Below, one piece after another: positions 1-63,606 of a stretch of DNA of 63,606 bases (its first letter is position 1; each line of letters begins with the position of its first letter). Under the pieces are notes generated by a model. That model was not told the DNA's origin and searched no databases. It worked only from the letters and a program-made list of their open reading frames with translations. The translations under genes were made by a program, and so were the position numbers. Source of the DNA: Deltaproteobacteria bacterium (GTDB lineage Bacteria > Desulfobacterota > Desulfomonilia > Desulfomonilales > Desulfomonilaceae). Location of the stretch: contig VGSG01000014.1 in NCBI GenBank assembly GCA_016875095.1, positions 1 to 63,606 of the forward strand, given 5' to 3'.

Positions 1-815
1 GGCAGGGCTTGTAGAGGAGTACCGACAAAAAGTGAGGCGGGCGCAGGAGAAGAGGCTTCAGAGGAACCTCTCAAGAGCAAATCAACAACCAACACCTTTT
101 TTCTCTTGATCTGCCTGAAACAGTACACCAGAAGCCGACGTGCTCTTAACTGCAAATCTTTGGTCACGGCGGAATTGTCGTCACTTGGCGTAATGAGGCG
201 AATGGCCGTGGGGTCCACACCAACCATCGCAACCGACAGATTTGTTGGGCACTGGTAAGCCTCTTTCAGGAGGGTGGATTCAAAATCCTCACCACCTGGA
301 TGCTCATAGTGGAACGTGTATGCCGTCTTTGCGGTACAAACTCCTCTTGGGGATATCAGAGCCACCTTGTTGCCCGCCTCAACCGAATCGGCCAGGGAAA
401 GGTCCATAGGCCATTCTTGCGTGGTCCCGTCAGCTCCGACATAGCCAGTGGGGAAGAAGGGAAGCGCAAAACAAATATCGGACTTTGTCGTAACTTCTCT
501 CGCTCCACGCGCTCTGAGGACTTTCGCGATTTCCTTCCAGCCTTTGCGTTGTGCAATCATTAGGGCTGTCTGGCCAAACCTGTCTTTCGCATTGACGTCA
601 GCGCCCTTGCCGAGGAGGTATTCGACCTGCTCCACATCTCCGCGTTGCGCTGCCGATATCAGCTGCTCGTCGAGTGTGGCACCAGCTCCCGCTATCCCCT
701 CCCATGGCACCAGGGCCAAGATCAAAATCAGAGCCAAACACAAAACAATCTTGACCGCTAACGTGGTCTTGCCCACTCCGCCTTTGAAATTAATGAAGCT
801 GATGACTTTGGCCAA
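1..815 (-). CDS. ParA-type P-loop leader fused to a secreted ankyrin-repeat protein (partial, runs off left edge)
   Basis: The frame is open from a TTG at 815-813 to the window edge (271 residues seen, no stop). Residues 1-18 read as a textbook ParA N-terminus ending in the deviant Walker A motif KGGVGKTT (785-762). Directly after it, residues 22-46 form a very hydrophobic segment with small residues at the end, like a signal peptide. Two ankyrin-like repeats follow (about 49-114, with the GADVNAKDRFGQTAL core), then a C-terminal domain I do not recognise. The start has a ribosome site (AAGGTGG, 828-822) and overlaps the upstream gene's end, suggesting coupling. No other ParA motif is present, so the ATPase is not functional as such. 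The best reading is a recombination that joined the first codons of a parA gene to a secreted ankyrin protein; an assembly join is the alternative. Confidence 0.7.
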   Translation of the reverse strand, partial: MAKVISFINFKGGVGKTTLAVKIVLCLALILILALVPWEGIAGAGATLDEQLISAAQRGDVEQVEYLLGKGADVNAKDRFGQTALMIAQRKGWKEIAKVLRARGAREVTTKSDICFALPFFPTGYVGADGTTQEWPMDLSLADSVEAGNKVALISPRGVCTAKTAYTFHYEHPGGEDFESTLLKEAYQCPTNLSVAMVGVDPTAIRLITPSDDNSAVTKDLQLRARRLLVYCFRQIKRKKVLVVDLLLRGSSEASSPAPASLFVGTPLQAL

Positions 816-817
816 TG

Positions 818-1324
818 CTAACCACCTTTGGGCGATCGCTCGCGCATTCTTTTCGGCCGCGGGTCGAGGAAGATCGCGAAACAGTAAATTGCCAGGATAG
901 TGGTGACCGAGAACACGAGAAGATTTTGAGACTCGATTTCGAGGAACTGGACGATCTGCCCCGGGATGTCGCCCAGGGCGTACATATAGTAGAACACGTC
1001 CCATGCTTTCCAGAAAGACCACGCGGCCACAGAGCCCGATATTACCGAGTAATAAAGGTTTGCTAGACTCCGAGCCCTAGGGCTTGTCTTGGACCAGACG
1101 TACGCCCTGACGCACTGAACAATCAAATACGGCGCCATCCATCTGGCCAAAATCCCGATGGTCGCGGCATCGAGGCCCCACCCTCCGCTGAGAATGCTCC
1201 TCGCGATGGCCCTGAGGCCCTCATCCAGGATGCCTCTCTGCAGGAGCGTCACGAAGACAAATGCCGGGAGCAGTGACATGCAAGCCAGGAAAACGGCCAG
1301 TTCTCGAAAAACCATCTTGATCAT
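818..1324 (-). CDS. Four-helix membrane protein of unknown function
   Basis: 168 residues with four hydrophobic stretches (about 8-28, 60-78, 88-108 and 135-155) separated by short basic loops, and a positively charged C-terminal tail. I recognise no enzymatic motif. It sits immediately upstream of the ParA-leader/ankyrin chimera: its TAG stop (820-818) lies three bases before the next TTG start, so the two are probably co-transcribed and translationally coupled. If the downstream gene was originally an intact parA, this protein may have been the membrane partner of that ATPase; that is inference from position only. Confidence 0.6.
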   Translation of the reverse strand: MIKMVFRELAVFLACMSLLPAFVFVTLLQRGILDEGLRAIARSILSGGWGLDAATIGILARWMAPYLIVQCVRAYVWSKTSPRARSLANLYYSVISGSVAAWSFWKAWDVFYYMYALGDIPGQIVQFLEIESQNLLVFSVTTILAIYCFAIFLDPRPKRMRERSPKGG

Positions 1325-1462
1325 ACGGCGAGTATATCACGCCTCGGTCGGGACGATCTCAGTTTCGGCGGTGAACTCATGAGGCTTGCCAAAGATAGTC
1401 GTGGCTGAGATACTTCGCCGGGAATGAAATAGCGCGAAAGGCATGAGGCTGGATAAACACCG

Positions 1463-3328
1463 GTGTCCTGGAAAGAAAAATACGCTTCACGCGTGCTGAG
1501 CCCGGAAGAGGCTGCCGCCAAGATCAAGCACGGCTACCGGGTCTTCCTGGGGAGCATGTGCGCAGAGCCCAAGCTCATTATCAGGGGTCTGTCCGGTTCT
1601 TATGTGGAGGACGTGGAATTCGTGCAGCTTAAGGCCGGCGAAGAGGCTGTTCGCCTGGTCATGGAACGAAAACCACGCTTTCGGCTCCGAACCTTTTTCA
1701 CGGGGCGGAGCGCGGGTGGCTCCGACGAGTCCTCCCAGGCGGATTACGCGCCGCTCTTTCACTCGGAGATCCCGCGTTTCTTCAAGAACCGGAGGATCGC
1801 TATCGACGTGGCCGTGGTCCAGGTCTCCGAGCCCGACCGTTTCGGGCAGGTCAGCCTCGGAATATCGGTTGATATAAACCGCTCCGCTGTGGAATCGGCT
1901 CGCCTCGTCATTGCCCAGGTAAACCCGCGTATGCCCCGCACGCTGGGCGCCACGTTCATTCCGATGGATCGCATTCACTACCTGGTGGACGGAGAGCAAG
2001 AGCTAACGGAACTCGAAAACATCAAGCTGACCGACATGGACAGAGCCATCTCCCGATTCTGTAGTGAGCTGATAGAGGACGGATCCGTGCTCCAGGCCGG
2101 TTTTGCCGCTATATCCCACGGTCTGAACGAGTTCATCATGGACCGGAAAGATCTGGGTGTTCACACAGAGATGTTTACCGACGCGATCATCGATCTGATC
2201 GAAGGGGGGGTGGTCACCAACGCCACCAAGCCCATACACACGGGCAAATCCGTGGCCACATTTTGTATGGGGACCAGGCGTCTGTACGATTACGTGGATA
2301 TTAATCCCCTTTTCGAATTTCAACCTACGGACGCGGCGCTCAACCCGCTCGCCATCGCCGGCATACCGAAGATGGTTGCGATCAACATAGCGGTTCAAGT
2401 GGACCTTAGAGGTCAGATACGGCAGGGCGGCCCTCGATGGACCACGTTCGAAGGCTCCGGGGGAGACCAGGACTTCATGAGAGGCGCCGGACTCTCTCGA
2501 GGCGGGCGATCGATTGTGTGCCTCAGGTCCACCGACCCACGGGGAAAGTCTAACATTGTTCCCCACTTCGGCCCAAAAGCCACGGTGATTATGAATCGTG
2601 GGGATGTGCATTACGTGGTGACCGAGTACGGCGTGGCATACCTTGGGGGCAAGTCAATCCGTGAGCGTGCCCTGGCCCTGATCGAAGTAGCCCATCCGAA
2701 TCACCGGGAATCACTGATGAGCAAGGCCCGGCAGCTCGGGTTCGTCCACTCGGACCAATTCTTTGTCAAGACGATCTCACCGGAGCTACGGGCTCGGATA
2801 CGAACGGACCGTGTTTTGAAGAATGGCGTGAAATTCCATATGCGAGCCATCAAACCCACGGACGAAGGGATGCTCCGAGACTTGTTCTACCATCTTTCCG
2901 ACAATTCAAAATATTTCAGATACTTCAGTCAGAAGCGCAGCATGCCCCTCCAGAACCTCCGCAAGTATTTGAATCTTGAGGCAGACAAGGGTTTGTCCAT
3001 CGTCGCCACTATCGGGCCGAGAGAGAACCGCCGGATGATCGCAGAGGCGCGCTACGTCTTCACGCCAAAAGATCCCCTCCCGGATTGCGCCATCATGGTG
3101 GACGAAGAATTCCAGAAGCGCGGAGTCGGCGGCCACTTGCTTCGGTACCTGATCGAGACCGCGATCGAGCAGGGCGTGCCCGGCTTCAAAGGGGACATCT
3201 TGCCGTGGAACGATCCGGCCATAAAGCTGCTCGAAGGATTGCCCTACGTGATCCACCGCAAGTACGTGGACGGGGTGCTGGAAGTGCGATTCATGTTTGA
3301 TGAGTTCAAAGAGCCGCGTCAGCAATAG
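1463..3328 (+). CDS. Acetyl-CoA hydrolase/transferase-family protein fused to a C-terminal GNAT acetyltransferase domain
   Basis: 621 residues. Residues 1-430 match the acetyl-CoA hydrolase / 4-hydroxybutyrate CoA-transferase family: LGVHTEM places the expected catalytic glutamate at E236, and the TEYGVAYLGGKSIRERA stretch is typical of the C-terminal half. Such enzymes move CoA between acyl-CoA and a free acid through a glutamyl-CoA intermediate. Residues 455-615 form a GNAT fold with an acetyl-CoA loop at QKRGVGGHLL. A normal stand-alone transferase is about 430-450 residues, so this is a true two-domain fusion. GTG at 1463 is the only start after an in-frame stop at 1454. The GNAT part may modify a protein or the enzyme itself in response to acetyl-CoA (inference). 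Confidence 0.88.
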   Translation: MSWKEKYASRVLSPEEAAAKIKHGYRVFLGSMCAEPKLIIRGLSGSYVEDVEFVQLKAGEEAVRLVMERKPRFRLRTFFTGRSAGGSDESSQADYAPLFHSEIPRFFKNRRIAIDVAVVQVSEPDRFGQVSLGISVDINRSAVESARLVIAQVNPRMPRTLGATFIPMDRIHYLVDGEQELTELENIKLTDMDRAISRFCSELIEDGSVLQAGFAAISHGLNEFIMDRKDLGVHTEMFTDAIIDLIEGGVVTNATKPIHTGKSVATFCMGTRRLYDYVDINPLFEFQPTDAALNPLAIAGIPKMVAINIAVQVDLRGQIRQGGPRWTTFEGSGGDQDFMRGAGLSRGGRSIVCLRSTDPRGKSNIVPHFGPKATVIMNRGDVHYVVTEYGVAYLGGKSIRERALALIEVAHPNHRESLMSKARQLGFVHSDQFFVKTISPELRARIRTDRVLKNGVKFHMRAIKPTDEGMLRDLFYHLSDNSKYFRYFSQKRSMPLQNLRKYLNLEADKGLSIVATIGPRENRRMIAEARYVFTPKDPLPDCAIMVDEEFQKRGVGGHLLRYLIETAIEQGVPGFKGDILPWNDPAIKLLEGLPYVIHRKYVDGVLEVRFMFDEFKEPRQQ

Positions 3329-3356
3329 CTATGGTCACGCGGGCCTCAAAGACCCT

Positions 3357-3541
3357 CAGCTAGTGTAGCTGTCTCCGAAAAAGCTTGGCAGTTCTGCTGA
3401 GACAGGCATCTTGCCTGTCCATGAATGACGGGCAAGATGCCCGTCGCACCAAAGACATTCTGACGCGTCGCCGGAACAATTGGCATATGACCTCCAGGCG
3501 AACAACCAGTCGTAAAGCTATGATGGAGACACTACACTAGC
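3357..3541. repeat. MITE-like element with terminal inverted repeats and internal palindromes
   Basis: The sequence CTAGTGTAGCTGTCTCC (3359-3375) returns in inverted orientation at 3525-3540 as GGAGACACTACACTAG, with one base missing, and AGCTT follows both copies internally. Between them lie two palindromes, GACAGGCATCTTGCCTGTC (3401-3419) and GACGGGCAAGATGCCCGTC (3427-3445), which are also near reverse complements of each other. It encodes no protein. The size (about 180 bp), inverted ends and intergenic location fit a miniature transposable element. It lies between the CoA-transferase gene and the broken alkD gene. Confidence 0.6.
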
Positions 3542-3548
3542 CCGTAGC

Positions 3549-4232
3549 TTATTTCCGTGCCGCCAACCTTTGCTGAACAGCTTTACTTGTGAGCTCTCGC
3601 AGCGCGTCCGCGGCGATCCATCGTGCTGACTTCGATTCCATCCGGCTCAGCTCACGCGCCGCTGTTACTGCCAGCTCATTGAGCCGCGCGTTCCGTTTGC
3701 CGATCTGTCGAAGCGCCCAATTGACCGCCTTAGCAACGTAATTACGTTCGTCTGAAGCGGCCTTCCGGATGAGCGGCAGGAGCGCCTCGAAATCCTCATC
3801 CACGGCCGTTTTGTCATACACAGCGAGGCAGGCGATGAGAGTGAATGCGGCCCTCTTCACGAATTCTTCGGGACGTGCGCTCCATTCCATGATTTTCGTT
3901 CGAGCAAACCGGGTCTTGCGGAAGAGGTTGTTGCAGCACTGATCGCACAGATCCCATGAATTAAAATCCCGCGACCAGAGTTCCATCTGACCTTCAGAAA
4001 CGTGATCGGGCTTGTCAATCATGGACGCCAAGATTCTCGCTTCATGGATACGCTAAGCCCAGAGCTTCTGCGCAAGCTCGTGGTCTTTGCCGACCGGCTT
4101 CGCCAAGCTGCGGAGCTTCGGAATCGAGACACCGTAGGCCGAAGAGCTGTCGATCCCGTAACGGGCCATGCCCTTGACCGCTTCAGGATCGGCCCAGAAT
4201 GCCAATTGCTTTAGAATGTCTATGTATTGCAT
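3549..4232 (-). pseudogene. AlkD-like DNA alkylation-repeat protein interrupted by an in-frame amber codon
   Basis: Two open segments in one frame, 4232-4056 and 4052-3549, together give about 227 codons, the usual AlkD-type length. The first part carries the N-terminal HEAT-like helix (MQYIDILKQLAFWADPEAV). The second holds the HEARILASMID and ELWSRDFNSWDLCDQC motifs typical of the family. They are separated only by TAG at 4055-4053, where relatives have a sense codon (W-A-x-x-I-H-E context). The family removes alkylated bases without flipping them. The gene is either inactivated by a point mutation, mis-sequenced, or read through. The ATG at 4232 matches the family start better than the ATG at 4343. 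Confidence 0.8.
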
Positions 4233-4447
4233 CGATGAATACTTCGGGTTATTCTTCGATCTGTTTGGAGGTGGCCGTTGTCGAAAGCGACTGTGCTTGC
4301 AGCGGCGCGCCCGTGATGAATTATGCCGTTCATCGTCGTACATCGGGTCCGATCCTAGTCGTAACCGATGGCTCTGCCAAGTGATAAGAAGCCGTCAATG
4401 GAAAGTTCGAATAACCCCACATTGTAGGCGATGAAGCAGGAGCGAAG

Positions 4448-5470
4448 ATGAAGCCGACCAAACTGACACGACTGAGCGTGGGTAACTTCACAGCGTTCGC
4501 CAAGTTGGAGCTGGATTTCTCTCCGGGGATGAACGTCTTCGTTGGTGCAAATGCCACCGGAAAGACGCACCTGCTGAAGCTGATGTATGCTGCTTGCGAT
4601 GCAACGAATACGAAGGAACCGTGGGAAGCGAGACTGGTCCCAATCTTTCGTCCTCATCGGGACGTACTGGGAAGATTGGTGCACGCTAAGGCTGGTACTG
4701 CGAAGCTCCACCTGAAGAGCACGAGTGGCCAGATAACAGCTTCTTTCAAGAGAGAGAAGCAGTTTGCGCGGATTTCGCGACCTGCAGGGCCGGATTCATG
4801 GTACGACATGCTAATCGACGCGGTCTATCTGCCGGCAAGAGACATGACAGAAATCGGCCCTGGCCTGGTCTCTCTGTACGACGAGCGAGAGATTCGATTA
4901 GAAGAGACCTATCGTACCATCATGGCGAGCGCCATCCTACCTTCCTACAGACCTCAAAGATTGGGAAAGGATGAAAAGCAACTGCTTGAGGTCATCCGTC
5001 GCGAACTACCCGGGAAAATAACCATGGAAGGCAAGGAGTTCTTCCTGCGACATAAATGGGGGGATCTCGAATTCACGCTCGTGGCTGAGGGCATGAGGAA
5101 ACTGGGATTGCTTTGGTTGCTCATTGCCAATGGCACGATCAACCGGGACACCATCCTGTTCTGGGACGAGCCAGAATCAAACCTGAACCCGAAACTCATG
5201 GGTGTGGTAATCGATATTCTTTTGGCATGGCAGAGACTCGGCGTACAGGTATTTGTCGCAACCCACAATTACGTCGTGCTCAAAGAACTTGACCTTCGGA
5301 GAACCCCCAAAGACAAAATCCGGTATTACTCCTTATATAGGATACCGGAGACTGACCAGATCGTATGTGATTCTGAGGATGACTTGGCGGCCGTTGATCC
5401 GAACTTTGTCGTCGATACGCTTGCCGATTTGTACGATCGTGACCTGGAACGAGCACTGGGTGGTAAGTGA
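4448..5470 (+). CDS. AAA ATPase of the SMC/OLD-like (AAA_15/AAA_21) type, paired with a nuclease-like protein
   Basis: 340 residues. Walker A is GANATGKT (33-40) after an N-terminal strand typical of RecF/SMC-like ATPases. An ABC-like signature region reads LVAEGMRKLGLL, Walker B is TILFWDEPESNLNPKL, and the switch histidine lies in FVATHNY. There is no transmembrane segment and no long coiled coil. The stop overlaps the start of the next gene, which encodes a PD-(D/E)XK-like protein, so the pair is translationally coupled. ATPases of this class coupled to nucleases occur in anti-phage systems such as OLD, Septu and PARIS; a defence role here is inference. It lies next to a MITE and a broken gene, a mobile-looking neighbourhood. 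Confidence 0.8.
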   Translation: MKPTKLTRLSVGNFTAFAKLELDFSPGMNVFVGANATGKTHLLKLMYAACDATNTKEPWEARLVPIFRPHRDVLGRLVHAKAGTAKLHLKSTSGQITASFKREKQFARISRPAGPDSWYDMLIDAVYLPARDMTEIGPGLVSLYDEREIRLEETYRTIMASAILPSYRPQRLGKDEKQLLEVIRRELPGKITMEGKEFFLRHKWGDLEFTLVAEGMRKLGLLWLLIANGTINRDTILFWDEPESNLNPKLMGVVIDILLAWQRLGVQVFVATHNYVVLKELDLRRTPKDKIRYYSLYRIPETDQIVCDSEDDLAAVDPNFVVDTLADLYDRDLERALGGK

Positions 5471-5970
5471 AAATGACTCTCACGGAAGGACAGCTGGCCT
5501 TCGATTTCACGGGGTGCTTTCGGGCTTGGCGATTGGATCAAGAGGGTATCCCGGAGACTATGAAGAACGTTGACTTCGTCGTGGAGGAATCGGACCGTAT
5601 ACTCCTTATAGAGGTCAAAGATCCTTCGGATCCTCGTACAACTGAAACGGCTCGCCAGAGTTTTGTTCAGAATCTAAAATCGAAGCAATTCGTGAACGTG
5701 ACCCTCGTTCCCAAGTGCCGTGATTCATATACTTATCTCCACCTGATGGCAGACGACCGCAAGCCCTTAGTCTACATCGTAATCCTCAGTCTTTATGAGC
5801 ATACAGATAGACCCGACCTGTTCGTGGGGCTGCAAGAACGGCTTAAGTTGCGGCTGCGCAAAGAAGGGAAGAAGAAGTGGGAGCGCCAGTTTGTTCAGGA
5901 CGCAGTGGTCCTTAACATCTCAATGTGGAACCGCCGATTCTCCTATCAAGCAGACCGGCGAATATCTTAG
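5467..5970 (+). CDS. Small PD-(D/E)XK nuclease-like partner of the AAA ATPase
   Basis: 167 residues, read from GTG at 5467 (overlapping the ATPase stop) or ATG at 5473. The stretch VDFVVEESDRILLIEVKD carries D36, E49 and K51 in the spacing of a PD-(D/E)XK nuclease core (D...ExK), within predicted beta-strands. The C-terminal third is strongly basic (KLRLRKEGKKKWER), suitable for nucleic acid contact. I do not recognise a named family. The strict overlap with the upstream ATPase argues that the two work together. The catalytic assignment rests on one motif only. Confidence 0.6.
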   Translation: MKMTLTEGQLAFDFTGCFRAWRLDQEGIPETMKNVDFVVEESDRILLIEVKDPSDPRTTETARQSFVQNLKSKQFVNVTLVPKCRDSYTYLHLMADDRKPLVYIVILSLYEHTDRPDLFVGLQERLKLRLRKEGKKKWERQFVQDAVVLNISMWNRRFSYQADRRIS

Positions 5971-6065
5971 AAGAACTCGGAACGATCTCGCCATCTAATA
6001 GAACGACGAATTTGGGGTCTATAGGCTTTGATATGTGGTGGGGCGTATTTCAATTCCCCATGACG

Positions 6066-9000
6066 TCATTTGTTCCCAGCCGCCCGTCTTCGACCCCCAG
6101 CAGTTCTTCTTGCAACTCTCCGCGGGTTTCCCTTCACGTGCTTTCCTTCGCTCGTGACGTCTGAGGTTCCTCGGTGGGCTGGAGCGATCACCCCAGCTTG
6201 GAGCGATGTCTTCCACATTGCCTGCGCTGCGGAAGTGTCCACAGCGAATGGAGCGTAGCCCCGCGCGTCGCCCAGCGCTTCCTTTAAGTACAGGCCTGTG
6301 TACGATCCCGGATTTTGAGCGATCTCTTCCGGCGAGCCCGTGGCGATCACTCGGCCTCCTTCGTCTCCTCCTTCAGGCCCCAGGTCTATAATATGATCGG
6401 CCACCTTGATGACATCCAGGTTGTGCTCGATTACCACCACGGTATTACCCTGGTCTACGAGGCTCCGGAGCACCTCCAGGAGCTGGCGTATGTCCGCGAA
6501 GTGGAGCCCTGTGGTCGGCTCGTCGAGTATGTAGAGCGTCCTCCCCGTGCTGCGCTTGGAAAGCTCCCGGGAAAGCTTGATCCGCTGCGCTTCGCCTCCG
6601 GAAAGAGTGGTTGCAGGCTGCCCCAGCTTGATGTACCCCAAACCGACCCGTTGGAGCGTCCGCAGCTTGTTTGCTACAGAAGGGACATTTTCCATGAATT
6701 CAGCCGCCTGGTTCACGGTCATGTCCAGGATGTCCGCTATTGTCTTTCCCTTGTATCGAATGTCCAGCGTCTCACGGTTGTATCGCTTTCCGTGACACAC
6801 ATCGCACTTTACATACACGTCAGGGAGGAAGTGCATCTCAATCTTGATGATGCCGTCGCCGGAACATGCCTCACATCGACCTCCCTTCACGTTGAAGCTG
6901 TATCGTCCCGGCTTGTATCCGCGCATTCGAGATTCAGGAAGACCGGCAAACAGATCTCGGATGAATGTGAAGACCTGCGTGTACGTCGCGGGATTGGAGC
7001 GCGGGGTGCGGCCGATTGGGCTCTGGTCAATGTCAATGACCTTGTCGATGAATCCAACGCCGTCAATCTGGTCGAACTCCGCCGCCCTCGCTCGACCGCC
7101 GTACAGGCGCTGAGCAAGAGCGCTCAGAAGCGTATCGACGATCAGGCTGCTCTTGCCCGATCCGGACACCCCTGTGACACAGGTGAATACCCCCAGGGGA
7201 ATGGCCACATCAATTCCTTTGAGATTGTTCGCTCGCGCCCCTCGTATGACAAGCTTCTTCTTACCGGGCTTGCGGCGTTTCTCAGGCGCCGGGATATGCT
7301 CTTTCCCTGACAGGAACGCCCCTGTAAGCGATTCCTTCGATCGGAGCAATTCCGAAGGAGCGCCTTGGAAAACGACCTCTCCTCCCATGCGCCCGGCCCC
7401 AGGTCCCATGTCTATGACGTGATCCGCGCTGAGGATCGTTTCCGGGTCGTGTTCCACCACCAGGACCGTGTTCCCTTGGTCCCTGAGATCCTTCAAAGTC
7501 GCCAGAAGCCTCTGATTGTCTCTCTGATGCAGTCCGATGCTCGGCTCATCGAGGATATAGAGCACGCCAACCAGGGAAGATCCCACCTGCGTGGCGAGAC
7601 GTATCCGCTGGGACTCACCGCCGGAGAGGGTGGCGGAGGCCCGGTCAAGGGTGAGGTAGTCCAAGCCCACTTTTTCCAAGAAACCGAGACGGTCGCCGAT
7701 CTCCTTGATCACCCGGCGGCCGATCTCCAGCCTTCGCTCGTCCAAGCGAAGCTCTTGCATGAATCGAGACGCGTCCCGCACCGACATCGCCGTCAGTTCG
7801 TGGATCGGCAGGTCCCCCACCAGCACGTGACGAGCCTCACGTTTGAGCCGCGCTCCGCCGCAAGAGGGGCACGGGATTGCGCTCATGAAACGTCCCAGCT
7901 CGTCGTTGACCTCTTCTTGCTCGGGGTTCCGATACCGTCTTTCCAGATTGGGAATGATCCCTTCAAAAGGCTTGCGAAAATAGTGCCTTCTGCCGTGCCG
8001 TTCAAAATAGAAATGAACCTCCTCAGAACCGGAACCGTACAGGAGGGCCTGCTGAACCCGCTCGGGCAGGTCCCGAAAAGGAGTGTCCACGTCAAACCCA
8101 TAATGATTCGTGAGGGCATCAATCATCTGGTCCAGAAAGACGGAATTGCGGTTGCCCCAGGGAGCGAGCGCTCCTTCGCTTATTGACAGATCCGGGTTAG
8201 GCACTATCAGATCGGGATCGAAGCGCACCTGGGCCCCAAGGCCCCCGCAGGTCTCGCACGCTCCGAACGGGTTGTTGAACGAGAAGAGCCGCGGCGCAAT
8301 TTCGCCGAACGATATGCCATGCTCCGGACATGCAAACTTTTCGCTGAATAGGAGGACCTGACCATCCTGAACTTCCGCCATCGCAGTTCCGTCCCCCATA
8401 CGCACCGCTGTTTCCATGGAATCCGCGAGCCGCTTCTCTAGGCCGGATTTCACCACAAGCCTGTCAACCACAACCTGGATAGTGTGCTTCTTGTTCTTGT
8501 CCAAGGGGATCTCTTCGGATAGATCCCGCATCTCGCCGTCGATCTTCACCCGGACAAATCCGTCTCTGGCCAGGCGATGAAGCTCTTTCTGATACTCACC
8601 CTTACGCCCCATCACGATGGGCGCCATGAGCACAATGCGCGTGCCTTCAGGAAGCTCCATCACCTGGTCAACCATCTGCTGGATAGTCATGGAGCTGATC
8701 GGTTTGCCGCATTCCCAGCAATGGGGAATGCCGACCCGCGCGTACAGGAGCCGCAGATAATCGTAAATTTCCGTGACGGTCCCGACGGTGGAACGAGGGT
8801 TCTTTGAGGTGGTCTTCTGCTCGATGCTGATGGCCGGCGAAAGTCCTTCGATCAGGTCCACATCCGGCTTTTCCATCATCTCCAGGAACTGCCGAGCGTA
8901 TGCGGAGAGCGACTCCACATACCGACGCTGCCCCTCCGCGTAAATAGTGTCGAACGCAAGGCTCGACTTTCCCGATCCGGAGAGGCCCGTGATCACCGCC

Positions 9001-9083
9001 AACTTATCACGAGGTATGTTGAGGTTGATGTCCTTGAGGTTGTGCTCTCTGGCGCCTCTTATGATGATTTCTTTGCTTCCCAC
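6066..9083 (-). CDS. uvrA: Excinuclease ABC subunit A (UvrA)
   Basis: 1005 residues from GTG at 9083, preceded by AAGGA. UvrA is the damage-recognition ATPase of nucleotide excision repair; it dimerises, finds lesions and loads UvrB. Both ABC modules are complete: Walker [10 protein letters not shown] at 33-41 and a second GVSGSGKSS, two signatures ([16 protein letters not shown]), and Walker B with [10 protein letters not shown] and [10 protein letters not shown]. The inserted zinc module CEACSGDG...CDVCHG is intact. In the first zinc module the second ligand is His (ACPEHG) instead of Cys. The C-terminus carries an extra tail of about 60 residues ending in an Arg/Lys-rich stretch, beyond the usual length of about 940. 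Confidence 0.97.
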
Positions 9084-9188
9084 TTGATTTCCTTGCGTTA
9101 GCCCTCGTATCCCCGCGAGGAGTCCCGCCGATTCAACCGGGGTTCGAGAATTCTCCCGCGCCCCCCTGCCGACTAGATTGCCATCTTC

Positions 9189-9431
9189 TCAGCCGAACGC
9201 AAGCTTTCTTCCCAAGGCCGCCCGCTGTACGCGGCGGCGGCGCGCGGTCGGTCCCGGGCTCGTGAGTAATTTGAGGAGCGCATACGTAAATTTCTTAAGT
9301 GGAAAGAGACGCGCGAAGGTTCCGGATTGGGGAAAAACCACCGCGCGATACACGCTATCCCCTTGGGATAATTCCACATACATGTCATGCGCGTATTCAT
9401 TCCTTTCGTCAATATGATAGATAAAAATCAT
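9189..9431 (-). CDS. Small hypothetical protein (80 aa)
   Basis: Begins MIFIYHIDERNEYAHDMYVE from ATG at 9431, with a purine-rich AAAAAGG just upstream. The longer open frame from 9605 has an unlikely composition before this methionine. The first 55 residues have a normal amino-acid mix; the last 25 are Arg-rich. No family is recognised. It lies between uvrA and the divergent gene at 9541. It may be an uncharacterised small protein or chance. Confidence 0.35.
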   Translation of the reverse strand: MIFIYHIDERNEYAHDMYVELSQGDSVYRAVVFPQSGTFARLFPLKKFTYALLKLLTSPGPTARRRRVQRAALGRKLAFG

Positions 9432-9442
9432 CAACCTTTTTC

Positions 9443-9471
9443 TTGACTCCCCGGAAGGGCCGTGGTATCTC
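9443..9471 (+). promoter_or_regulatory. Sigma-70-type promoter for the gene at 9541
   Basis: TTGACT (9443-9448), a 17-bp spacer and TATCTC (9466-9471) put a start site near 9478, about 60 bases before the ATG. The same -10 hexamer is used with TTGACA at 43903-43931. Confidence 0.45.
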
Positions 9472-9540
9472 GCCCGTGTTTTCGGGGAGCGGGCGTGTCG
9501 GACCCCTCTCCTGTTGCACATTTTGTTCAGGAGGTATGGT

Positions 9541-9969
9541 ATGTTATTTCCGTATTCCGATCCGGCCAAACCGGTTTCCGAACCTCCCGGAGATTTCTCA
9601 AACAACTACAAGTACTTGAAGAGACTGGTCAATCGAGCGCTCAAAGAGGGGACTCCCATTGAGGATCTCCACCTCATTGACAAGCACTCGGCCTCTCGCA
9701 AACCCAAACCCCTCTCCCGCGAAGATCTGATCAAGCTCCTCCATACCCTCAGACGCATCAGAACTCGATACCAAAGGCTCCTGGAGCCGCCGGTTCCAAG
9801 AGAGCTGGAGCGCGATATCCTTGCAAAGGCGCCTGAGGAGCGCCTCCCTTGGGAGGAAGAAGCCCTGGGGAAGATTGAACAGTGGCGCAGGGACGTGCGC
9901 GCGGTGCGCAATCAGGTCAGGCGCGAGCTCAATGAGCACCTCAAGAAGCGGTTGTTCAAAGGCATCTGA
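9541..9969 (+). CDS. Hypothetical highly charged helical protein (142 aa)
   Basis: Start ATG at 9541 is set by a near-perfect AGGAGGT at 9529-9535, five bases upstream; the longer frame from 9514 lacks such a site. After a Pro-rich N-terminus (LFPYSDPAKPVSEPPG) the protein is almost entirely charged helix rich in Arg, Lys and Glu (LIKLLHTLRRIRTRYQRLLE; GKIEQWRRDVRAVRNQVRRE), suggestive of a coiled coil or RNA/DNA-contacting helices. No signal peptide, Cys or catalytic motif. No family recognised. Confidence 0.7.
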   Translation: MLFPYSDPAKPVSEPPGDFSNNYKYLKRLVNRALKEGTPIEDLHLIDKHSASRKPKPLSREDLIKLLHTLRRIRTRYQRLLEPPVPRELERDILAKAPEERLPWEEEALGKIEQWRRDVRAVRNQVRRELNEHLKKRLFKGI

Positions 9970-9986
9970 TCCAGCCGCGTGAATCG

Positions 9987-11078
9987 TCAGTCAGGGTACT
10001 GATCGAAGAGCCTTCCCCACTTGCTGGTCTTCTTGAAAGCTTCTATCTGAGGTTTTGCCTTGAGGGGCCAGTACACGAAGTCGTGGTAGAAAAAGGACGC
10101 GAAGACAAAGACGTAAACCAGGGGGGTGCGGAAGAAAAGTTTCTCCAAGGGCCTGAGCGGCCCGAACCAGATGAACTTGCCCACTGCCGAAGCCGTATTG
10201 TTTCCCACGCTGAACCCCCAGTTTTCGTGGGAGATGTCTTTTCCTTTCACCTCGATCTCTTCCATGCGGCCCTTGCCCAGGCCGGATTCGTGGGCAATGC
10301 GGATGTACTTGATGCTCAGGGGATCGAATCCCATCATATTGGCTGCTACCGCATCAATGGCCGCGCTATCTCCGGAAGCGAGGATCACGTCCTTCTCGAC
10401 CGGAATCATGGTTCGCGGCCCCGGGCCGTTCCCGCAGACCGTCCCGTCCATCACCGTGAAAATTCCCGCATGAATCTCTTTCTGTATGTCCAGCAGATCG
10501 TTCAAGGTCTCGTGGATCGTGGAGTGTGTGTAATGCCTGCGGGAAGTAAGCAGCCCGCCGAACGCGTTCTTCATGGAGCCGGTCGTGCCCGTGTAGATAT
10601 GGCATTTTACCGTGGGCAGATGCACCACATTCTTGCCGATGAAGTACTCCGGGATCTTCATCCCGCCCGGGAAAACCTTATGCAGCGCGCGCATTTCGGC
10701 CCGCGGGGTAAAGGGAATCCAGCGGATGTCGGATGGCTTGAAATTGTACAGCACCGGGATCTTGTATTTTTCAAAGACCGCAACATACTTATTGAGGCGC
10801 TCCCCTTTGTGCGCATTGGTAACCACTGTCTCGTTCTGGACACAAACCACGTCATGATAACCCGCGTCTTTCAACGCGAGTATGACCCCTTCGAGCTGCC
10901 ACGGGGTGGTGTTGGCCCCAAGGAACGGGAAATGCCACGAGATATTGTCCTTGAGTATGACGGTGGCCGACGGATCGAGGAATTCCGTGAATCGAGCGTC
11001 GCTCATCGCGGCCCTGATGTCGTCCAGGACCGTTTCGGGCCTTGTTTCTCTCACTGCAACAATTGATCTCTCATTCAT
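9987..11078 (-). CDS. DUF362-family protein with C-terminal hydrophobic segment
   Basis: 363 residues. Contains the hallmarks of DUF362 proteins: VILKDNISW, VVHLPTVKCHIYTGTTGSMKNAFGG, MDGTVCGNGPGPR and GDSAAIDAVAANMMGFDP. Many relatives carry a ferredoxin domain; this one does not. Instead a hydrophobic stretch near 315-340 (LVYVFVFASFFYHDFVYW) could anchor it to the membrane. Members occur in anaerobes, often beside redox enzymes, but no reaction is established. It starts 19 bases after the stop of the zinc-ribbon gene at 11098, so the two form an operon. Confidence 0.85.
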   Translation of the reverse strand: MNERSIVAVRETRPETVLDDIRAAMSDARFTEFLDPSATVILKDNISWHFPFLGANTTPWQLEGVILALKDAGYHDVVCVQNETVVTNAHKGERLNKYVAVFEKYKIPVLYNFKPSDIRWIPFTPRAEMRALHKVFPGGMKIPEYFIGKNVVHLPTVKCHIYTGTTGSMKNAFGGLLTSRRHYTHSTIHETLNDLLDIQKEIHAGIFTVMDGTVCGNGPGPRTMIPVEKDVILASGDSAAIDAVAANMMGFDPLSIKYIRIAHESGLGKGRMEEIEVKGKDISHENWGFSVGNNTASAVGKFIWFGPLRPLEKLFFRTPLVYVFVFASFFYHDFVYWPLKAKPQIEAFKKTSKWGRLFDQYPD

Positions 11079-11097
11079 GCGGTTCCACTCTAGGTTC

Positions 11098-12108
11098 CTA
11101 TTTCCTGAACAGATTCGCGATACCGGTTATCAAGTCGGCAAGGTCTACGGCCACGTTGGTCGAGCCTGCGTCATCAGAGAGCAGCAAGCCGCCTCCTGAT
11201 TCGTATCTCATCCTCTCTCGCCGGAGCTTCTGTTGGAGTTCCTCGTCCTTTTCGATTTCCCTCTCAGCTTCCCGCGCTTTTCGCAGGCCGCCCCGCGCCA
11301 TGAAGTCCATGATCTTCTCCATCTCGCCGGCATCGAACCAGATGCCATGAGGCCGACACACATCAACGATCACGCCGGACACGCGAACGAAGTTCTTGCG
11401 ATTCATGATGGTCCGGCAGACCGGGCAACGCAGGTACTGGACCTTTGCCTCCAGGACGCTTTCGCTTTGCTTCGATCCGCCGAGGGCCTCAACTACCCTC
11501 GTGGACGCGTCCTGCATCATCTCGAAGGTCTGGTGGGGGATGAAAAGGCCGCCGCACGAACCGCACGCGACCACCTTAAAGTCCCCGATGTTCTTCTCGC
11601 GCATGGGCAAATCGCAGCGGGGGCACCGATGGCTTGCCAGAGCCGCTCCTTCTGCCTGCGGAGGCTGGATGGGCCGCGCACACACCGCGCAGAACCTGCT
11701 CTCCGCCGGGATCCTCTGGTAGCAGTGTGGACAGTGCGAGGTCTTGCCTTTGAGTGAAAAATCCAGGTGGGCTCGGCAGTATTCGCAACGTTCAAACCCA
11801 CGCTTCACCGTGGCGCCACACGACGGGCAATGAAGAACCAGACCCGTGTCAAGGTCTACCGCGACCTTCGTATCGGCCGGTGACGCGTCCGTCTTCTGCT
11901 CTCCGAAACGAACCCTGACGTTCTCTTTCCGTCGAGCGATCGTCTCCGCGGTGAGCTTGCCATCCTGCCTGAGCAGGCCCACGACGCGGACGAGCCGGGA
12001 ATGATCCAGGCCGTACGTTGCCTTGAGCTCCTCTTCGGGTGTTCCACTCTCAAAATCCTTGAGGAACGCTGCTGCATTAACTCTGATCTTCTTACGCTCC
12101 GAGTCCAC
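11098..12108 (-). CDS. Multi-zinc-ribbon protein with two TFIIB-type zinc fingers
   Basis: About 336 residues from GTG at 12108, chosen because GAGGAG lies eight bases upstream; an ATG at 12147 would add 13 unlikely residues. The N-terminal 80 residues look helical (FLKDFESGTPEEELKATYG), like a small HTH or oligomerisation region. Four Cys pairs then form double zinc ribbons (CPSCGATVKRGFERCEYC; CPHCYQRIPAESRFCAVC). Two zf-TFIIB-like modules follow: CPRCDLPM..., whose second half is CGSCGGLF, and CPVCRTIM...VCRPHGIWFDAGE. The C-terminus is a charged helix. Probably cytoplasmic and protein- or nucleic-acid-binding. Operon with the DUF362 gene. Confidence 0.75.
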   Translation of the reverse strand: MDSERKKIRVNAAAFLKDFESGTPEEELKATYGLDHSRLVRVVGLLRQDGKLTAETIARRKENVRVRFGEQKTDASPADTKVAVDLDTGLVLHCPSCGATVKRGFERCEYCRAHLDFSLKGKTSHCPHCYQRIPAESRFCAVCARPIQPPQAEGAALASHRCPRCDLPMREKNIGDFKVVACGSCGGLFIPHQTFEMMQDASTRVVEALGGSKQSESVLEAKVQYLRCPVCRTIMNRKNFVRVSGVIVDVCRPHGIWFDAGEMEKIMDFMARGGLRKAREAEREIEKDEELQQKLRRERMRYESGGGLLLSDDAGSTNVAVDLADLITGIANLFRK

Positions 12109-12182
12109 GGCAGGTCTCCTCGCCCGTGTTGCGTGCGCAATTATCATACCGGCCTAGCGGCTACACTTCAAGAGGTGGGGCC

Positions 12183-12211
12183 TTGACAACCCCGCAGTGG
12201 TGAGGTTAAAG
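12183..12211 (+). promoter_or_regulatory. Probable tRNA promoter
   Basis: A perfect TTGACA (12183-12188) stands 37 bases before the tRNA. The -10 region (GTTAAA, 12205-12210) is a weak match at 16-bp spacing. Confidence 0.5.
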
Positions 12212-12224
12212 TGCCGTCTTGACC

Positions 12225-12300
12225 GGGCCGTTAGCTCAATTGGTAGAGCAACTGACTCTTAATCAGTAGGTTCGGGGTTCGATCCCCTGACGGCCCACCA
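12225..12300 (+). tRNA. tRNA-Lys (anticodon CTT), CCA encoded
   Basis: 76 bases that fold as a complete cloverleaf. Acceptor stem GGGCCGT pairs with ACGGCCC. The D-arm contains AGCTCAATTGGTAGAGC, the anticodon stem ACTGA/TCAGT encloses loop CTCTTAA (anticodon CTT, reading AAG), and the T-arm contains GGTTCGATCC. The 3' CCA is encoded at 12298-12300. It stands alone, with its own promoter and terminator. Confidence 0.98.
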
Positions 12301-12317
12301 GAAGGAACTCCGTGATG

Positions 12318-12357
12318 CCGCCTGGCTAGCCTGATGCGACGAGGCGGATATTTTTTT
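12318..12357 (+). terminator. Rho-independent terminator after tRNA-Lys
   Basis: CCGCCT (12318-12323) pairs with AGGCGG (12342-12347). The loop contains a GGC-TA-GCC mini-hairpin, and seven T residues follow at 12351-12357. The remaining bases up to 12623 hold nothing I can identify. Confidence 0.6.
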
Positions 12358-12623
12358 CTCGCCAAAAGCGTTACGCCGGATTTGTGACAATCCTCCGTGC
12401 AGACCGCATTGGCAGCGATAATGAGTTGCATGTAATGCCAATGCGCTGTTAGATGACTGAAATGGTCATTGCGGCGGCCTGGGATCTCCTAAACGAAGGT
12501 CCGACGGCCTTGCGTCGTCCGAAGAGAAGGAGATCCCCGGTTCGCCGCCCACCGGTAACTTGTTTGATCGCGCATTGGTACAAGAAAAACGCCTGCTTCC
12601 GTGCGCTCAATCCTGTGTCAGAC

Positions 12624-13691
12624 TCAACCCGATGCGTGAAATCCTTCTTCCGCCCTTCTCAAATCCGTGATGTCCCGGCGCCTGAACAGCGTGGTCCCGC
12701 CCTTGATGGATACCCGTTTCACATTGATCAACAACACGTGCTCGGCGCCGGCCTTGTCCGTGATAGTGCGCTCAATGTTCGGGATTTCCTCCCGGCGGCT
12801 GAATTCGGAGCGATCGAACAAATCAGGGCCGAGGAGCCGGCTCACCGTGCCGAACGATCCCACCTCTTCCTTGGAATAGCCGAAGATCACATGAACATTG
12901 GGACATATGTACGTGAACGCATCGTTGTCGTCGGTGATCACAACCGTATCGGATATGCTGGACAGGGTAATACGGTGCAGTTCTTCCGACTCACGGAGCG
13001 CTTCTTCCGCGCGCTTGAGGTCGGTGATGTCGTCCACGACGATGCGACAACGGGTGAAATATCCGTTGGCATCCCTTACCGCCACGCTGTCGAGCCTCGC
13101 GGGGAAAGAGTCGTCGGCTCGCTCCAATTGCATTTCGCAGGTCTGCTTCGTCCGTGTGGCGAATACTCGCTCTATATGCTCGTAGTAGGCATTATACGAG
13201 CGCTTGGAGACACAACAGGAGAACAGCGTGCCTATAAGGCCTTCTCGTGATCGTCCCAGTAGATGACCTGCCGTTGTGTTCGCCTCCAGAATCCTTGATT
13301 CCGCGTTGACCGTGAAATAGCCTACCGGAGCGGAATCATACAGTCCGGAATACCTGTCCCTTGATTGTTCGAGCTGTTCCTGGACCCGCTTGAGTTCGTC
13401 GTTCCGCATCTTGGCTTCGATCTGGGCAACTTGCAGCTCCCGGATCAGTCGCGCGGCATTCTCCTGGGACAATTGGGAAATGTCTCCAACGCTGAGCGCC
13501 CTGAGCTGCACGGCCCGCTCGGACCACCGCTGGAAATCCAACACCTTTCCGGCGGAGGTTTCCCGTTCCAGCCATCCGAGTGCGCTGGTGCAACCCTGTA
13601 TGACCTTCTGGAGCGCCTCCTCCAAATCGGCCACCCGGCGCCTCATCCCGGTCAACTGCTTGATGAGCTGCTCTGTAGTCTGGTCGGTCAT
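12624..13691 (-). CDS. Double-PAS sensor protein lacking an output domain
   Basis: 355 residues. An N-terminal helical region (1-110) with coiled-coil character precedes two PAS domains: about 112-230, closing with RIVVDDITDLKRAEEALRES, and about 235-345, closing with RRRDITDLRRAEEGF. The protein stops ten residues later, exactly where such proteins normally continue into a histidine kinase or GGDEF domain. Reading the other frames downstream (12301-12620, minus strand) shows no H-box or ATPase motif, so the output is absent rather than frameshifted. It may act as a stand-alone sensory partner, or be a truncated gene. Two cysteines (SCCVSKRS) lie in the first PAS domain. Confidence 0.8.
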   Translation of the reverse strand: MTDQTTEQLIKQLTGMRRRVADLEEALQKVIQGCTSALGWLERETSAGKVLDFQRWSERAVQLRALSVGDISQLSQENAARLIRELQVAQIEAKMRNDELKRVQEQLEQSRDRYSGLYDSAPVGYFTVNAESRILEANTTAGHLLGRSREGLIGTLFSCCVSKRSYNAYYEHIERVFATRTKQTCEMQLERADDSFPARLDSVAVRDANGYFTRCRIVVDDITDLKRAEEALRESEELHRITLSSISDTVVITDDNDAFTYICPNVHVIFGYSKEEVGSFGTVSRLLGPDLFDRSEFSRREEIPNIERTITDKAGAEHVLLINVKRVSIKGGTTLFRRRDITDLRRAEEGFHASG

Positions 13692-14799
13692 GGTGACGCC
13701 TGCCCGGTGTGTGATCGATGAAGATGCAAAGCGCCGCGAACGCGTGGACGCTTCCCTTAGGTCACCAAGAGATCTCTCAACTCATACGAAGAAAAAGACT
13801 CTTCCCTTTCTGTTCCTGAGCGTACGTCACCGCACGCCCCCCGGTCAATGATGATATTCGCTATTGTCCCTCGATCAGACATGGTTCGGTATCTTCAGAG
13901 GCAAGTGAAGGGCCACTCTTCAGCAATCAATCATGGTGAAACGCCTTAGTCGCCTGAGCCGACTATACAACCACGCCTTGAAAATGGACCTGGCGGGCAT
14001 GTCCCGTCAATAAGGATCGACGAGAAATCGTAGAGGAGCAATTCATTACGCCCATACGAGGGCGTGATGAAACACGCCCCTACAGTCAAGTCCGATCCGT
14101 TGTCTCTGCGGTGCCTTTGGCTGAAGCAAGCTGCGAAAGGGTGGATGAAATGCGAGTGTGTGTAGAATTCCTGGACCAAGGACGTAATCGAGGCCACCAT
14201 TCCCACCGCCGTACAAACGAAGATCTTCACAAGACTTGCCGACAATGCGCCGAGCCCCACCGGTCGTGATTTTGCGGCGAGACCCCAGGCTTCCCCGCCC
14301 ATCTTGGGAGGAGGGAGGGGCCCCAGCCGTTCCGCTCTCATCCCCTGTATTCGTTGCCCTGATTGGCCGCCTAATCTCAGTCCAAATCATACTGAATGCT
14401 TACCGTCGGCGAAAAGAAAACGATAAATTGGACAACAGCGAGAAAACGCGCTTGACCAACGAGACAAGACTAAAGTACAGTTGTTAAGGGGAAAATGCCT
14501 CTTTCATGTACGTTGAGGACGACCTTCTCTCCACGACGTTTCATCCACGCCAAGGCATGAACCATTCTAGGAGCCAACAATCATCTACGGCTCAATCGGA
14601 AGCGCAACGACCAAGAAGAGCGGCAATAGAACGACATCATTCAGGCTATACGACGGTGGAACAATCTGACTGAACCGCGGAATGGGTGACATCGAGCGCC
14701 CTGGGAGCGACGCGGAACGCCATCACCCGACCCGTCATGAGGCCGACCAAGCCCAAGAGGGGGGGCCTAGCGACTCGGGCTGTAAAGAAAGGGAGGGCC
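13692..14799. other. Intergenic 1.1 kb with no convincing gene
   Basis: Open frames here have no family features and poor starts. One palindrome is visible, GGGCGTG-ATGAAA-CACGCCC at 14060-14079, of the kind that recurs as a short intergenic repeat. The strong GGGAGGG ribosome site at 14788-14797 belongs to the cytochrome gene. The region may be decayed sequence. Confidence 0.5.
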
Positions 14800-15582
14800 A
14801 TGATTTCCAGAAGGGAAATGCTTGCAGGCTTCAGCGGATTGGTTGTCGGAGGCGCGGCCAACGCCATTCTATTGAGCGCCAAAGGAAATGCAAGTAGCTC
14901 GGCCCCTCATTTCTGGCCGCCAAGAAGGCTGGACCCTTTGGAATGCGCCAGGGTTGCATACCAGGGATACTGGGAGGAGAACGGGGGCTGCGGGTTTGCT
15001 GTGTTCAAGGGTATGATCGGGATGATGGGAATCAAGTATGGCGCTCCCTACGACACTTTTCCTTTATGGATGATGTCTTATGCGGCGGGAGGGATAGCCA
15101 GTTGGGGGACAGTGTGCGGCGCTTTGAACTGCGCGGCTGCCGCCTACGGGCTTTTCTATGGTAAGAAACAACAACAGCCCTTGATTGACAGCCTTTTCAG
15201 TTGGTACGAAAAGGAGGAATTACCGCAATTCGTTCCTGAGGAGCCTGTCGTTACTATGGATTTGAAACGCACTGTGACCAAATCGGTGTTGTGTCACGCC
15301 TCGCTTAGCTGCTGGAGCTATGAAACCGGTCATAAGGTGAGCAGCAAGGAGTGCAGAGAGCGTTGCTCCAGGGTTGCTGCGGACGTGACCCACAGGGCCG
15401 TGGAGATACTGAACGCCGTGATTCGAGGGGAACCCCCTCAAGTAACCCTCTCACAAGCCCAACAAGGCTGCGCACAGTGCCACTCAAGCGGCAAGGAGGC
15501 AGATTGTTCCAGAACCAAGATGGATTGCAACTTCTGTCATCAAGGGACTCTGAGCAATAAATCGGTCAATCACCCGAAGTGA
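14800..15582 (+). CDS. Split-Soret cytochrome c (exported dihaem protein)
   Basis: 260 residues from ATG at 14800; GGGAGGG upstream favours this over 14686. An N-terminal signal with a twin-arginine pair (ISRREMLAGFSGLVVGG) indicates Tat or Sec export to the periplasm. The central part has the C_GCAxxG_C_C-type layout (NGGCGFAVFKG, C64; WGTVCGALNCAAAAYG, C106). Two CxxCH haem c motifs, CAQCH (224-228) and CNFCH (243-247), lie near the C-terminus. This arrangement and length match split-Soret cytochrome c of Desulfovibrio, a dimer with stacked haems whose physiological role is unsettled. No redox partner gene is adjacent. Confidence 0.88.
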   Translation: MISRREMLAGFSGLVVGGAANAILLSAKGNASSSAPHFWPPRRLDPLECARVAYQGYWEENGGCGFAVFKGMIGMMGIKYGAPYDTFPLWMMSYAAGGIASWGTVCGALNCAAAAYGLFYGKKQQQPLIDSLFSWYEKEELPQFVPEEPVVTMDLKRTVTKSVLCHASLSCWSYETGHKVSSKECRERCSRVAADVTHRAVEILNAVIRGEPPQVTLSQAQQGCAQCHSSGKEADCSRTKMDCNFCHQGTLSNKSVNHPK

Positions 15583-15893
15583 CCCCAAAAGGGCTTTAGT
15601 ATGCTATTCGGTTTTTCCTTTTTGTCCGCGATCTCTATGAGACTTCAAAAAACTCTACCCACTGCGGTGCGACGATAGTGACATTGCGCCGGAAGGCCAC
15701 GCCCTCAACTCCACGGAACTGAGAATACCGGAGGGCCCTACGGGCCCATACCCCATTAAATGGTGTGGTTACCCAGGTCACCCTCTTGGGCCGAGGCCGA
15801 TTTTTCCCGGATGTCTACTTACCACCTCACAGAGCTTTCCCGCGGTTCCGCATTCTATTCGACGCCGGCCCCTCATGCAGGAAGACACGAGCC

Positions 15894-16077
15894 TTATGGC
15901 GCGTTTGGCTTTGGCCTATAACTCTTGTGTCCTTTCATACGCTGGGCAATTCGCGTCTTGTGGTTCAATTCAGCCGCTTGTAATTGTTTCAGCGCGTCCG
16001 AGTACTTCTGATTCCGTGTTGCAATTACTTCAGTATATTTCTCCTCGATAAACGTGCTTTCTATGTGGAACGCAGTG
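15894..16077 (-). pseudogene. Possible gene remnant, C-terminal part only
   Basis: In the minus frame ending at TAA 15896-15894 about 54 codons read as ordinary protein (EEKYTEVIATRNQKYSDALK followed by a basic end, HKSYRPKPNAP). No ATG, GTG or TTG start lies in frame before the upstream stop. Probably the surviving 3' end of a lost gene. The rest of the 15583-16207 interval shows nothing else. Confidence 0.25.
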
Positions 16078-16207
16078 GATATCGCTCCGGCAGCGCCATG
16101 TCAAGCGGTGAGGGTCTATGACAACCCAGGGGCGGTGCGCCGATTGACAGCCATCTATCCGCGTCTTGCGTTTTGCGCGTTGCGCCGTCGGAATGCAAAG
16201 CGGAATG

Positions 16208-17602
16208 CTATGGCTGTTTTGGGGAAGAAATCATCGCGAGCATGGTTTGGACGAGGAGATTGAGGAAGTCCGCGCATTCCTCGCTCGTAAGTATGTCCGC
16301 AGACGACGTGAGCACAAGGTTGAGGCGGCGCTGATATATGTACGCGGCAAGATTCACATCCACGTTTCCTGCCAGCTTGTACCCGGTGCCGTGAGTTTCA
16401 AACAGATCCAGGTCACCGATCTTTGCCAGCGCGGAATCGCCGGTTGGGCGTCCATTCTCATACTGTGGCCACACGAGCCCAAGAAATGCCACTGCAATGG
16501 AATACCGCTGTTGATCCATGAAGAAACTCGCAACGCGTCTCCTCATACGAAATGGGAGCATGCGGAAAAAACGGGCGCCTCGTTCCAGTGACTTGCGAAC
16601 ATGGAGATCCACCTGGGCTTCAAACTGCCGCACTCGCGCTTCAGCCACTGATCGAGCAAGGGTCGCGTAATCGACTCTTGTTTCAGGGGTAGATCGGACG
16701 AAAATGGTGGAGCTGTAATTTTTCTCTTCAGCGCCTCCAAACCGCTCCCTCATGTTAACCGTAATTACGCTGCTTATCAGCCCTGTCTCCCGGCCGTGAA
16801 TTTGATTCCAGTTGGCCATCGCCATATTTGCGCAAGCCACCAGGTGATCGACCACGTGGACTCCTTGCCCGTGGAAGCCGTGGAGTATTAGTTCGGTCTC
16901 CTCAGGGGAGAAAACGTGCTTCATATGCCATTCGGTCAGATCGTTCTTCTTGCCATGCCCGTAGAGTCGTGCAGGCTTGACTTTGCGGTGAGCCAGGTCT
17001 CGCTTCAACTGTGAAAAAAACGCCGTCCACCCTGCCTTTACCGCTACTGAGGCCTGCTTCTTCCCTGTGCTGAAGGAATAAGGGCTGTCCATCCACTCGG
17101 GTCGTTTGCCCGTAACGATCGCGTCGTATCGAGCCAGAGTCGATCCGAATACTCTAAGCGTCATGGCCGCGTCTCCCGCGGAATGGTGCCACAGAACCGC
17201 CGCTATTGCGCCCTTTCCCTTCCTTAGAACGTGGAATTCCACCGGTGGCTCCCTCATGAGGTTCCACGTGCGTTCCAGACGAGGTCTCAAATGTTGAACT
17301 AACAAATCGAAGCTTGATCTTGAAGGTTCTTCCGATTTCAGCTCACCGGAGAATACCGGAATTTGGATCTCAGGATGATGCTCTCGCACAAGGAAGAACC
17401 TGGCGCCTTTCCGCTTTTCATTGAGCACGCTCTGGACCGCGGGATACTGGTCCGCCGTCTCATGCGCTGCGGCGCGGAACAGCTCCGCGTCGAGCGACCC
17501 TCGGCCTTCCGCCGCCATCATGATGACGTTTCTGGTGTTCGCCCTGCTGGTCAGGGCCATCACCTCAGAGATGATATCCAGTTCCGGAGCTCGCGGCATC
17601 AC
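16208..17602 (-). CDS. Condensation-domain / wax-ester-synthase-like acyltransferase
   Basis: 464 residues, starting at GTG 17602 or ATG 17599 behind AGGGTGG. The HHxxxD motif of the CoA-dependent acyltransferase / NRPS-condensation superfamily is seen as WHHSAGD (H139, H140, D144). The two-lobed layout continues with VVDHLVACANMAMANWN and SSVITVNMRERFGG. The family includes WS/DGAT enzymes and alcohol acyltransferases, which transfer an acyl group from CoA or a carrier to a hydroxyl or amine. No carrier protein or adenylation domain lies nearby, so a stand-alone lipid or small-molecule acyltransferase is more likely than peptide synthesis. Substrate unknown. Confidence 0.7.
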   Translation of the reverse strand: MMPRAPELDIISEVMALTSRANTRNVIMMAAEGRGSLDAELFRAAAHETADQYPAVQSVLNEKRKGARFFLVREHHPEIQIPVFSGELKSEEPSRSSFDLLVQHLRPRLERTWNLMREPPVEFHVLRKGKGAIAAVLWHHSAGDAAMTLRVFGSTLARYDAIVTGKRPEWMDSPYSFSTGKKQASVAVKAGWTAFFSQLKRDLAHRKVKPARLYGHGKKNDLTEWHMKHVFSPEETELILHGFHGQGVHVVDHLVACANMAMANWNQIHGRETGLISSVITVNMRERFGGAEEKNYSSTIFVRSTPETRVDYATLARSVAEARVRQFEAQVDLHVRKSLERGARFFRMLPFRMRRRVASFFMDQQRYSIAVAFLGLVWPQYENGRPTGDSALAKIGDLDLFETHGTGYKLAGNVDVNLAAYIYQRRLNLVLTSSADILTSEECADFLNLLVQTMLAMISSPKQP

Positions 17603-17724
17603 GATTCTTCCACCCTCTGCCGATCATAAGGACCTTGCTATTACAGCAGAGAGTTGCAGTCACGTATAGTCGAAAATGCTTTGCACAGTATCTCTTCAAT
17701 TGTCTGAGGGAAAATCCCCTCGCG

Positions 17725-17796
17725 CCCCCCTTTTAGGAAAGGGGGTATGTAGCTCTCTTCCCCCTTTGCTAAAGGAGGATATAGGCGGATTTTCGA
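17725..17796. repeat. Short intergenic C-run/G-run repeats
   Basis: Two related units, a CCCCCCTTTT...AAAGGGGG hairpin (17725-17745) and CCCCCTTTGCTAAAGGAGG (17760-17778), end in GGCGGATTTTC. This type of unit recurs between genes in many deltaproteobacteria. It lies between two minus-strand genes and may act as a weak terminator. Confidence 0.45.
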
Positions 17797-17822
17797 AGCG
17801 CCGAAACCCAGCGGGGCTTCGT

Positions 17823-18980
17823 CTACGCGGGTAAGCCTCTGTAATAACAACGCACAGGGAGATTGCTCCCTACGGCAATGAGACACCTGTTACAACTCGT
17901 GCAGGAGGCGGATTTCGTCTTCCCTTCTCCAAATCTTCTCACGAGAGAAGGCTCCCTGATAAGAGGCCGGCATAAAGGAATGAGGTCCGTGCCTCCTTCA
18001 ACAATGGCCTGCTCCATTGCAGGAAGATTGCGCCATCCTCCCACAGCGAACAACGGAATCCGCCCCATTACAGGTCTCATCATGCTGGCGGCTTCCACAT
18101 TATATCCTTCTTCGAGTGTGCAATTTTCTCTCATCTTTTCAAGCAATTGTTGCACCTTGAGTTTCCGTGACTCGGGGACATGCTTCATTATCTCCTGCAC
18201 AGGGATATCGCCCCGGCACATCTTCCAGGGAGAAAGGGAGGAAGTCCCACAGCTCACTTCCAATCCGTCTATCTCCAGCTCTGCCAAACGTTTCGCATAA
18301 TTCACGGCCAGACCAGGTGTGATGCCTTCTTGCTTAGTGAAATCATGGGCGTTGAGCTTAACCAACAGCGCCATTCTCTCCGGCAGCGCCTTCTTGACTG
18401 CCGCCATGATCTCTCTCAAGAGGCGAAATCGGTTTTCTTCCGAACCGCCCCAGGCATCATCGCGGTGATTGAAAAAGGGTGAAAGGAATTCGTTGATCAG
18501 ATATCCGTGCGCCGCGTGAAGCTGAATGCCGTCCGCTCCTGCTTCAACCGCACGCTCCGCGGCTTTACCAAAAGCGTTTATTACTTCGGCGATAGAGTCG
18601 TCTCCCATCGGGCTCTCGTCTGTCGATGGCCCCATCGGTGATCTGCCTATCACATCCCGCGACGCACTCAAGCCGGCATGACCCAATTGGAACACGATCT
18701 TGCCCGATTCCTTGTGGACAGACTCAACGATCTTGCGCTGCCCTGGGATCATGGAATCGCTCCAAATCCCCAACTGATACTTCCTCGTTCGTCCCCAAGG
18801 ATGGACAGAGAGATGGCTCGATATGATTAAACCGACCTGTCCCTTGGCCAGTCTGTGGTACTTGCGCACGATCGCATCGGTGAGCAATGCGTCTTCGGTG
18901 GCCAGGTTGTCCTCGCAGGCTGACGCAACGAACCGATTCTTGATCTCAACACCACCAATGGTCAACGGACTGAAAAGCAT
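17823..18980 (-). CDS. Old-yellow-enzyme family NADH:flavin oxidoreductase with C-terminal Cys cluster
   Basis: 385 residues, ATG at 18980 behind GAGGG. An FMN-binding TIM barrel: MLFSPLTIGGVEIKNRFV at the N-terminus, QLHAAHGYLINEFLSP carrying the substrate-binding histidines, and the phosphate loop at LFAVGGWRNL. The C-terminus ends with CTSCNRCLIAVGS and a further Cys (VRC), the pattern that binds an Fe-S cluster in 2,4-dienoyl-CoA reductase-like members. Those members are about 650 residues with an added FAD/NAD(P) domain, absent here. Likely a cytoplasmic ene-reductase taking electrons from a ferredoxin or separate flavoprotein. Substrate unknown. Confidence 0.85.
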   Translation of the reverse strand: MLFSPLTIGGVEIKNRFVASACEDNLATEDALLTDAIVRKYHRLAKGQVGLIISSHLSVHPWGRTRKYQLGIWSDSMIPGQRKIVESVHKESGKIVFQLGHAGLSASRDVIGRSPMGPSTDESPMGDDSIAEVINAFGKAAERAVEAGADGIQLHAAHGYLINEFLSPFFNHRDDAWGGSEENRFRLLREIMAAVKKALPERMALLVKLNAHDFTKQEGITPGLAVNYAKRLAELEIDGLEVSCGTSSLSPWKMCRGDIPVQEIMKHVPESRKLKVQQLLEKMRENCTLEEGYNVEAASMMRPVMGRIPLFAVGGWRNLPAMEQAIVEGGTDLIPLCRPLIREPSLVRRFGEGKTKSASCTSCNRCLIAVGSNLPVRCYYRGLPA

Positions 18981-19377
18981 GGATATATGGCCCTCACAGC
19001 CGCAATGGCTCTCGATCCGCTATCGCTCGCTGCAAAGCTTCGGATATTTTCGCGGGGGCGACCTTTTAATGCCCCAGGATTTCTTGTGCTCGCGCTGGAG
19101 GTTAACTCGCTCTTGCCAGTCCGGTCAATGGCATTGCCGCAATCGGCCTTTACTCGAATGATCAGCGAAGCTACTAAATACCTGGATAGCCACTTACGCG
19201 GGAATAACGGGTAAGGTTCTCGAATGGTTGGGTGCTTCTCGGAGAGGTGACGTGTACCGCAATCATGACTGAGTACGGGTAATTCAATTATGCAAGCCTG
19301 GATAAGACGCGGCGCTTCCGCATCTCGGGAGGCAAGCGCATCGCACTCTCGGTCTCTATGCCCTCACAACAGGTTCT
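18981..19377. other. Intergenic region with a fragment of a dispersed repeat
   Basis: No gene is supported. The stretch around 19182-19212 (CCTGGATAGCCACTTACGCG followed by GGAATAACGGG) resembles the common dispersed intergenic repeat in which CTGGAT...CGCGGGAATGACGG frames a hairpin. The only other open frames are shadows of neighbouring genes. Confidence 0.35.
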
Positions 19378-20028
19378 TCAATGGCCGCTTCTGCGCTCCC
19401 TCATGCCTCGGACGTTCTCTTCCAGGGCTACGCTGCGGATCCGCTCCACGATTTCGTGCAGGCCGGTGCGGATGTCAGATTCCGGAAGAGCAATTACAAT
19501 CCAGCCCTGCTTACGAAGTAGCTTGGCCTTCTCGTCTTCCGGGGTTCTCGTATCCTCGACGTCGCCGCAATTGCATTCTATGGCGATCTTATGGTGTCCA
19601 CCCCCGTAGGCCCGCGGCCAGAAAAGCGCAAAATCCACCGCGCCGACTTCCGCTCCCGACTCCTCGTCTACCAATGGATACTGTGGAATTAATCGACAGG
19701 ATTGGCCTGCCTCTTGCCCGAACACTTTTGCGTGAGCCCACCACTCGAGCCAAACCAGCCCGATGGGCTGTGTCAGATCCTGCGCGAGTGATTTTCTTGA
19801 CACATGAAGAGGCCGCGCGCATGCATTGGCCCCGGGGCCCGGAAGCTTGCCCAGGTTTGGATCCATATTTTGCCAGGTTATCTGGGCCCCTGGGAGTTTC
19901 ATGAATTCGAGCAAAAGCAATCTTTCAGCGGGAGAGCTGCACAAAGCGAGATAACGACGCGCCTGTTGTTCAAAGCTTTCCATGAAATCCCGCAGATGAT
20001 CTTCCACCATCTGTTCGTGCATGACCAC
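19378..20028 (-). CDS. DUF559/Vsr-like endonuclease-fold protein
   Basis: 216 residues. SSPAERLLLLEFM near residue 31 is typical of the helix opening DUF559-type proteins. GAVDFALFWP (D132) and KIAIECN (E151) give the nuclease beta-strands, and KLLRKQGWIVIALPESDI the final strand. The third catalytic position is Asn in E-C-N, as in the ECD form of many family members, so activity cannot be judged. The family is related to very-short-patch and restriction nucleases. No methylase or helicase adjoins it, so a role in repair or as an orphan nuclease is open. Confidence 0.65.
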   Translation of the reverse strand: MVMHEQMVEDHLRDFMESFEQQARRYLALCSSPAERLLLLEFMKLPGAQITWQNMDPNLGKLPGPGANACARPLHVSRKSLAQDLTQPIGLVWLEWWAHAKVFGQEAGQSCRLIPQYPLVDEESGAEVGAVDFALFWPRAYGGGHHKIAIECNCGDVEDTRTPEDEKAKLLRKQGWIVIALPESDIRTGLHEIVERIRSVALEENVRGMRERRSGH

Positions 20029-20237
20029 CTCCGCTAAATCCCGTCTATATGAACACCCTAAGTCCCTTACCCCGCCCGTGATCCGCCCTGGACTTCACCC
20101 ACACGGTAATCCATGGAAGCGCGGCGGAAAGGGGGCCGCGTTTTCTGTCTGGGCCTCCCTCGGAGAGACTGGGTGACTCGGCTGAAACGCGCCGGTCACC
20201 CCATCATCGACCTCAAGAACGCGTCCTTCCGTGCGCG

Positions 20238-21854
20238 TCAGGGAACTGCTTTCTTCATCACGGTCGGAACGTCACCCAGGATGCTGTTGATCTCTTCCAT
20301 GTCAGACTCCATCACGTAAGGAATGCCCGAAATGGAGGCCGCTTCCCTGGTAAGCGAAACCAAATCGTTCCGATCGATGTATTGCACCGCGAACTTGCGA
20401 GCGCCGGCCATGAGCTGCTGCAAGCCTTGTTTGAGTCGGCTGACGTATGAGTAGATGCCTATCGCTCCGGGCGGAATTTCGCGAAATCGGTTTCCAAATC
20501 GCTCCTTGAGCTCCGCGCCCACCGCGAACGTGGCTATCAACTCGCCCTCCAGACCTTTGGACACCTCGCTCTCTACGCCTTCTTTCCCCACGCTTTCACG
20601 AACCTTATTTCCCTGAGTCTTTCCGACCATGGCCGCGGCCATGAGAGCGCGCCCAAGACAGATCGCCTTCACATAAGGAGCGCCCAGAGCAATGGCCTTG
20701 AAGAGATGATCCTCCAGGGATAATCCGCCAGCTATTGCCAGCGGCGGGACATATGCTCCCTGGAGCCGAAGACGCTCGCACATCTCGTACGCAAGGCATT
20801 CAAGGTATACGGTGGGGATCCCCCACTCATTCATCATTCGCCATGGACTCATTCCGGTTCCGCCGCCGGCGCCGTCGATGGTGAGCAAGTCGATCTTCGC
20901 ATTCGAGGAAAATTTGATGGCGCGGGCCAGATCCGCGGGCCTGTATGCGCCCGTCTTGAGGGTAACGTACTTCGCTCCGAGTTTCCGGAGATGCTCGACA
21001 GACTGATAGAAGCCTTGCTCATCAACCATGCCTAATCGTGAGTGGCGCTCAAACTCTTTGATCCCACCGGCTTTGAACGCCGCCTGCGCAGAATCCGTCG
21101 TCGGATCGGGAAGCACCAGGTAGCCGCGTTCCTTGAGCTGCATTGCGCGCTCAATGCTCCCCAACTTGACTTCACCGCCGATGTCTTTCGCGCCTTGACC
21201 CCACTTGAGTTCGAAGATTTCCACTCCGAGCTTTTGAATCACGTATTCCGGGACGCCCAGATAGGTGTCTTCCACATTCGCCTGAACCACGATGCCGCCT
21301 GTGCCGTCGAACCACTTCTTAAAGGTGTTCACGCGACGCTCCATCTCCGGAGATCGCACGACCCGACCGTTCTTGAATTCCGCGTCCCGGTCCATGCCGC
21401 AGATGTTCTCGCCCGCGATAACCAAGATCCCGGATATTGCGGCGCCGACAGCCATCTCTTCCCAGTTCGACCGCGCGATAAAGGTGGAACCCACCGCGCC
21501 GGTAAAAACGGGAAACGAGAGCTTTATGCTTTTGTCCGAGCCCAGCTCGGTGGTAGTGTCTACCAGAGGGAACAGGGCTTTGTCCGAGTCCGCGGGCACG
21601 CCGACTGCGCCCACGCACGTGCCCTGAATGTTGAAATGAGAGTAGTCGACAGGGTAGTCCTTGTCCGCGCCGGCCGTTATCTTTCCATAGGGTTGGGGAT
21701 AAATGACCTCACGGCCCTTTATCGCGGACTGCCCGATTTCGCACGGCCCGGGGCACCCATCGAGACAGGTGACGCACATGCCTGAAATCGGAGCGGGTTC
21801 CACGCGGTTCTTGGTCCTCGTGGCGGAACTACGATTGGGTTTGCTGAACGACAT
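20238..21854 (-). CDS. Glutamate-synthase-like FMN protein with N-terminal Cys cluster
   Basis: 538 residues, ATG behind a strong AGGAGG. The body is the GltS FMN-binding barrel (KIDLLTIDGAGGGTGMSPWR for FMN binding; AIAGGLSLEDHLFKAIALGA). There is no glutaminase domain and no cysteine triad of the large bacterial GltB. The N-terminus carries GMCVTCLDGCPGPCEIG (C27, C30, C34, C38), able to bind an Fe-S cluster. Such short GltB-like proteins occur in anaerobes and archaea; their reaction is often assigned as glutamate synthase without proof. It diverges from the FrhB-like gene at 22367, which could supply electrons (inference). Confidence 0.85.
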   Translation of the reverse strand: MSFSKPNRSSATRTKNRVEPAPISGMCVTCLDGCPGPCEIGQSAIKGREVIYPQPYGKITAGADKDYPVDYSHFNIQGTCVGAVGVPADSDKALFPLVDTTTELGSDKSIKLSFPVFTGAVGSTFIARSNWEEMAVGAAISGILVIAGENICGMDRDAEFKNGRVVRSPEMERRVNTFKKWFDGTGGIVVQANVEDTYLGVPEYVIQKLGVEIFELKWGQGAKDIGGEVKLGSIERAMQLKERGYLVLPDPTTDSAQAAFKAGGIKEFERHSRLGMVDEQGFYQSVEHLRKLGAKYVTLKTGAYRPADLARAIKFSSNAKIDLLTIDGAGGGTGMSPWRMMNEWGIPTVYLECLAYEMCERLRLQGAYVPPLAIAGGLSLEDHLFKAIALGAPYVKAICLGRALMAAAMVGKTQGNKVRESVGKEGVESEVSKGLEGELIATFAVGAELKERFGNRFREIPPGAIGIYSYVSRLKQGLQQLMAGARKFAVQYIDRNDLVSLTREAASISGIPYVMESDMEEINSILGDVPTVMKKAVP

Positions 21855-22366
21855 GGGAAAATCCTCCTTGGATGGATCGATTGGCGCGCTCCCGGTAGTC
21901 TCGGACCTGGGCGGGCTACGCGCGGTCAGCCACGTTGCTTAGTTCTAATCACCGCAACGAATAACTATATAGTACTGCTAATAGCCGTATCAAGCTCTTT
22001 CTCATCCCTTTCGGTCTCTGTGCGAAAGTCGAAGAGCGCGCCTTGTCCTACAGGCTACGCAGCCGGCCCACTTCAAAGACAGCCCCGCGCCAAGAGCTTC
22101 ACTCAAATCACAAATACGTTCGTTAGGATAGATGGGCTCTCATAACCTTGCTCGTTCCCATTGATTTCTCGTGTGGTTTCCGTCACAGTAGCGCATCTGG
22201 AGAAAGTGACCATGCCGAAAGGGGAATGGCGGTCTTTTCCCAGGCGGAATCTACAGGGTCGGCATGAGAACGGGATCCGAAGCGGACTGCGGGCCCTGTT
22301 CCGGGCCCGGTCTTACTGCGTGGCGATAGATTTCGGAACAGGATGTGAATCGCGCGAGGGGTGACT
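21855..22366. other. Divergent intergenic region
   Basis: 512 bases between the FMN protein (minus) and the FrhB-like gene (plus). An A/T-rich patch at 21955-21995 (GAATAACTATATAGTACTGC) could hold the minus-strand promoter, but I cannot fix a -35/-10 pair. No small gene is supported. Confidence 0.35.
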
Positions 22367-23407
22367 ATGACCATGGTTCTTGGCTTGAGTGAGCTCGCAT
22401 CACGTGTGCTGGACGAAGGGCTCTGCGCGGCGTGTGGCTCATGCGTGGGCAGGTGTCCGTATCTCGCAAAATTTCGCGGCAAGACGGTGCGGCTGGATAG
22501 TTGTACGGTCGAGCAGGGGAGATGCCACGCGTATTGCCCCATGACTTTTTTTGACGAGGATGCCGTCAGTCGCCGCATCTTTGGCGAGCCTCACGATCGG
22601 AACGGCCTCGGCGCGTTCTTGGAGGTGAAGGCTTCACGATCGGCTCTCCCTGAAGTTCTGAGCAAGGGACAAGGGGGGGGAACGGTCACCACTCTCTTAC
22701 TAGCCGCGCTACGGCAAGGCGCCATTGATTCCGCCGTGCTCACCGCGTCCGCGGGAGAGGATGGCCTTCCTCACGGCGTCGTGGCTGTCAACGAGGAGCA
22801 GATCCAACAGTGCTCGGGGTCGAAGTTCGTGGGCGCGCATTCGCTGGAAGGGCTCCGCGCCGCGCTCGACCGTGGATTCAAAAAGATAGGCGTCGTAGGA
22901 TTGCCCTGTCAGGTGAGGTCGGCCCGGAAGATGGCGATGTACGACCTTAAGGAGGAAGGGATTCAGGATAGGATCACGCTGGTGGTGGGACTGTTCTGCA
23001 ACTGGGCGTTCGATTGTCGCGAGTTCTTGGCCGCGCTGCGCAATCGCACGCAAGGAAGAACGATTCGCAGGTTTGACATACCTCCGCCGCCCGCGAATGT
23101 CCTTGAGATCGAAACCGACCAGGGCGTAGAAACAGTAAGTCTGGACGAATTGAGGCCGATTATCCAACGCTCGTGCGGTTCGTGTTCCGACATGGTAAGT
23201 GAATTCGCGGACCTCTCTCTCGGCATGTTTGAGGGGCGCCCCAAATGGAACACCTTGATCGTCAGGACAGCCGCGGGGCGTAACCTGGTGGAAGTCGCCG
23301 AGAAGACCGCCATGATCGAGACCGAGCCGTTTCCTGCGGAGAATTTGGAACATCTGAGGTCGGCCTGCCTCAGGAAGAAGAGCCGGATCGTGGAGGTCAG
23401 CGGTTAA
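22367..23407 (+). CDS. Coenzyme F420 hydrogenase/dehydrogenase beta-subunit (FrhB)-like flavoprotein
   Basis: About 346 residues. ATG 22367 is preferred over GTG 22361 because GAGGGG ends six bases upstream. The N-terminus has one 4Fe-4S motif, CAACGSCVGRCP. The FrhB domain shows GQGGGTVTTLLLAALRQG, SKFVGAHSLEGLRAALDRG, GLPCQVRSARKM and FCNWAF. CGSCSDMVSEFADLSLGMF completes the C-terminal pattern. The family passes electrons between Fe-S centres and a flavin-type carrier (F420, FAD or NAD(P)H). In an organism without evident F420 use it is likely a ferredoxin-linked FAD oxidoreductase. The FAD oxidase gene follows 20-80 bases downstream. Confidence 0.85.
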   Translation: MTMVLGLSELASRVLDEGLCAACGSCVGRCPYLAKFRGKTVRLDSCTVEQGRCHAYCPMTFFDEDAVSRRIFGEPHDRNGLGAFLEVKASRSALPEVLSKGQGGGTVTTLLLAALRQGAIDSAVLTASAGEDGLPHGVVAVNEEQIQQCSGSKFVGAHSLEGLRAALDRGFKKIGVVGLPCQVRSARKMAMYDLKEEGIQDRITLVVGLFCNWAFDCREFLAALRNRTQGRTIRRFDIPPPPANVLEIETDQGVETVSLDELRPIIQRSCGSCSDMVSEFADLSLGMFEGRPKWNTLIVRTAAGRNLVEVAEKTAMIETEPFPAENLEHLRSACLRKKSRIVEVSG

Positions 23408-23486
23408 CTCGGGGGAGTTCTTCCTCATGATGTGGCTCGGTTCGGGAGCCGCGGCAAGTTCAACCGACGAATATAGGGACAACGGC

Positions 23487-24857
23487 ATGGACCCGGCAAT
23501 CAAACGGGAGCTGGAGAAGATCGTGGGAAAGAACCGGCTCACGGACTCCCCGGAAGCCCTGGTGGCGTACTCCTACGATGCGTACACGGAAGAGCATTTG
23601 CCGGAAGCGGTGCTCTTTCCGGTTACGACCGAAGAGGTGTCCGCGATCATGAAGGTGGCTCATCGCCAGAAGATCCCTGTGACGCCCCGTGGAGCGGGAA
23701 CGAATTTGGCCGGTGAGACGATTCCGGTCCGAGGTGGGATCGTCCTGTGCATGACCACCATGGATAAGATCGTCTCAGTGGATCCGGGCAACCTGATCGC
23801 CATTGTGCAGCCCGGGGTCATCAACCTCGACCTGCAAAAAGAAGCGGAAAAACTGGGTATGATGTATCCTCCTGACCCAGCCTCCTGGGCTGTGGCCACC
23901 ATCGGCGGGAATGTAGCGACCAACGCGGGGGGACCGCGCACCCTCAAGTACGGGGTAACGAAAGATTACCTACTGGGCCTCACCGTGGTGCTCGCCAATG
24001 GTGACGTGCTTCATACGGGAAGCCGAACCCTGAAGAACTCGAGCGGGTACAACTTTACCGCGCTCTTCTGCGGTTCCGAGGGGACCCTGGGGATAATCAC
24101 CGAGATCATTGTGCGTCTGATTCCCAAACCGCGTGCGAGCCGGACTCTCCGAGTGGACTTCAATCGGCTGGAGGACTGTTCGGACGCGGTTTCGGCCGTT
24201 ATGGCCTCGGGCATTATTCCAGCGGCCCTGGAACTCATGAATCAGTTCGCGGTCCAGGCTGTGGAGACCCACTTTGGGCTGGGCCTGCCCACGGACATAG
24301 AGGGATTGCTGCTCATCCAGGTCGATGGTCACGATGCGACGCTCGATGCGGAAGTGAAGCAAATCGACGAGATCGTCCGCTCCAAGAAGGCCCGTAACAT
24401 TGTGGTAGCGAACAACGCGGCGGAAGCGGAAAGACTGTGGACCATTCGACGAGCCGCCGGCCCGGCGCTCGTGCGGATGAGGCCCAACAAAGTGACCGAA
24501 GACGTGACCGTGCCCGTGGCTAGTCTCACCGCCATGATAAAGAAAGTTGTTGAGGCGTGTGAACGGTATCGCCTGCCGGTCGGGGTCCTGGCGCACGCGG
24601 GAGACGGTAACCTGCATCCATGCGTCATGTTCGACAAACGGGACCCGGACGAACATGCCCGTGTGGAAGCCGCGTTCGATGATATGGTCAAGGAAGCGCT
24701 CGCGCTGGGCGGGACACTCTCCGGCGAGCACGGCATCGGTTTGTCCAAGTCACGCTTCATGCCCTTGGAATTCGACGCGGTGGCCATGAAGCTCATGAAG
24801 GGAGTCAAAGATTACTTCGATCCGCTCGGGATCCTCAATCCGGGGAAGTTCGTGTAG
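23487..24857 (+). CDS. FAD-binding oxidase of the GlcD / D-lactate dehydrogenase type
   Basis: 456 residues from ATG 23487 (MDPAIKRELEKIVGKNRLTD); the longer frame from 23427 adds an atypical leader. The PCMH-type FAD domain shows VTPRGAGTNLAGETIPVRGG, YPPDPASWAVATIGGNVATNAGG and LFCGSEGTLGIIT. The C-terminal FAD-oxidase cap shows LAHAGDGNLHPCVM, GTLSGEHGIG and DPLGILNPGKF. These enzymes oxidise 2-hydroxy acids such as lactate or glycolate. It follows the FrhB-like gene on the same strand and may feed it electrons. No GlcF/LutA Fe-S subunit adjoins it. Confidence 0.92.
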   Translation: MDPAIKRELEKIVGKNRLTDSPEALVAYSYDAYTEEHLPEAVLFPVTTEEVSAIMKVAHRQKIPVTPRGAGTNLAGETIPVRGGIVLCMTTMDKIVSVDPGNLIAIVQPGVINLDLQKEAEKLGMMYPPDPASWAVATIGGNVATNAGGPRTLKYGVTKDYLLGLTVVLANGDVLHTGSRTLKNSSGYNFTALFCGSEGTLGIITEIIVRLIPKPRASRTLRVDFNRLEDCSDAVSAVMASGIIPAALELMNQFAVQAVETHFGLGLPTDIEGLLLIQVDGHDATLDAEVKQIDEIVRSKKARNIVVANNAAEAERLWTIRRAAGPALVRMRPNKVTEDVTVPVASLTAMIKKVVEACERYRLPVGVLAHAGDGNLHPCVMFDKRDPDEHARVEAAFDDMVKEALALGGTLSGEHGIGLSKSRFMPLEFDAVAMKLMKGVKDYFDPLGILNPGKFV

Positions 24858-24875
24858 CGCCGATCGGTGAGCGCT

Positions 24876-25019
24876 TTAGCAAGCCGCTGCGTCCGAGGAA
24901 GCGGTCACGGACGCCTCTATTCCTTTGAAAGAAGCCACCACGTCGCCGCCCGCCTGATGCAGGGTCTTCAATAAGCTCACATCGCCGGTTCGCGCGGGGT
25001 GTATGATCCGCGCATACAT
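24876..25019 (-). CDS. Possible 47-aa small protein or gene remnant
   Basis: Minus-strand frame from ATG 25019 to TAA 24876, coding MYARIIHPARTGDVSLLKTL and a Ser/Ala-rich end. The composition is protein-like and reads for 15 further codons upstream without a start. There is no good ribosome site before the ATG. Could be the tail of a lost gene. Confidence 0.22.
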   Translation of the reverse strand: MYARIIHPARTGDVSLLKTLHQAGGDVVASFKGIEASVTASSDAAAC

Positions 25020-25212
25020 GGACTGCTTCTTTGCGAAGAAAGTCTCCTGGATCGACTTATACCGTCAAGGCCGGCCGGCGTGAATCTCCCATGAGCAGGA
25101 ACGCCTTTCCACCGGTAATCAACTGGGTCCCGGGCGTCTTCGACCACATGCACGTGAAGTATTGTGTGAGCACTGTCGCGGGCGGCGCCTGCAACTAAGG
25201 GCGCAGCAACGC

Positions 25213-25241
25213 TTGTGTTCAGGGCGGTCGTGTGGTAGTAT
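25213..25241 (+). promoter_or_regulatory. Possible promoter for the PAS-LuxR gene
   Basis: TTGTGT (25213-25218), 17-bp spacer, TAGTAT (25236-25241). The leader to the gene would be about 215 bases. The rest of 24858-25461 holds no supported gene apart from the small frame at 24876-25019. Confidence 0.3.
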
Positions 25242-25461
25242 ACTTGCCGTTCAGTGCGTGCTCTCCCCAAATCACACGTAGGAGGGGCAACCCGATCGAG
25301 GCGCAGACCGAAGTGTAACGCGCGGCGCGCGTCTGTGGAGGCCGGGCAAGCATTGATCGCGTTGATGCGGACATGAAGCATTCATTGGACGTGGAGCGAT
25401 CTTCCGACTTGCGGCGCGTATGTGACCACGTGCGTGGCCTCGTCAATGATCTTAATTCAAC

Positions 25462-26412
25462 ATGGATAGGGGTGGAAACGTGGTAAAAAGAGGCATGGCA
25501 AACGAGCTGGATGAACAGATCTATCGGAAGCTTTTCGACAATCAGGCCACTGGGATGTGCGTATTCGATATCCGAGGCAAATTCACGCTGGCCAACGCCA
25601 AGTTCAAGGAACTCCTCGGTTACCCACGGAACCGCTCGCTGCCCGGCGCTGCTTGGAAGAGCCTGATACCGGATAAGTGGAAAGCTCGCAAACCCCTCGC
25701 GTGGAAGCGGGTTCGCGCAGGGGAATCGTTCACAGGTCATGCAGTCGTCATGCCGGGGAAAAAGGGGAAAAGCGTAACCCTTCTCGTAAACGGGACAGTG
25801 CTGGACAAAGGCGTGGCCGGTAATCCGCTCGTGATGCTGACCGTCACGGACGTCACCGAACGGAAAAAGGAGGAAACGCAGCGTGGCGCCGCCTCGGAAA
25901 AGCTGAACGCGCAATTGAAGCTCCTGCAAAAGAAGTTAGCTCTGGGAAAGAAAGAAGTGGAAGCCGCGAGAGCAGAATCCGCTCGAAGCGCTAGGAGCGT
26001 CCGAAGGCTGAATGACGCAATGAAGGCGCTCCTAACCCAGCTTCAGGAAGAGAAGAAGGATCTGGAGGATAGGATCCTCAACAACTTCAGGCTTACGGTA
26101 GAGCCCATTATCGAGCACCTCAGAGCCTCCAACCTTCCCGATGTTCAGCGACACCTCTTGGAAACCCTGGACTTCGGCCTCAGGAACATAACCTCATACT
26201 TCGGGATCAACATTTCGCGTTACGGATCTAACCTGAGCCCCCGTGAAGTGCATATTTGCCAAATGATTAGAGAAGGGAAGGGTTCGCGAGCAATAGCCGA
26301 GGCCATGGGATTAGCTTACCAGACGGTGATCGTGCATCGGAAGAACATTCGGAGGAAGCTGGGTCTGAAGAGGCAGAAGAAAAACCTGGCCACGTATCTT
26401 CGACAAATGTGA
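25462..26412 (+). CDS. PAS-domain LuxR-type transcriptional regulator
   Basis: 316 residues from ATG 25462; GTG 25480 has the better ribosome site (AGGGGTGG) and may be the true start. A PAS domain (about 20-135, ending LTVTDVTERKKEE) senses the signal. A long coiled coil (about 140-200, rich in Lys, Glu and Arg) follows, then a LuxR/GerE helix-turn-helix (LSPREVHICQMIREGKGSRA; QTVIVHRKNIRRKLGLK). No receiver aspartate or membrane segment, so it is a one-component cytoplasmic regulator. Its targets are unknown; the qmo operon starts 320 bases downstream on the same strand. Confidence 0.88.
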   Translation: MDRGGNVVKRGMANELDEQIYRKLFDNQATGMCVFDIRGKFTLANAKFKELLGYPRNRSLPGAAWKSLIPDKWKARKPLAWKRVRAGESFTGHAVVMPGKKGKSVTLLVNGTVLDKGVAGNPLVMLTVTDVTERKKEETQRGAASEKLNAQLKLLQKKLALGKKEVEAARAESARSARSVRRLNDAMKALLTQLQEEKKDLEDRILNNFRLTVEPIIEHLRASNLPDVQRHLLETLDFGLRNITSYFGINISRYGSNLSPREVHICQMIREGKGSRAIAEAMGLAYQTVIVHRKNIRRKLGLKRQKKNLATYLRQM

Positions 26413-26731
26413 CTCGCGCGCCGGTTTGGGATTGGCGGAGCCTTCTCCTTCGTTCGATAAGGAGTGGCGCCGGGAGCGGTGTTGACAAAGCCGGATGTGT
26501 GAGAGAAAATCAATTCCTGTTCCGCCTGTCAAGCCATCGCAAGACATCATTAAGAAGTTTACGCCTTTCCGCGGTCGTTGGCCCGGTCTAGGGCCCGGTT
26601 TGGAGACCTCGCAGCAAGGCCGTCATCCATATGGTGTGTTGGCGGCGATGCCCAAACCGAACAGAACAGGCGCTTTCTTGCGAATCTTGACCTTGGCTTG
26701 ACTGAGACCAGATAGCAAAGGGAGGTAGTCC
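26413..26731. other. Intergenic region upstream of qmoA
   Basis: 319 bases without a supported gene. GGCCCGGTCTAGGGCCCGG near 26580-26598 can form a G/C hairpin and may terminate the PAS-LuxR transcript. A TTGACC at about 26687 lacks a convincing -10. A clear GGGAGG precedes qmoA. Confidence 0.35.
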
Positions 26732-27988
26732 ATGAGTGACGCACAACGCAAAGTCCTCGTGGTCGGAGGTGGCATCAGTGGAATGACCACTGCCATCGAG
26801 GCTACCGAGGCAGGCGCAGAGGTCGTCATAGTTGAACGCAATCCGTACCTGGGCGGCCGAGTGGTCCAGCTCAATCAATATTTCCCTAAACTGTGTCCTC
26901 CTGCGTGCGGTCTTGAGATCAATTTTCGGCGTATCAAACAGTCGGCCGGTGTCACGGCGTATACGCTTGCGCAAGTGACGTCCATCGCCGGCGCCGCGGG
27001 CGGCTACGACGTCACGATCACCGTGCAGCCCCGATACGTGAACGACAATTGCACGGGATGCGGGAAGTGTGCGGAAGTCTGCGAGACGGAGATTCCCGAC
27101 CCGCTCAATTTCGGGATGAACACGGTGAAAGCCGCGTATTTGCCACATCCTATGGCTTATCCGTTCAAGTACGTGCTGGACCCTTCCATCATCGGAACCG
27201 ACGAGGCCAAAAAATGCAAGGAAGCCTGCCCGTACAACGCCATTGACCTGGAGATGCAACCGACAACCGTTTCTCTTCAGGTTGGAGCGGTGGTCTGGGC
27301 CACAGGCTGGGACCCATACGACGCGACGAAAGTGGACTATTTGGGATTCGGCTCCCTTCCGGACGTGATTACCAGCGTGATGTTCGAGCGGCTCGCGGCG
27401 CCGACCGGACCCACCGGTGGGAAGATCCTAAGGCCCTCGGACGGGAAAGAGGTCCGGAGCGTGGCTTTTGTCCAATGCGCCGGTTCACGGGACGAAAACC
27501 ATCTGCCGTACTGCTCCGGCGTCTGTTGCCTCGCTTCTTTGAAGCAGGCTTCGTACATTCGAGAGCGGAATCCGGACTCAAAGGCGTTCATTTTCTACAT
27601 AGATGTGCGCGCGATGGGCAAGTACGAAGACTTCTATACGAAGATAGAGCAAGACGAAAACGTCACACTGACTAAGAGCAAGATCGCTCGGGTTTCGAAG
27701 GACCCGGAGACCGGGAGCCCGCTGGTTGAGGGCGAAGACATCTCGCAAGGCGCCAAAGTCAAGCAGACAGTAGACCTGGTGGTATTGGCCGTGGGTATGG
27801 CGCCCGGGACCGCCTCGGTCAAGCCGGACCTGGAGATGGGTTACGACGATTTCGGCTTTGTCACGTCGCCCGGCGACTCGGGTATTGTTCCTGCCGGCTG
27901 TGTGAAGGCGCCCATGGAAGTGGCCGCTTCGATTCAGGATGCCACCGGCGCAGCCCTCAAAGCCATTCATCGCACGCTGGGGAGGTAG
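26732..27988 (+). CDS. qmoA: QmoA-like HdrA-family flavoprotein
   Basis: 418 residues, ATG behind GGGAGG. An FAD motif VVGGGISGMTTA at 10-21, the HdrA-type LCPPACGLEINFRR cysteine region, a ferredoxin motif CTGCGKCAEVCE, a second CKEACP, and the later redox segment FVQCAGSRDENHLPYCSGVCC are all present. Length and layout match QmoA of sulfate reducers (about 410 residues), a subunit of the quinone-interacting oxidoreductase that exchanges electrons with APS reductase. It is followed after six bases by qmoB and then an HdrD-like gene rather than membrane-bound QmoC. aprAB is not in the window. Confidence 0.9.
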   Translation: MSDAQRKVLVVGGGISGMTTAIEATEAGAEVVIVERNPYLGGRVVQLNQYFPKLCPPACGLEINFRRIKQSAGVTAYTLAQVTSIAGAAGGYDVTITVQPRYVNDNCTGCGKCAEVCETEIPDPLNFGMNTVKAAYLPHPMAYPFKYVLDPSIIGTDEAKKCKEACPYNAIDLEMQPTTVSLQVGAVVWATGWDPYDATKVDYLGFGSLPDVITSVMFERLAAPTGPTGGKILRPSDGKEVRSVAFVQCAGSRDENHLPYCSGVCCLASLKQASYIRERNPDSKAFIFYIDVRAMGKYEDFYTKIEQDENVTLTKSKIARVSKDPETGSPLVEGEDISQGAKVKQTVDLVVLAVGMAPGTASVKPDLEMGYDDFGFVTSPGDSGIVPAGCVKAPMEVAASIQDATGAALKAIHRTLGR

Positions 27989-27994
27989 GTTGAG

Positions 27995-30136
27995 ATGGAT
28001 CAGAAGATCGGTGTATACATTTGTTCGGGTTGCGGAATCGGTGAATCAATCGACTTGGACGCCCTCTCCGCGGTGGCCGATGAGGAATTCCAACCAGCGA
28101 AGCGTGTGGTCCACCCGGCGTTTTGTGGCGAGGAAGGCGCGGGACTCATCAGGAGCGACGTTGACGCAGGCGATATTAATACAGTCGTTGTCGCGGCCTG
28201 TTCGGGTCGAGTGAAAACCGATGTGTTCGTGTTCGATCCCATGACTACGATCCTGGAACGGGTGAACATCAGAGAGCATGTGGCTTGGTGCCAGCCTGCG
28301 GGAGAAGACGACACTCGGATGCTTGCCGAAGATTATCTGCGCATGGGCATTATCAGGGCCCAGAAGACCAAGCTTCCCGCGCCGTATCAGGAGGAGATCG
28401 ACAAGACCATTCTGGTGGTGGGCGGAGGCGCGGCCGGATTGCAGGCGGCCAATGACGCGGCTGCGGCAGGTTACTCGGTCCTGCTCGTGGAAAAAGAACC
28501 CGAAATGGGCGGCCACATGGCGAAGTGGAACAAGAGTTCGCCCACGAAACCGCCTTACCAAGAACTGGAAGAGATTACGATCAACGAGCTGATCGACCAA
28601 GCCAAGGCGGACGAGCGGATCACGATCTTCACCTCCGCAACCATCGAGAAGATCGCGGGCGCTCCGGGCATGTTTGACGTCACTCTCAATAACGGCGGCG
28701 GAACCCATCGGGTCGGCGCCATAGTGCTTGCCGCGGGTTGGAAACCTTACGATGCGACAAAGTTGGAGCGCTTCTCATACGGCACACTCCCTGATGTGAT
28801 CACAAGCGTGCAAATGGAAGAGATGGCCAAGGCCGGGAAGATCACCTGTCCTTCCGATGGCTCCGAGCCGTCGGTTGTCGCTTTCATTCAGTGCGCAGGA
28901 TCGAGGGATGCCGATCACCTTCCCTATTGCAGCGCAGTTTGCTGCCGGGCTTCTCTCAAGCAGTCCGTGTATGTGAAGGAGCAGAATCCCGAGAATAAGG
29001 TTTTCATCTTTTACAAAGATATACGGACGCCCGAGCAGAGTGAGGAGTTCTACAAAAAGGTCCAGAAGGACGGCACGGTCTTCATCAAGACCGACACCGC
29101 GCAGATCGCCATCGGCCAGGGTTCCGAGCGCAAGTTGAGCATCGAGGCCGTGGATCAGCTCATGGGCGAGCCGGTGCTCGTGGAAGCCGATCTGGTGGTC
29201 CTTGCGGTGGGGATGCAGCCCGCGGTGTTGGACGACCCGATTCTCAACCTTCAGTATCGACAGGGTCCGGCCCTCCCGGAATTGAAGTACGGCTTCCCTG
29301 ATTCCCATTTTATCTGTTTCCCTTACGAAACCAGACGCACAGGTATCTATACCGCGGGGTGCGTGAGGCAGCCCATGATGTCCAGCAGAGCCGGCTCTGA
29401 CGGGACAGGCGCCGCGCTCAAAGCCATTCAGGCGGTCGAACTCACGGCAAAAGGCAAGGCGGTGCATCCGCGGGCCGGGGACGTCTCCTATCCGGAGCTC
29501 TTCCTCCAGCGGTGCACTCAGTGCAAGCGCTGCACTGAAGAATGCCCCTTTGGTATGTATAATGAGGACGAGAAGGGAACCCCCCTGCCCCATCCGACCC
29601 GATGCCGGCGGTGCGCAATCTGTATGGGCTCCTGCCCGGAACGCATCATCTCTTTCAGCAACTATTCCGTGGACATGATCGGTTCCATGATCAAAGGCAT
29701 CAACGTGCCCGACGAATATGAGGAAAAACCGCGTATCGTGGGCCTGATTTGCGAAAACGACTCGTATCCGGGGCTCGACATGGTGGGTCTCCGCAAGCTC
29801 CAGTATGCGCCGTGGGTCAGGTTTATTCCGTTGCGGTGCCTTGGGTCGGTGAATCTGGTCTGGATAGCCGACGCCCTGTCAAAGGGAATCGACGGAATCC
29901 TTTTATTCGGATGCCGTTACGGCGATGATTATCAGTGCCACTTTGTGCATGGCAGCGAACTGGCGAACACTCGCATGACAAAAATCCAGGAGACCCTCGA
30001 TCGGCTCATGCTTGAATCGGACCGTATCCGGCTCGAACAAATGGCTATCGACGATTACGAGAAGATTCCCAAGATCATCGAGGAGTTTACCGCGAGGCTC
30101 CAGGAGTTGGGGCCGAACCCGTACAAAGGCTTCTGA
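27995..30136 (+). CDS. qmoB: QmoB-like HdrA-MvhD fusion flavoprotein
   Basis: 713 residues. An N-terminal region with CSGCGIGESI (HdrA N-domain; C10, C13) is followed by the FAD module (ILVVGGGAAGLQAAND, near 139-154) and FIQCAGSRDADHLPYCSAVCC. Two 4Fe-4S motifs (CTQCKRCTEECPFG; CRRCAICMGSCPER) come next. A C-terminal MvhD/FlpD-like domain begins near RIVGLICENDSYPGLD. This order is that of QmoB. In the Qmo complex it shuttles electrons between the partner reductase and the quinone side. Here the partner is a soluble-looking HdrD-like protein encoded 29 bases downstream. Confidence 0.9.
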   Translation: MDQKIGVYICSGCGIGESIDLDALSAVADEEFQPAKRVVHPAFCGEEGAGLIRSDVDAGDINTVVVAACSGRVKTDVFVFDPMTTILERVNIREHVAWCQPAGEDDTRMLAEDYLRMGIIRAQKTKLPAPYQEEIDKTILVVGGGAAGLQAANDAAAAGYSVLLVEKEPEMGGHMAKWNKSSPTKPPYQELEEITINELIDQAKADERITIFTSATIEKIAGAPGMFDVTLNNGGGTHRVGAIVLAAGWKPYDATKLERFSYGTLPDVITSVQMEEMAKAGKITCPSDGSEPSVVAFIQCAGSRDADHLPYCSAVCCRASLKQSVYVKEQNPENKVFIFYKDIRTPEQSEEFYKKVQKDGTVFIKTDTAQIAIGQGSERKLSIEAVDQLMGEPVLVEADLVVLAVGMQPAVLDDPILNLQYRQGPALPELKYGFPDSHFICFPYETRRTGIYTAGCVRQPMMSSRAGSDGTGAALKAIQAVELTAKGKAVHPRAGDVSYPELFLQRCTQCKRCTEECPFGMYNEDEKGTPLPHPTRCRRCAICMGSCPERIISFSNYSVDMIGSMIKGINVPDEYEEKPRIVGLICENDSYPGLDMVGLRKLQYAPWVRFIPLRCLGSVNLVWIADALSKGIDGILLFGCRYGDDYQCHFVHGSELANTRMTKIQETLDRLMLESDRIRLEQMAIDDYEKIPKIIEEFTARLQELGPNPYKGF

Positions 30137-30165
30137 TAGCAGAAGACGACATAAGAGGAAACGAT

Positions 30166-31326
30166 ATGGAAGCGAGAATACCCTTTCTGGAAGTGAGCGA
30201 CGCCATTATCTATTCCGGCGCGGAAACCCTCTACTGGTGCATGCAGTGCGGCTTGTGCACCGGGACATGCCCATACCGGCTGGTTCCGGGACCTGCGTCG
30301 GAGGAGTTCAATATACGGCTGGTGCAGCATTTGGGTCAGCTCGGGCTGGAAGGTTTTGAATCCGAGAATTGTCTTTTCGCATGCACCACGTGCCGAGCTT
30401 GCGTGGACGTTTGTCCCCGCGGGGTTGAAATCATCAACAATGTGGTTGGAATGCGCCGCATGTTGGCCGAAGTGGGCACCATTCCGCCAAGCCTCAAAAC
30501 TATCGCGGGCAGCCTGCATTCACAGGGTAATCCCTGGTCCGGCCCACGGGATCAGCGCACCGCATGGATCAAGGATGTGGAGATCCCGACCTTCTCCGAG
30601 CAGACCGAATACTTCCTCTTTGTCTGCTGCACGTCTTGTTTTGACGCCAGGAGCCAGAATATCGCCCGCTCCGTGGCAAAAGCCTTGACCGCCGCAGGGA
30701 TCAGCTTCGGGATCATCGGTAACGAAGAGAGCTGTTGTGGGGAGACTATCCGCAAGGTCGGCGACGAGCAGCTCTTCCAGAATCTGGCTCAAGCGAACAT
30801 ACAACTGTACAACGGCAAGGGCGTGAAGAAGATCATCGTCACGTCACCTCACTGTCTGTACACATTCAAGAACGAGTATCCCGAGTTCGGCGGCGAATGG
30901 GAAGTCTTCCATTACAGTGAAATTCTGGCGTCAGCGTTGTCCGAAGGAAAGCTCAAGCTCTCCGGGAGCAACGCAGGAGCCGTGACGTTTCACGATCCTT
31001 GTTATCTGGGTCGTCATACTAAGCTGTACGACCCGCCGCGTGAGCTGCTCCGAAACCTTCCCGGCGCGGAGCTCATGGAGTTGGCACGAACCAAGAACAA
31101 GAGTGTTTGCTGCCAAGGCGGCGGAGGCCGAGTCTGGATGGAAACCGCGGCAGGCGAACGATTTGCGGAGCTGAGGATCCACGAAGCGGTGGCGTCCGGC
31201 GCAAAGACCTTGGTGACCGCGTGCCCGTACTGCATCACCATGCTGGAGGACTCGCTGAAGGTCCTGGGCAAACAGGATGAGCTGGCTGTGAAGGAATTGT
31301 CCGAGCTGGTGGCGGAGAGGACATGA
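30166..31326 (+). CDS. HdrD-like (HdrC-HdrB fusion) iron-sulfur subunit replacing QmoC
   Basis: 386 residues, ATG behind GAGGAAACG. Two ferredoxin motifs, CMQCGLCTGTCPYR and CTTCRACVDVCPRG (HdrC part), are followed by two cysteine-rich CCG domains. The first is around CCTSCFDAR...SCCGETIRK...SPHC. The second runs from DPCYLGRHTKL through SVCCQGGGGR to TACPYCITML. CCG domains in HdrB hold non-cubane Fe-S clusters for disulfide or similar chemistry. There is no transmembrane helix, whereas QmoC normally carries a membrane cytochrome b part. A qmoAB-hdrBC order is known in some Gram-positive sulfate reducers. Last gene of the operon. Confidence 0.88.
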   Translation: MEARIPFLEVSDAIIYSGAETLYWCMQCGLCTGTCPYRLVPGPASEEFNIRLVQHLGQLGLEGFESENCLFACTTCRACVDVCPRGVEIINNVVGMRRMLAEVGTIPPSLKTIAGSLHSQGNPWSGPRDQRTAWIKDVEIPTFSEQTEYFLFVCCTSCFDARSQNIARSVAKALTAAGISFGIIGNEESCCGETIRKVGDEQLFQNLAQANIQLYNGKGVKKIIVTSPHCLYTFKNEYPEFGGEWEVFHYSEILASALSEGKLKLSGSNAGAVTFHDPCYLGRHTKLYDPPRELLRNLPGAELMELARTKNKSVCCQGGGGRVWMETAAGERFAELRIHEAVASGAKTLVTACPYCITMLEDSLKVLGKQDELAVKELSELVAERT

Positions 31327-31852
31327 GGCCCTCATAGCGTGTGCAACATTTACACGTGTTGTGGGTGTTTCGCACAAGCGTACGCACTTAAACCGAGCAC
31401 GCTTCGCAACGTCCGCGTCTCCTGTACGGGTGGGGTTCCTTCCCGCCCGTACCGACGTAAGCGTCTCCCGGCGACTCACGCATAGCTTAACCCCCGCGAA
31501 ACCGCGTGGTAGCGCCGCTTTCTTCCGATAATGCCTGTGCTCCAGACAACCACTGGGCGCCTCGTATGATTGGCCGTGTGCTAGAAAGCTCTCCTTACAC
31601 AGAATCATGAATGCCTCGCCTTTGTCACATCCGAAAGGTTTCGGCCACCTATCTCGTATCTCCCGCGTGTGGCTGAAGTAAAGTCCAGTATGCTCCGGAA
31701 AGACGTTTCGCACTTGAAAATAGTGTTTCTATGGACTAGACATGGGAACGAGAATGCCGCTCAGCTTGAAAGGCGTTCCACCTGAGGGATTCCCAGGGTA
31801 AGGGCCAGATCCGGATCACGCGCGCATTGAATTTTGCTAAGAGGGTGGTGCG
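31327..31852. other. Intergenic region between the qmo operon and the ATPase pair
   Basis: 526 bases with no supported gene; the open frames are short and lack starts or family traits. ATGAGGCCCTCAT (31322-31334) is a small palindrome at the operon end. The last 15 bases hold the ribosome site AGAGGGTGG for the next gene. Confidence 0.4.
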
Positions 31853-33115
31853 ATGGCAAAGTCAAGAACGGAAGCGACCCATCGAAGTAGGTTCGTCGGT
31901 CCGGCACGGATTGAGGCGTTGCGCGTCCAAAACTATAGGGCTCTACGCGAAGTGGAGTTCAAGGAAATCACCCCTCTAATGGTCCTTCTCGGCCCGAATG
32001 GCAGCGGTAAATCGACAGTATTTGACGTTTTTGACTTTCTTTCGGAGTGCTTTCGCTACGGCTTACGTCACGCCTGGGATCGGCGAGGAAGAGCGAGGGA
32101 GCTCAAGACCCGCGGGCAGTCCGGCCCCATAGTTATTGAGATCCGATACAGAGAGAAGCCGCGACAGCCGATAATCGCATACCATCTGGCCATTGACGAG
32201 AAGGGCAAGACACCCGCGGTCGTTGAAGAGTGGCTGCAGTGGCGGAGAGGCCACAAGGGAAGGCCATTCCGTTTTCTCGAGTACCGAGAAGGGCAAGGGA
32301 GGGCGGTCAGCGGCGAGATGCCAGACGAAGAGGACGACCGAGTAGACATCCCTCTGCGCTCAGGCGATCTTATCGCGGTCAACACTCTTGGTCAGTTCGC
32401 TGACCACCCGCGAGTGGCTGCGCTGCGTGAGTTTATTACTGACTGGTACGTCTCCTATCTCTCCATAGACGACACGCGTCTTCAGCCGGAGGCAGGACCG
32501 CAGGAGAGGCTCAGTAAAACGGGAGACAACCTTGCCAATGTCATCCAGTACCTCAAGGAACAACATAACGAAAGGCTGGAAGAGATCATAGAAGTGCTGC
32601 GACGCCGGGTGCCACGCCTGGAGCGGGTGGAAGCTGAAGCTATGCCGGATGGACGACTGCTGCTTCAAATTAAGGACGCGCCTTTCGAGCAGCCGGTCCT
32701 CTCCCGCTTCGCCTCGGATGGAACGCTGAAGATGCTCTCCTATCTGACGGTGCTCTACGATCCGGCTCCACCACAATTCATAGGCATCGAAGAACCGGAA
32801 AACTTTTTTCACCCGCGGCTACTTCCTGAACTTGCAGAAGAATGTCGAATGGCGACTGAGCGCTCTCAGCTACTGGTCACGACCCATTCGCCTTTCTTTC
32901 TGAACTCCATGAAGCCGGAAGAGGTTCGTGTTCTTTACCGGGACGAGAGCGGCTTCACACAGGCTGTGCGGGCTTCTGATATTAGGGGAATCCCCGAATT
33001 CGTCTCAGCCGGCGCATCCATGGGGCATCTTTGGCTGGAAGGGCACCTCGGAATTGGCGATCCGCTTGGCAGCCGAGCGAGCGTTCCCAGAAGAGGCCAG
33101 CGTGATGAGCGTTGA
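31853..33115 (+). CDS. AAA_21-type ATPase paired with DUF4276 protein
   Basis: 420 residues. Walker [10 protein letters not shown] at 47-55 after [15 protein letters not shown]; Walker [15 protein letters not shown]; switch histidine [13 protein letters not shown]; and the characteristic end [20 protein letters not shown] seen in ATPases that precede DUF4276 genes. A signature-like [12 protein letters not shown] lies between. The stop overlaps the next gene by 11 bases, so the two are coupled. ATPase/TOPRIM-like pairs of this layout are suspected or shown to act in phage defence. A second, unrelated ATPase-nuclease pair lies at 4448-5970. Confidence 0.85.
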
Positions 33116-33722
33116 ACACGTCGAGGTGCTAGCTGAAGAACCTTCCATGGCAGCCGCTCTTGAGGTGCTGCTGCCAAGAATCCACAGGGGGATTACCTTT
33201 GAGATTCATCCTTTTCAGTGTAAGACAGAGCTCTTAGCTTACCTGCCAGACCGATTGCGAGGGTATCGACATTGGCTTCCCGGGAATTGGAGGATCTTGG
33301 TGGTCGTTGACCAAGATACCGACAACTGTTTCGATCTCAAGCAGTCTCTTGAAAAAATGGCGCAATATGCAGGTTTCATTACCAAGTCTGGCGCGTCTAG
33401 AAAGCCGTACACGGTTGTCAACCGCCTTGCGATTGAAGAACTCGAGGCATGGTTTTTCGGAGACTGGGAAGCGGTTCGGGCCGCCTATCCCAGAGTGATT
33501 GCTACAATTCCTCAAAAAAGAGGATATCGAAATCCTGATGCGATACAAGGGGGCACATGCGAAGCGTTTGAGAAGGTACTTCGAAAGGCCGGCTATTTCA
33601 AGGGTGGCCTCCGCAAGGTCGAGGCAGCGCGCACCATTGGTCGGCACATGGACCCCAAACGTAACCTCTCGCGGAGCTTTCAAGTGCTTTGTGAAGCCGT
33701 CAGGGAAATGGCGGCGCTGTGA
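33105..33722 (+). CDS. DUF4276-family (TOPRIM-like) partner protein
   Basis: 205 residues from ATG 33105, inside the ATPase end and preceded by AGAGG; an open frame from 32928 is an artefact of overlap. [20 protein letters not shown] supplies the conserved early glutamates. [18 protein letters not shown] holds the DxD of a TOPRIM-like fold, and [14 protein letters not shown] the family's central helix. TOPRIM folds cut or topologically change nucleic acid using Mg2+. As effector of the upstream ATPase it would be a nuclease (inference from family and coupling). Confidence 0.82.
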
Positions 33723-34173
33723 GCGCCATCACGAGCTTTCTTCGTACCGGCCCATTCTTGGTCCGTCATGTCCGTATACGACGTTTTCTCGTTAGTCTCT
33801 GGCTTACGTTGCGGCGGCAGGAGGAGGGTTGAGCACATACCGCCGGAAATGCGCAGCCTTTCAAAGTGCGCGGATGCGTTTGGCGGTACGGCTGGGAAAC
33901 CAACTCTGTGGAAACGCGTTCACGTTTCGTCATGGCGTTTCTCGCCGCAGGACTTTGTATAGGGCCGCGTAGACGAAGAAAGTTTGGCTTGAGGAAAGTC
34001 GAATCTATTATTAATATTGCTGAGATGGAAGTGTATTGGCACAAGATAAGATAACCGTTCGAGCATGGCATACGAGGCTAGTGCTCCGAGCGCTTATAGA
34101 GGCTTGTAGAGACATGACCTCCCGCAACGTGACAAACGGGCCTGCTATCGGGTGGTGTCTCGCGGCGTAGCCG
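33723..34173. other. Intergenic region
   Basis: 451 bases; no gene supported on either strand. An A/T-rich stretch near 34005-34025 (CTATTATTAATATTGCTGAG) is the only promoter-like feature, about 150 bases before the small membrane protein gene. Confidence 0.4.
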
Positions 34174-34359
34174 GTGATCACGCTTGTCACGTGGGGCATT
34201 GTGGCCCTCCTCGCTCTCATTTTGATCCCGGATCTACTCGCACGTAGTCTTGTGCCCGCGCCGATCCTTCTCGCGTTGGCGGGAATTCCCGTTTGCTTGT
34301 CCATTATTCCGGTGATGTTTCTGTTATACTTTGCGTGTAAATGGATTGGTCTCGGCTGA
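34174..34359 (+). CDS. Small membrane protein (61 aa)
   Basis: GTG start at 34174. Almost the whole protein is two hydrophobic helices (TLVTWGIVALLALILIP; ILLALAGIPVCLSIIPVM) joined by a short LLARSLVPAP loop. No clear ribosome site. The next small membrane ORF begins 15 bases after the stop, supporting real coding. Function unknown. Confidence 0.45.
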   Translation: MITLVTWGIVALLALILIPDLLARSLVPAPILLALAGIPVCLSIIPVMFLLYFACKWIGLG

Positions 34360-34374
34360 CCGGAATCGTGCCGC

Positions 34375-34479
34375 ATGTTGATACTAATGGGTACCGCCGC
34401 CTTGACTCTCGTGGTTCTATGGCTCTTCAGCCTCGTAGTTGGCGGGGCTGATTTCTTCATACCGAGGCTTTCAAGCTGA
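34375..34479 (+). CDS. Very small membrane protein (34 aa)
   Basis: ATG 34375 to TGA 34479, reading MLILMGTAALTLVVLWLFSL and a short polar tail ending PRLSS. A single transmembrane helix. It directly follows the 61-aa membrane protein and precedes a lipoprotein gene. May be a small regulatory or toxin-like peptide, but nothing in the sequence proves this. Confidence 0.38.
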   Translation: MLILMGTAALTLVVLWLFSLVVGGADFFIPRLSS

Positions 34480-34676
34480 CCGTCACAATCCGGAAGAGCA
34501 GGCGCTTGTTGAAGTCTCCGGCATCGAACACACGGTCTCCCAAAGAGTGGAGGCGATTCTTCGTGGATTGGGAAGCCGATTGTCCGGCGCTGTTATCATG
34601 TCGCGCTTTTTGCCGAAGGAGGCCGCTGGGACGCCATTCAAACCACAGGGCCGGATATGCCAATTTGTTTACGCCT

Positions 34677-35963
34677 ATGCTCGTCGTGCTGGTCATGGCT
34701 GTTTCGGGCTGCTCGTACATGACCCTCGGCCCAGAGATCTCCTTATCTTCAGACAGTACTTTGGCCGCGTATCTATGCGCTCGGCAGTGGGACCTGCCAT
34801 TGCCGCCGGAATGTCCTACGGTCCGATCCAAGGTCTGGGTCCGGTGGTGCGCGCTGGATCGGCCGCAAGACTACCAGGAGGTTGAAATTGGGGATTACGG
34901 CAAAGACTGGGGCGGATGGTTTGTGACCAACAGAATTCATTATGCGTTTTCTCCTGATGGCGTGCGCCTTGCCGTGGCATCTCCCCGCGACCTCCGTGTG
35001 ATCCACTGCGCGACCGGGACCTGGCGGACCTTGACCGGTCCTGACGAAGTCGTGACCTCCTTCATATGGCTCGATAATGAGCAGTTGGCATACGCTTCGT
35101 GCCAAATAGGAACCGATAAGCAACGGAAGTCGAACACATACTTTTACCGGCAGAGGATCGATCAATCCTCGCACGAGCGGCGCCTCATCTTTGCGGAGGA
35201 TGCGGGAAGCTTCCCGGAGAAAGGTCTAGGCGCTACCGAGTGGCCCAGAGAACGATGGTCGCCTAACGGCGTATACGTTCTTTATAGGACCGAGGGTTTT
35301 CGAGGGGATCTGAAGCTACTCGACGTAGTCGCAAAGACGGCGACGGTCATTGCCCCACGTGATTACAACTTCGAAGGCATAGCTTGGAAGTCCGATAGTT
35401 CGGAAGCGGTGTGCGTGGGTTCGAAACATGGCCTTCCTGCACGAGCTTTTCTCATCAACGCGCGCACTCTTGAAAGGCACGATTTCAACGAAGAATTCAA
35501 TGCTTATTTTGCCACGGATTCCAAGTATTACGCTCCACGGATTGTTTCCGACTGGACTCCGGGGGACCTGTACATCATAGCGAACGACGGCAAGAAGGGC
35601 GGCTGCCTTGTAAATCCGCGGCCCTGGAAAGTCATCCCGATAGCCCGGGTCTTAATCGATCGGATTGTTCGAGAAGGGACGCTGGTCCTGCCGGAAGACC
35701 AAACCGTCAGATTGCCGTGGATTTCGTGGCAGCCGGCAAAGGGCTGGGTAACGTCATCGGTGGCGTTCCTGGATAAAGGATATCCTCGGGCAATGGACTT
35801 CCTGGTGGATTATTCGGGCCGGTTCTTCGTCACCTTGAATGAATCCTCGATGCCCGGAGGCGGATGGAAGATCACCCCTGACGGAAAACGCGCGGTCATG
35901 CTCACAAGTCCGGACAGACTGATCGTGCGGGAATTGTCTTTGCCGGCTCTCGACACGCAGTGA
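34677..35963 (+). CDS. Lipoprotein with beta-propeller-like repeats
   Basis: 428 residues from ATG 34677. The short hydrophobic leader ends in VMAVSGC, a lipobox, so the mature protein starts at Cys and is lipid-anchored. The body has propeller-like blades with recurring SPDGVRLAVAS, RWSPNGVYVLY, WKSDSSEAVCVG and ITPDGKRAVMLTS motifs, as in TolB/WD40-like folds. Such proteins are usually binding scaffolds at the outer membrane. An open frame extends upstream to 34506, but its composition is not signal-like. No partner can be named; the two small membrane ORFs lie directly upstream. Confidence 0.65.
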   Translation: MLVVLVMAVSGCSYMTLGPEISLSSDSTLAAYLCARQWDLPLPPECPTVRSKVWVRWCALDRPQDYQEVEIGDYGKDWGGWFVTNRIHYAFSPDGVRLAVASPRDLRVIHCATGTWRTLTGPDEVVTSFIWLDNEQLAYASCQIGTDKQRKSNTYFYRQRIDQSSHERRLIFAEDAGSFPEKGLGATEWPRERWSPNGVYVLYRTEGFRGDLKLLDVVAKTATVIAPRDYNFEGIAWKSDSSEAVCVGSKHGLPARAFLINARTLERHDFNEEFNAYFATDSKYYAPRIVSDWTPGDLYIIANDGKKGGCLVNPRPWKVIPIARVLIDRIVREGTLVLPEDQTVRLPWISWQPAKGWVTSSVAFLDKGYPRAMDFLVDYSGRFFVTLNESSMPGGGWKITPDGKRAVMLTSPDRLIVRELSLPALDTQ

Positions 35964-36334
35964 GGACCGGCAGCCAAACCGACTCGCGGTAGTCCGCGTT
36001 CCAGGATTTGGCGCTGCAATACCGGCCCTCAAGACAGATCTCCCTCTCCCCAATTACGCCGGCGCTCCGCACTCGGACTTAGCGATCCTAGTCTTTTGTC
36101 ACGCGCCCATCGCCCCCTACCATAAGCTCCTCGCGCGTCCGTCTCATCTTTGACCGTCATGTCCGTAGCCGCGAGATCGGGCGCGCTCGTTTCAGCTAAA
36201 CGCACGGCATCTTCCCCCTGGAGACCGCGCCGGGAATCCCCTATCCCACGCTCATCAGACCTTGGACCGACTTCGCGGATAAGATCGTTTCAACTTCAAC
36301 TATGAGAACGCGAGTCTCCGGCGACATGCTTAGC
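35964..36334. other. Intergenic region between convergent genes
   Basis: 371 bases between the lipoprotein gene (plus) and the histidine kinase (minus). No gene, strong hairpin or repeat is seen. Confidence 0.4.
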
Positions 36335-38092
36335 CTACACGGCGGATTCTATTTGTGGGTTCTCAAATTCGATCGACGCGGACGTCCCATTATTTCCGCT
36401 GATATGAAATTCGCCTCCAAGTTGCTCCACGAAGATGCGCACCAGCCGGAGCCCCACAGTATCGGGGTCTGTCACGTCTATGTGTTGGGGCAGCCCTATA
36501 CCGTTGTCCCTCACTTTCAACTCAATTCGGTCGTTACCCAAAGCTCGAAAAGATATATCAATTCGGCCTTTTCCATCATTGGGGAACGCGTGCTTCAGGG
36601 AGTTGGAAACAAGCTCCGTCATAATGAGTCCTAGTGAAATTGCGGAATCGGTATTGAGTGTCAGGTCGTCCAGATCCGTGCTCACCTCTATTCCCGTTCC
36701 TATGGATTCATATGTGGCCTGAATATGCCGCACCACTGAATTGAGATAATCTCGGGCGTTGAGTTCGGAGAGGTTGCGGGACTGGTAGAGCTTTTCGTAA
36801 ACCGTGGCCATAGACCTGATGCGGTTTTCAGATTCCTGAAACATCTCAGCGTGTTGGTCGTTGTCCAGAGATCGTTTTTGCACTCTGAGCAGGCTGCAAA
36901 TGACTTGTAGATTGTTCTTGACGCGGTGGTGTATTTCGCGCAGCAATATTTCCTTTTCCTGAAGGGAGGCTGCCAATTGCCTTTGAGCGGATTTTAGCTC
37001 CGAAACATCGACCCCCACCCCGCGAACGCCTACAACTTTGCCTTTTCGGGTAATAGGATTTGCATAGAGGACGACGGGGATGCTCGATCCGTCACCTCTC
37101 GTGATCTTGTATTCTGCCCCGACCAGGCTCTTTCCCTCGAAGACCTCTTCAAATTCTCGTTGCGCCCGCTCCCAGTCCTCCGGAGAACAGACTTCGGCAG
37201 GGGCCAATCCCTTGGCAAGGTCATTCGACGTGCGGCCCATCATTTCGAGACCGGCTCGATTGACGAAGGCAAAATTGCCCTCTAAATCCAGTTCAAACGC
37301 GAGCTGGGGCAGCAGTTCCGCAAGTTCTCGAAAACGAGCCTCGCTTTCAACCAGCCCTTGCTGCGCTTTCCTCCGTTCTTCAATTTGCGATATGAGCTCT
37401 TTGTTGAGCTGATCTGATTGCTTCTGCTGCTCCAGAACGGACTTGAGGAGTTCGGTTTTTTCGAATCCCAACTTCAGTGAATTTTCGTTGACCGCATGCA
37501 TGTACCTCCCGGTGAGGACAAGGACCGTTCCAAACGCCAGCATTATGGTTCCAATGATCACGTGCAAATAGTCGAGTTCGTATAAGCATCGGAGGGCAAT
37601 GGGAAGGATTTCCGCTATGACAGTAGGCAGATTACATGATTTCAAAGGCGCGTACACAACCGCGGCCGCGGCGGAGAGGCCCGCGAGGAAGAGCGCGAGA
37701 ATGAACTGGTGTAGAATCGAATTCGCGGGAAAGAGGAATACACCAGCCGAGCCCCAGACAAGCCCGCTGGCAACCGTTACCCATACAAAGCGCGGGCCCC
37801 AAGGAATCGCTTTTTCCCCGGAAGGTGACACTCGACGAAACTGCCATACAAGCAGGTTTCGTATCACTTGCAAAACGAAATATGCCGCCAGCCAAACGAG
37901 GAGCTGCCAATGGGGCACGGTGCGCCACAGAACGGCCATTAAGAGCAGGGCGCTCAACTGAGCCGCGATCAGCCCCGGCACTGACTGAGAATAAACCTGC
38001 CGCACTTGTGCAGCGTACAACTCAGCGGCCTGAGCATCGGTCGTGCGCTCGCCCGGGCCCGGCTTTCGGTCCGACTGCGATTTCATCTGCAA
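36335..38092 (-). CDS. Membrane sensor histidine kinase (HisKA_2 type)
   Basis: 585 residues. Six hydrophobic helices between about 38 and 195 form a membrane sensor. A coiled coil (205-250), a PAS domain (about 252-368, ending GVDVSELKSAQRQL) and a HisKA_2 phosphoacceptor region LREIHHRVKNNLQVICSLL (His 388/389) follow. The HATPase domain has the N-box MTELVSNSLKHAF and G-box KVRDNGIGLP. HisKA_2 kinases often serve general stress or light responses. No response regulator adjoins it, so it is an orphan; the receiver-LpxC fusion at 53161 is one receiver without an obvious cognate kinase in this window. Confidence 0.9.
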   Translation of the reverse strand: MQMKSQSDRKPGPGERTTDAQAAELYAAQVRQVYSQSVPGLIAAQLSALLLMAVLWRTVPHWQLLVWLAAYFVLQVIRNLLVWQFRRVSPSGEKAIPWGPRFVWVTVASGLVWGSAGVFLFPANSILHQFILALFLAGLSAAAAVVYAPLKSCNLPTVIAEILPIALRCLYELDYLHVIIGTIMLAFGTVLVLTGRYMHAVNENSLKLGFEKTELLKSVLEQQKQSDQLNKELISQIEERRKAQQGLVESEARFRELAELLPQLAFELDLEGNFAFVNRAGLEMMGRTSNDLAKGLAPAEVCSPEDWERAQREFEEVFEGKSLVGAEYKITRGDGSSIPVVLYANPITRKGKVVGVRGVGVDVSELKSAQRQLAASLQEKEILLREIHHRVKNNLQVICSLLRVQKRSLDNDQHAEMFQESENRIRSMATVYEKLYQSRNLSELNARDYLNSVVRHIQATYESIGTGIEVSTDLDDLTLNTDSAISLGLIMTELVSNSLKHAFPNDGKGRIDISFRALGNDRIELKVRDNGIGLPQHIDVTDPDTVGLRLVRIFVEQLGGEFHISGNNGTSASIEFENPQIESAV

Positions 38093-38416
38093 TTCCCGGA
38101 GTCACGGATCAACTGTCGTCTCTCGGGACGATCTCTCGGACCCAAAGAAGCCCTTCACTCACACAGCCCCTCTCTCAGACGACAACAATGTCCGGCAATG
38201 AGTGAAATGAACGGCTTCTCGCGTCATCACGAGAATAACGCTCTCCAGGTCCTCCGGTCAACGCCGATGACGCGCGGGGCCGCTTGCCTTATCACGGAAA
38301 GGGGCCGCGAAAGGCCATTGCGGACCCGAGGCGCGCATACGCACACCGCCATGCAAGCGATCTTCGAAAGGAGGGGACGTTGAGGACCGCGAAAAGAGAT
38401 CTCCGCGTCCGGCGCC
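38093..38416. other. Intergenic region
   Basis: 324 bases between two minus-strand genes. No supported gene or repeat. Confidence 0.4.
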
Positions 38417-38857
38417 TCATCGCGTGGACGCCACCGCAAGGGGGATCCGGTATGCGCAATGATATGACGCCACCTCGCGTCCCGCGGTATTCCGGAACGT
38501 CACGGAGAGGCGGATTTCATCCTCAATGCCGCGGTCAGGCTCCATGCGCTCCGTAATGTCCTCGATTCGGAGAAGGCCCACGATTTCCTGCGCAATGGGG
38601 GGATCTTCGAAAAGCTGCGCCTCTTCCATGATCAAATGCAGTTCCAGAGGATTGACGCCCGCGTCTTCCCACACCTGTGCGAAACCCGCGGACCCGCGCA
38701 GAGCGAGAAACCCCGGCCAGACCGAGGGGCGCAATGGCGGTTCCTCACTGTCCCTCAGCCACGGCCGCACCAGTTCACGAAGGTCATGGAGGAGTTCGGC
38801 GGAGAGGATCACTCTAAAGAGAGGATAATCTTTTCCCACAAGGTGTCTGTCGATCAC
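38417..38857 (-). CDS. Hypothetical protein (146 aa) at the end of the nrd operon
   Basis: GTG start at 38857, no strong ribosome site. Balanced composition with Trp, Leu and acidic residues (LLHDLRELVRPWLRD; EAQLFEDPPIAQEIVGLLR); ends with a beta-rich stretch (EIRLSVTFRNTAGREVASYH). No Cys pairs, signal or membrane helix. No family recognised. It starts 66 bases after nrdG's stop on the same strand, so it may be co-transcribed. Confidence 0.6.
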   Translation of the reverse strand: MIDRHLVGKDYPLFRVILSAELLHDLRELVRPWLRDSEEPPLRPSVWPGFLALRGSAGFAQVWEDAGVNPLELHLIMEEAQLFEDPPIAQEIVGLLRIEDITERMEPDRGIEDEIRLSVTFRNTAGREVASYHCAYRIPLAVASTR

Positions 38858-38923
38858 GTCCCCACACCGTTTCCGGCGCGTCTCTTTCGGCAGGAGCGAG
38901 GCCGGCTCTTGTGGAAGCCGGAA

Positions 38924-39652
38924 TCATCCTGCGTGGGCTACCAGCCTGGGGTTGACAGCCTCGGGCGCCGGTGTTTCAAAGAGAAGACGCATACGTTCCA
39001 ATCTTTCGGGCGCGAACTGCGGTATCCGGCGAAAAGCAGGGTCCAGAGTCTGCACGTTCCGGAATCCCTGAATCGTGAAGCGCGGAACTTCTCCGAGAGA
39101 TTGCCGGATTCGACGGAGCTGGGGCTCCTCAACAATGCCGGGAATGGCCGTGGTGCGAAAGACGACCTCTAGGCCGGAGGCCTTAAGTATCTCCACGCTC
39201 CGGAAGATAAGTCCTATATCCACCTGGACTCCGGCAAGTTTCGAATATTCTTCTTCGGTGAATGGCGCTTTCACGTCCATTGCCACCGCGTCCACCAGGC
39301 CCTCCGAGAGGAGCGCCTCGATCATTCCTGGATGCGACCCGTTCGTGTCGAGCTTGATCAGCACGCCCTGCGCCCTAATGGTTCGGAGGAGTTGCGGCAG
39401 GTTATCATGAATGGTGGGTTCGCCCCCAGTCACGGTGACACCGTCGATCCAGTTCTTACGCCGCTCCAGATGACTCAGGACTCCCGCGAGGGATTCGTCG
39501 CGCAGCGACCCCTGTCGTATCACCAGGTCTCCGTTGTGGCACGCGGGGCAACGGAAGCTACACCCTGCCAGGAATACGATGGAACAGACCTTGCCGGGCC
39601 AGTCCAGCATGGAGACCGGTATGAAACCCTTAATGTGAAAATCCTGCGTCAT
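38924..39652 (-). CDS. nrdG: Anaerobic ribonucleotide reductase activating protein (radical SAM)
   Basis: 242 residues from ATG 39652 (MTQDFHIKGFIPVSMLDWPG), GGAG upstream; the frame from 39754 adds an unlikely leader. The radical SAM cluster motif is CSFRCPACHN (CxxxCxxC), and GGEPT is the SAM-binding turn. This is the longer activase type common in anaerobes. It uses SAM and an electron to create the glycyl radical on NrdD. Encoded two genes after nrdD in one operon. Confidence 0.92.
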   Translation of the reverse strand: MTQDFHIKGFIPVSMLDWPGKVCSIVFLAGCSFRCPACHNGDLVIRQGSLRDESLAGVLSHLERRKNWIDGVTVTGGEPTIHDNLPQLLRTIRAQGVLIKLDTNGSHPGMIEALLSEGLVDAVAMDVKAPFTEEEYSKLAGVQVDIGLIFRSVEILKASGLEVVFRTTAIPGIVEEPQLRRIRQSLGEVPRFTIQGFRNVQTLDPAFRRIPQFAPERLERMRLLFETPAPEAVNPRLVAHAG

Positions 39653-39768
39653 TGGTGCTCCGAGGAAGCTGCCTGCAAACACTATTGTTCTTGGAAATGA
39701 GGTCCGGGAGGCAGGGAAAAAGCACCTCCCGAACTTGCATGTCCGTTGATACATGCAAGGGCAGATAA

Positions 39769-40020
39769 TCAGCCCCCCACTTTGTCCAAAAAGCTCCTTA
39801 CCTCAATCGCGCCGGTGAGGACTTCACCTGCATCGGAAACCAGAATAGGCAGTTTCTTTTCCGCGAGGGTCACGCACTCGAAATAAGCCAGCATAGCCAA
39901 TGCTTCGGGATTTTCACCATCAAGGTTGAGCACCTGCACATCCGGCCTCTTTTCCAGTTCCACGTGACTCTTGACCCAATCACACTTACCGCAACCCGGT
40001 TTTGTAAAGAGATACGTCAT
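39769..40020 (-). CDS. Glutaredoxin-like protein
   Basis: 83 residues from ATG 40020, with GGAGG upstream. FTKPGCGKCDWVKSHVE shows the CxxC active site (CGKC) at the start of a thioredoxin-fold helix, and LPILVSDAGEVLTGA gives the cis-Pro region. Between nrdD and nrdG, so probably the thiol carrier or electron donor of the anaerobic reductase. Cytoplasmic. Confidence 0.85.
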   Translation of the reverse strand: MTYLFTKPGCGKCDWVKSHVELEKRPDVQVLNLDGENPEALAMLAYFECVTLAEKKLPILVSDAGEVLTGAIEVRSFLDKVGG

Positions 40021-40165
40021 AGCTAACCTCCAATTGAATGCCAAACCTTGTCACTTCCTTGCACGAAAGCGAATTGTACGGCCGAGCTTTGGGAAGCCGC
40101 CTTGCCCTTGCGCACGACTTCCCTGACTTCTCGGCATGGCGCATCCACGCCGCATTGTCCTACGA

Positions 40166-42271
40166 TCAGCCGATTGCCCGGTTTCGGAACCGGTCTTTCA
40201 GCTCGCCGATCTTGCCCTTGTTCCAACTGGCAACCTTGGTGAAATACCCGGTGATCCTGGTAATCTGTTCGACTCTATCCGAACCGCAGAAGAGGCACGC
40301 GTCATGCAGCCCCCTGGCGGTGCGCCCGCACACGACGCATGTGGTCAATTCAGGAGAGAATGCGATCTGATCGTTCTGGGTCAACTGAAAGGTCTTGACC
40401 ACGAAGTTCGCCAATGATTCCGCGCTGGGCCTGCTCTCCCCGAGCCAGATATGGGTCAGCGAACCCGCCTCGATGAGCGGGTGGAACAAGCCTTCCTTCT
40501 TGACCCGCTCGATCGCGTCCACCTGCGAACCCACATTGAAGAGGGTGGAATTGGTGTAATAGATCTCCTCCAGGTTGATCGCGCCTTTTACCACGCGTTG
40601 CGTTTGCGGGAAGAGCTTCATGTCCATCTTGGCGAACCGGTACGCGGTGCTTTCGGCCGGCGTTTGTTCCAGCACGAAGCGCATATTATGCTTCTTCCCC
40701 AGTCTGGCCGCGACCAGGTTCATGTGCGCGATTACCCTGAGACCGAACTTGAGCGCCTCCGAGCTCTCGTGCATCTGCTGCCCGGTATGATACTGGACCA
40801 GCTCGTTCAAGCCCACCATGCCGACCAGGTACGTGACCCGGTGCATTCTGAGGTACGGTTCGCCGTCCTTGTCCATGGTCAGCAAGGCCAGAGGCCCTGA
40901 TTCACCGAGCGCCAGCAAGCGTTCGATAAACTGCTTCTTCTGGAGATGCGCTTCGGCCGCAAGGTTGATCCGGTCGGTGATAATGGAGAAGAGCTTCGTA
41001 TCGTCTCCGCCCGCCTCGTAGGCAATTCGGGGCAGATTGACGGTGACGTTCTGCATGGCTGAGTAGCGCATTTTCCAGGGACGCGTCGCGTCGGCCAGGT
41101 CACTCTTGTCCAGCTTGAAGGCAAGCCTGCAACACTCTGATATTTTGGCTGTTTCTCCTCTATCGAAGACGAAGTACGAGTTCCCCTTCTCCGACGCCAC
41201 ATCGCAGATGTGATGCAGAAACTTCTCATGCCCGGGGGTCTGGAAGAACTTCTCCGTAATGTGGACCAGGGGCTTGGGGAAAAAGAAGGGTCTCCCCACT
41301 CCGTCCCCTTCACGATAAATATCGAAGAGGGTCCAGACGAAGTTCTGCGCTTCGGGCAAATAATCGGAATACGTGCTTCCCGTGAATTCGCCCCCCGGGC
41401 CGATGGCCGGGACCTCTTCGAAATGCTTTGGAATCTCCCAGTACAGGTTGATGTCCGTGAAAATAGCCTGGCCGCCCCGCGCGACAGCCTGTTGGGAGAA
41501 TTCAAAGATCAGCATCTGAGCGAGCTGACGAACCTCCCGCTGAGGCAGTCCACGAAGGTACGGGGCGAAGAAGAGGTTCACCGCGTCCCAACCGATTGCG
41601 CCTGCAAAGTGACTTTGAAGCGCGGCAGCGAATTTCACCATGTGGGCGAGCAGGACCTCCGGATGCTTGGCCGGCTTAGCCATGGCGAGGGAATTGGGAA
41701 GATTCAGACCGAATTTCTTGATGTACTCCAGAGATTGGCCCGAACAGTACGGCCGATCGATGAACCCCAGGTCGTGGAGATGCAAGTCACCGCGCATGTG
41801 ACCGTCGGCCACGTGCTGGTCGAATACGTTCAGAAGCGCGTACTCTTTCTTGATATTCTCCGCTAGGGTCAGGTTTGTGGCCTCCGGCCCGTGGGGAACA
41901 TTCGCGTTCTCCTTGTTGGGCCGAGTGATCAGTTGATCCACGTCGTACAAGGGCACGCCGAGGCGCGTGTGCAAACGCCGATCGCCTTCCAGCCCTCTCT
42001 CCAGGAGCTTGGCGTTTACCATCTCCCGCACGAGGGGCGCTGTGATCACCTTGATACCACTGCGCTTGATGTCGTTTTCGACCTCAAGGCTGATGTCCTC
42101 GGCAGTCCCCTCATCGACAAAGGTCTCCCTCAACAGCGCGTCCACGATACGGCCGCGATCCCAGCCGTCCATGGCCTCGCTCGAGGTCCTGACGAAGAGA
42201 GCCATATCCGTTGTCTCGGATGCCAGGACTTCTTTCTCTCTGTACTTGCTGATTTCAGTTACGCTAGCCAT
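40166..42271 (-). CDS. nrdD: Anaerobic ribonucleoside-triphosphate reductase
   Basis: 701 residues, ATG behind AGGAGG. Makes deoxynucleotides without oxygen by glycyl-radical chemistry. An ATP-cone region at the N-terminus (about 24-115) senses nucleotide levels. The catalytic barrel includes DLHLHDLGFIDRPYCSGQSL and HFAGAIGWDAVN. The C-terminal zinc site is CVVCGRT...CLFCGSD, and the glycyl radical loop is RITGYF (Gly 675). It heads the operon nrdD - glutaredoxin-like - nrdG. NrdR-type boxes overlap the likely promoter at 42605-42660. Confidence 0.96.
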   Translation of the reverse strand: MASVTEISKYREKEVLASETTDMALFVRTSSEAMDGWDRGRIVDALLRETFVDEGTAEDISLEVENDIKRSGIKVITAPLVREMVNAKLLERGLEGDRRLHTRLGVPLYDVDQLITRPNKENANVPHGPEATNLTLAENIKKEYALLNVFDQHVADGHMRGDLHLHDLGFIDRPYCSGQSLEYIKKFGLNLPNSLAMAKPAKHPEVLLAHMVKFAAALQSHFAGAIGWDAVNLFFAPYLRGLPQREVRQLAQMLIFEFSQQAVARGGQAIFTDINLYWEIPKHFEEVPAIGPGGEFTGSTYSDYLPEAQNFVWTLFDIYREGDGVGRPFFFPKPLVHITEKFFQTPGHEKFLHHICDVASEKGNSYFVFDRGETAKISECCRLAFKLDKSDLADATRPWKMRYSAMQNVTVNLPRIAYEAGGDDTKLFSIITDRINLAAEAHLQKKQFIERLLALGESGPLALLTMDKDGEPYLRMHRVTYLVGMVGLNELVQYHTGQQMHESSEALKFGLRVIAHMNLVAARLGKKHNMRFVLEQTPAESTAYRFAKMDMKLFPQTQRVVKGAINLEEIYYTNSTLFNVGSQVDAIERVKKEGLFHPLIEAGSLTHIWLGESRPSAESLANFVVKTFQLTQNDQIAFSPELTTCVVCGRTARGLHDACLFCGSDRVEQITRITGYFTKVASWNKGKIGELKDRFRNRAIG

Positions 42272-42345
42272 TGCAGTCCTCCTGGGCGGTGTGAAATGTT
42301 GATTTTTTTGAGCAATTCAGCAGGAGCGCTCCGTTCCCCTGACGA

Positions 42346-42480
42346 TCACCTCGCTGCAAACCGCGCCGATCCTCCCTCCGGAATTCCCGCGGGTAAGAAT
42401 AGGGAGACCAATAACCACAAGAAGCGCTCTTCTGTCAGGCTCAGGCTCAAGGACACACCATTAGTGTTCAGACCATTCAT
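42346..42480 (-). CDS. Possible 44-aa leader ORF in the nrdD 5' region
   Basis: ATG 42480 has GGAGG seven bases upstream. The frame ends at TGA 42346 and contains a Ser/Leu alternation and a hydrophobic stretch (ERFLWLLVSLFLPAG). It lies in the transcribed leader of nrdD if the promoter at 42653 is used. It may be an upstream ORF affecting nrdD, or chance. Confidence 0.28.
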   Translation of the reverse strand: MNGLNTNGVSLSLSLTEERFLWLLVSLFLPAGIPEGGSARFAAR

Positions 42481-42604
42481 AAAGGTCCTCCAACAGGCCC
42501 CTGTCGTGAGAGCGCTTTACATTTGGGCTTGCCAACCGAAGGCTCGGCGGCGTTCGCTCGGTTTGCCGTCAGCGCCTTGCGGCGGGCGGGGATGGTCCAT
42601 CTGG

Positions 42605-42660
42605 TGACGGATCATCTTGTGGTGAGGAGCAGTAATCATACAAGATGTAGTATGTCAAGC
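42605..42660 (-). promoter_or_regulatory. NrdR-type box pair overlapping a promoter for nrdD
   Basis: ATACAAGATGTAGTAT (42638-42653) fits the NrdR consensus acaCwAtATaTwGtgt at 12 of 16 places, including the core. A weaker copy, ACGGATCATCTTGTGG (42607-42622, 11 of 16), lies 31 bases away centre to centre, the usual three helical turns. On the minus strand TTGACA occupies 42658-42653, so the better box falls in the spacer/-10 region (weak -10 ATTACT). NrdR represses ribonucleotide reductase genes when dATP is plentiful. The leader would be about 350 bases. The rest of 42661-43071 has an A/T-rich patch at 42690-42745 and no gene. Confidence 0.6.
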
Positions 42661-43071
42661 GCGTTTTTTTCCCGTCAAGGTAGGGGTTTGATATATCGTA
42701 GGAACTTTTTTTGTTACATGATATTACCATATTATAACTAACTCTTCGAATATTTTCGAGGGCACGTAACCCTCCCCGGCTGACCCGAGCTTCTTGGTCG
42801 GTCCTCCGGGCCCCCGCGCCACGGGAACCAAGAAACCGGGATCGTCCAGTTGCGGCTAACTACAGGCGGAATCCTTGGTCCCCAGCCGTCTCCTTGCCCT
42901 TCCCGCCCCACCTTGGGGACCCCGAGATGGGCTTCTTGGAAACCCCTAAGCCTGACTCGTCGCATCGGGGCGCGCCCCTGCGCGGATCATTGGGTCCCCG
43001 GAGCTACGGCAGCGTCTTTCCGACGAACGAGGAAATCCGATCTGTTGCATCCCGCGGTCAGCGCTGCGCAT

Positions 43072-43530
43072 CTAAGAGCCAAACGTGACGTAGTGCGACT
43101 TACTCACCAGGATGTAGAGGAACTCCTCTTTCGTGTACGGAGTTGAAGGGAACGGCCTGTTCCAGTATTTCTCCACTTCGACACAGAGCTTCTTCAGCTC
43201 CATGGCGCCCCCCGCGTCAGCGAGCACCGCTTCGATGATGCTCATCACGGGCGGCCGCGTCGCGCCCGGGCCGGTCATCTTTTTTATTTCTTCGAGAGAG
43301 AGCCCCGCGGGAGCGTCCTTGAGCAGCGCGATCTTAAGGCTGCCGAGCGGTCCTTTGGGCGGCGCGCCAAGCCGTGAGCTCGGCGGGGGTATGTCCTTCG
43401 CAGTGGCAATGACAGCCTCTTCTTCCTCGCCGATCTGTTCCACCGGCGCCCCCGGGGTGTCGCGGATCTCCACTCGATCTTCGGCCTTACGTTCAGCCGC
43501 CTTGGGTTTAGCCTTTTTCGGTTTGGTCAT
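43072..43530 (-). CDS. Hypothetical protein with winged-helix-like C-terminus
   Basis: 152 residues, ATG behind GGAGAGAGG. The N-terminal half is disordered and Lys/Glu/Pro-rich. The C-terminal half (SIIEAVLADAGGAMELKKLC; FLYILVSKSHYVTFGS) resembles a HARE-HTH-type winged helix by eye. It could bind nucleic acid; no family can be fixed. It stands alone between the nrd promoter region and 43531-44037. Confidence 0.6.
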   Translation of the reverse strand: MTKPKKAKPKAAERKAEDRVEIRDTPGAPVEQIGEEEEAVIATAKDIPPPSSRLGAPPKGPLGSLKIALLKDAPAGLSLEEIKKMTGPGATRPPVMSIIEAVLADAGGAMELKKLCVEVEKYWNRPFPSTPYTKEEFLYILVSKSHYVTFGS

Positions 43531-43872
43531 GCCTCTCTCCTTGAGTTTCTCCCCTAGGAGGCGCCCGCTTCGTGGTCGAGAACGAGATGACTCGCCTCAC
43601 CCCCTCTTCCCCACGATAACGCGGAACGCGACACTGAAAGCGTCAGGGTGGATAGCAGCTTTGACCTCTACTTGATGGGCGTGTGGATCGTAGTGTCACC
43701 CCGCGACGTTGTCAATCCTTTTGTGCCCGAACCGCTTCACCGAGCAAACGGGTTCGGAAAGACGGAAAAACCTCGCGAGCCCGTTGTTCGGCTCGGGCGC
43801 GGGAATTGAGGAAATCCGTTGACCGTCAGGATGACCCACCCCAGGGGAGCCGCGCCCCAGTTTCTTAATAAA

Positions 43873-43888
43873 TTACTTTAATATTTTT
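43873..43888 (+). promoter_or_regulatory. A/T-rich upstream element, copy 1
   Basis: TTACTTTAATATTTTT, identical over 16 bases to 51708-51723 and followed by CTATAAC (CTATTAC in the other copy). It ends 14 bases before the -35 of the promoter for the secreted protein gene at 44038, the position of an UP element or activator site. Confidence 0.5.
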
Positions 43889-43902
43889 CTATAACATTCC
43901 GT

Positions 43903-43931
43903 TTGACATGAGTTTTTTTATGTGGTATCTC
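43903..43931 (+). promoter_or_regulatory. Promoter of the secreted Pro-rich protein gene at 44038
   Basis: TTGACA (43903-43908), 17-bp spacer, TATCTC (43926-43931); start near 43938, leader about 100 bases. The leader contains a CCCCCTGTGGGG hairpin (44001-44012) and ends in AAAGGAG. The rest of 43531-44037 holds no gene. Confidence 0.6.
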
Positions 43932-44037
43932 CCCGCCCGTGTGAGGGAAGGAGGGATGGCTCATCACCCGCCCCCATGCGCCCCGCAAACGAAAGAATAG
44001 CCCCCTGTGGGGTACGGTTGCCGAAAGGAGACCTATT

Positions 44038-44928
44038 ATGGGACGAATTCATTGCATAATCGCGGCATTCCTGCTGTTGAGCGCATCATGGGCTTCAGCC
44101 GCGACCTTTGAAGCGCTGGCCGAGTCAGTGGCTGCGCCAAATCCCGCGCCTCTCCTGGCAAAGCCCGGCGCGGTGGTCAAGGCCGAATTCAAGGCTTCCG
44201 TAGGGGAGCGTTCTGATTTGACTCTGGAATCGGACGCTCTACTCTCCGACGAGAGCGCCGGGCCCGCGCGTCCTCAGGTTTTGCCTAAGCCCGCGGTCGC
44301 GTTCAAGAAGAAGGGGTCGAGAGCCATGGCGCCCCCCCCTGATCCTGCCCCCAGAGTTGCGGCTCAGGCAAAAGAGCCCAACGACGACTTGGAAATGGAT
44401 TTGGAAAAGGACCTGGTGATTTCGCCGCCTCCGGCAAAGACCGAGGAGGCCCCCAAAGTGGCCCCCAAACCATCCGTGGAGATACCCGTGGCGCCGCGGG
44501 AGGACAAAGTCTCGGACAAGAAGCTCAAGCGTCCGGTTCCCGCGCCCCAGGTCAAGCAGGTCGCGCCCGTGAAGACTCGCCCGTTCTCCACCTCCCTGAG
44601 CCCTATTCAGAAGGTGCGTCCTGTGACATCGAACCCTTGGCTCACCCCTGCGGGCTCGCCCAGACCGAGCGCCTGTCCTGTCCCGCCGGTGACTAGAATC
44701 ACCTATCCGCCCCAGGAGCCTGCAATCCAGCAGCAGGCATCGCAGGCGCAAGAACGGACTTATGTGAGAGATGGAGTGACCGTTAAGCTCGCGGCGCCCC
44801 CACAGCCCGCGCAACCTGTGCCCGCAACCTATCAGGGAAGAGAGGAGTCATTCGTCGGGTCCGACCTCCTCAACGCGGCCGCGGACATCATCAGTTTGCC
44901 TTTTGCTTTCATCAGCTCGCTCTTCTGA
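44038..44928 (+). CDS. Secreted Pro/Lys-rich low-complexity protein
   Basis: 296 residues, ATG behind AAAGGAG. A clear Sec signal peptide ends ASWASA (residue 21). The mature protein is mostly unstructured Pro/Ala/Lys/Val (repeated APK, PPP and VAPKP units), with one acidic patch (NDDLEMDLEKDL) and a hydrophobic C-terminus (DIISLPFAFISSLF) that could insert in a membrane. Only one Cys. No domain recognised; probably a periplasmic or envelope-spanning structural protein. Its promoter shares a 16-bp element with the similar gene at 51822. Confidence 0.75.
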   Translation: MGRIHCIIAAFLLLSASWASAATFEALAESVAAPNPAPLLAKPGAVVKAEFKASVGERSDLTLESDALLSDESAGPARPQVLPKPAVAFKKKGSRAMAPPPDPAPRVAAQAKEPNDDLEMDLEKDLVISPPPAKTEEAPKVAPKPSVEIPVAPREDKVSDKKLKRPVPAPQVKQVAPVKTRPFSTSLSPIQKVRPVTSNPWLTPAGSPRPSACPVPPVTRITYPPQEPAIQQQASQAQERTYVRDGVTVKLAAPPQPAQPVPATYQGREESFVGSDLLNAAADIISLPFAFISSLF

Positions 44929-44945
44929 GGTCCCCCCTCAAGTGC

Positions 44946-44983
44946 GCCAAAGTCCGCGCTCTTTGCCGAGCGCGGGCTTTGGC
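44946..44983. terminator. Strong hairpin between convergent genes
   Basis: GCCAAAG-t-CCGCGCTC pairs with GAGCGCGG-g-CTTTGGC around a TTTGCC loop. It lies 18 bases after the secreted protein gene and before the end of panE, and can serve both strands. The T-run is poor (ATTTCT). Confidence 0.7.
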
Positions 44984-45016
44984 ATTTCTCCGAACCACGT
45001 CCTGTCATGAATGCTC

Positions 45017-45943
45017 TCAGATTCTCCGCTGCGCGGTCAGTTCCAGAGACTTGACAAGCAGCCCCAGGGTTCGATTTACCGTCGCGTCAATTCCCAGCGC
45101 CTCCGCTTCTCGCGCCACCGCGGTATTGATGAAATCGATCTCAGTGCGACGTCCCGCAAGGATATCCTGGAGCATAGAGTTGAGATTGCCCGACGTTGCT
45201 TCGCACACCTGCGCGACCTGAGCTTCAGGGTCCTCAAAGATCAACGAGATCCCTTTTGCCATGACCACTGCCAGACATTCCCGCACGACGCGGTGGATAA
45301 GTTCTCGCCCCGAATCCGTTTGCGTCAGGTCCCCATTCCGGATCCTCAGGAGCGTGGCCGGCGCGTTGATGGCTGCATTTATCACGAGCTTGGACCAGAC
45401 GCTCCCCAGAGCGTTCTCGGACACGTGCGCCGGACCGCTGCCCATCTTCTCGAGGATTGACCCCACTGAGCGAGCCCGTGGGGTGACTGTCCCGTCAGGT
45501 TCGCCGAGGTAAGTCTGTCCGTAGCCCGTATGTCGGAACTTGCCTTTTTCGAGAGCGAGCGCGCCGATGGTAGTAATGCCGAGCAAAACTCGCCCCGGGA
45601 AGGCGCTTTGAAGGCTCTCGAAATTCCCGATACCGTTCTGGAGAGTTAGGATCACCCCGTCGTCCGCGAGCACGGCCGCGGCCGTATCGAGCGCGGTCAC
45701 GGTATCGTAAGATTTGACGAGGAAGAGCGCGAGGTCAACCTTTCCGGCCTCGCCCGGATCCGCAACAATCCGCGGCCGCAAAAGGCGCTCACCCGACACG
45801 CCTTCAAGCCAGAGGCCGTGCTCCTGGATATGATGCGCCTGATCTCGGTTACGACGGATGAGAACCACGTCAACGCCGGCCTCGAACAGGAGGCTCCCTA
45901 ACACAGATCCCAGCGCGCCCGCGCCTACCACGCCGACTCTCAT
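45017..45943 (-). CDS. panE: Ketopantoate reductase
   Basis: 308 residues. Reduces 2-dehydropantoate to pantoate with NADPH in coenzyme A synthesis. The Rossmann motif GVVGAGALGSVLGSLL lies at the start. FLVKSYDT carries the conserved Lys, LQNGIGN the substrate loop, and WSKLVINAAINAPATLL the second catalytic Lys. Typical length. It follows panB by 50 bases on the same strand. Confidence 0.92.
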   Translation of the reverse strand: MRVGVVGAGALGSVLGSLLFEAGVDVVLIRRNRDQAHHIQEHGLWLEGVSGERLLRPRIVADPGEAGKVDLALFLVKSYDTVTALDTAAAVLADDGVILTLQNGIGNFESLQSAFPGRVLLGITTIGALALEKGKFRHTGYGQTYLGEPDGTVTPRARSVGSILEKMGSGPAHVSENALGSVWSKLVINAAINAPATLLRIRNGDLTQTDSGRELIHRVVRECLAVVMAKGISLIFEDPEAQVAQVCEATSGNLNSMLQDILAGRRTEIDFINTAVAREAEALGIDATVNRTLGLLVKSLELTAQRRI

Positions 45944-45993
45944 GTCGCCTCCTCGGCCACTCTCCCGAAAGCTCTTAACTTCTTCACCCGCTT

Positions 45994-46839
45994 CTACTCA
46001 GGGTAACGTTGCTTCAATTCCGCGGCCACGTCTTCCGGCATGGGGTAGCAATGTTCCGGAGCAGGGAATTTCCCTTCCACAACTTCCTTCTTGAATTCCT
46101 CGAGCGCCCGCAGGATCTGCGCGCCCGTTTCCGCGTATTTTTTGACGAACTTCGCCAGCTTTCGGTCGAACATTCCAATCATGTCGTGGATCACGAGAAC
46201 CTGGCCATCGCAGTGAGGTCCGGCCCCGATACCAAAGGTAGGTATGGAAGCCCGTCGTGTTATGACGGCAGCCACTTCGGCCGGGACGGCCTCCATGAGA
46301 ATGCTTGACGCGCCGGCTTCTTCCAAAATCTTGGCGTCTTCAATCAGTCGGACGGCCGCGGCCAGATCTCTTCCCTGGGCTTTGTACCCGCCGAGCTGAG
46401 CCGCAGCTTGGGGTGTCAGGCCGATATGACCCATCACCGGTATAGTCGCCTTTGCCATCGCGGTCACTACGTCGGCCACCTCCCGGCCGCCTTCTAACTT
46501 GACCGCGTCGCACCCGCCCTCAGCCATGAATCTCCCGCCGTTGCGGATGGCCTCGGGAATGGAGGGTTGGTAACTCATGTACGGCATGTCACCGACCAGA
46601 TACGCGTCAGGCGCGCCCAGCCGAACCGCCTTCACGGCCGGCATCATCAGATCCATGGTCACCGGTAGCGTGGAGCTGTAGCCATAGACGACCATTCCCA
46701 TGGAATCTCCCACAAGAATCACGTCGATCCCCGCCTTCTGTTCGAGAAGAGCGAACGGATAGTCGTACGCGGTAAGGAAGGTCATGGGCTCTTTGCGAGC
46801 CTTCTTGTCTCTCAAGGTCTGGATGGTCACTTTCGGCAT
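45994..46839 (-). CDS. panB: 3-methyl-2-oxobutanoate hydroxymethyltransferase
   Basis: 281 residues from ATG 46839 (MPKVTIQTLRDKKARKEPMT) with GGAGGAAAG upstream; the frame from 46935 is too long. Adds a hydroxymethyl group from methylene-tetrahydrofolate to 2-oxoisovalerate, the first step to pantothenate. Motifs: FLTAYDYPFALL, ILVGDSMGMV (Mg2+ ligand), VKLEGG, GHIGLTPQ and FGIGAGPHCDGQ. First gene of the panB-panE pair. Confidence 0.95.
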   Translation of the reverse strand: MPKVTIQTLRDKKARKEPMTFLTAYDYPFALLEQKAGIDVILVGDSMGMVVYGYSSTLPVTMDLMMPAVKAVRLGAPDAYLVGDMPYMSYQPSIPEAIRNGGRFMAEGGCDAVKLEGGREVADVVTAMAKATIPVMGHIGLTPQAAAQLGGYKAQGRDLAAAVRLIEDAKILEEAGASSILMEAVPAEVAAVITRRASIPTFGIGAGPHCDGQVLVIHDMIGMFDRKLAKFVKKYAETGAQILRALEEFKKEVVEGKFPAPEHCYPMPEDVAAELKQRYPE

Positions 46840-47013
46840 CTTTCCTCCATGCGTTTCACGGCTCTCGCGCCAAGACAGCGCGCGCCCGGATGATTTGTGC
46901 CCGAAACCTGCCGAGGACACTCTCTTGAAGCCCATTTTGCCGAGTTTCCGGGATCGCTTGTTTGCCGGAAAGAGCCGGCGGACTCTCGGCGGCGCAGGAG
47001 AGACAGCCCAAAC

Positions 47014-47037
47014 AAAAAAGCCTTCCGTGAGGAAGGC
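47014..47037 (-). terminator. Rho-independent terminator after the B12-subunit gene
   Basis: On the minus strand GCCTTCC-TCAC-GGAAGGC is followed by TTTTTT. It ends transcripts of the sucC - sucD - carboxyltransferase - mutase-subunit group about 310 bases after its last stop. The rest of 46840-47347 holds no supported gene. Confidence 0.75.
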
Positions 47038-47347
47038 GCGCGTCGTCTCCGTTGTTCGGTCCTTCCGTCCCAGTCACGAGGATCCAGGCGGTCTATATTG
47101 GGCGCAATAAGTCATGAGTTCCGGGTCACTGAAGACTCCAGACTCCGGAGCTTATATTGACGGACAACGAGCGCGGCCGTCAAGGATTAAAGAAAGGACG
47201 CAGTATCTTTTTGGGAGGGCAAAGGAGGCGCAACCCCGGTCGCTCGAACCGGCTTGAATTCGCGCCGGCCCCGGGCTTCGCTCCTACCACCATGTAGGAG
47301 CCAAGGAAGGAATGGGGTGCAGATTTCTGCTTTCAGCGCCGCGCGTA

Positions 47348-47743
47348 TCACTTCTTCAGGTGAGTGCGAATATATGAGACGATATCTTCGGTCCGCGTCC
47401 CGGGGCCAAAGATCTCCTCGATGCCGCTCTCTTTCATTGCCGCCACGTCTTCATCGGGAACGATCCCTCCCCCGAGGATGAGCACGTCGTTCATTCCATT
47501 ATCCCTAAAGAGCTTGGCTACCCTCGGAAAGAGGTAATCGTGCGCGCCGGATAGAGAGCTGAGGCACACCACGTCGGCGTCTTCCTGAACCGCGGTCTGA
47601 AAGATCGCCTCAGGCGTCTGCCGAAGGCCGGTGTAAATGACTTCCATCCCCGCATCCCGCAGCGCTCGCGCGACCACTTTAGCCCCTCGGTCGTGGCCGT
47701 CCAGTCCCGGCTTGGCCACAATGACCCGTATACGTTTTTCCAT
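47348..47743 (-). CDS. Methylmalonyl-CoA mutase B12-binding (C-terminal) subunit
   Basis: 131 residues. A stand-alone cobalamin-binding domain: [10 protein letters not shown] holds the DxHxxG histidine that ligates cobalt, [11 protein letters not shown] the second loop and [10 protein letters not shown] the base-side loop. It works with a separate catalytic subunit, not in this window, to interconvert succinyl-CoA and methylmalonyl-CoA. Follows the carboxyltransferase gene by 65 bases. Confidence 0.92.
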
Positions 47744-47808
47744 AAATCGATCCTCTTGAGTTCCGTTTTCCGGAAAGGGCGGGTCCCTCCATTCCCGCCC
47801 TCCGTATC

Positions 47809-49362
47809 TTACAGCGGTATGTTACCGTGTTTGCGTCTTGGCTTCTCTTCCTGTTTCTTCTCCAGTTGCGCGAACGCTCGAATCAGGACTTGCCTGGTCT
47901 CGCGCGGAAGGATGACCCGATCCACGAAACCGAGCTCCGCGGCCCGGTAAGGACTTGCGAACTTCTCCACGTACTGATCGATCAGTTCCTTGCGACGGGC
48001 CTCCGGATCGGAGGCCTGGGCAATTTCTTTGCGGAAGAGTATTTGGATCGCGCCTTCCGGACCCATGACCGCGATTTCCGCGGTTGGGTACGCGAGATTG
48101 ATGTCCGCACGCAGATGTTTGCTGGACATAACCACGTATGCTCCGCCGTATGCCTTGCGGGTAATCAAGGTCACCTTGGGGACCGTGGCCTCCGCATACG
48201 CGTAGAGGATTTTGGCCCCGTGCTTGATGATCCCGCCATGCTCCTGTTGCGTGCCGGGAAGGTATCCGGGGACATCGAGCAGCGTCCAGAGCGGGATATT
48301 GAATGCATCACAGAAACGCACGAAACGCGCGCACTTCACCGATGCCTCCGTGTCCAGGCAGCCTGCCATCCACTTGGGCTGGTTCGCCACCACCCCTACC
48401 GTTTTCCCGTTGAGCCGGCCGAACCCGACGATGAGATTCTTCGCATAGTTCTCATGCGCCTCGACGAAATGACCGTTGTCCATCACGGGCACAATGATCC
48501 GTTTCATGTCGTACGGTCTTCTGGGGTTGTCCGGAATCACCTCGTCCAATTCGGGGTTCACACGATCGGGCGGGTCGTCGCAGGGAACCACGGGGGGAAA
48601 CTCACGGTTACTCGAAGGCAACAAAGAAAGAAGCTCTCTCACCCTCTCCAGGGTCTCTTTCTCAGACTTGAAGTGGAAGTGACATACGCCCGAAACCTTT
48701 CCGTGAACTTTGGCGCCGCCGAGACTCTCAGGATCTATCTCCTCGCTGGTAACCTGCTTGATCACCTGCGGGCCGGTAATGAACATGTAACTGGTCTTCT
48801 CGGTCATGAATATGAAGTCCGTCACTGCGGGAGAATAGACCGCGCCTCCTGCGCATGGGCCCATGATTATCGAGATCTGGGGGATAACCCCCGACGCTCT
48901 CACATTCCGGTAAAAGACCTCCCCATAACCGCCCAGGCTTTCCACACCCTCCTGAATGCGCGCCCCTCCGGAGTCGTTAATGCCGATAAGCGGACATCCG
49001 TTCCGATACGCGAGGTCCATGACCTTGCAGATCTTCATGGCATGAGTGTAGGAGAGACTTCCTCCAAAGACGGTGAAATCCTGAGCAAACACGTACACCC
49101 CTCTGCCGTTGATGCGGCCAAAGCCGCTCACCACTCCCTCGCCGGGGATCTTCGTCCTATCCATGTCAAAATCGGCGCATCGGTGCACCACGAACTTGTC
49201 AATCTCCTCGAAAGATCCCTCGTCCAGCAGCTCAAGGACGCGCTCTCGGGCGGTCATCTTACCCGCCTCATGTTGCTTTGCGATCTTGTCAGGACCTCCG
49301 GCCGCGTCGGATTCGGCCAGTCTCAGCTTCAGTTCTTCATATTTCTCCTCAAGCGCCGCCAT
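47809..49362 (-). CDS. Methylmalonyl-/propionyl-CoA carboxyltransferase subunit
   Basis: 517 residues from ATG 49362 ([20 protein letters not shown]) behind GAGGAG; ATG 49377 is less likely. Crotonase-like duplicated carboxyltransferase: [56 protein letters not shown], and in the second half [20 protein letters not shown] and [14 protein letters not shown]. It moves carboxyl between biotin and propionyl-CoA/methylmalonyl-CoA. With SucCD and the mutase subunit it fits propionate or succinate metabolism. No biotin carrier is in the window. Confidence 0.93.
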
Positions 49363-49409
49363 ATCTTGTCTCCTCATGTCTCCACGCTTGTCGTCAACCG
49401 AGATTGCTC

Positions 49410-50282
49410 TTAGCCCAGAATCTTTTGCATCACCGCGCCCACTTGGGTCAGATTATCAATCACCGTCGCGCCGGCTTCGCTGAGCGCTCTGATCTTCTCT
49501 TGAGCGGTTCCCGTCCCGCCGGAAATGATTGCGCCCGCGTGACCCATTCGCTTTCCCGGCGGGGCCAGTCTCCCCGCTATGTATGCCACCACCGGCTTGT
49601 TGAATTCCTGCTTGATATATTTCGCGGCTTGCTCTTCCGCGGCGCCGCCGATTTCACCGATCAGCACCACCGCCTCCGTGGCCGGATCGTCTTTGAAGAG
49701 CTTCAGCACATCCACGAAACTCATCCCCACCACCGGGTCGCCCCCGAGGCCGATGCAAGTGCTTTGGCCAACCCCCGCTTTGGTGAGTTGATCCACCACT
49801 TCGTACGTAAGCGTTCCCGATCTGGAAATCACTCCCACGGGGCCCGGCTTGTGAATATATCCCGGCATAATGCCCACTTTGCAGCGCTCAGGCGGAGAAA
49901 TCACTCCGGGCGTGTTGGGCCCGATCAGCCGCCGGCCTTCCTCTCTTACCGTGTGGAGAGCGCAAGCGGTGTCGAGCGGGGGTATCCCCTCCGTTATGCA
50001 CACGATCACTTCGATGCCTGCGTCCACGGCCTCTAGGATCGGATCCATGGCGTGGGCCGCGGGAACGAATATCAGTGACACGTTGGCGCCCGTCTCCTTG
50101 ACCGCGGCCCAAACCGTGTTGAAGACCGGGATACCGTCAACGTATTCCCCCTGCTTTCCGGGGGTCACCCCCCCAACCATGTTCGTGCCGTAGTCCCGGC
50201 AGGCCAGGGAATGGAACGTGCCGTTCTTCCCTGTGATCCCCTGACAGATGACTCGGGACTCCTTGTTCACCAGAATCGCCAT
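49410..50282 (-). CDS. sucD: Succinyl-CoA ligase alpha subunit
   Basis: 290 residues, GGAG before the ATG. CoA-binding Rossmann domain ([29 protein letters not shown]) and the phosphohistidine loop [17 protein letters not shown]. Makes ATP or GTP from succinyl-CoA. The sucC gene ends 30 bases upstream; the carboxyltransferase follows. Confidence 0.97.
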
Positions 50283-50312
50283 CTCACGTCTCCGTGCGAA
50301 TCCCTCAAGAAA

Positions 50313-51476
50313 CTACGCGGCCTGCGCAGCCTCCACAGCGAGTTTGGCCGCTTCGTCAAGGGAAGGTATCATCTGTATGGGCAGGCCCGAGTCCTCGAAG
50401 AGCTGCTTTCCAATATCGATATTGGTGCCTTCGATCCGGGCTATGACCGGCAACCGGGCGCCGTAACGGTTCAGCGCCTTGATCACGCCCCGCGCCAGCA
50501 CATCGCAACGCAATATGCCGCCAAAGATATTGATGAACACCGCCTTGACCCTTTTATCTTCCAGAAGAATGCTCATCGCGTCGGCAATCGCCTGTTCGCT
50601 CGCTCCCCCCCCCACATCCAGGAAGTTCGCGGGCGCGCCGTGATGCAAAGCGATCAGGTCCAGCGTGGCCATGGCCAGACCCGCGCCGTTCACGATGCAT
50701 CCGATATTGCCGTCGAGCTTGATGTAACTCAAGCCCTCCTTGCGGGCCGAAAGCTCCAACAGATCTTCTTGAGTCCGGTCCCGGAGACGCCCCATCTCGG
50801 GATGCCTGAAGAGCGCGTGGTCATCTATATTGACCTTGGCGTCGAGGGCCACCACTCGGTCTCCGGTAATAACAAGGGGGTTGATTTCCGTAAGCGTGCA
50901 GTCATACCCCACAAAGATCTCATAAAGCGTAGTAATCACCTTGACGATCTCCCCGGCGATATTTCGATCGTCCGTCAGCCGGTACGCCAATCCCCTGGCC
51001 TGATAGGGCTTCAAACCGATGAACGGATGGACGCTCACCGTGAAGATCTTGTCCGGGTGCTCTCTTGCAAGAGTCTCAATCTCCATACCGCCGGCCGGAC
51101 TTGCCATGATCGTCACGCGCGCGGTGTTCCTGTCGAGTATAACCCCCAAGTATAGCTCCTGATCCACAGGAAGCACTTCTTCCACAAGGATCGCGGCTAC
51201 GGGCAACCCTTGGGCGCCCGTCTGCCGAGTCACCAGCCTCTTGCCGATAATCGCCGCGGCACGGGCCCGAATGTCGTCCTCACGGGACACAATGGCCACA
51301 CCGCCTGCTTTCCCACGCCCTCCGGAATGCGCCTGGGCCTTGAGAACCACCACCTCGGATTTCAGATGGCGCGCGGTGATCACCGCTTCCAGAGGCTCAT
51401 AACAAACGGCCCCGCGCGGAATGGCCACCCCTCTGGCTGCCAGCAGGTCCTTCGCTTGGTATTCGTGCAAATTCAT
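50313..51476 (-). CDS. sucC: Succinyl-CoA ligase beta subunit
   Basis: 387 residues from ATG 51476 (MNLHEYQAKDLLAARGVAIP); the frame to 51596 adds an artefactual leader. ATP-grasp fold: VVLKAQAHSGGRGKAGGV, EINPLVIT, NGAGLAMATLDLI, FLDVGGGA and NIFGGILRCD. Partner of SucD. First gene of a four-gene minus-strand group, divergent from the secreted protein gene at 51822. Confidence 0.97.
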   Translation of the reverse strand: MNLHEYQAKDLLAARGVAIPRGAVCYEPLEAVITARHLKSEVVVLKAQAHSGGRGKAGGVAIVSREDDIRARAAAIIGKRLVTRQTGAQGLPVAAILVEEVLPVDQELYLGVILDRNTARVTIMASPAGGMEIETLAREHPDKIFTVSVHPFIGLKPYQARGLAYRLTDDRNIAGEIVKVITTLYEIFVGYDCTLTEINPLVITGDRVVALDAKVNIDDHALFRHPEMGRLRDRTQEDLLELSARKEGLSYIKLDGNIGCIVNGAGLAMATLDLIALHHGAPANFLDVGGGASEQAIADAMSILLEDKRVKAVFINIFGGILRCDVLARGVIKALNRYGARLPVIARIEGTNIDIGKQLFEDSGLPIQMIPSLDEAAKLAVEAAQAA

Positions 51477-51707
51477 AAAATCTAAACCTCTAAGACTCTT
51501 CAGCCTCCCGTTTCGGCCGCGGGCCTTCCGCTCGCGGCGCACACGTGCGCAAGGATTCCTCGCGTGAGAACGTCTAGCCGGGATCACAAATAACAAACAA
51601 CACTAGCTTCACGCGCCTGTCTTTGCAAGGAAAAACACCCTTTCTTGGAGAGCACAGGGCCCCGAGCTGCGCGCGAAGTTCCGAACGGCCCGGGGGAATA
51701 TTATCTT

Positions 51708-51723
51708 TTACTTTAATATTTTT
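51708..51723 (+). promoter_or_regulatory. A/T-rich upstream element, copy 2
   Basis: TTACTTTAATATTTTT, a perfect 16-base match to 43873-43888. It ends 10 bases before the -35 of the promoter at 51734. Confidence 0.5.
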
Positions 51724-51733
51724 GGCTATTACC

Positions 51734-51762
51734 TTGTAATTTAATTGTAATTATGATATAGA
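51734..51762 (+). promoter_or_regulatory. Promoter of the secreted Pro/Ala/Gln-rich protein gene
   Basis: TTGTAA (51734-51739), 17-bp spacer, TATAGA (51757-51762); leader about 55 bases ending in AAGGAG. TAATTGTAATTA inside the spacer resembles the repeats at 55440 and 58645. The remaining 51477-51821 interval holds no gene. Confidence 0.5.
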
Positions 51763-51821
51763 CAACCTGGAAACTGAGCGTCGGCTACCAGGCCCTCTAC
51801 CTCACCCCCAAGGAGCCTTTT

Positions 51822-52973
51822 ATGAAAAAGATAATCACCATAACCGCATCCCTCTTGGCGGTGGCCACTCTTTGCGGAGTGGCGAACGCCGCGGGCATGC
51901 AGCATCCGGCTGGGCCGCAACCTGCGCAGACCCTGGCCGCGGCTCCCATTGTAAGCGCACAGAGCCCTGTGGGAGCCAACGCTAATGCAGTCGCGCCGTC
52001 TGCCGTTCCCGCGGCGGCGCAACCGGCGCCCTCCCCTGGCGCTCAGGTTCAGCAGCCAACACAGGTCATCCAGGCCACCGAGAACCCCGCGAGCGCTTCC
52101 CCGGGCCCCTCCAGCAAGATGGGACCGGGATGCCCACCCTGCCCGCCCTGTATTGCTCAGAACGCCACCGGACCGGTCTCAGCGGATAGCGGGGTCCGGT
52201 CCGCGTCCGTATCTACCCAGACGCCGGCCGCGCCGACACAGCCCGAGCCTCGGCCGGTTGTTATTCAATCAGCTCCAGCGGACATCGCAACCGGAGTAAA
52301 CTCACAAACCACCATTGCGCCCGCTCAGCGGCAAGTCCAATCCGACCGGACAAGCGCCAATTGTGGGCCGGGAGCGGTGGCTCAGGGCATCAACTGCGGT
52401 CCATCCAAGTCAACCGGTCAAGAGCAGGCCGCTCCGACCGGCCCCAAGGCTGAGTCCAATGTGACGGCCGCGCCCGGCATGGGTGGGGCTCAAAGCTCCG
52501 ATGGCGCCAAATCGCAGATCGCATCGGCTCACGTACCTCCTCCCGGACAAGAGGATTGCGCGTGCTGCGACCGCGAACCCGTGAAAAGCGCCCAGCAGGA
52601 AAAAGCCGTATCCCCGGTGACTTCTGCGCCGGCGCAAGCGACTCCTCCCGCAGCCTCTCCCATTACCGCAAAGCCTGCGCCCAACGCAGGTCTTAAGCCT
52701 CCGGCTCCCGCTCCGGCGACCCAAGTGGAGCCTGTGGCCCAACGGTCCGGTGATGAAGCCAACGCGAGAATGACTCTGAGACAAGGCGTCCCAGCCTCTA
52801 ATCCGCCCGGCCACACCAACAGCGGTCAAGCGGTTCAGGCTCAGCCGTCTCAAGGCGCCGTGTCCGCGGGCCAGCCAGCGGGCGGGTGGAAGCAAGTCCC
52901 TGCAGCCCAAGGGGGGCCGGTTCAGGCGCAGCAGCCGGCTGCACAGACGCAGACAGCCCCTTACGCGAGATAG
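51822..52973 (+). CDS. Secreted Pro/Ala/Gln-rich protein with Cys clusters
   Basis: 383 residues, AAGGAG before the ATG. The Sec signal peptide ends GVANA (residue 23). The rest is low-complexity Pro/Ala/Gln/Ser, clearly unstructured. Unusual are the cysteines: CPPCPPC, a repeated NCGP unit (ANCGPG and INCGPS) and EDCACCDRE, which could bind metal or form disulfides. No hydrophobic segment after the signal. It resembles the secreted protein at 44038 in composition and promoter, not in sequence. Probably an envelope or surface protein. Confidence 0.72.
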   Translation: MKKIITITASLLAVATLCGVANAAGMQHPAGPQPAQTLAAAPIVSAQSPVGANANAVAPSAVPAAAQPAPSPGAQVQQPTQVIQATENPASASPGPSSKMGPGCPPCPPCIAQNATGPVSADSGVRSASVSTQTPAAPTQPEPRPVVIQSAPADIATGVNSQTTIAPAQRQVQSDRTSANCGPGAVAQGINCGPSKSTGQEQAAPTGPKAESNVTAAPGMGGAQSSDGAKSQIASAHVPPPGQEDCACCDREPVKSAQQEKAVSPVTSAPAQATPPAASPITAKPAPNAGLKPPAPAPATQVEPVAQRSGDEANARMTLRQGVPASNPPGHTNSGQAVQAQPSQGAVSAGQPAGGWKQVPAAQGGPVQAQQPAAQTQTAPYAR

Positions 52974-53076
52974 TGAGGTTACGAAGGCCCAGTCCACAGG
53001 CCCGGACTTTTTACCCCCGAGAGCAGAAGAAAAAATTTGGCTTGAACTCTTCGATTCCGTTGCTTATAGTCCGATT

Positions 53077-53104
53077 GGAGGGGCACGCATCTGCGTGCCC
53101 CTCC
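53077..53104. terminator. Perfect palindrome after the secreted protein gene
   Basis: GGAGGGGCACGCA and TGCGTGCCCCTCC pair over 13 bases with a two-base gap. There is no T-run, so it could be a REP-like unit as much as a terminator. Confidence 0.55.
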
Positions 53105-53160
53105 TGCTTGATTTGCAGGGGATTGCTCTCTCACCTTAATGGGGCTAATATGCCGCGGCG

Positions 53161-55254
53161 ATGAACAAAGCGCGAGTTCTCATAGTCGACGACCAGCAGG
53201 AGATTCTGCTGTCACTCGGAGGGGTCCTCCAGGATGAGGGCCACGAGGTGATCACCGCCCGTGACGGCCAGGAGGCTCTCCACCTGGTTCAGAGCGATTC
53301 ACCCGATGTGGTGTTCCTTGACATCTGGATACCCGGAATTGATGGATTGCAGACGCTCAAGGCCATCAAACGCCTGGATCCGCAATGCGCCGTGATCATG
53401 ATGAGCGGTCACGGAACCATCGAGACCGCGGTAAAGGCCATCAAGTTAGGCGCCGCGGACTACCTGGAGAAGCCGCTCAATCTGGAGGACGTGCTCCACC
53501 TGGTGCAGAAGGCGCTGGACAACCGGGTTTCGGATCTTAAGGAGTGCGCTGTCTCCGGTTTGGACCCGAGCGCCTTGATCGGATCCTCTGAAGCGGCCCA
53601 ACGTTTGAGACGAGCGCTGGAGAACGCGGCGCGGGAGAATGGTTCCGTCTGGCTTGCAGGTGAAAAGGGGACCGGCAAGGAGTTCGCCGCCAGACTGATC
53701 TATAATCTGCAAGACAGGGATCGGGACAGCCTGATCAAGGTTCGTTGTTCAGATCTCAACGAAGAGAACTTCGGCGAGATCATGCTGGGGAGGGGCGCAG
53801 ACCCGCAGCGGCAGCGGCCGGGTAAGATCAATCAGGCGCTCGGCGGGGCCTTATTGCTGATCGGGATAGACAGACTTCCGGCGCCGCTTTGGTCCAGCCT
53901 GGCTAAGGCTCTGATGGAGACGCTCACCCCGCAACGGTCCGCGAGCAAACACCCCGGCTTCCCAACCCGGATCTTTGTGACTTCTTGCCTCGACCCCCAG
54001 ACACTGGCGCGGGATGACGGGGTTCCATCGGAGTTGGTGGAGGCGCTGGCCGACCGCGTGATTCGACTTCCTCCTCTCTCGGAACGACCCGACGACATCC
54101 CGCTCTACGTCAAACACTTCCTTGCCGAGGCGGCCGAAGAATTCGACAGAGACATCTATGACATGGATGAGGAAGCCATCAACCGCCTCCTCGCCTATCC
54201 GTGGCCCGGCAATGTGAAAGAGCTCAAAATCCTGATCGAGCACATGGTCATGACAGCCCCCGGACCTGCAATCACCGTGAGCGATCTTCTGATACCGGGC
54301 GTGGAGAGGTCGGTTACGGAAAGCCGCGCGGCCGGCCAGGTTCACAGAGATCCCGCTCCGGGGACAGGTCACGCGCACAGACCCGTCAGCCTTTCTCGGA
54401 TCGTTCCAGGGAGGACTGTGCGCCATCAGAAGACCCTGCGGACCAGCGCGGTGACGTACGGTCAAGGATTGCACTCGGGGACAAAGACCGGTCTCACCTT
54501 GTCGCCTCTTCCCGTGGGGAGCGGCATTCTATTCGGGCAGATCACGTCCGCGCAGAGCGTTCCGGCGGTGCTCACGAATGTGGAATCCACGGAGTTCTCC
54601 ACTTGCCTCCGAGCAAACGGCTCATCGGCGCGCACCATTGAGCACCTGATGGCTGTCTTTCATGTGTACGGCCTGACGAATGTGATGGTGAAGATCTCCG
54701 ACGAAGTGCCGATCATGGACGGTTCAGCGCTGGAATACTGCAACCTGGTCGAGAGCGCGAAGATAGCCAGCCAAGACGACGTGGTGGAAGAGATCCTCAT
54801 CGACGAACCCATCGAACTTCTATTGAACGAACAGAGCTCCAAAAGCCTCCGCGTTGAGCCGTGCGATTGCTTCGAGGTGGAATACTTCCTCGACTATCCG
54901 GCGCCAATCGGCAAGATGCGCATGGTTTACCGGTGCTCCGACCCCGAGGATTTCAAGAAGAACATTGCGCCGGCTCGAACGTTCGGTTTTGTCAAGGACA
55001 TGAGAATGATGGACGAAATGGGATTGGCCGGTGGAGGCAGGCTATCAAACGTGATCCTGCTCGACGAAGAGAAGGTGGTGAATCCGCCGCTCCGATTCCC
55101 CGACGAATTCGTGCGTCACAAGATACTGGACATCATTGGAGACTTCTATCTCTTAGGCCGCCCCATCCGAGGCAGGGTGATCGCCCGACAAACCGGCCAT
55201 TCGGACAATATTGCCATCCTGAAACTCATCAACGACAAGTATAAGATCCTCTGA
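53161..55254 (+). CDS. lpxC: Response-regulator receiver - degenerate sigma-54 AAA - LpxC deacetylase fusion
   Basis: 697 residues in one uninterrupted frame. 1-120: receiver domain with D10/D11, phosphoacceptor D54 (VFLDIWIPG), S82 and K104. 138-380: NtrC-type AAA module with a preserved Walker A (GEKGTGKE, 167-174) and PWPGNVKELK, but no GAFTGA loop and no acidic Walker B (LLLIGIDRLP), and no Fis HTH after it. 418-697: complete LpxC, UDP-3-O-acyl-GlcNAc deacetylase, the committed step of lipid A synthesis: zinc ligands H495, H653, D657, base E494 (TIEHL), EFVRHKILDIIGD and H680. All LpxC catalytic residues are kept while the AAA part cannot activate sigma-54. It implies phosphorylation-gated control of lipid A synthesis. 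No good ribosome site before ATG 53161. Confidence 0.93.
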   Translation: MNKARVLIVDDQQEILLSLGGVLQDEGHEVITARDGQEALHLVQSDSPDVVFLDIWIPGIDGLQTLKAIKRLDPQCAVIMMSGHGTIETAVKAIKLGAADYLEKPLNLEDVLHLVQKALDNRVSDLKECAVSGLDPSALIGSSEAAQRLRRALENAARENGSVWLAGEKGTGKEFAARLIYNLQDRDRDSLIKVRCSDLNEENFGEIMLGRGADPQRQRPGKINQALGGALLLIGIDRLPAPLWSSLAKALMETLTPQRSASKHPGFPTRIFVTSCLDPQTLARDDGVPSELVEALADRVIRLPPLSERPDDIPLYVKHFLAEAAEEFDRDIYDMDEEAINRLLAYPWPGNVKELKILIEHMVMTAPGPAITVSDLLIPGVERSVTESRAAGQVHRDPAPGTGHAHRPVSLSRIVPGRTVRHQKTLRTSAVTYGQGLHSGTKTGLTLSPLPVGSGILFGQITSAQSVPAVLTNVESTEFSTCLRANGSSARTIEHLMAVFHVYGLTNVMVKISDEVPIMDGSALEYCNLVESAKIASQDDVVEEILIDEPIELLLNEQSSKSLRVEPCDCFEVEYFLDYPAPIGKMRMVYRCSDPEDFKKNIAPARTFGFVKDMRMMDEMGLAGGGRLSNVILLDEEKVVNPPLRFPDEFVRHKILDIIGDFYLLGRPIRGRVIARQTGHSDNIAILKLINDKYKIL

Positions 55255-55370
55255 GAGCAGCCACGAAGTCTGGCGCGGCGTTCCGAAAAAAAGCGCTCAT
55301 GCGTGGCGCCAAAAGCTTTGTCCGATTCGAGGCAGCCCGAAAAAAGCGGAATGCGAATCCCGCTCACTCT

Positions 55371-55427
55371 TCCCTCTCCCGCCAGGGGAGCGGGTTTCGC
55401 AAGCCCGCTCCCTTGACGGGAGAGGGA
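55371..55427. repeat. Nested inverted repeat (REP-like)
   Basis: The outer stem TCCCTCTCCCG (55371-55381) pairs with CGGGAGAGGGA (55417-55427). The inner stem GGGAGCGGG (55386-55394) pairs with CCCGCTCCC (55404-55412). It lies about 115 bases after the lpxC fusion and may end its transcript. Confidence 0.6.
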
Positions 55428-55439
55428 GGCGGGGTGGCG

Positions 55440-55457
55440 ATAACCAATTGTAATTAC
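55440..55457 (+). promoter_or_regulatory. Candidate regulator binding site, copy 1
   Basis: ATAACCAATTGTAATTAC matches GTAACCAGTTGGAATTAC at 58645-58662 in 15 of 18 bases. It stands 470 bases upstream of the sigma-54 promoter at 55925. The rest of 55458-55920 shows no supported gene. Confidence 0.35.
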
Positions 55458-55924
55458 AGAGACTTATTCCTTATTTGAACGCCTATGCGATGGGGAACTC
55501 TACCCGCGGATCGGATTTTTCGCGGCCAATTCCAAGCTATCTGCCGGGAAGAGAGTCAAAGTGCAAAACAGGCGTGGCCATATTGAGAACCCGATCAAAG
55601 AGGGGAAGAACACACTGCGCTGGACGGGACGATTTGCCATCGATTCGCAGCCGGCCAGGCCGGCTTGCTCATGAATATTTGAAGGAATCTAGTTTTGAGA
55701 TGACGGCGCGCCTCAAAATCCGTCCGTGTTCGGATGGTCTTGCGCATGGCTTCAGCGCCTAACGAGATTCCTATAAAGCAGACGTAGTTTTGCCTTCGCC
55801 AGTGGTAAAACAGCTTGACACGTTGTGTAGGAAATCCCAACGGAAAGATTTCGGGCGCGGAAAAGGCTGAATGCGGATACCCGGATTGTCCTTTTCCCAT
55901 GCATAGGCAAGTGAGCTCATGATT

Positions 55925-55940
55925 TGGCATACCTATTGCT
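55925..55940 (+). promoter_or_regulatory. Sigma-54 promoter of the activator gene at 56020
   Basis: TGGCATACCTATTGCTT: GG (55926-55927) and GC (55938-55939) are separated by exactly 10 bases, as sigma-54 requires. The start site would be near 55951, about 70 bases before the ATG. Implies that the activator drives its own gene. Confidence 0.65.
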
Positions 55941-56019
55941 TCACACATCAGCCAGGAATTCTATCAAGAATTCCCGCAGGGACCCTTGCAAACTGTCTTC
56001 TGAGAATTAGAGGTGCCGG

Positions 56020-58584
56020 ATGGCGGAGCGCAAACTCGAAGACGAATTCAGAAGCCGGTTGACGCGACAGGACCACGTGCAGGCGCTCGAACAAAAGCTC
56101 CAATGGGAGCTGGAAAGCCGCTCGCTTGTCATCGGCATCCTGACGCTTCTCAACGAGCAACTGGTGGAGATAGATGTTGTCAGGAAGATCTTCACCTTGG
56201 TAAGAGAATTTGCCGGCTTTGAAGCCGTCGGCATTCGAATGCGTCAAGATGGAGACTTTCCGTACCTTTTCACAGACGGGCTTTCCGATGATTTCATCGA
56301 GGCGGAAAACTCGCTCTGCGCCAGAACGAAATACGGCGAAATCGTTTGCGATTCCGAGGGCCATCCGGTTCTGGAGTGCATATGCGGGCAAATAATCCGG
56401 GATGAGACCGACCCGTCCCTGCCCTTCTTCACCGCCTCAGGGAGTTTCTGGACTAACAGCCGGTCTAAACTTCTGGCCTCGCGTCACGGGAGCCGGTTCG
56501 AACGCGGTGTCAGAAAGCGATTTAATTCTGCCGGGTACGAATCAGTGGCGCTCATTCCGCTGCGTTCAAGTCGTGAAGTTGTCGGCATCCTTCAATTCAA
56601 CGATAAGCGTGAGGATTGCTTCTCGCCGGAAATGGTGCTGTTTTTCGAAGCCATAGGAGGCATCATAGGGAGTGTTTTCGCGCGGTTGCGAACGGAACAG
56701 AGCCTGCGCCAGGCAAGAGACGAGTTGGAAGAGCGTGTGCAAGTGCGAACGGCCGCACTGTCGGCACTGAACTGCGATCTTGAGAAGGAAATAGAGGAGC
56801 GCGAGGCGGCCGAGCAAGACCTCTTGCTGACGCAACATCGGCTCCAGTTGGCGATGGAAGCTTCTAGCATGACGACATGGGACTGGAATGTGGACACAGA
56901 CCGCGTTTATTTCGATCACCGTTGGAGCGAAATGATGGGTGTTTCATCCGAGCAAACCGATGCCAATTTCGACATGTGGCTTAATCGGCTCCACCGTGAT
57001 GACAAGCTGAATGTCCTCAAAGCCCTAAAGGATCACCTCGAACACCCCTCTCAGCATTTTGACGCTGAATACCGGGCCCGAACCGCGACGGGGGATTACA
57101 GATGGCTCCTGGATCGCGGCAAGGTTGTGGAATGTGACGAGGATGGTAAGGCATTGAGAATGGCAGGGATTTGTCTCGATATTACCGAGCGGAAACGGAT
57201 GGAAGAGGAAGTGCATGAGTCGGCCGAACGGTTTCGGGCTATTTTTGAGAGCGCCAAGGATTGTATTTTTGTTAAGAATTCTTCGCTGCAATACACCGAG
57301 GTGAATCCGGCATTCACTAAAATGATCGATTTGCGCGAATGGGACATAGTCGGCAAGACGGACGCTGATCTATATGACACCGATTCTGCCGAAATTCTCC
57401 AAGACGTCGATCATCGAGTCCTGTCCGGGGAATCAGTCGAACAAGAGCATACGAGGGTTATAGCAAAACTTCGTCGGACATTCCTCGACACCAAGGTTCC
57501 TATGAGGAACAACCGCGGGGACATCGTCGGCATTGTGGGAATCAGCATGGAGATTACCGATCGAAAACGTACTCAATCCGATCCTCCCGTCGGCAAGTCC
57601 GATTCTGCGTCTCCCGCGATGCGCTCGACACTGAGCGCAGCCCGTTTGGCTGCCGAAACGGATGCCATCGTTTTGTTAATGGGGGAGAGCGGAGCCGGAA
57701 AGGACCACATAGCTCGCTACATCCACGATCACTCCAAACGCGCAAATGGCCCGTTCTTTTCCATCAATTGCGCGGCTGTCTCTCCGGAATTGGCGGAATC
57801 AGAGCTTTTCGGATATGAATCAGGCGCCTTTACCGGGTCCAAAGGGCCAAAGCGAGGACTGCTGGAGTTGGCTGAGGGCGGAACAATATTGCTCAATGAG
57901 ATCGGTGAGCTGTCCTTACCGCTTCAGGCCAAGCTACTCACTTTTCTCGATACTCGCCAATTTACCCGCGTGGGCGGCGTGAAACTTTTCAAGGTAAACG
58001 CCAGGCTCATGGCGGCAACCAACCGAAATCTCGAAAAAGAGGTGAAGCTCAATCGTTTCCGCGACGATCTCTTCTACAGGTTGAACGTCTTTATGATAGA
58101 AGTCCCTCCTCTGAGACGTAGAACCGAGGACATGCCTCATCTCGTCCCCAGCCTACTACAGGAGCTTTCTTCCAAGCTGGGATTGGAATCTGTGCCGCAC
58201 ATGGAGCATCCGGTGCTGAAAGCTCTGGCAGAATACCAGTGGCCTGGAAACGTGAGAGAGCTTCGCAACGTGTTGGAGCGCGCCCTGATCCTGTGCGACA
58301 AGAAGCGCATCACCATGAACGAGCTTGCCATAAACAACAGGGCCAGAATGAGGGATACAGGCCACACCTGGTCTGTCACTATAGGTTTTCCCGAGAATGA
58401 AACGATAAACGATGTGAGCATGAACGTGAAGCGCGCCCTCGTCGTGGAAGCCCTTCGCCGAACTGGAGGAAGCCGGAAACGAGCGGCAGACCTCCTCGGA
58501 ATCAGCCCGGATTCGCTGAAACACTACATGCAGATTTTTGACCTCTACACGATCCATCCTGTCCCATCCCGGCAAACTCTATGA
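56020..58584 (+). CDS. Sigma-54-dependent activator with GAF-PAS-PAS sensory module
   Basis: 854 residues, AGAGGTG before the ATG. A GAF-like domain (about 40-225) holds four cysteines (C100, C110, C120, C122, the last pair in LECICGQII) in a family pattern that ends PFFTASGSFWTNS. A coiled coil, PAS 1 (275-392) and PAS 2 (400-515) follow. AAA domain: Walker A GESGAGKD (555-562), GAFTGS loop (602-607), Walker B TILLNEIGEL with Asn 626 instead of Asp. Fis-type HTH at the end (GGSRKRAADLLGISPDSLKH). Cytoplasmic. The Cys-rich GAF domain suggests redox or metal sensing. Its likely targets are its own promoter and the redox operon at 59120, both with sigma-54 sites. Confidence 0.93.
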   Translation: MAERKLEDEFRSRLTRQDHVQALEQKLQWELESRSLVIGILTLLNEQLVEIDVVRKIFTLVREFAGFEAVGIRMRQDGDFPYLFTDGLSDDFIEAENSLCARTKYGEIVCDSEGHPVLECICGQIIRDETDPSLPFFTASGSFWTNSRSKLLASRHGSRFERGVRKRFNSAGYESVALIPLRSSREVVGILQFNDKREDCFSPEMVLFFEAIGGIIGSVFARLRTEQSLRQARDELEERVQVRTAALSALNCDLEKEIEEREAAEQDLLLTQHRLQLAMEASSMTTWDWNVDTDRVYFDHRWSEMMGVSSEQTDANFDMWLNRLHRDDKLNVLKALKDHLEHPSQHFDAEYRARTATGDYRWLLDRGKVVECDEDGKALRMAGICLDITERKRMEEEVHESAERFRAIFESAKDCIFVKNSSLQYTEVNPAFTKMIDLREWDIVGKTDADLYDTDSAEILQDVDHRVLSGESVEQEHTRVIAKLRRTFLDTKVPMRNNRGDIVGIVGISMEITDRKRTQSDPPVGKSDSASPAMRSTLSAARLAAETDAIVLLMGESGAGKDHIARYIHDHSKRANGPFFSINCAAVSPELAESELFGYESGAFTGSKGPKRGLLELAEGGTILLNEIGELSLPLQAKLLTFLDTRQFTRVGGVKLFKVNARLMAATNRNLEKEVKLNRFRDDLFYRLNVFMIEVPPLRRRTEDMPHLVPSLLQELSSKLGLESVPHMEHPVLKALAEYQWPGNVRELRNVLERALILCDKKRITMNELAINNRARMRDTGHTWSVTIGFPENETINDVSMNVKRALVVEALRRTGGSRKRAADLLGISPDSLKHYMQIFDLYTIHPVPSRQTL

Positions 58585-58644
58585 ATCCCGTGGGGCGAGG
58601 GAAATTTTCCCTCGCGACGGGGAAAAAACCCCCTCAAACAACGT

Positions 58645-58662
58645 GTAACCAGTTGGAATTAC
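58645..58662 (+). promoter_or_regulatory. Candidate upstream activator site, copy 2
   Basis: GTAACCAGTTGGAATTAC, with GTAA/TTAC ends and a CCA-TTGG core. It stands about 120 bases upstream of the sigma-54 -24 element, a normal enhancer distance. Confidence 0.42.
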
Positions 58663-58782
58663 GATGGGGGCGCGAAACGGGGAAAAATTACCCAAGGTTT
58701 CCGCTCCTTGGAAATTGGCGCGCCCTGGCGAGGTAGTTAATATTCTCGTGCAATATTACGATGTTACATAGTGTGTGTAATT

Positions 58783-58798
58783 TGGCACGCCTCCTGCA
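58783..58798 (+). promoter_or_regulatory. Sigma-54 promoter of the Tmc-like redox operon
   Basis: TTGGCACGCCTCCTGCAT: GG (58784-58785) and GC (58796-58797) with a 10-base interval, and a full TGGCACG -24 element. The start would lie near 58809, giving a 310-base leader to ATG 59120. No gene is supported in 58585-59119. Confidence 0.78.
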
Positions 58799-59119
58799 TG
58801 GTCCAGGCTAGGAGTGACGAGGCAGCCTTGAAAGTCCGCGAAAGGACAGAACCAGACCCAACATAAGTATCGGCGGCTATGCGATCCGTGACTTCGGCGG
58901 GTGTAGGTAGGAAAGGAGGAATAGGAGAAAAAGCTCAGTGGCGATTCTAACTGTCGTGGTTGCGGGCGTAGCTTCCCGATGATTCCGGGTGACTGCTACG
59001 TCACCAGTCCATAGTGACGTGGCAGCCACCCAATGTCCCAACAAGCGCAGTAAATCCGGTGAAAACCTTTGCAACCGAATAACAAGCGTCCCCTCGCGAG
59101 GACGCTAAGGAGCACCCCT

Positions 59120-59827
59120 ATGTCTGCAGCTCAAGTATTCATCGGCGTGATTCTTCCGTATGTAACCGTCGTCGTCTTCGTTGTGGGCATTGTGTACCGC
59201 ATCAAGAAGTGGAACAAAGCCCCGGCCGGGAAGATGACCCTCTTTTCAGCTCCCGCTACTCCTTCAGAGAAGTGGAAACAAATTCTGAAGGAAGTGCTGG
59301 TTTTCAAACAACTTTTCGATGGCAACAAATCCCTGTGGGCCGGGACCTGGATCTTTCACGCAGCTCTTCTCTTGATCATTGTCGGGCACAGCAGAGTGGT
59401 CACGGACTTTCCTTTGCTGTGGGCGGCGCTGGGGATGAGCAATGCCAACGTGGATACCATGTCAAACGTCGTTGGTGGGGCCGCGGGAGTGATCGTGCTG
59501 GCAATGGGCATCTATCTGTTGGTCAGGCGACTCCTGGTGACTCGGGTCGCGGAGATCTCGGACACTGAGGACTACGTCTGTCTGGGCCTGATTCTGGCTA
59601 TCGTTATCAGTGGCGACATTTTGCGATTTGGTCCGCACTTTGATTTGAATGTGAGTCGGGAGTATTTCGCGGGCCTGCTTACGTTCCAAGGGGGACCGGC
59701 GCCGTCGAACCCTTGGTTTTTAATTCACTTTTTCCTGGGCCAGATTCTCATCATGTATGTTCCTTTCAGCAAGTTCCTGCATATCCCGGGAATCTTCTAC
59801 AGCAAGTCCTTGATTTACCAACGATAG
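59120..59827 (+). CDS. Membrane cytochrome b-like subunit (TmcC/DsrM/NarI-type)
   Basis: 235 residues from ATG 59120 with AAGGAG; the frame from 59069 is a longer artefact. Five hydrophobic helices. Histidines placed in helices (FHAALLLIIVGHSR; WFLIHFFLGQILIMYVPFSKFLH) fit haem b ligands of the NarI fold. Such subunits pass electrons between menaquinone and an Fe-S partner. The partner, an HdrD-like protein, is encoded 52 bases downstream. The pair matches TmcC-TmcB or DsrM-DsrK of sulfate reducers; no cytochrome c (TmcA) gene adjoins it. Confidence 0.85.
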   Translation: MSAAQVFIGVILPYVTVVVFVVGIVYRIKKWNKAPAGKMTLFSAPATPSEKWKQILKEVLVFKQLFDGNKSLWAGTWIFHAALLLIIVGHSRVVTDFPLLWAALGMSNANVDTMSNVVGGAAGVIVLAMGIYLLVRRLLVTRVAEISDTEDYVCLGLILAIVISGDILRFGPHFDLNVSREYFAGLLTFQGGPAPSNPWFLIHFFLGQILIMYVPFSKFLHIPGIFYSKSLIYQR

Positions 59828-59879
59828 GAAACACCGGCTGATGTAGCGGCCAGATTCAAGAGCCCAAAAGGAGAAACCA

Positions 59880-61259
59880 ATGAATACCATCAGCAAAAAT
59901 AGCACCCAAGGTCATGAAATCGGTCAGGCCGAAATGGACAAAGTGGTGGCGGCCGTCAGAGCCATTAAGGATGGCCCCCGATCCCTGCAACTGTATATGG
60001 ACCTATGTGCCAAATGCGGTACCTGCGCAACGCAGTGTCATGTGAGCGAAGCCGACCCTGAGAGACGCACAAACCCTGCAGGTCGATCGGACCTTATCCG
60101 CAAGATGTTCAACGAGGATGGGTCGGTGATCAGAAAGATCGCCTCCGCGCTCTCGAGCAAAGGCAGCGCCGGTCTTATCGATAAGAAGACAGTGGAAGAG
60201 TGGGCGCGAGACTTCTACGAATGTTCCGGTTGCCGTCGTTGCGCGAAGTTCTGCCCGTTCGGTATCGACAATTCCGTGATCACCCGCAAGGGCAGAGCCA
60301 TCCTTCATTCTCTCGGGTTGACACCCACCAGATTGGTGGACACTCAGGAGGTCTCCAATAAATTCGGAAACGATGAGGGGTTTAACCGCGCGGCATTCAT
60401 GGATGTCATCAACTTCTTGGAGGAGGAACTGGAAGAAGAGCATGGCGTCCCTATCAAGATTCCTGTGGACAAGGAGGGGGCCGAGGTCCTGTATTGCGGA
60501 GCTTCCGCTGATTTCCAGAACAGCCCGGACACCGTGATGGGATATGCTGCTTTCTTTCATGCTGCCGGGATCGACTGGACTATGAGTTACGAAGCTTGTG
60601 ATGCGGCGAACATGGGACTGTTCACGGGGGACGATCCTCACATGAAAGCAAAGAACAAGGTCCTGCACGACGCCTGCATGAAGCTGGGGGTCAAGAAGCT
60701 GGTAATCGGCGAATGCGGACATGCCTATCGAATTGCCAAATTCATCGGTGGGTCGAACTATTGGGGAAAAGATATCCCGTATCAGATTACCAACATTTTT
60801 TACTTGGCCGCTGATCTGGTGAAAAAGGGCGCTTTCAAACTGGACCCGAGCCGCAACCCAATACCGGTGACATACCACGATCCCTGCAATTTTGCTCGAA
60901 GCACAGGTCTCACAGAAGAACCCAGGGAACTGATCCGCGCGTGTGTCTCGGATTTTCGCGAAATGACTCCAAATCGGGACGCGAATTGGTGCTGCGGAGG
61001 AGGAGGAGGATTGGCCAATTTGGACAGCGCAGAAGGGGTAAAGAAAAGAGAGACTTCGTTCCAGGAATACCGCATGAATATCGGCGGCAAAAAGAAGTTG
61101 GAACAGATTCGAGCCACAGGGGCAGGATACGTTGCTGCCCCCTGCGCGAACTGCAAACGTCACATCGATCAACTGATGGAATATCACAAAATGGATGTCA
61201 AGGTGGGAGGGGTCTTTGACCTGTTAAACCGGGCCCTCGTCCTAAAGAACGGAAACTAA
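59880..61259 (+). CDS. HdrD-like iron-sulfur subunit (TmcB/DsrK-type)
   Basis: 459 residues, AAAGGAG before the ATG. Two ferredoxin motifs (CAKCGTCATQC; CSGCRRCAKFCPFG) are followed by two cysteine domains: the first less typical (VLYCGASADF...SYEACDAANM...IGECGH), the second a classic CCG (YHDPCNFARSTGL, NWCCGGGGGLANL, AAPCANCKRHID). The catalytic non-cubane cluster would sit in the second. It takes or gives electrons to the membrane subunit encoded just upstream; the soluble partner (thiol, Etf or ferredoxin) is unknown. Same sigma-54 operon. Confidence 0.88.
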   Translation: MNTISKNSTQGHEIGQAEMDKVVAAVRAIKDGPRSLQLYMDLCAKCGTCATQCHVSEADPERRTNPAGRSDLIRKMFNEDGSVIRKIASALSSKGSAGLIDKKTVEEWARDFYECSGCRRCAKFCPFGIDNSVITRKGRAILHSLGLTPTRLVDTQEVSNKFGNDEGFNRAAFMDVINFLEEELEEEHGVPIKIPVDKEGAEVLYCGASADFQNSPDTVMGYAAFFHAAGIDWTMSYEACDAANMGLFTGDDPHMKAKNKVLHDACMKLGVKKLVIGECGHAYRIAKFIGGSNYWGKDIPYQITNIFYLAADLVKKGAFKLDPSRNPIPVTYHDPCNFARSTGLTEEPRELIRACVSDFREMTPNRDANWCCGGGGGLANLDSAEGVKKRETSFQEYRMNIGGKKKLEQIRATGAGYVAAPCANCKRHIDQLMEYHKMDVKVGGVFDLLNRALVLKNGN

Positions 61260-61346
61260 GCCGCACAGAGGGCTCTTCTGCGAGTTGAACCGGAAACGGT
61301 CATTTCAAGCAAGCTGCAGAGCTTGCAAGAACACTAGGAGGAAACA

Positions 61347-62018
61347 ATGAAAACAATCAAAGGAATCGGACTCTGCTCGCTGTATTGCAACCAGGGCGAC
61401 TGGGCGCTGGATTACGCTCTATCCCTGGCGCGAAGAAACGAGTCGGCTCTCAACATCTACCATATTCTGGACTCCCCGTACATCTTTCAGCGAGACACGG
61501 TTTACGCGGATCCCGAGACAAAGGAGACCACACAGGTTACTCCTGAGCTACTGGCGGCGAAAGACAAGGAACTGCGAGCCCGGTACGCAGAGCGTCTCGG
61601 CAGCTATCCTGGTGTGGGATTCCGACTTTGCGAGGGGTCCCACGAATGGGAACTCAAGAAGGGCTATCGGCGGGGCGAATTCGACGTCCTTGTCATCGGA
61701 TACCAAGGCAAAGGGGCTGTTATCGGGGGCGCCACCACTATTGAGAAGCTTGCCTCCGGGTTCCATGGACCGGTGGTCCTGGTAGGCCCTGACAATGCGC
61801 ATTCCTTCCACGTCAACAAGAAGGCGGAGGAGATTCTGTACCGGTTGAACATACCCAAGGACCGGTGGCGTCCCATCGAAGAGTCCAGCGGAGAAGCCAG
61901 GCCGGCACAGTTGGCGCCCAGGCCGGTCCGACCGGCGCGACACGACTTCGACGCCAAAGAAGTTGCCAAAGGTGTTGTGGCGCAGAAGTGGTTGCCGAAC
62001 CGTTTCAGATTCGGTTAA
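61347..62018 (+). CDS. Universal stress protein-like domain protein
   Basis: 223 residues, AGGAGGAAAC before the ATG. USP/HUP fold: GLCSLYCNQGDWALDYALSL, FDVLVIGYQGKGAV and the phosphate-binding GGATTIEKLASGF with PVVLVGP. The C-terminal 60 residues are an Arg/Pro-rich extension. It follows the HdrD-like gene by 87 bases and probably belongs to the operon. USP partners occur beside redox operons but no function is set. Confidence 0.8.
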   Translation: MKTIKGIGLCSLYCNQGDWALDYALSLARRNESALNIYHILDSPYIFQRDTVYADPETKETTQVTPELLAAKDKELRARYAERLGSYPGVGFRLCEGSHEWELKKGYRRGEFDVLVIGYQGKGAVIGGATTIEKLASGFHGPVVLVGPDNAHSFHVNKKAEEILYRLNIPKDRWRPIEESSGEARPAQLAPRPVRPARHDFDAKEVAKGVVAQKWLPNRFRFG

Positions 62019-62171
62019 TTGCCGCCGATTCCTTAGTGTAGGCTCGGCGGCCTGCCGGCTGTGCCCGGAGCGGCTGGGTTCTCAGCACCGGCCTGGGAAC
62101 CCAGAATTCCCATGCCCAACCTGACAAGGTTGGGCGTCCCGCGTGTTGCCTTACAATCCCTCCGTCTCGAT

Positions 62172-63524
62172 TTACTTGTCAGATTCACGCTCCTCGATTT
62201 CGCCGTGTACGACCGGTCCCGCCGCAAAGTGTGGTATTCGGGCGAGCGTTTCTCTTTTTAGAGCGGTCTCGACGCGTAGGTCCATGACGTGATGGTCCAA
62301 GGAGGGGATACGTTCTGACCGGCGTTCGGAAGCCTTGAGACATTCAAGCAGAAGCTCCTGGAACTGCAGATCGGGGGAATAATCGGTTGCATAGAGCAGA
62401 TTCATTGCCTGCTCGGCTTGTCCCATGCCGAGCAGGCAGCGCGCTTGCTTGAGCACGGTGGAGGGAAAATCATCCGAGAGAATCTCAAAGTACTCCAAGG
62501 CCCACGAGCATTTCCCGGCTTGGACCAGCGTATCGGCAAAAGCATTGAGCATGGCGGGGTTGTCTCTAACCAGCGCTGCGAGGCTTCGGACTTCATCACG
62601 CTTGCCCAGCTTTGCAGTCCTGTGGGCAAGGACAAGAAAATGGCTCGGATCTTCGAGCAATGCTGAGGCGGTCGCGTTGCGCAAAGCAAGATAGTAGAGG
62701 ATCTCGTTGTGGTCTTGCAGCAGATCGAGGTCCGCGAACTCGTATCGGTTTGAAATCCCGAGTGCTCTCACATCCTGGATTGTCCGCGCTTCTACGGGGT
62801 GGAAGACCTTATGAATCGTGGCCCGCACTTCAACCGTTTTACCCCGTAACTCCTTTTGGAAGTAGTCGTTCGGAAAGGTGAAACTGAAGGCGATCTCCTG
62901 TCCCTGAACGGCGCCGGAAAAGCCTTCTTCAAAGGATGGGAATAAGAGGCCTTGACCGAGCAGCACGTCCCAGAATTTCCCTGATACGCCGGTGAAAGGG
63001 ATTCCGTCGATATAGCTGAGTGAATCGAATATCACCCGATCGGACGGTCCTATGGGATCGCCGGTTTCCCTGAAGAAACTCAGACCCGAAATGACTTCCT
63101 CAACCGGCATGTCACGGTCGGAACAAACCTGCGCGTACCCCTCCAAGAATTTTTCAAGGAGAGGGAATTCTTCAATACTGGCGCACGCGAGCGCTCCGTA
63201 CTCGTGGAAAGAAAGCTCGGCTTCCAGGTCTTCCCGGTTTTCCAGGAGGAATTCTATGATTTCGAAAATACCCTGTTTGTGATAGAGGTCCCGCTTGAGT
63301 TGCTCGTTGGAGAGAGCCCAGAGGTTTCGCACCCTTCTCAAGTCCGCCTGAGACATCGTCGAAGTCTCGTATTGGTCTCCCGCGGAAATATACTTACGGC
63401 GAGTCCGGCTATGCGTGATGATTCCGAATCGTTCCGGGTTGAGTTGGTAGACGGAGCCGAAGTACAATTGCATCTGTTGCGAAACCGAATTGGATTCAAT
63501 AGGTATTCCTAGAGCTGGTTGCAA
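62172..63524 (-). CDS. Protein with trigger-factor-like PPIase domain and helical (TPR-like) C-terminus
   Basis: 450 residues from TTG 63524; ATG 63473 (MQLYFGSVYQLNPERFGIIT) is an alternative start. Residues 1-155 are unrecognised and helical after 55. Residues 160-243 match the FKBP-type PPIase of trigger factor: SDRVIFDSLSYIDGIPFTG, LLGQGLLFPSFEEGFSGA, FTFPNDYFQKELRGKTVEV. The rest (260-430) is helical, with paired helices like TPRs (ALEYFEILSDDFPSTVLKQA; CLLGMGQAEQAMNLLY). The ribosome-binding and chaperone arms of true trigger factor are missing. No signal peptide. Its 5' end touches a transposase remnant, so the start may have been altered. Confidence 0.68.
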   Translation of the reverse strand: MQPALGIPIESNSVSQQMQLYFGSVYQLNPERFGIITHSRTRRKYISAGDQYETSTMSQADLRRVRNLWALSNEQLKRDLYHKQGIFEIIEFLLENREDLEAELSFHEYGALACASIEEFPLLEKFLEGYAQVCSDRDMPVEEVISGLSFFRETGDPIGPSDRVIFDSLSYIDGIPFTGVSGKFWDVLLGQGLLFPSFEEGFSGAVQGQEIAFSFTFPNDYFQKELRGKTVEVRATIHKVFHPVEARTIQDVRALGISNRYEFADLDLLQDHNEILYYLALRNATASALLEDPSHFLVLAHRTAKLGKRDEVRSLAALVRDNPAMLNAFADTLVQAGKCSWALEYFEILSDDFPSTVLKQARCLLGMGQAEQAMNLLYATDYSPDLQFQELLLECLKASERRSERIPSLDHHVMDLRVETALKRETLARIPHFAAGPVVHGEIEERESDK

Positions 63525-63528
63525 AACC

Positions 63529-63606
63529 TCATAGACATTTTCTCAAGGTTATCATGATGCAGGCCACCTGGAAGAAGGCCACGAACATATTGATATGATT
63601 CTCGTA
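63529..63606 (-). mobile_element. C-terminal end of a transposase (partial, right edge)
   Basis: The minus-strand frame is open from the window edge to TGA 63531-63529 and reads YENHINMFVAFFQVACIMI then TLRKCL. This hydrophobic ENHINxFxAFxQxACxxI end is typical of IS4/IS5-type transposases. Only 25 residues are visible. Confidence 0.5.

Follow-up and report, generated by a model that had tools for sequence, protein, structure and literature searches.

What a signal-receiver domain does on LpxC, the enzyme of the committed step in lipid A synthesis, and what might act on that domain, are the questions raised by a fusion gene, ntrX::lpxC, in a 63,606-nt stretch of DNA from a Desulfomonilaceae genome (the window). 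The gene is a single uninterrupted ORF of 697 aa (53161-55254, + strand, as are all the parts listed here) that encodes, by ORF and Pfam analysis, a receiver, a degenerate NtrX-type AAA+ part, a tether and LpxC. The receiver domain (aa 1-122; 53161-53526; Pfam and residue check) matches Response_reg at 6-115 (2e-31) and has DD at 10-11, the phospho-acceptor D54 (53320-53322), S82, K104 (53470-53472; residue check) and an NtrX-like helix alpha1, SLGGVLQDEG (53212-53241). The AAA+ core (aa ~138-306; 53572-54078; Pfam and AlphaFold2) matches Sigma54_activat at 139-254 (5e-15) and retains Walker A, GEKGTGKE (residues 167-174; 53659-53682); the acids of the Walker B region, GALLLIGIDRL (residues 229-239; 53845-53877), are replaced, and no GAFTGA loop was found in the AAA part. 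The AAA lid (aa ~307-378; 54079-54294; Pfam AAA_lid_14 at 308-376, 5e-20) contains the sensor II motif WPGNVKEL (54202-54225), with Lys for Arg. A disordered, unconserved tether (aa ~379-418; 54295-54414) occupies the place of the NtrX HTH; the Pfam search gave no HTH_8 match in the window protein, and no DNA-binding output was seen. The LpxC deacetylase domain (54415-55251; Pfam, TIGR00325 and Foldseek) matches Pfam LpxC at 423-690 (2e-78; PF03331, 264 bits vs a cut-off of 27), lies above the cut-off of the TIGR00325 LpxC equivalog (221 vs 187 bits) and has the zinc/catalytic residues E494/H495 (54640-54645), H653 (55117), D657 (55129) and H680 (55198). The LpxC-FabZ bifunctional profile NF009667 also matches this part, at 184 bits against a cut-off of 465. 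An earlier interpretation of the locus from its letters (the sequence-only reading) had described a complete receiver (D54, K104), an AAA part with Walker A and without GAFTGA, the Walker B acid or HTH, and an intact LpxC active site, all of which the motif check and Pfam bore out.

AlphaFold2, run on a 28-row alignment (mean pLDDT 81, pTM 0.60), predicts the receiver, AAA+ and LpxC as three folded units, with residues 379-416 disordered (pLDDT < 50). The best Foldseek matches of the fusion are Brucella abortus NtrX (5m7p, with ADP, and 5m7n, with ATP) and LpxC structures, the LpxC part aligning with those of Aquifex (1p42) and Pseudomonas (2ves) at TMt 0.84-0.93. The complete fold and all zinc/catalytic residues of these known LpxCs are present, and the fusion differs from them in adding an N-terminal receiver or receiver-AAA.

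The source genome (202 contigs, rated 100% complete) gave one LpxC match only, the fusion. A second canonical lpxC and a frameshift or misassembly, two of the outcomes that the sequence-only reading had named as fatal to its proposal, were both ruled out, the former by this single match and the latter by an architecture common to 16 other genomes of the family. Within Desulfomonilaceae, 17/18 genomes have one LpxC match each, in a ~700-aa frame with no stops; in the 18th (G012, 86% complete) an LpxC match was not found. The nearest named records to the window fusion are from Desulfomonile/Desulfomonilaceae, and in a sister family of the same class every LpxC frame is 272-324 aa. LpxB was found in the source genome, and the lipid A pathway therefore exists there. 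The LpxC domain of the window is a functional-looking deacetylase, the activity of which we infer from its being the sole copy and from the presence of LpxB.

The regulator part has NtrX as its best NCBIfam profile (NF051870, 251 bits), below the equivalog cut-off of 600, and is therefore described as derived from NtrX and not filed as NtrX. NtrX is the best profile for relatives too (332 bits for L053; 124 bits for the receiver of the AAA-less L076), and Brucella NtrX heads the PDB sequence matches (E 2e-52). In a receiver tree of 126 columns, with weak deep forks and four rows that are mis-cut AAA fragments, a branch (96*) separates the fused receivers, together with unfused sister-family NtrX, from other NtrC-type regulators, which were the highest-scoring ones from the family's own genomes. 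The sister-family NtrX is intact and GAFTGA-bearing, with HTH_8. Searches of whole genomes with the NtrX profile did not single out NtrX, NtrC-type regulators being too numerous, and the receiver tree was more telling on this point; no other NtrX candidate was found among the top-scoring regulators checked in the source genome. At the level of sequence, these comparisons establish the NtrX kinship of the receiver, and NtrX as the chassis of the fusion. An NtrX-type receiver and AAA+ are shared with the NtrYX systems of Brucella (5m7n/5m7o/5m7p), Rhodobacter and Caulobacter, and NtrX of Caulobacter is also without GAFTGA (PMC10274813). However, NtrX has an HTH where the fusion has the LpxC enzyme, so that the link to lipid A is physical, not transcriptional; moreover, the AAA part is wholly lost in half of the fusion family, and ntrY is unlinked in Desulfomonilaceae.

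Far from being a one-off, the window fusion belongs to one branch of a large family of single origin, in which AAA-less receiver-LpxC proteins (~420 aa) are also found. LpxC frames of 420-490 or 730-770 aa are found in many other families across the phylum. Domain models made from family members, together with named genomes found in a collection scan, yielded 86 distinct fusions, 43 of them receiver-LpxC and 43 with an AAA part, the latter being the architecture that had been proposed as a genome-wide query. Two of the 43 AAA-bearing fusions have no receiver in the same frame, one through a contig end and the other through a frame change (L052). At the latter locus (6815-8983; genome G142) a 91-aa receiver ORF lies beside a 629-aa AAA-LpxC ORF in a different frame, either because the sequence contains an error or because the fusion has split naturally. 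The hosts are Desulfobacterota, Nitrospinota, Tectomicrobia/Entotheonella, Schekmanbacteria and MAGs labelled Nitrospirae or Proteobacteria; one genome (G418), the only such fused genome seen, has two receiver-LpxC genes (L077, L078) ~130 kb apart. Three members (L057-L059) with long N-termini (934-1354 aa) were considered as hybrid kinases and rejected, no extra Pfam domain being present, and these extensions resemble upstream DNA that happens to lack stops, or wrongly set starts.

In trees of the LpxC domain a single branch separates all fused proteins from the unfused ones (SH-aLRT 100 in a 109-row quick tree; 100/100 in a 65-row careful tree), and the fused/unfused state is one change in 100% of bootstrap trees of the careful tree. 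The fused LpxC domains are one clade, and the fusion arose once. The AAA part is gained or lost at least 6 times in the 109-row tree and at least 8 times in the 65-row tree. Since an AAA part is present in the NtrX parent, and loss of GAFTGA and the sensor II Arg-to-Lys change are common to all 43 fused AAA parts, the simplest reading would be one fusion with an NtrX-type protein and then repeated AAA loss. With at least 6-8 gains or losses, the AAA part is therefore not essential to a switch and is better seen as a module derived from NtrX that half of the fusion family can do without.

Residue conservation across the family separates what has been kept from what has gone. D54 is intact in 84/84 fused receivers, DD in 83/83 with data, S/T82 in 84/84 and K104 in 83/84, and the LpxC zinc/catalytic residues (H, H, D, E, H) are invariant in 166/166 LpxCs. 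Among the 43 fused AAA parts, the Walker A Gly and Lys positions are invariant in all, GAFTGA is missing from all, sensor II has Lys for Arg in all, and the Walker B DE pair is retained in one only, the least degenerate of them, from a Schekmanbacteria MAG (L120). Mean identity within Desulfomonilaceae is 83% for the receiver, 42% for the AAA core, 65% for the lid, 10% for the tether and 75% for LpxC; the corresponding median dN/dS values are 0.06, 0.27, 0.10, 0.84 and 0.09, of which the ranking alone is meaningful, synonymous sites being nearly saturated and usable pairs few. Judged by these patterns, the receiver is under no decay and the sigma-54 machinery is gone, while nucleotide binding by the AAA part has probably been kept. 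The description of the AAA domain as dead holds for sigma-54 activation, but Walker A is present in 43/43 and sensor II has changed from Arg to Lys in 43/43. The suggestion that a transcription-factor chassis was recycled in front of LpxC is supported: the LpxC looks functional and is the sole copy, and the receiver looks phosphorylatable and shows the highest conservation of any domain within the family (83% vs 75% for LpxC).

Gene context indicates a candidate kinase. An NtrY-type kinase (NtrY_N, HAMP, PAS, HisKA, HATPase_c) is encoded directly upstream of the fusion, on the same strand, in 25/79 analysed loci, and neighbour clustering places ntrY upstream in both architectures and in several phyla. 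The order in the sister family is lpxC-ntrY-ntrX, as separate genes, and in unfused relatives lpxC-ntrY-ntrX or lpxC-DUF4390-ntrY-ntrX; in 12/24 other unfused genomes checked, ntrY follows lpxC on the same strand at a distance of no more than 4 kb. Where a receiver is attached to LpxC, ntrY occurs without a separate NtrX, and the fusion therefore appears to take the place of NtrX as partner of NtrY. This is strong comparative evidence, not proof, for the pairing.

In the source genome ntrY is on a different contig from the fusion (G000:C48 ~11730-13976, - strand, match 12651-13940; equivalent to L231 8731-10977), and the two genes are unlinked in the family as well. It is a single ortholog (53% identity, E 3e-142) with HisKA and HATPase_c matched, recovered by searching with an NtrY protein and an N-terminal alignment made for the purpose, after PF19312 (NtrY_N) had missed it. 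It adjoins tsaC-like (tRNA-modification-type) and pth-like (peptidyl-tRNA hydrolase-like) genes. No regulator was found beside ntrY in the source genome or in the other Desulfomonilaceae loci examined, where the setting is the same, nor beside unlinked ntrY in 19 further fused genomes of other families; NtrY was not detected in two fused genomes, G390 and G272 (68% complete). With ntrY and the fusion unlinked, the pairing in the source genome rests on orthology and the absence of another NtrX candidate.

Some of these operons include a further gene. In L102 and L096 the order is lpxC, a third gene, ntrY, ntrX; in L102 the third gene (7327-7908, between lpxC and ntrY of an unfused operon) encodes a DUF4390 (PlrP-like) protein, and a similar gene lies at 1665-2291 of L119, upstream of ntrY-ntrX::lpxC in a fused operon. 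PlrP, a DUF4390 protein, is a third NtrYX component in Bordetella (PMC13001219). Desulfobacterota and Nitrospinota, too, may have the periplasmic third component of NtrYX.

We consider it likely that the window protein is an NtrX-descended response regulator with LpxC in place of the DNA-binding output, its cognate kinase most probably being the membrane sensor NtrY. On balance, and with some reserve, we also favour a widespread single-origin response-regulator class with LpxC output, in which NtrY would control lipid A synthesis post-translationally and transcriptional NtrYX-lpxC control would have been merged into one protein. NtrY would phosphorylate D54 of the receiver, and phosphorylation would set LpxC output post-translationally, through catalysis, location or stability. 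Coupling would probably run via changed self-association, docking of the receiver on the enzyme or capture by membrane NtrY, with regulated turnover as a further candidate, and the retained P-loop suggests continued nucleotide binding by the AAA part, a property of Brucella NtrX. Deletion of ntrYX in Rhodobacter sphaeroides raises lpxC mRNA 8.8-fold and doubles LPS (PMC7240162), and lpxC is repressed by NtrYX in Caulobacter (review PMC12444477); by analogy with Alphaproteobacteria one could guess that phosphorylation might restrain lipid A synthesis here.

The join between regulator and enzyme bears on which aspect of LpxC output would be set. LpxC is tied to the receiver, or receiver-AAA, by a disordered and unconserved tether, and a rigid helix relay is therefore improbable; 10% identity in this segment is not what finely tuned allosteric coupling would predict. 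A tether predicted to be disordered in both architectures fits recruitment or degradation better, and it is possible, though we doubt it, that the receiver governs the amount or place of LpxC and not its catalysis, by exposing the enzyme to FtsH/Lon-type proteolysis or hiding it from this, or by docking on membrane NtrY and so bringing LpxC to where lipid A is made. NtrY is a membrane kinase, and enterobacterial LpxC is under proteolytic control (PMC12444477). However, no adaptor or degron was identified for such a route, and the LapB zinc-ribbon model (PF18073) did not discriminate, since it also matches numerous genomes that lack lipid A, as well as ~460-aa frames that are probably RadA.

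Control of the receiver by NtrY has also to be weighed against a different phosphodonor, either another kinase or a small molecule such as acetyl phosphate, which we regard as unlikely. The separation of ntrY from the fusion in the source genome and the many kinases encoded there (several HAMP/kinase-domain matches) would allow it, but NtrY is linked in ~25 fused loci and is without a regulator in the unlinked loci examined. The sequence-only reading had offered the HisKA_2 kinase at 36335 as a possible input; this candidate finds no support: it is of HisKA_2/HWE type and encoded 15 kb from the fusion on the opposite strand, no HisKA_2 kinase gene is among the recurrent neighbours of the fusion, and the comparative evidence points instead to NtrY, encoded elsewhere in the genome.

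It is quite improbable that the receiver and AAA part are passive relics on a constitutive LpxC, the fusion being a by-product of gene rearrangement. An AAA core that has lost its motor motifs, with 42% identity in the family, and repeated AAA gain or loss are as such an account would have them, but practically every fused receiver, in several phyla, has kept its phosphorylation-site residues, and the receiver is better conserved than the enzyme in the family, where a relic would have decayed as the tether did. That the signal runs in reverse, with LpxC reporting substrate or lipid A precursor level to the receiver or NtrY, can be largely discounted: lpxC is linked to ntrYX in the unfused state too, but the fusion has no other output domain (no HTH) and a signal could return only to NtrY.

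Response regulators with enzymatic output in which a receiver is fused directly to the enzyme include the CheB, GGDEF and HD-GYP types; unlike these, the fusion has an essential outer-membrane biosynthetic enzyme as its output. LpxC-FabZ (NF009667) is also an LpxC fusion, but its partner is a biosynthetic dehydratase and not a signalling domain. The receiver-AAA ancestry is common to the NtrC-type sigma-54 activators (bEBPs), of which DVU2934, like the fusion a regulator dedicated to lpxC, is an example; in contrast to bEBPs, the window fusion has no GAFTGA, Walker B pair or HTH, making the usual activation of sigma-54 promoters impossible. In Desulfovibrio vulgaris lpxC is the sole target of DVU2934, and in Syntrophobacter fumaroxidans it immediately precedes the orthologous operon (PMC3333781). 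Known control of LpxC is by FtsH/LapB proteolysis or transcription, and receiver fusions are not mentioned in a 2025 review of lipid A regulation (PMC12444477). Full-text search found no publication on an LpxC-receiver fusion, subscription journals and domain-architecture databases, which may show the architecture, lying outside its reach. The fusion represents a true and conserved response-regulator output class, apparently one not described before. Should LpxC output depend on phosphorylation, two-component signalling would control outer-membrane synthesis directly, and there would be an independent reason to view NtrYX as an envelope and LPS system. The gene context of the fusion clade points to NtrY as the sensor, at times accompanied by a PlrP-like DUF4390 protein, and the AAA-less members of ~420 aa make the switch idea easy to probe in vitro.

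The fusion is flanked in the window by two further genes on the same strand. Just upstream, 51822-52973 (+) encodes a 383-aa Pro/Ala/Gln-rich, export-signal-like protein, for which Pfam gives no match; in 8 other loci of the family a short export-signal-like protein recurs as the neighbour upstream. A hairpin, GGGGCACGCA...TGCGTGCCCC, lies at ~53080-53103, between this gene and the fusion. Directly downstream, 56020-58584 (+) encodes a GAF-PAS-PAS-sigma-54 AAA-HTH_8 regulator without a receiver, in which Walker B reads LLNE, not the usual DE.
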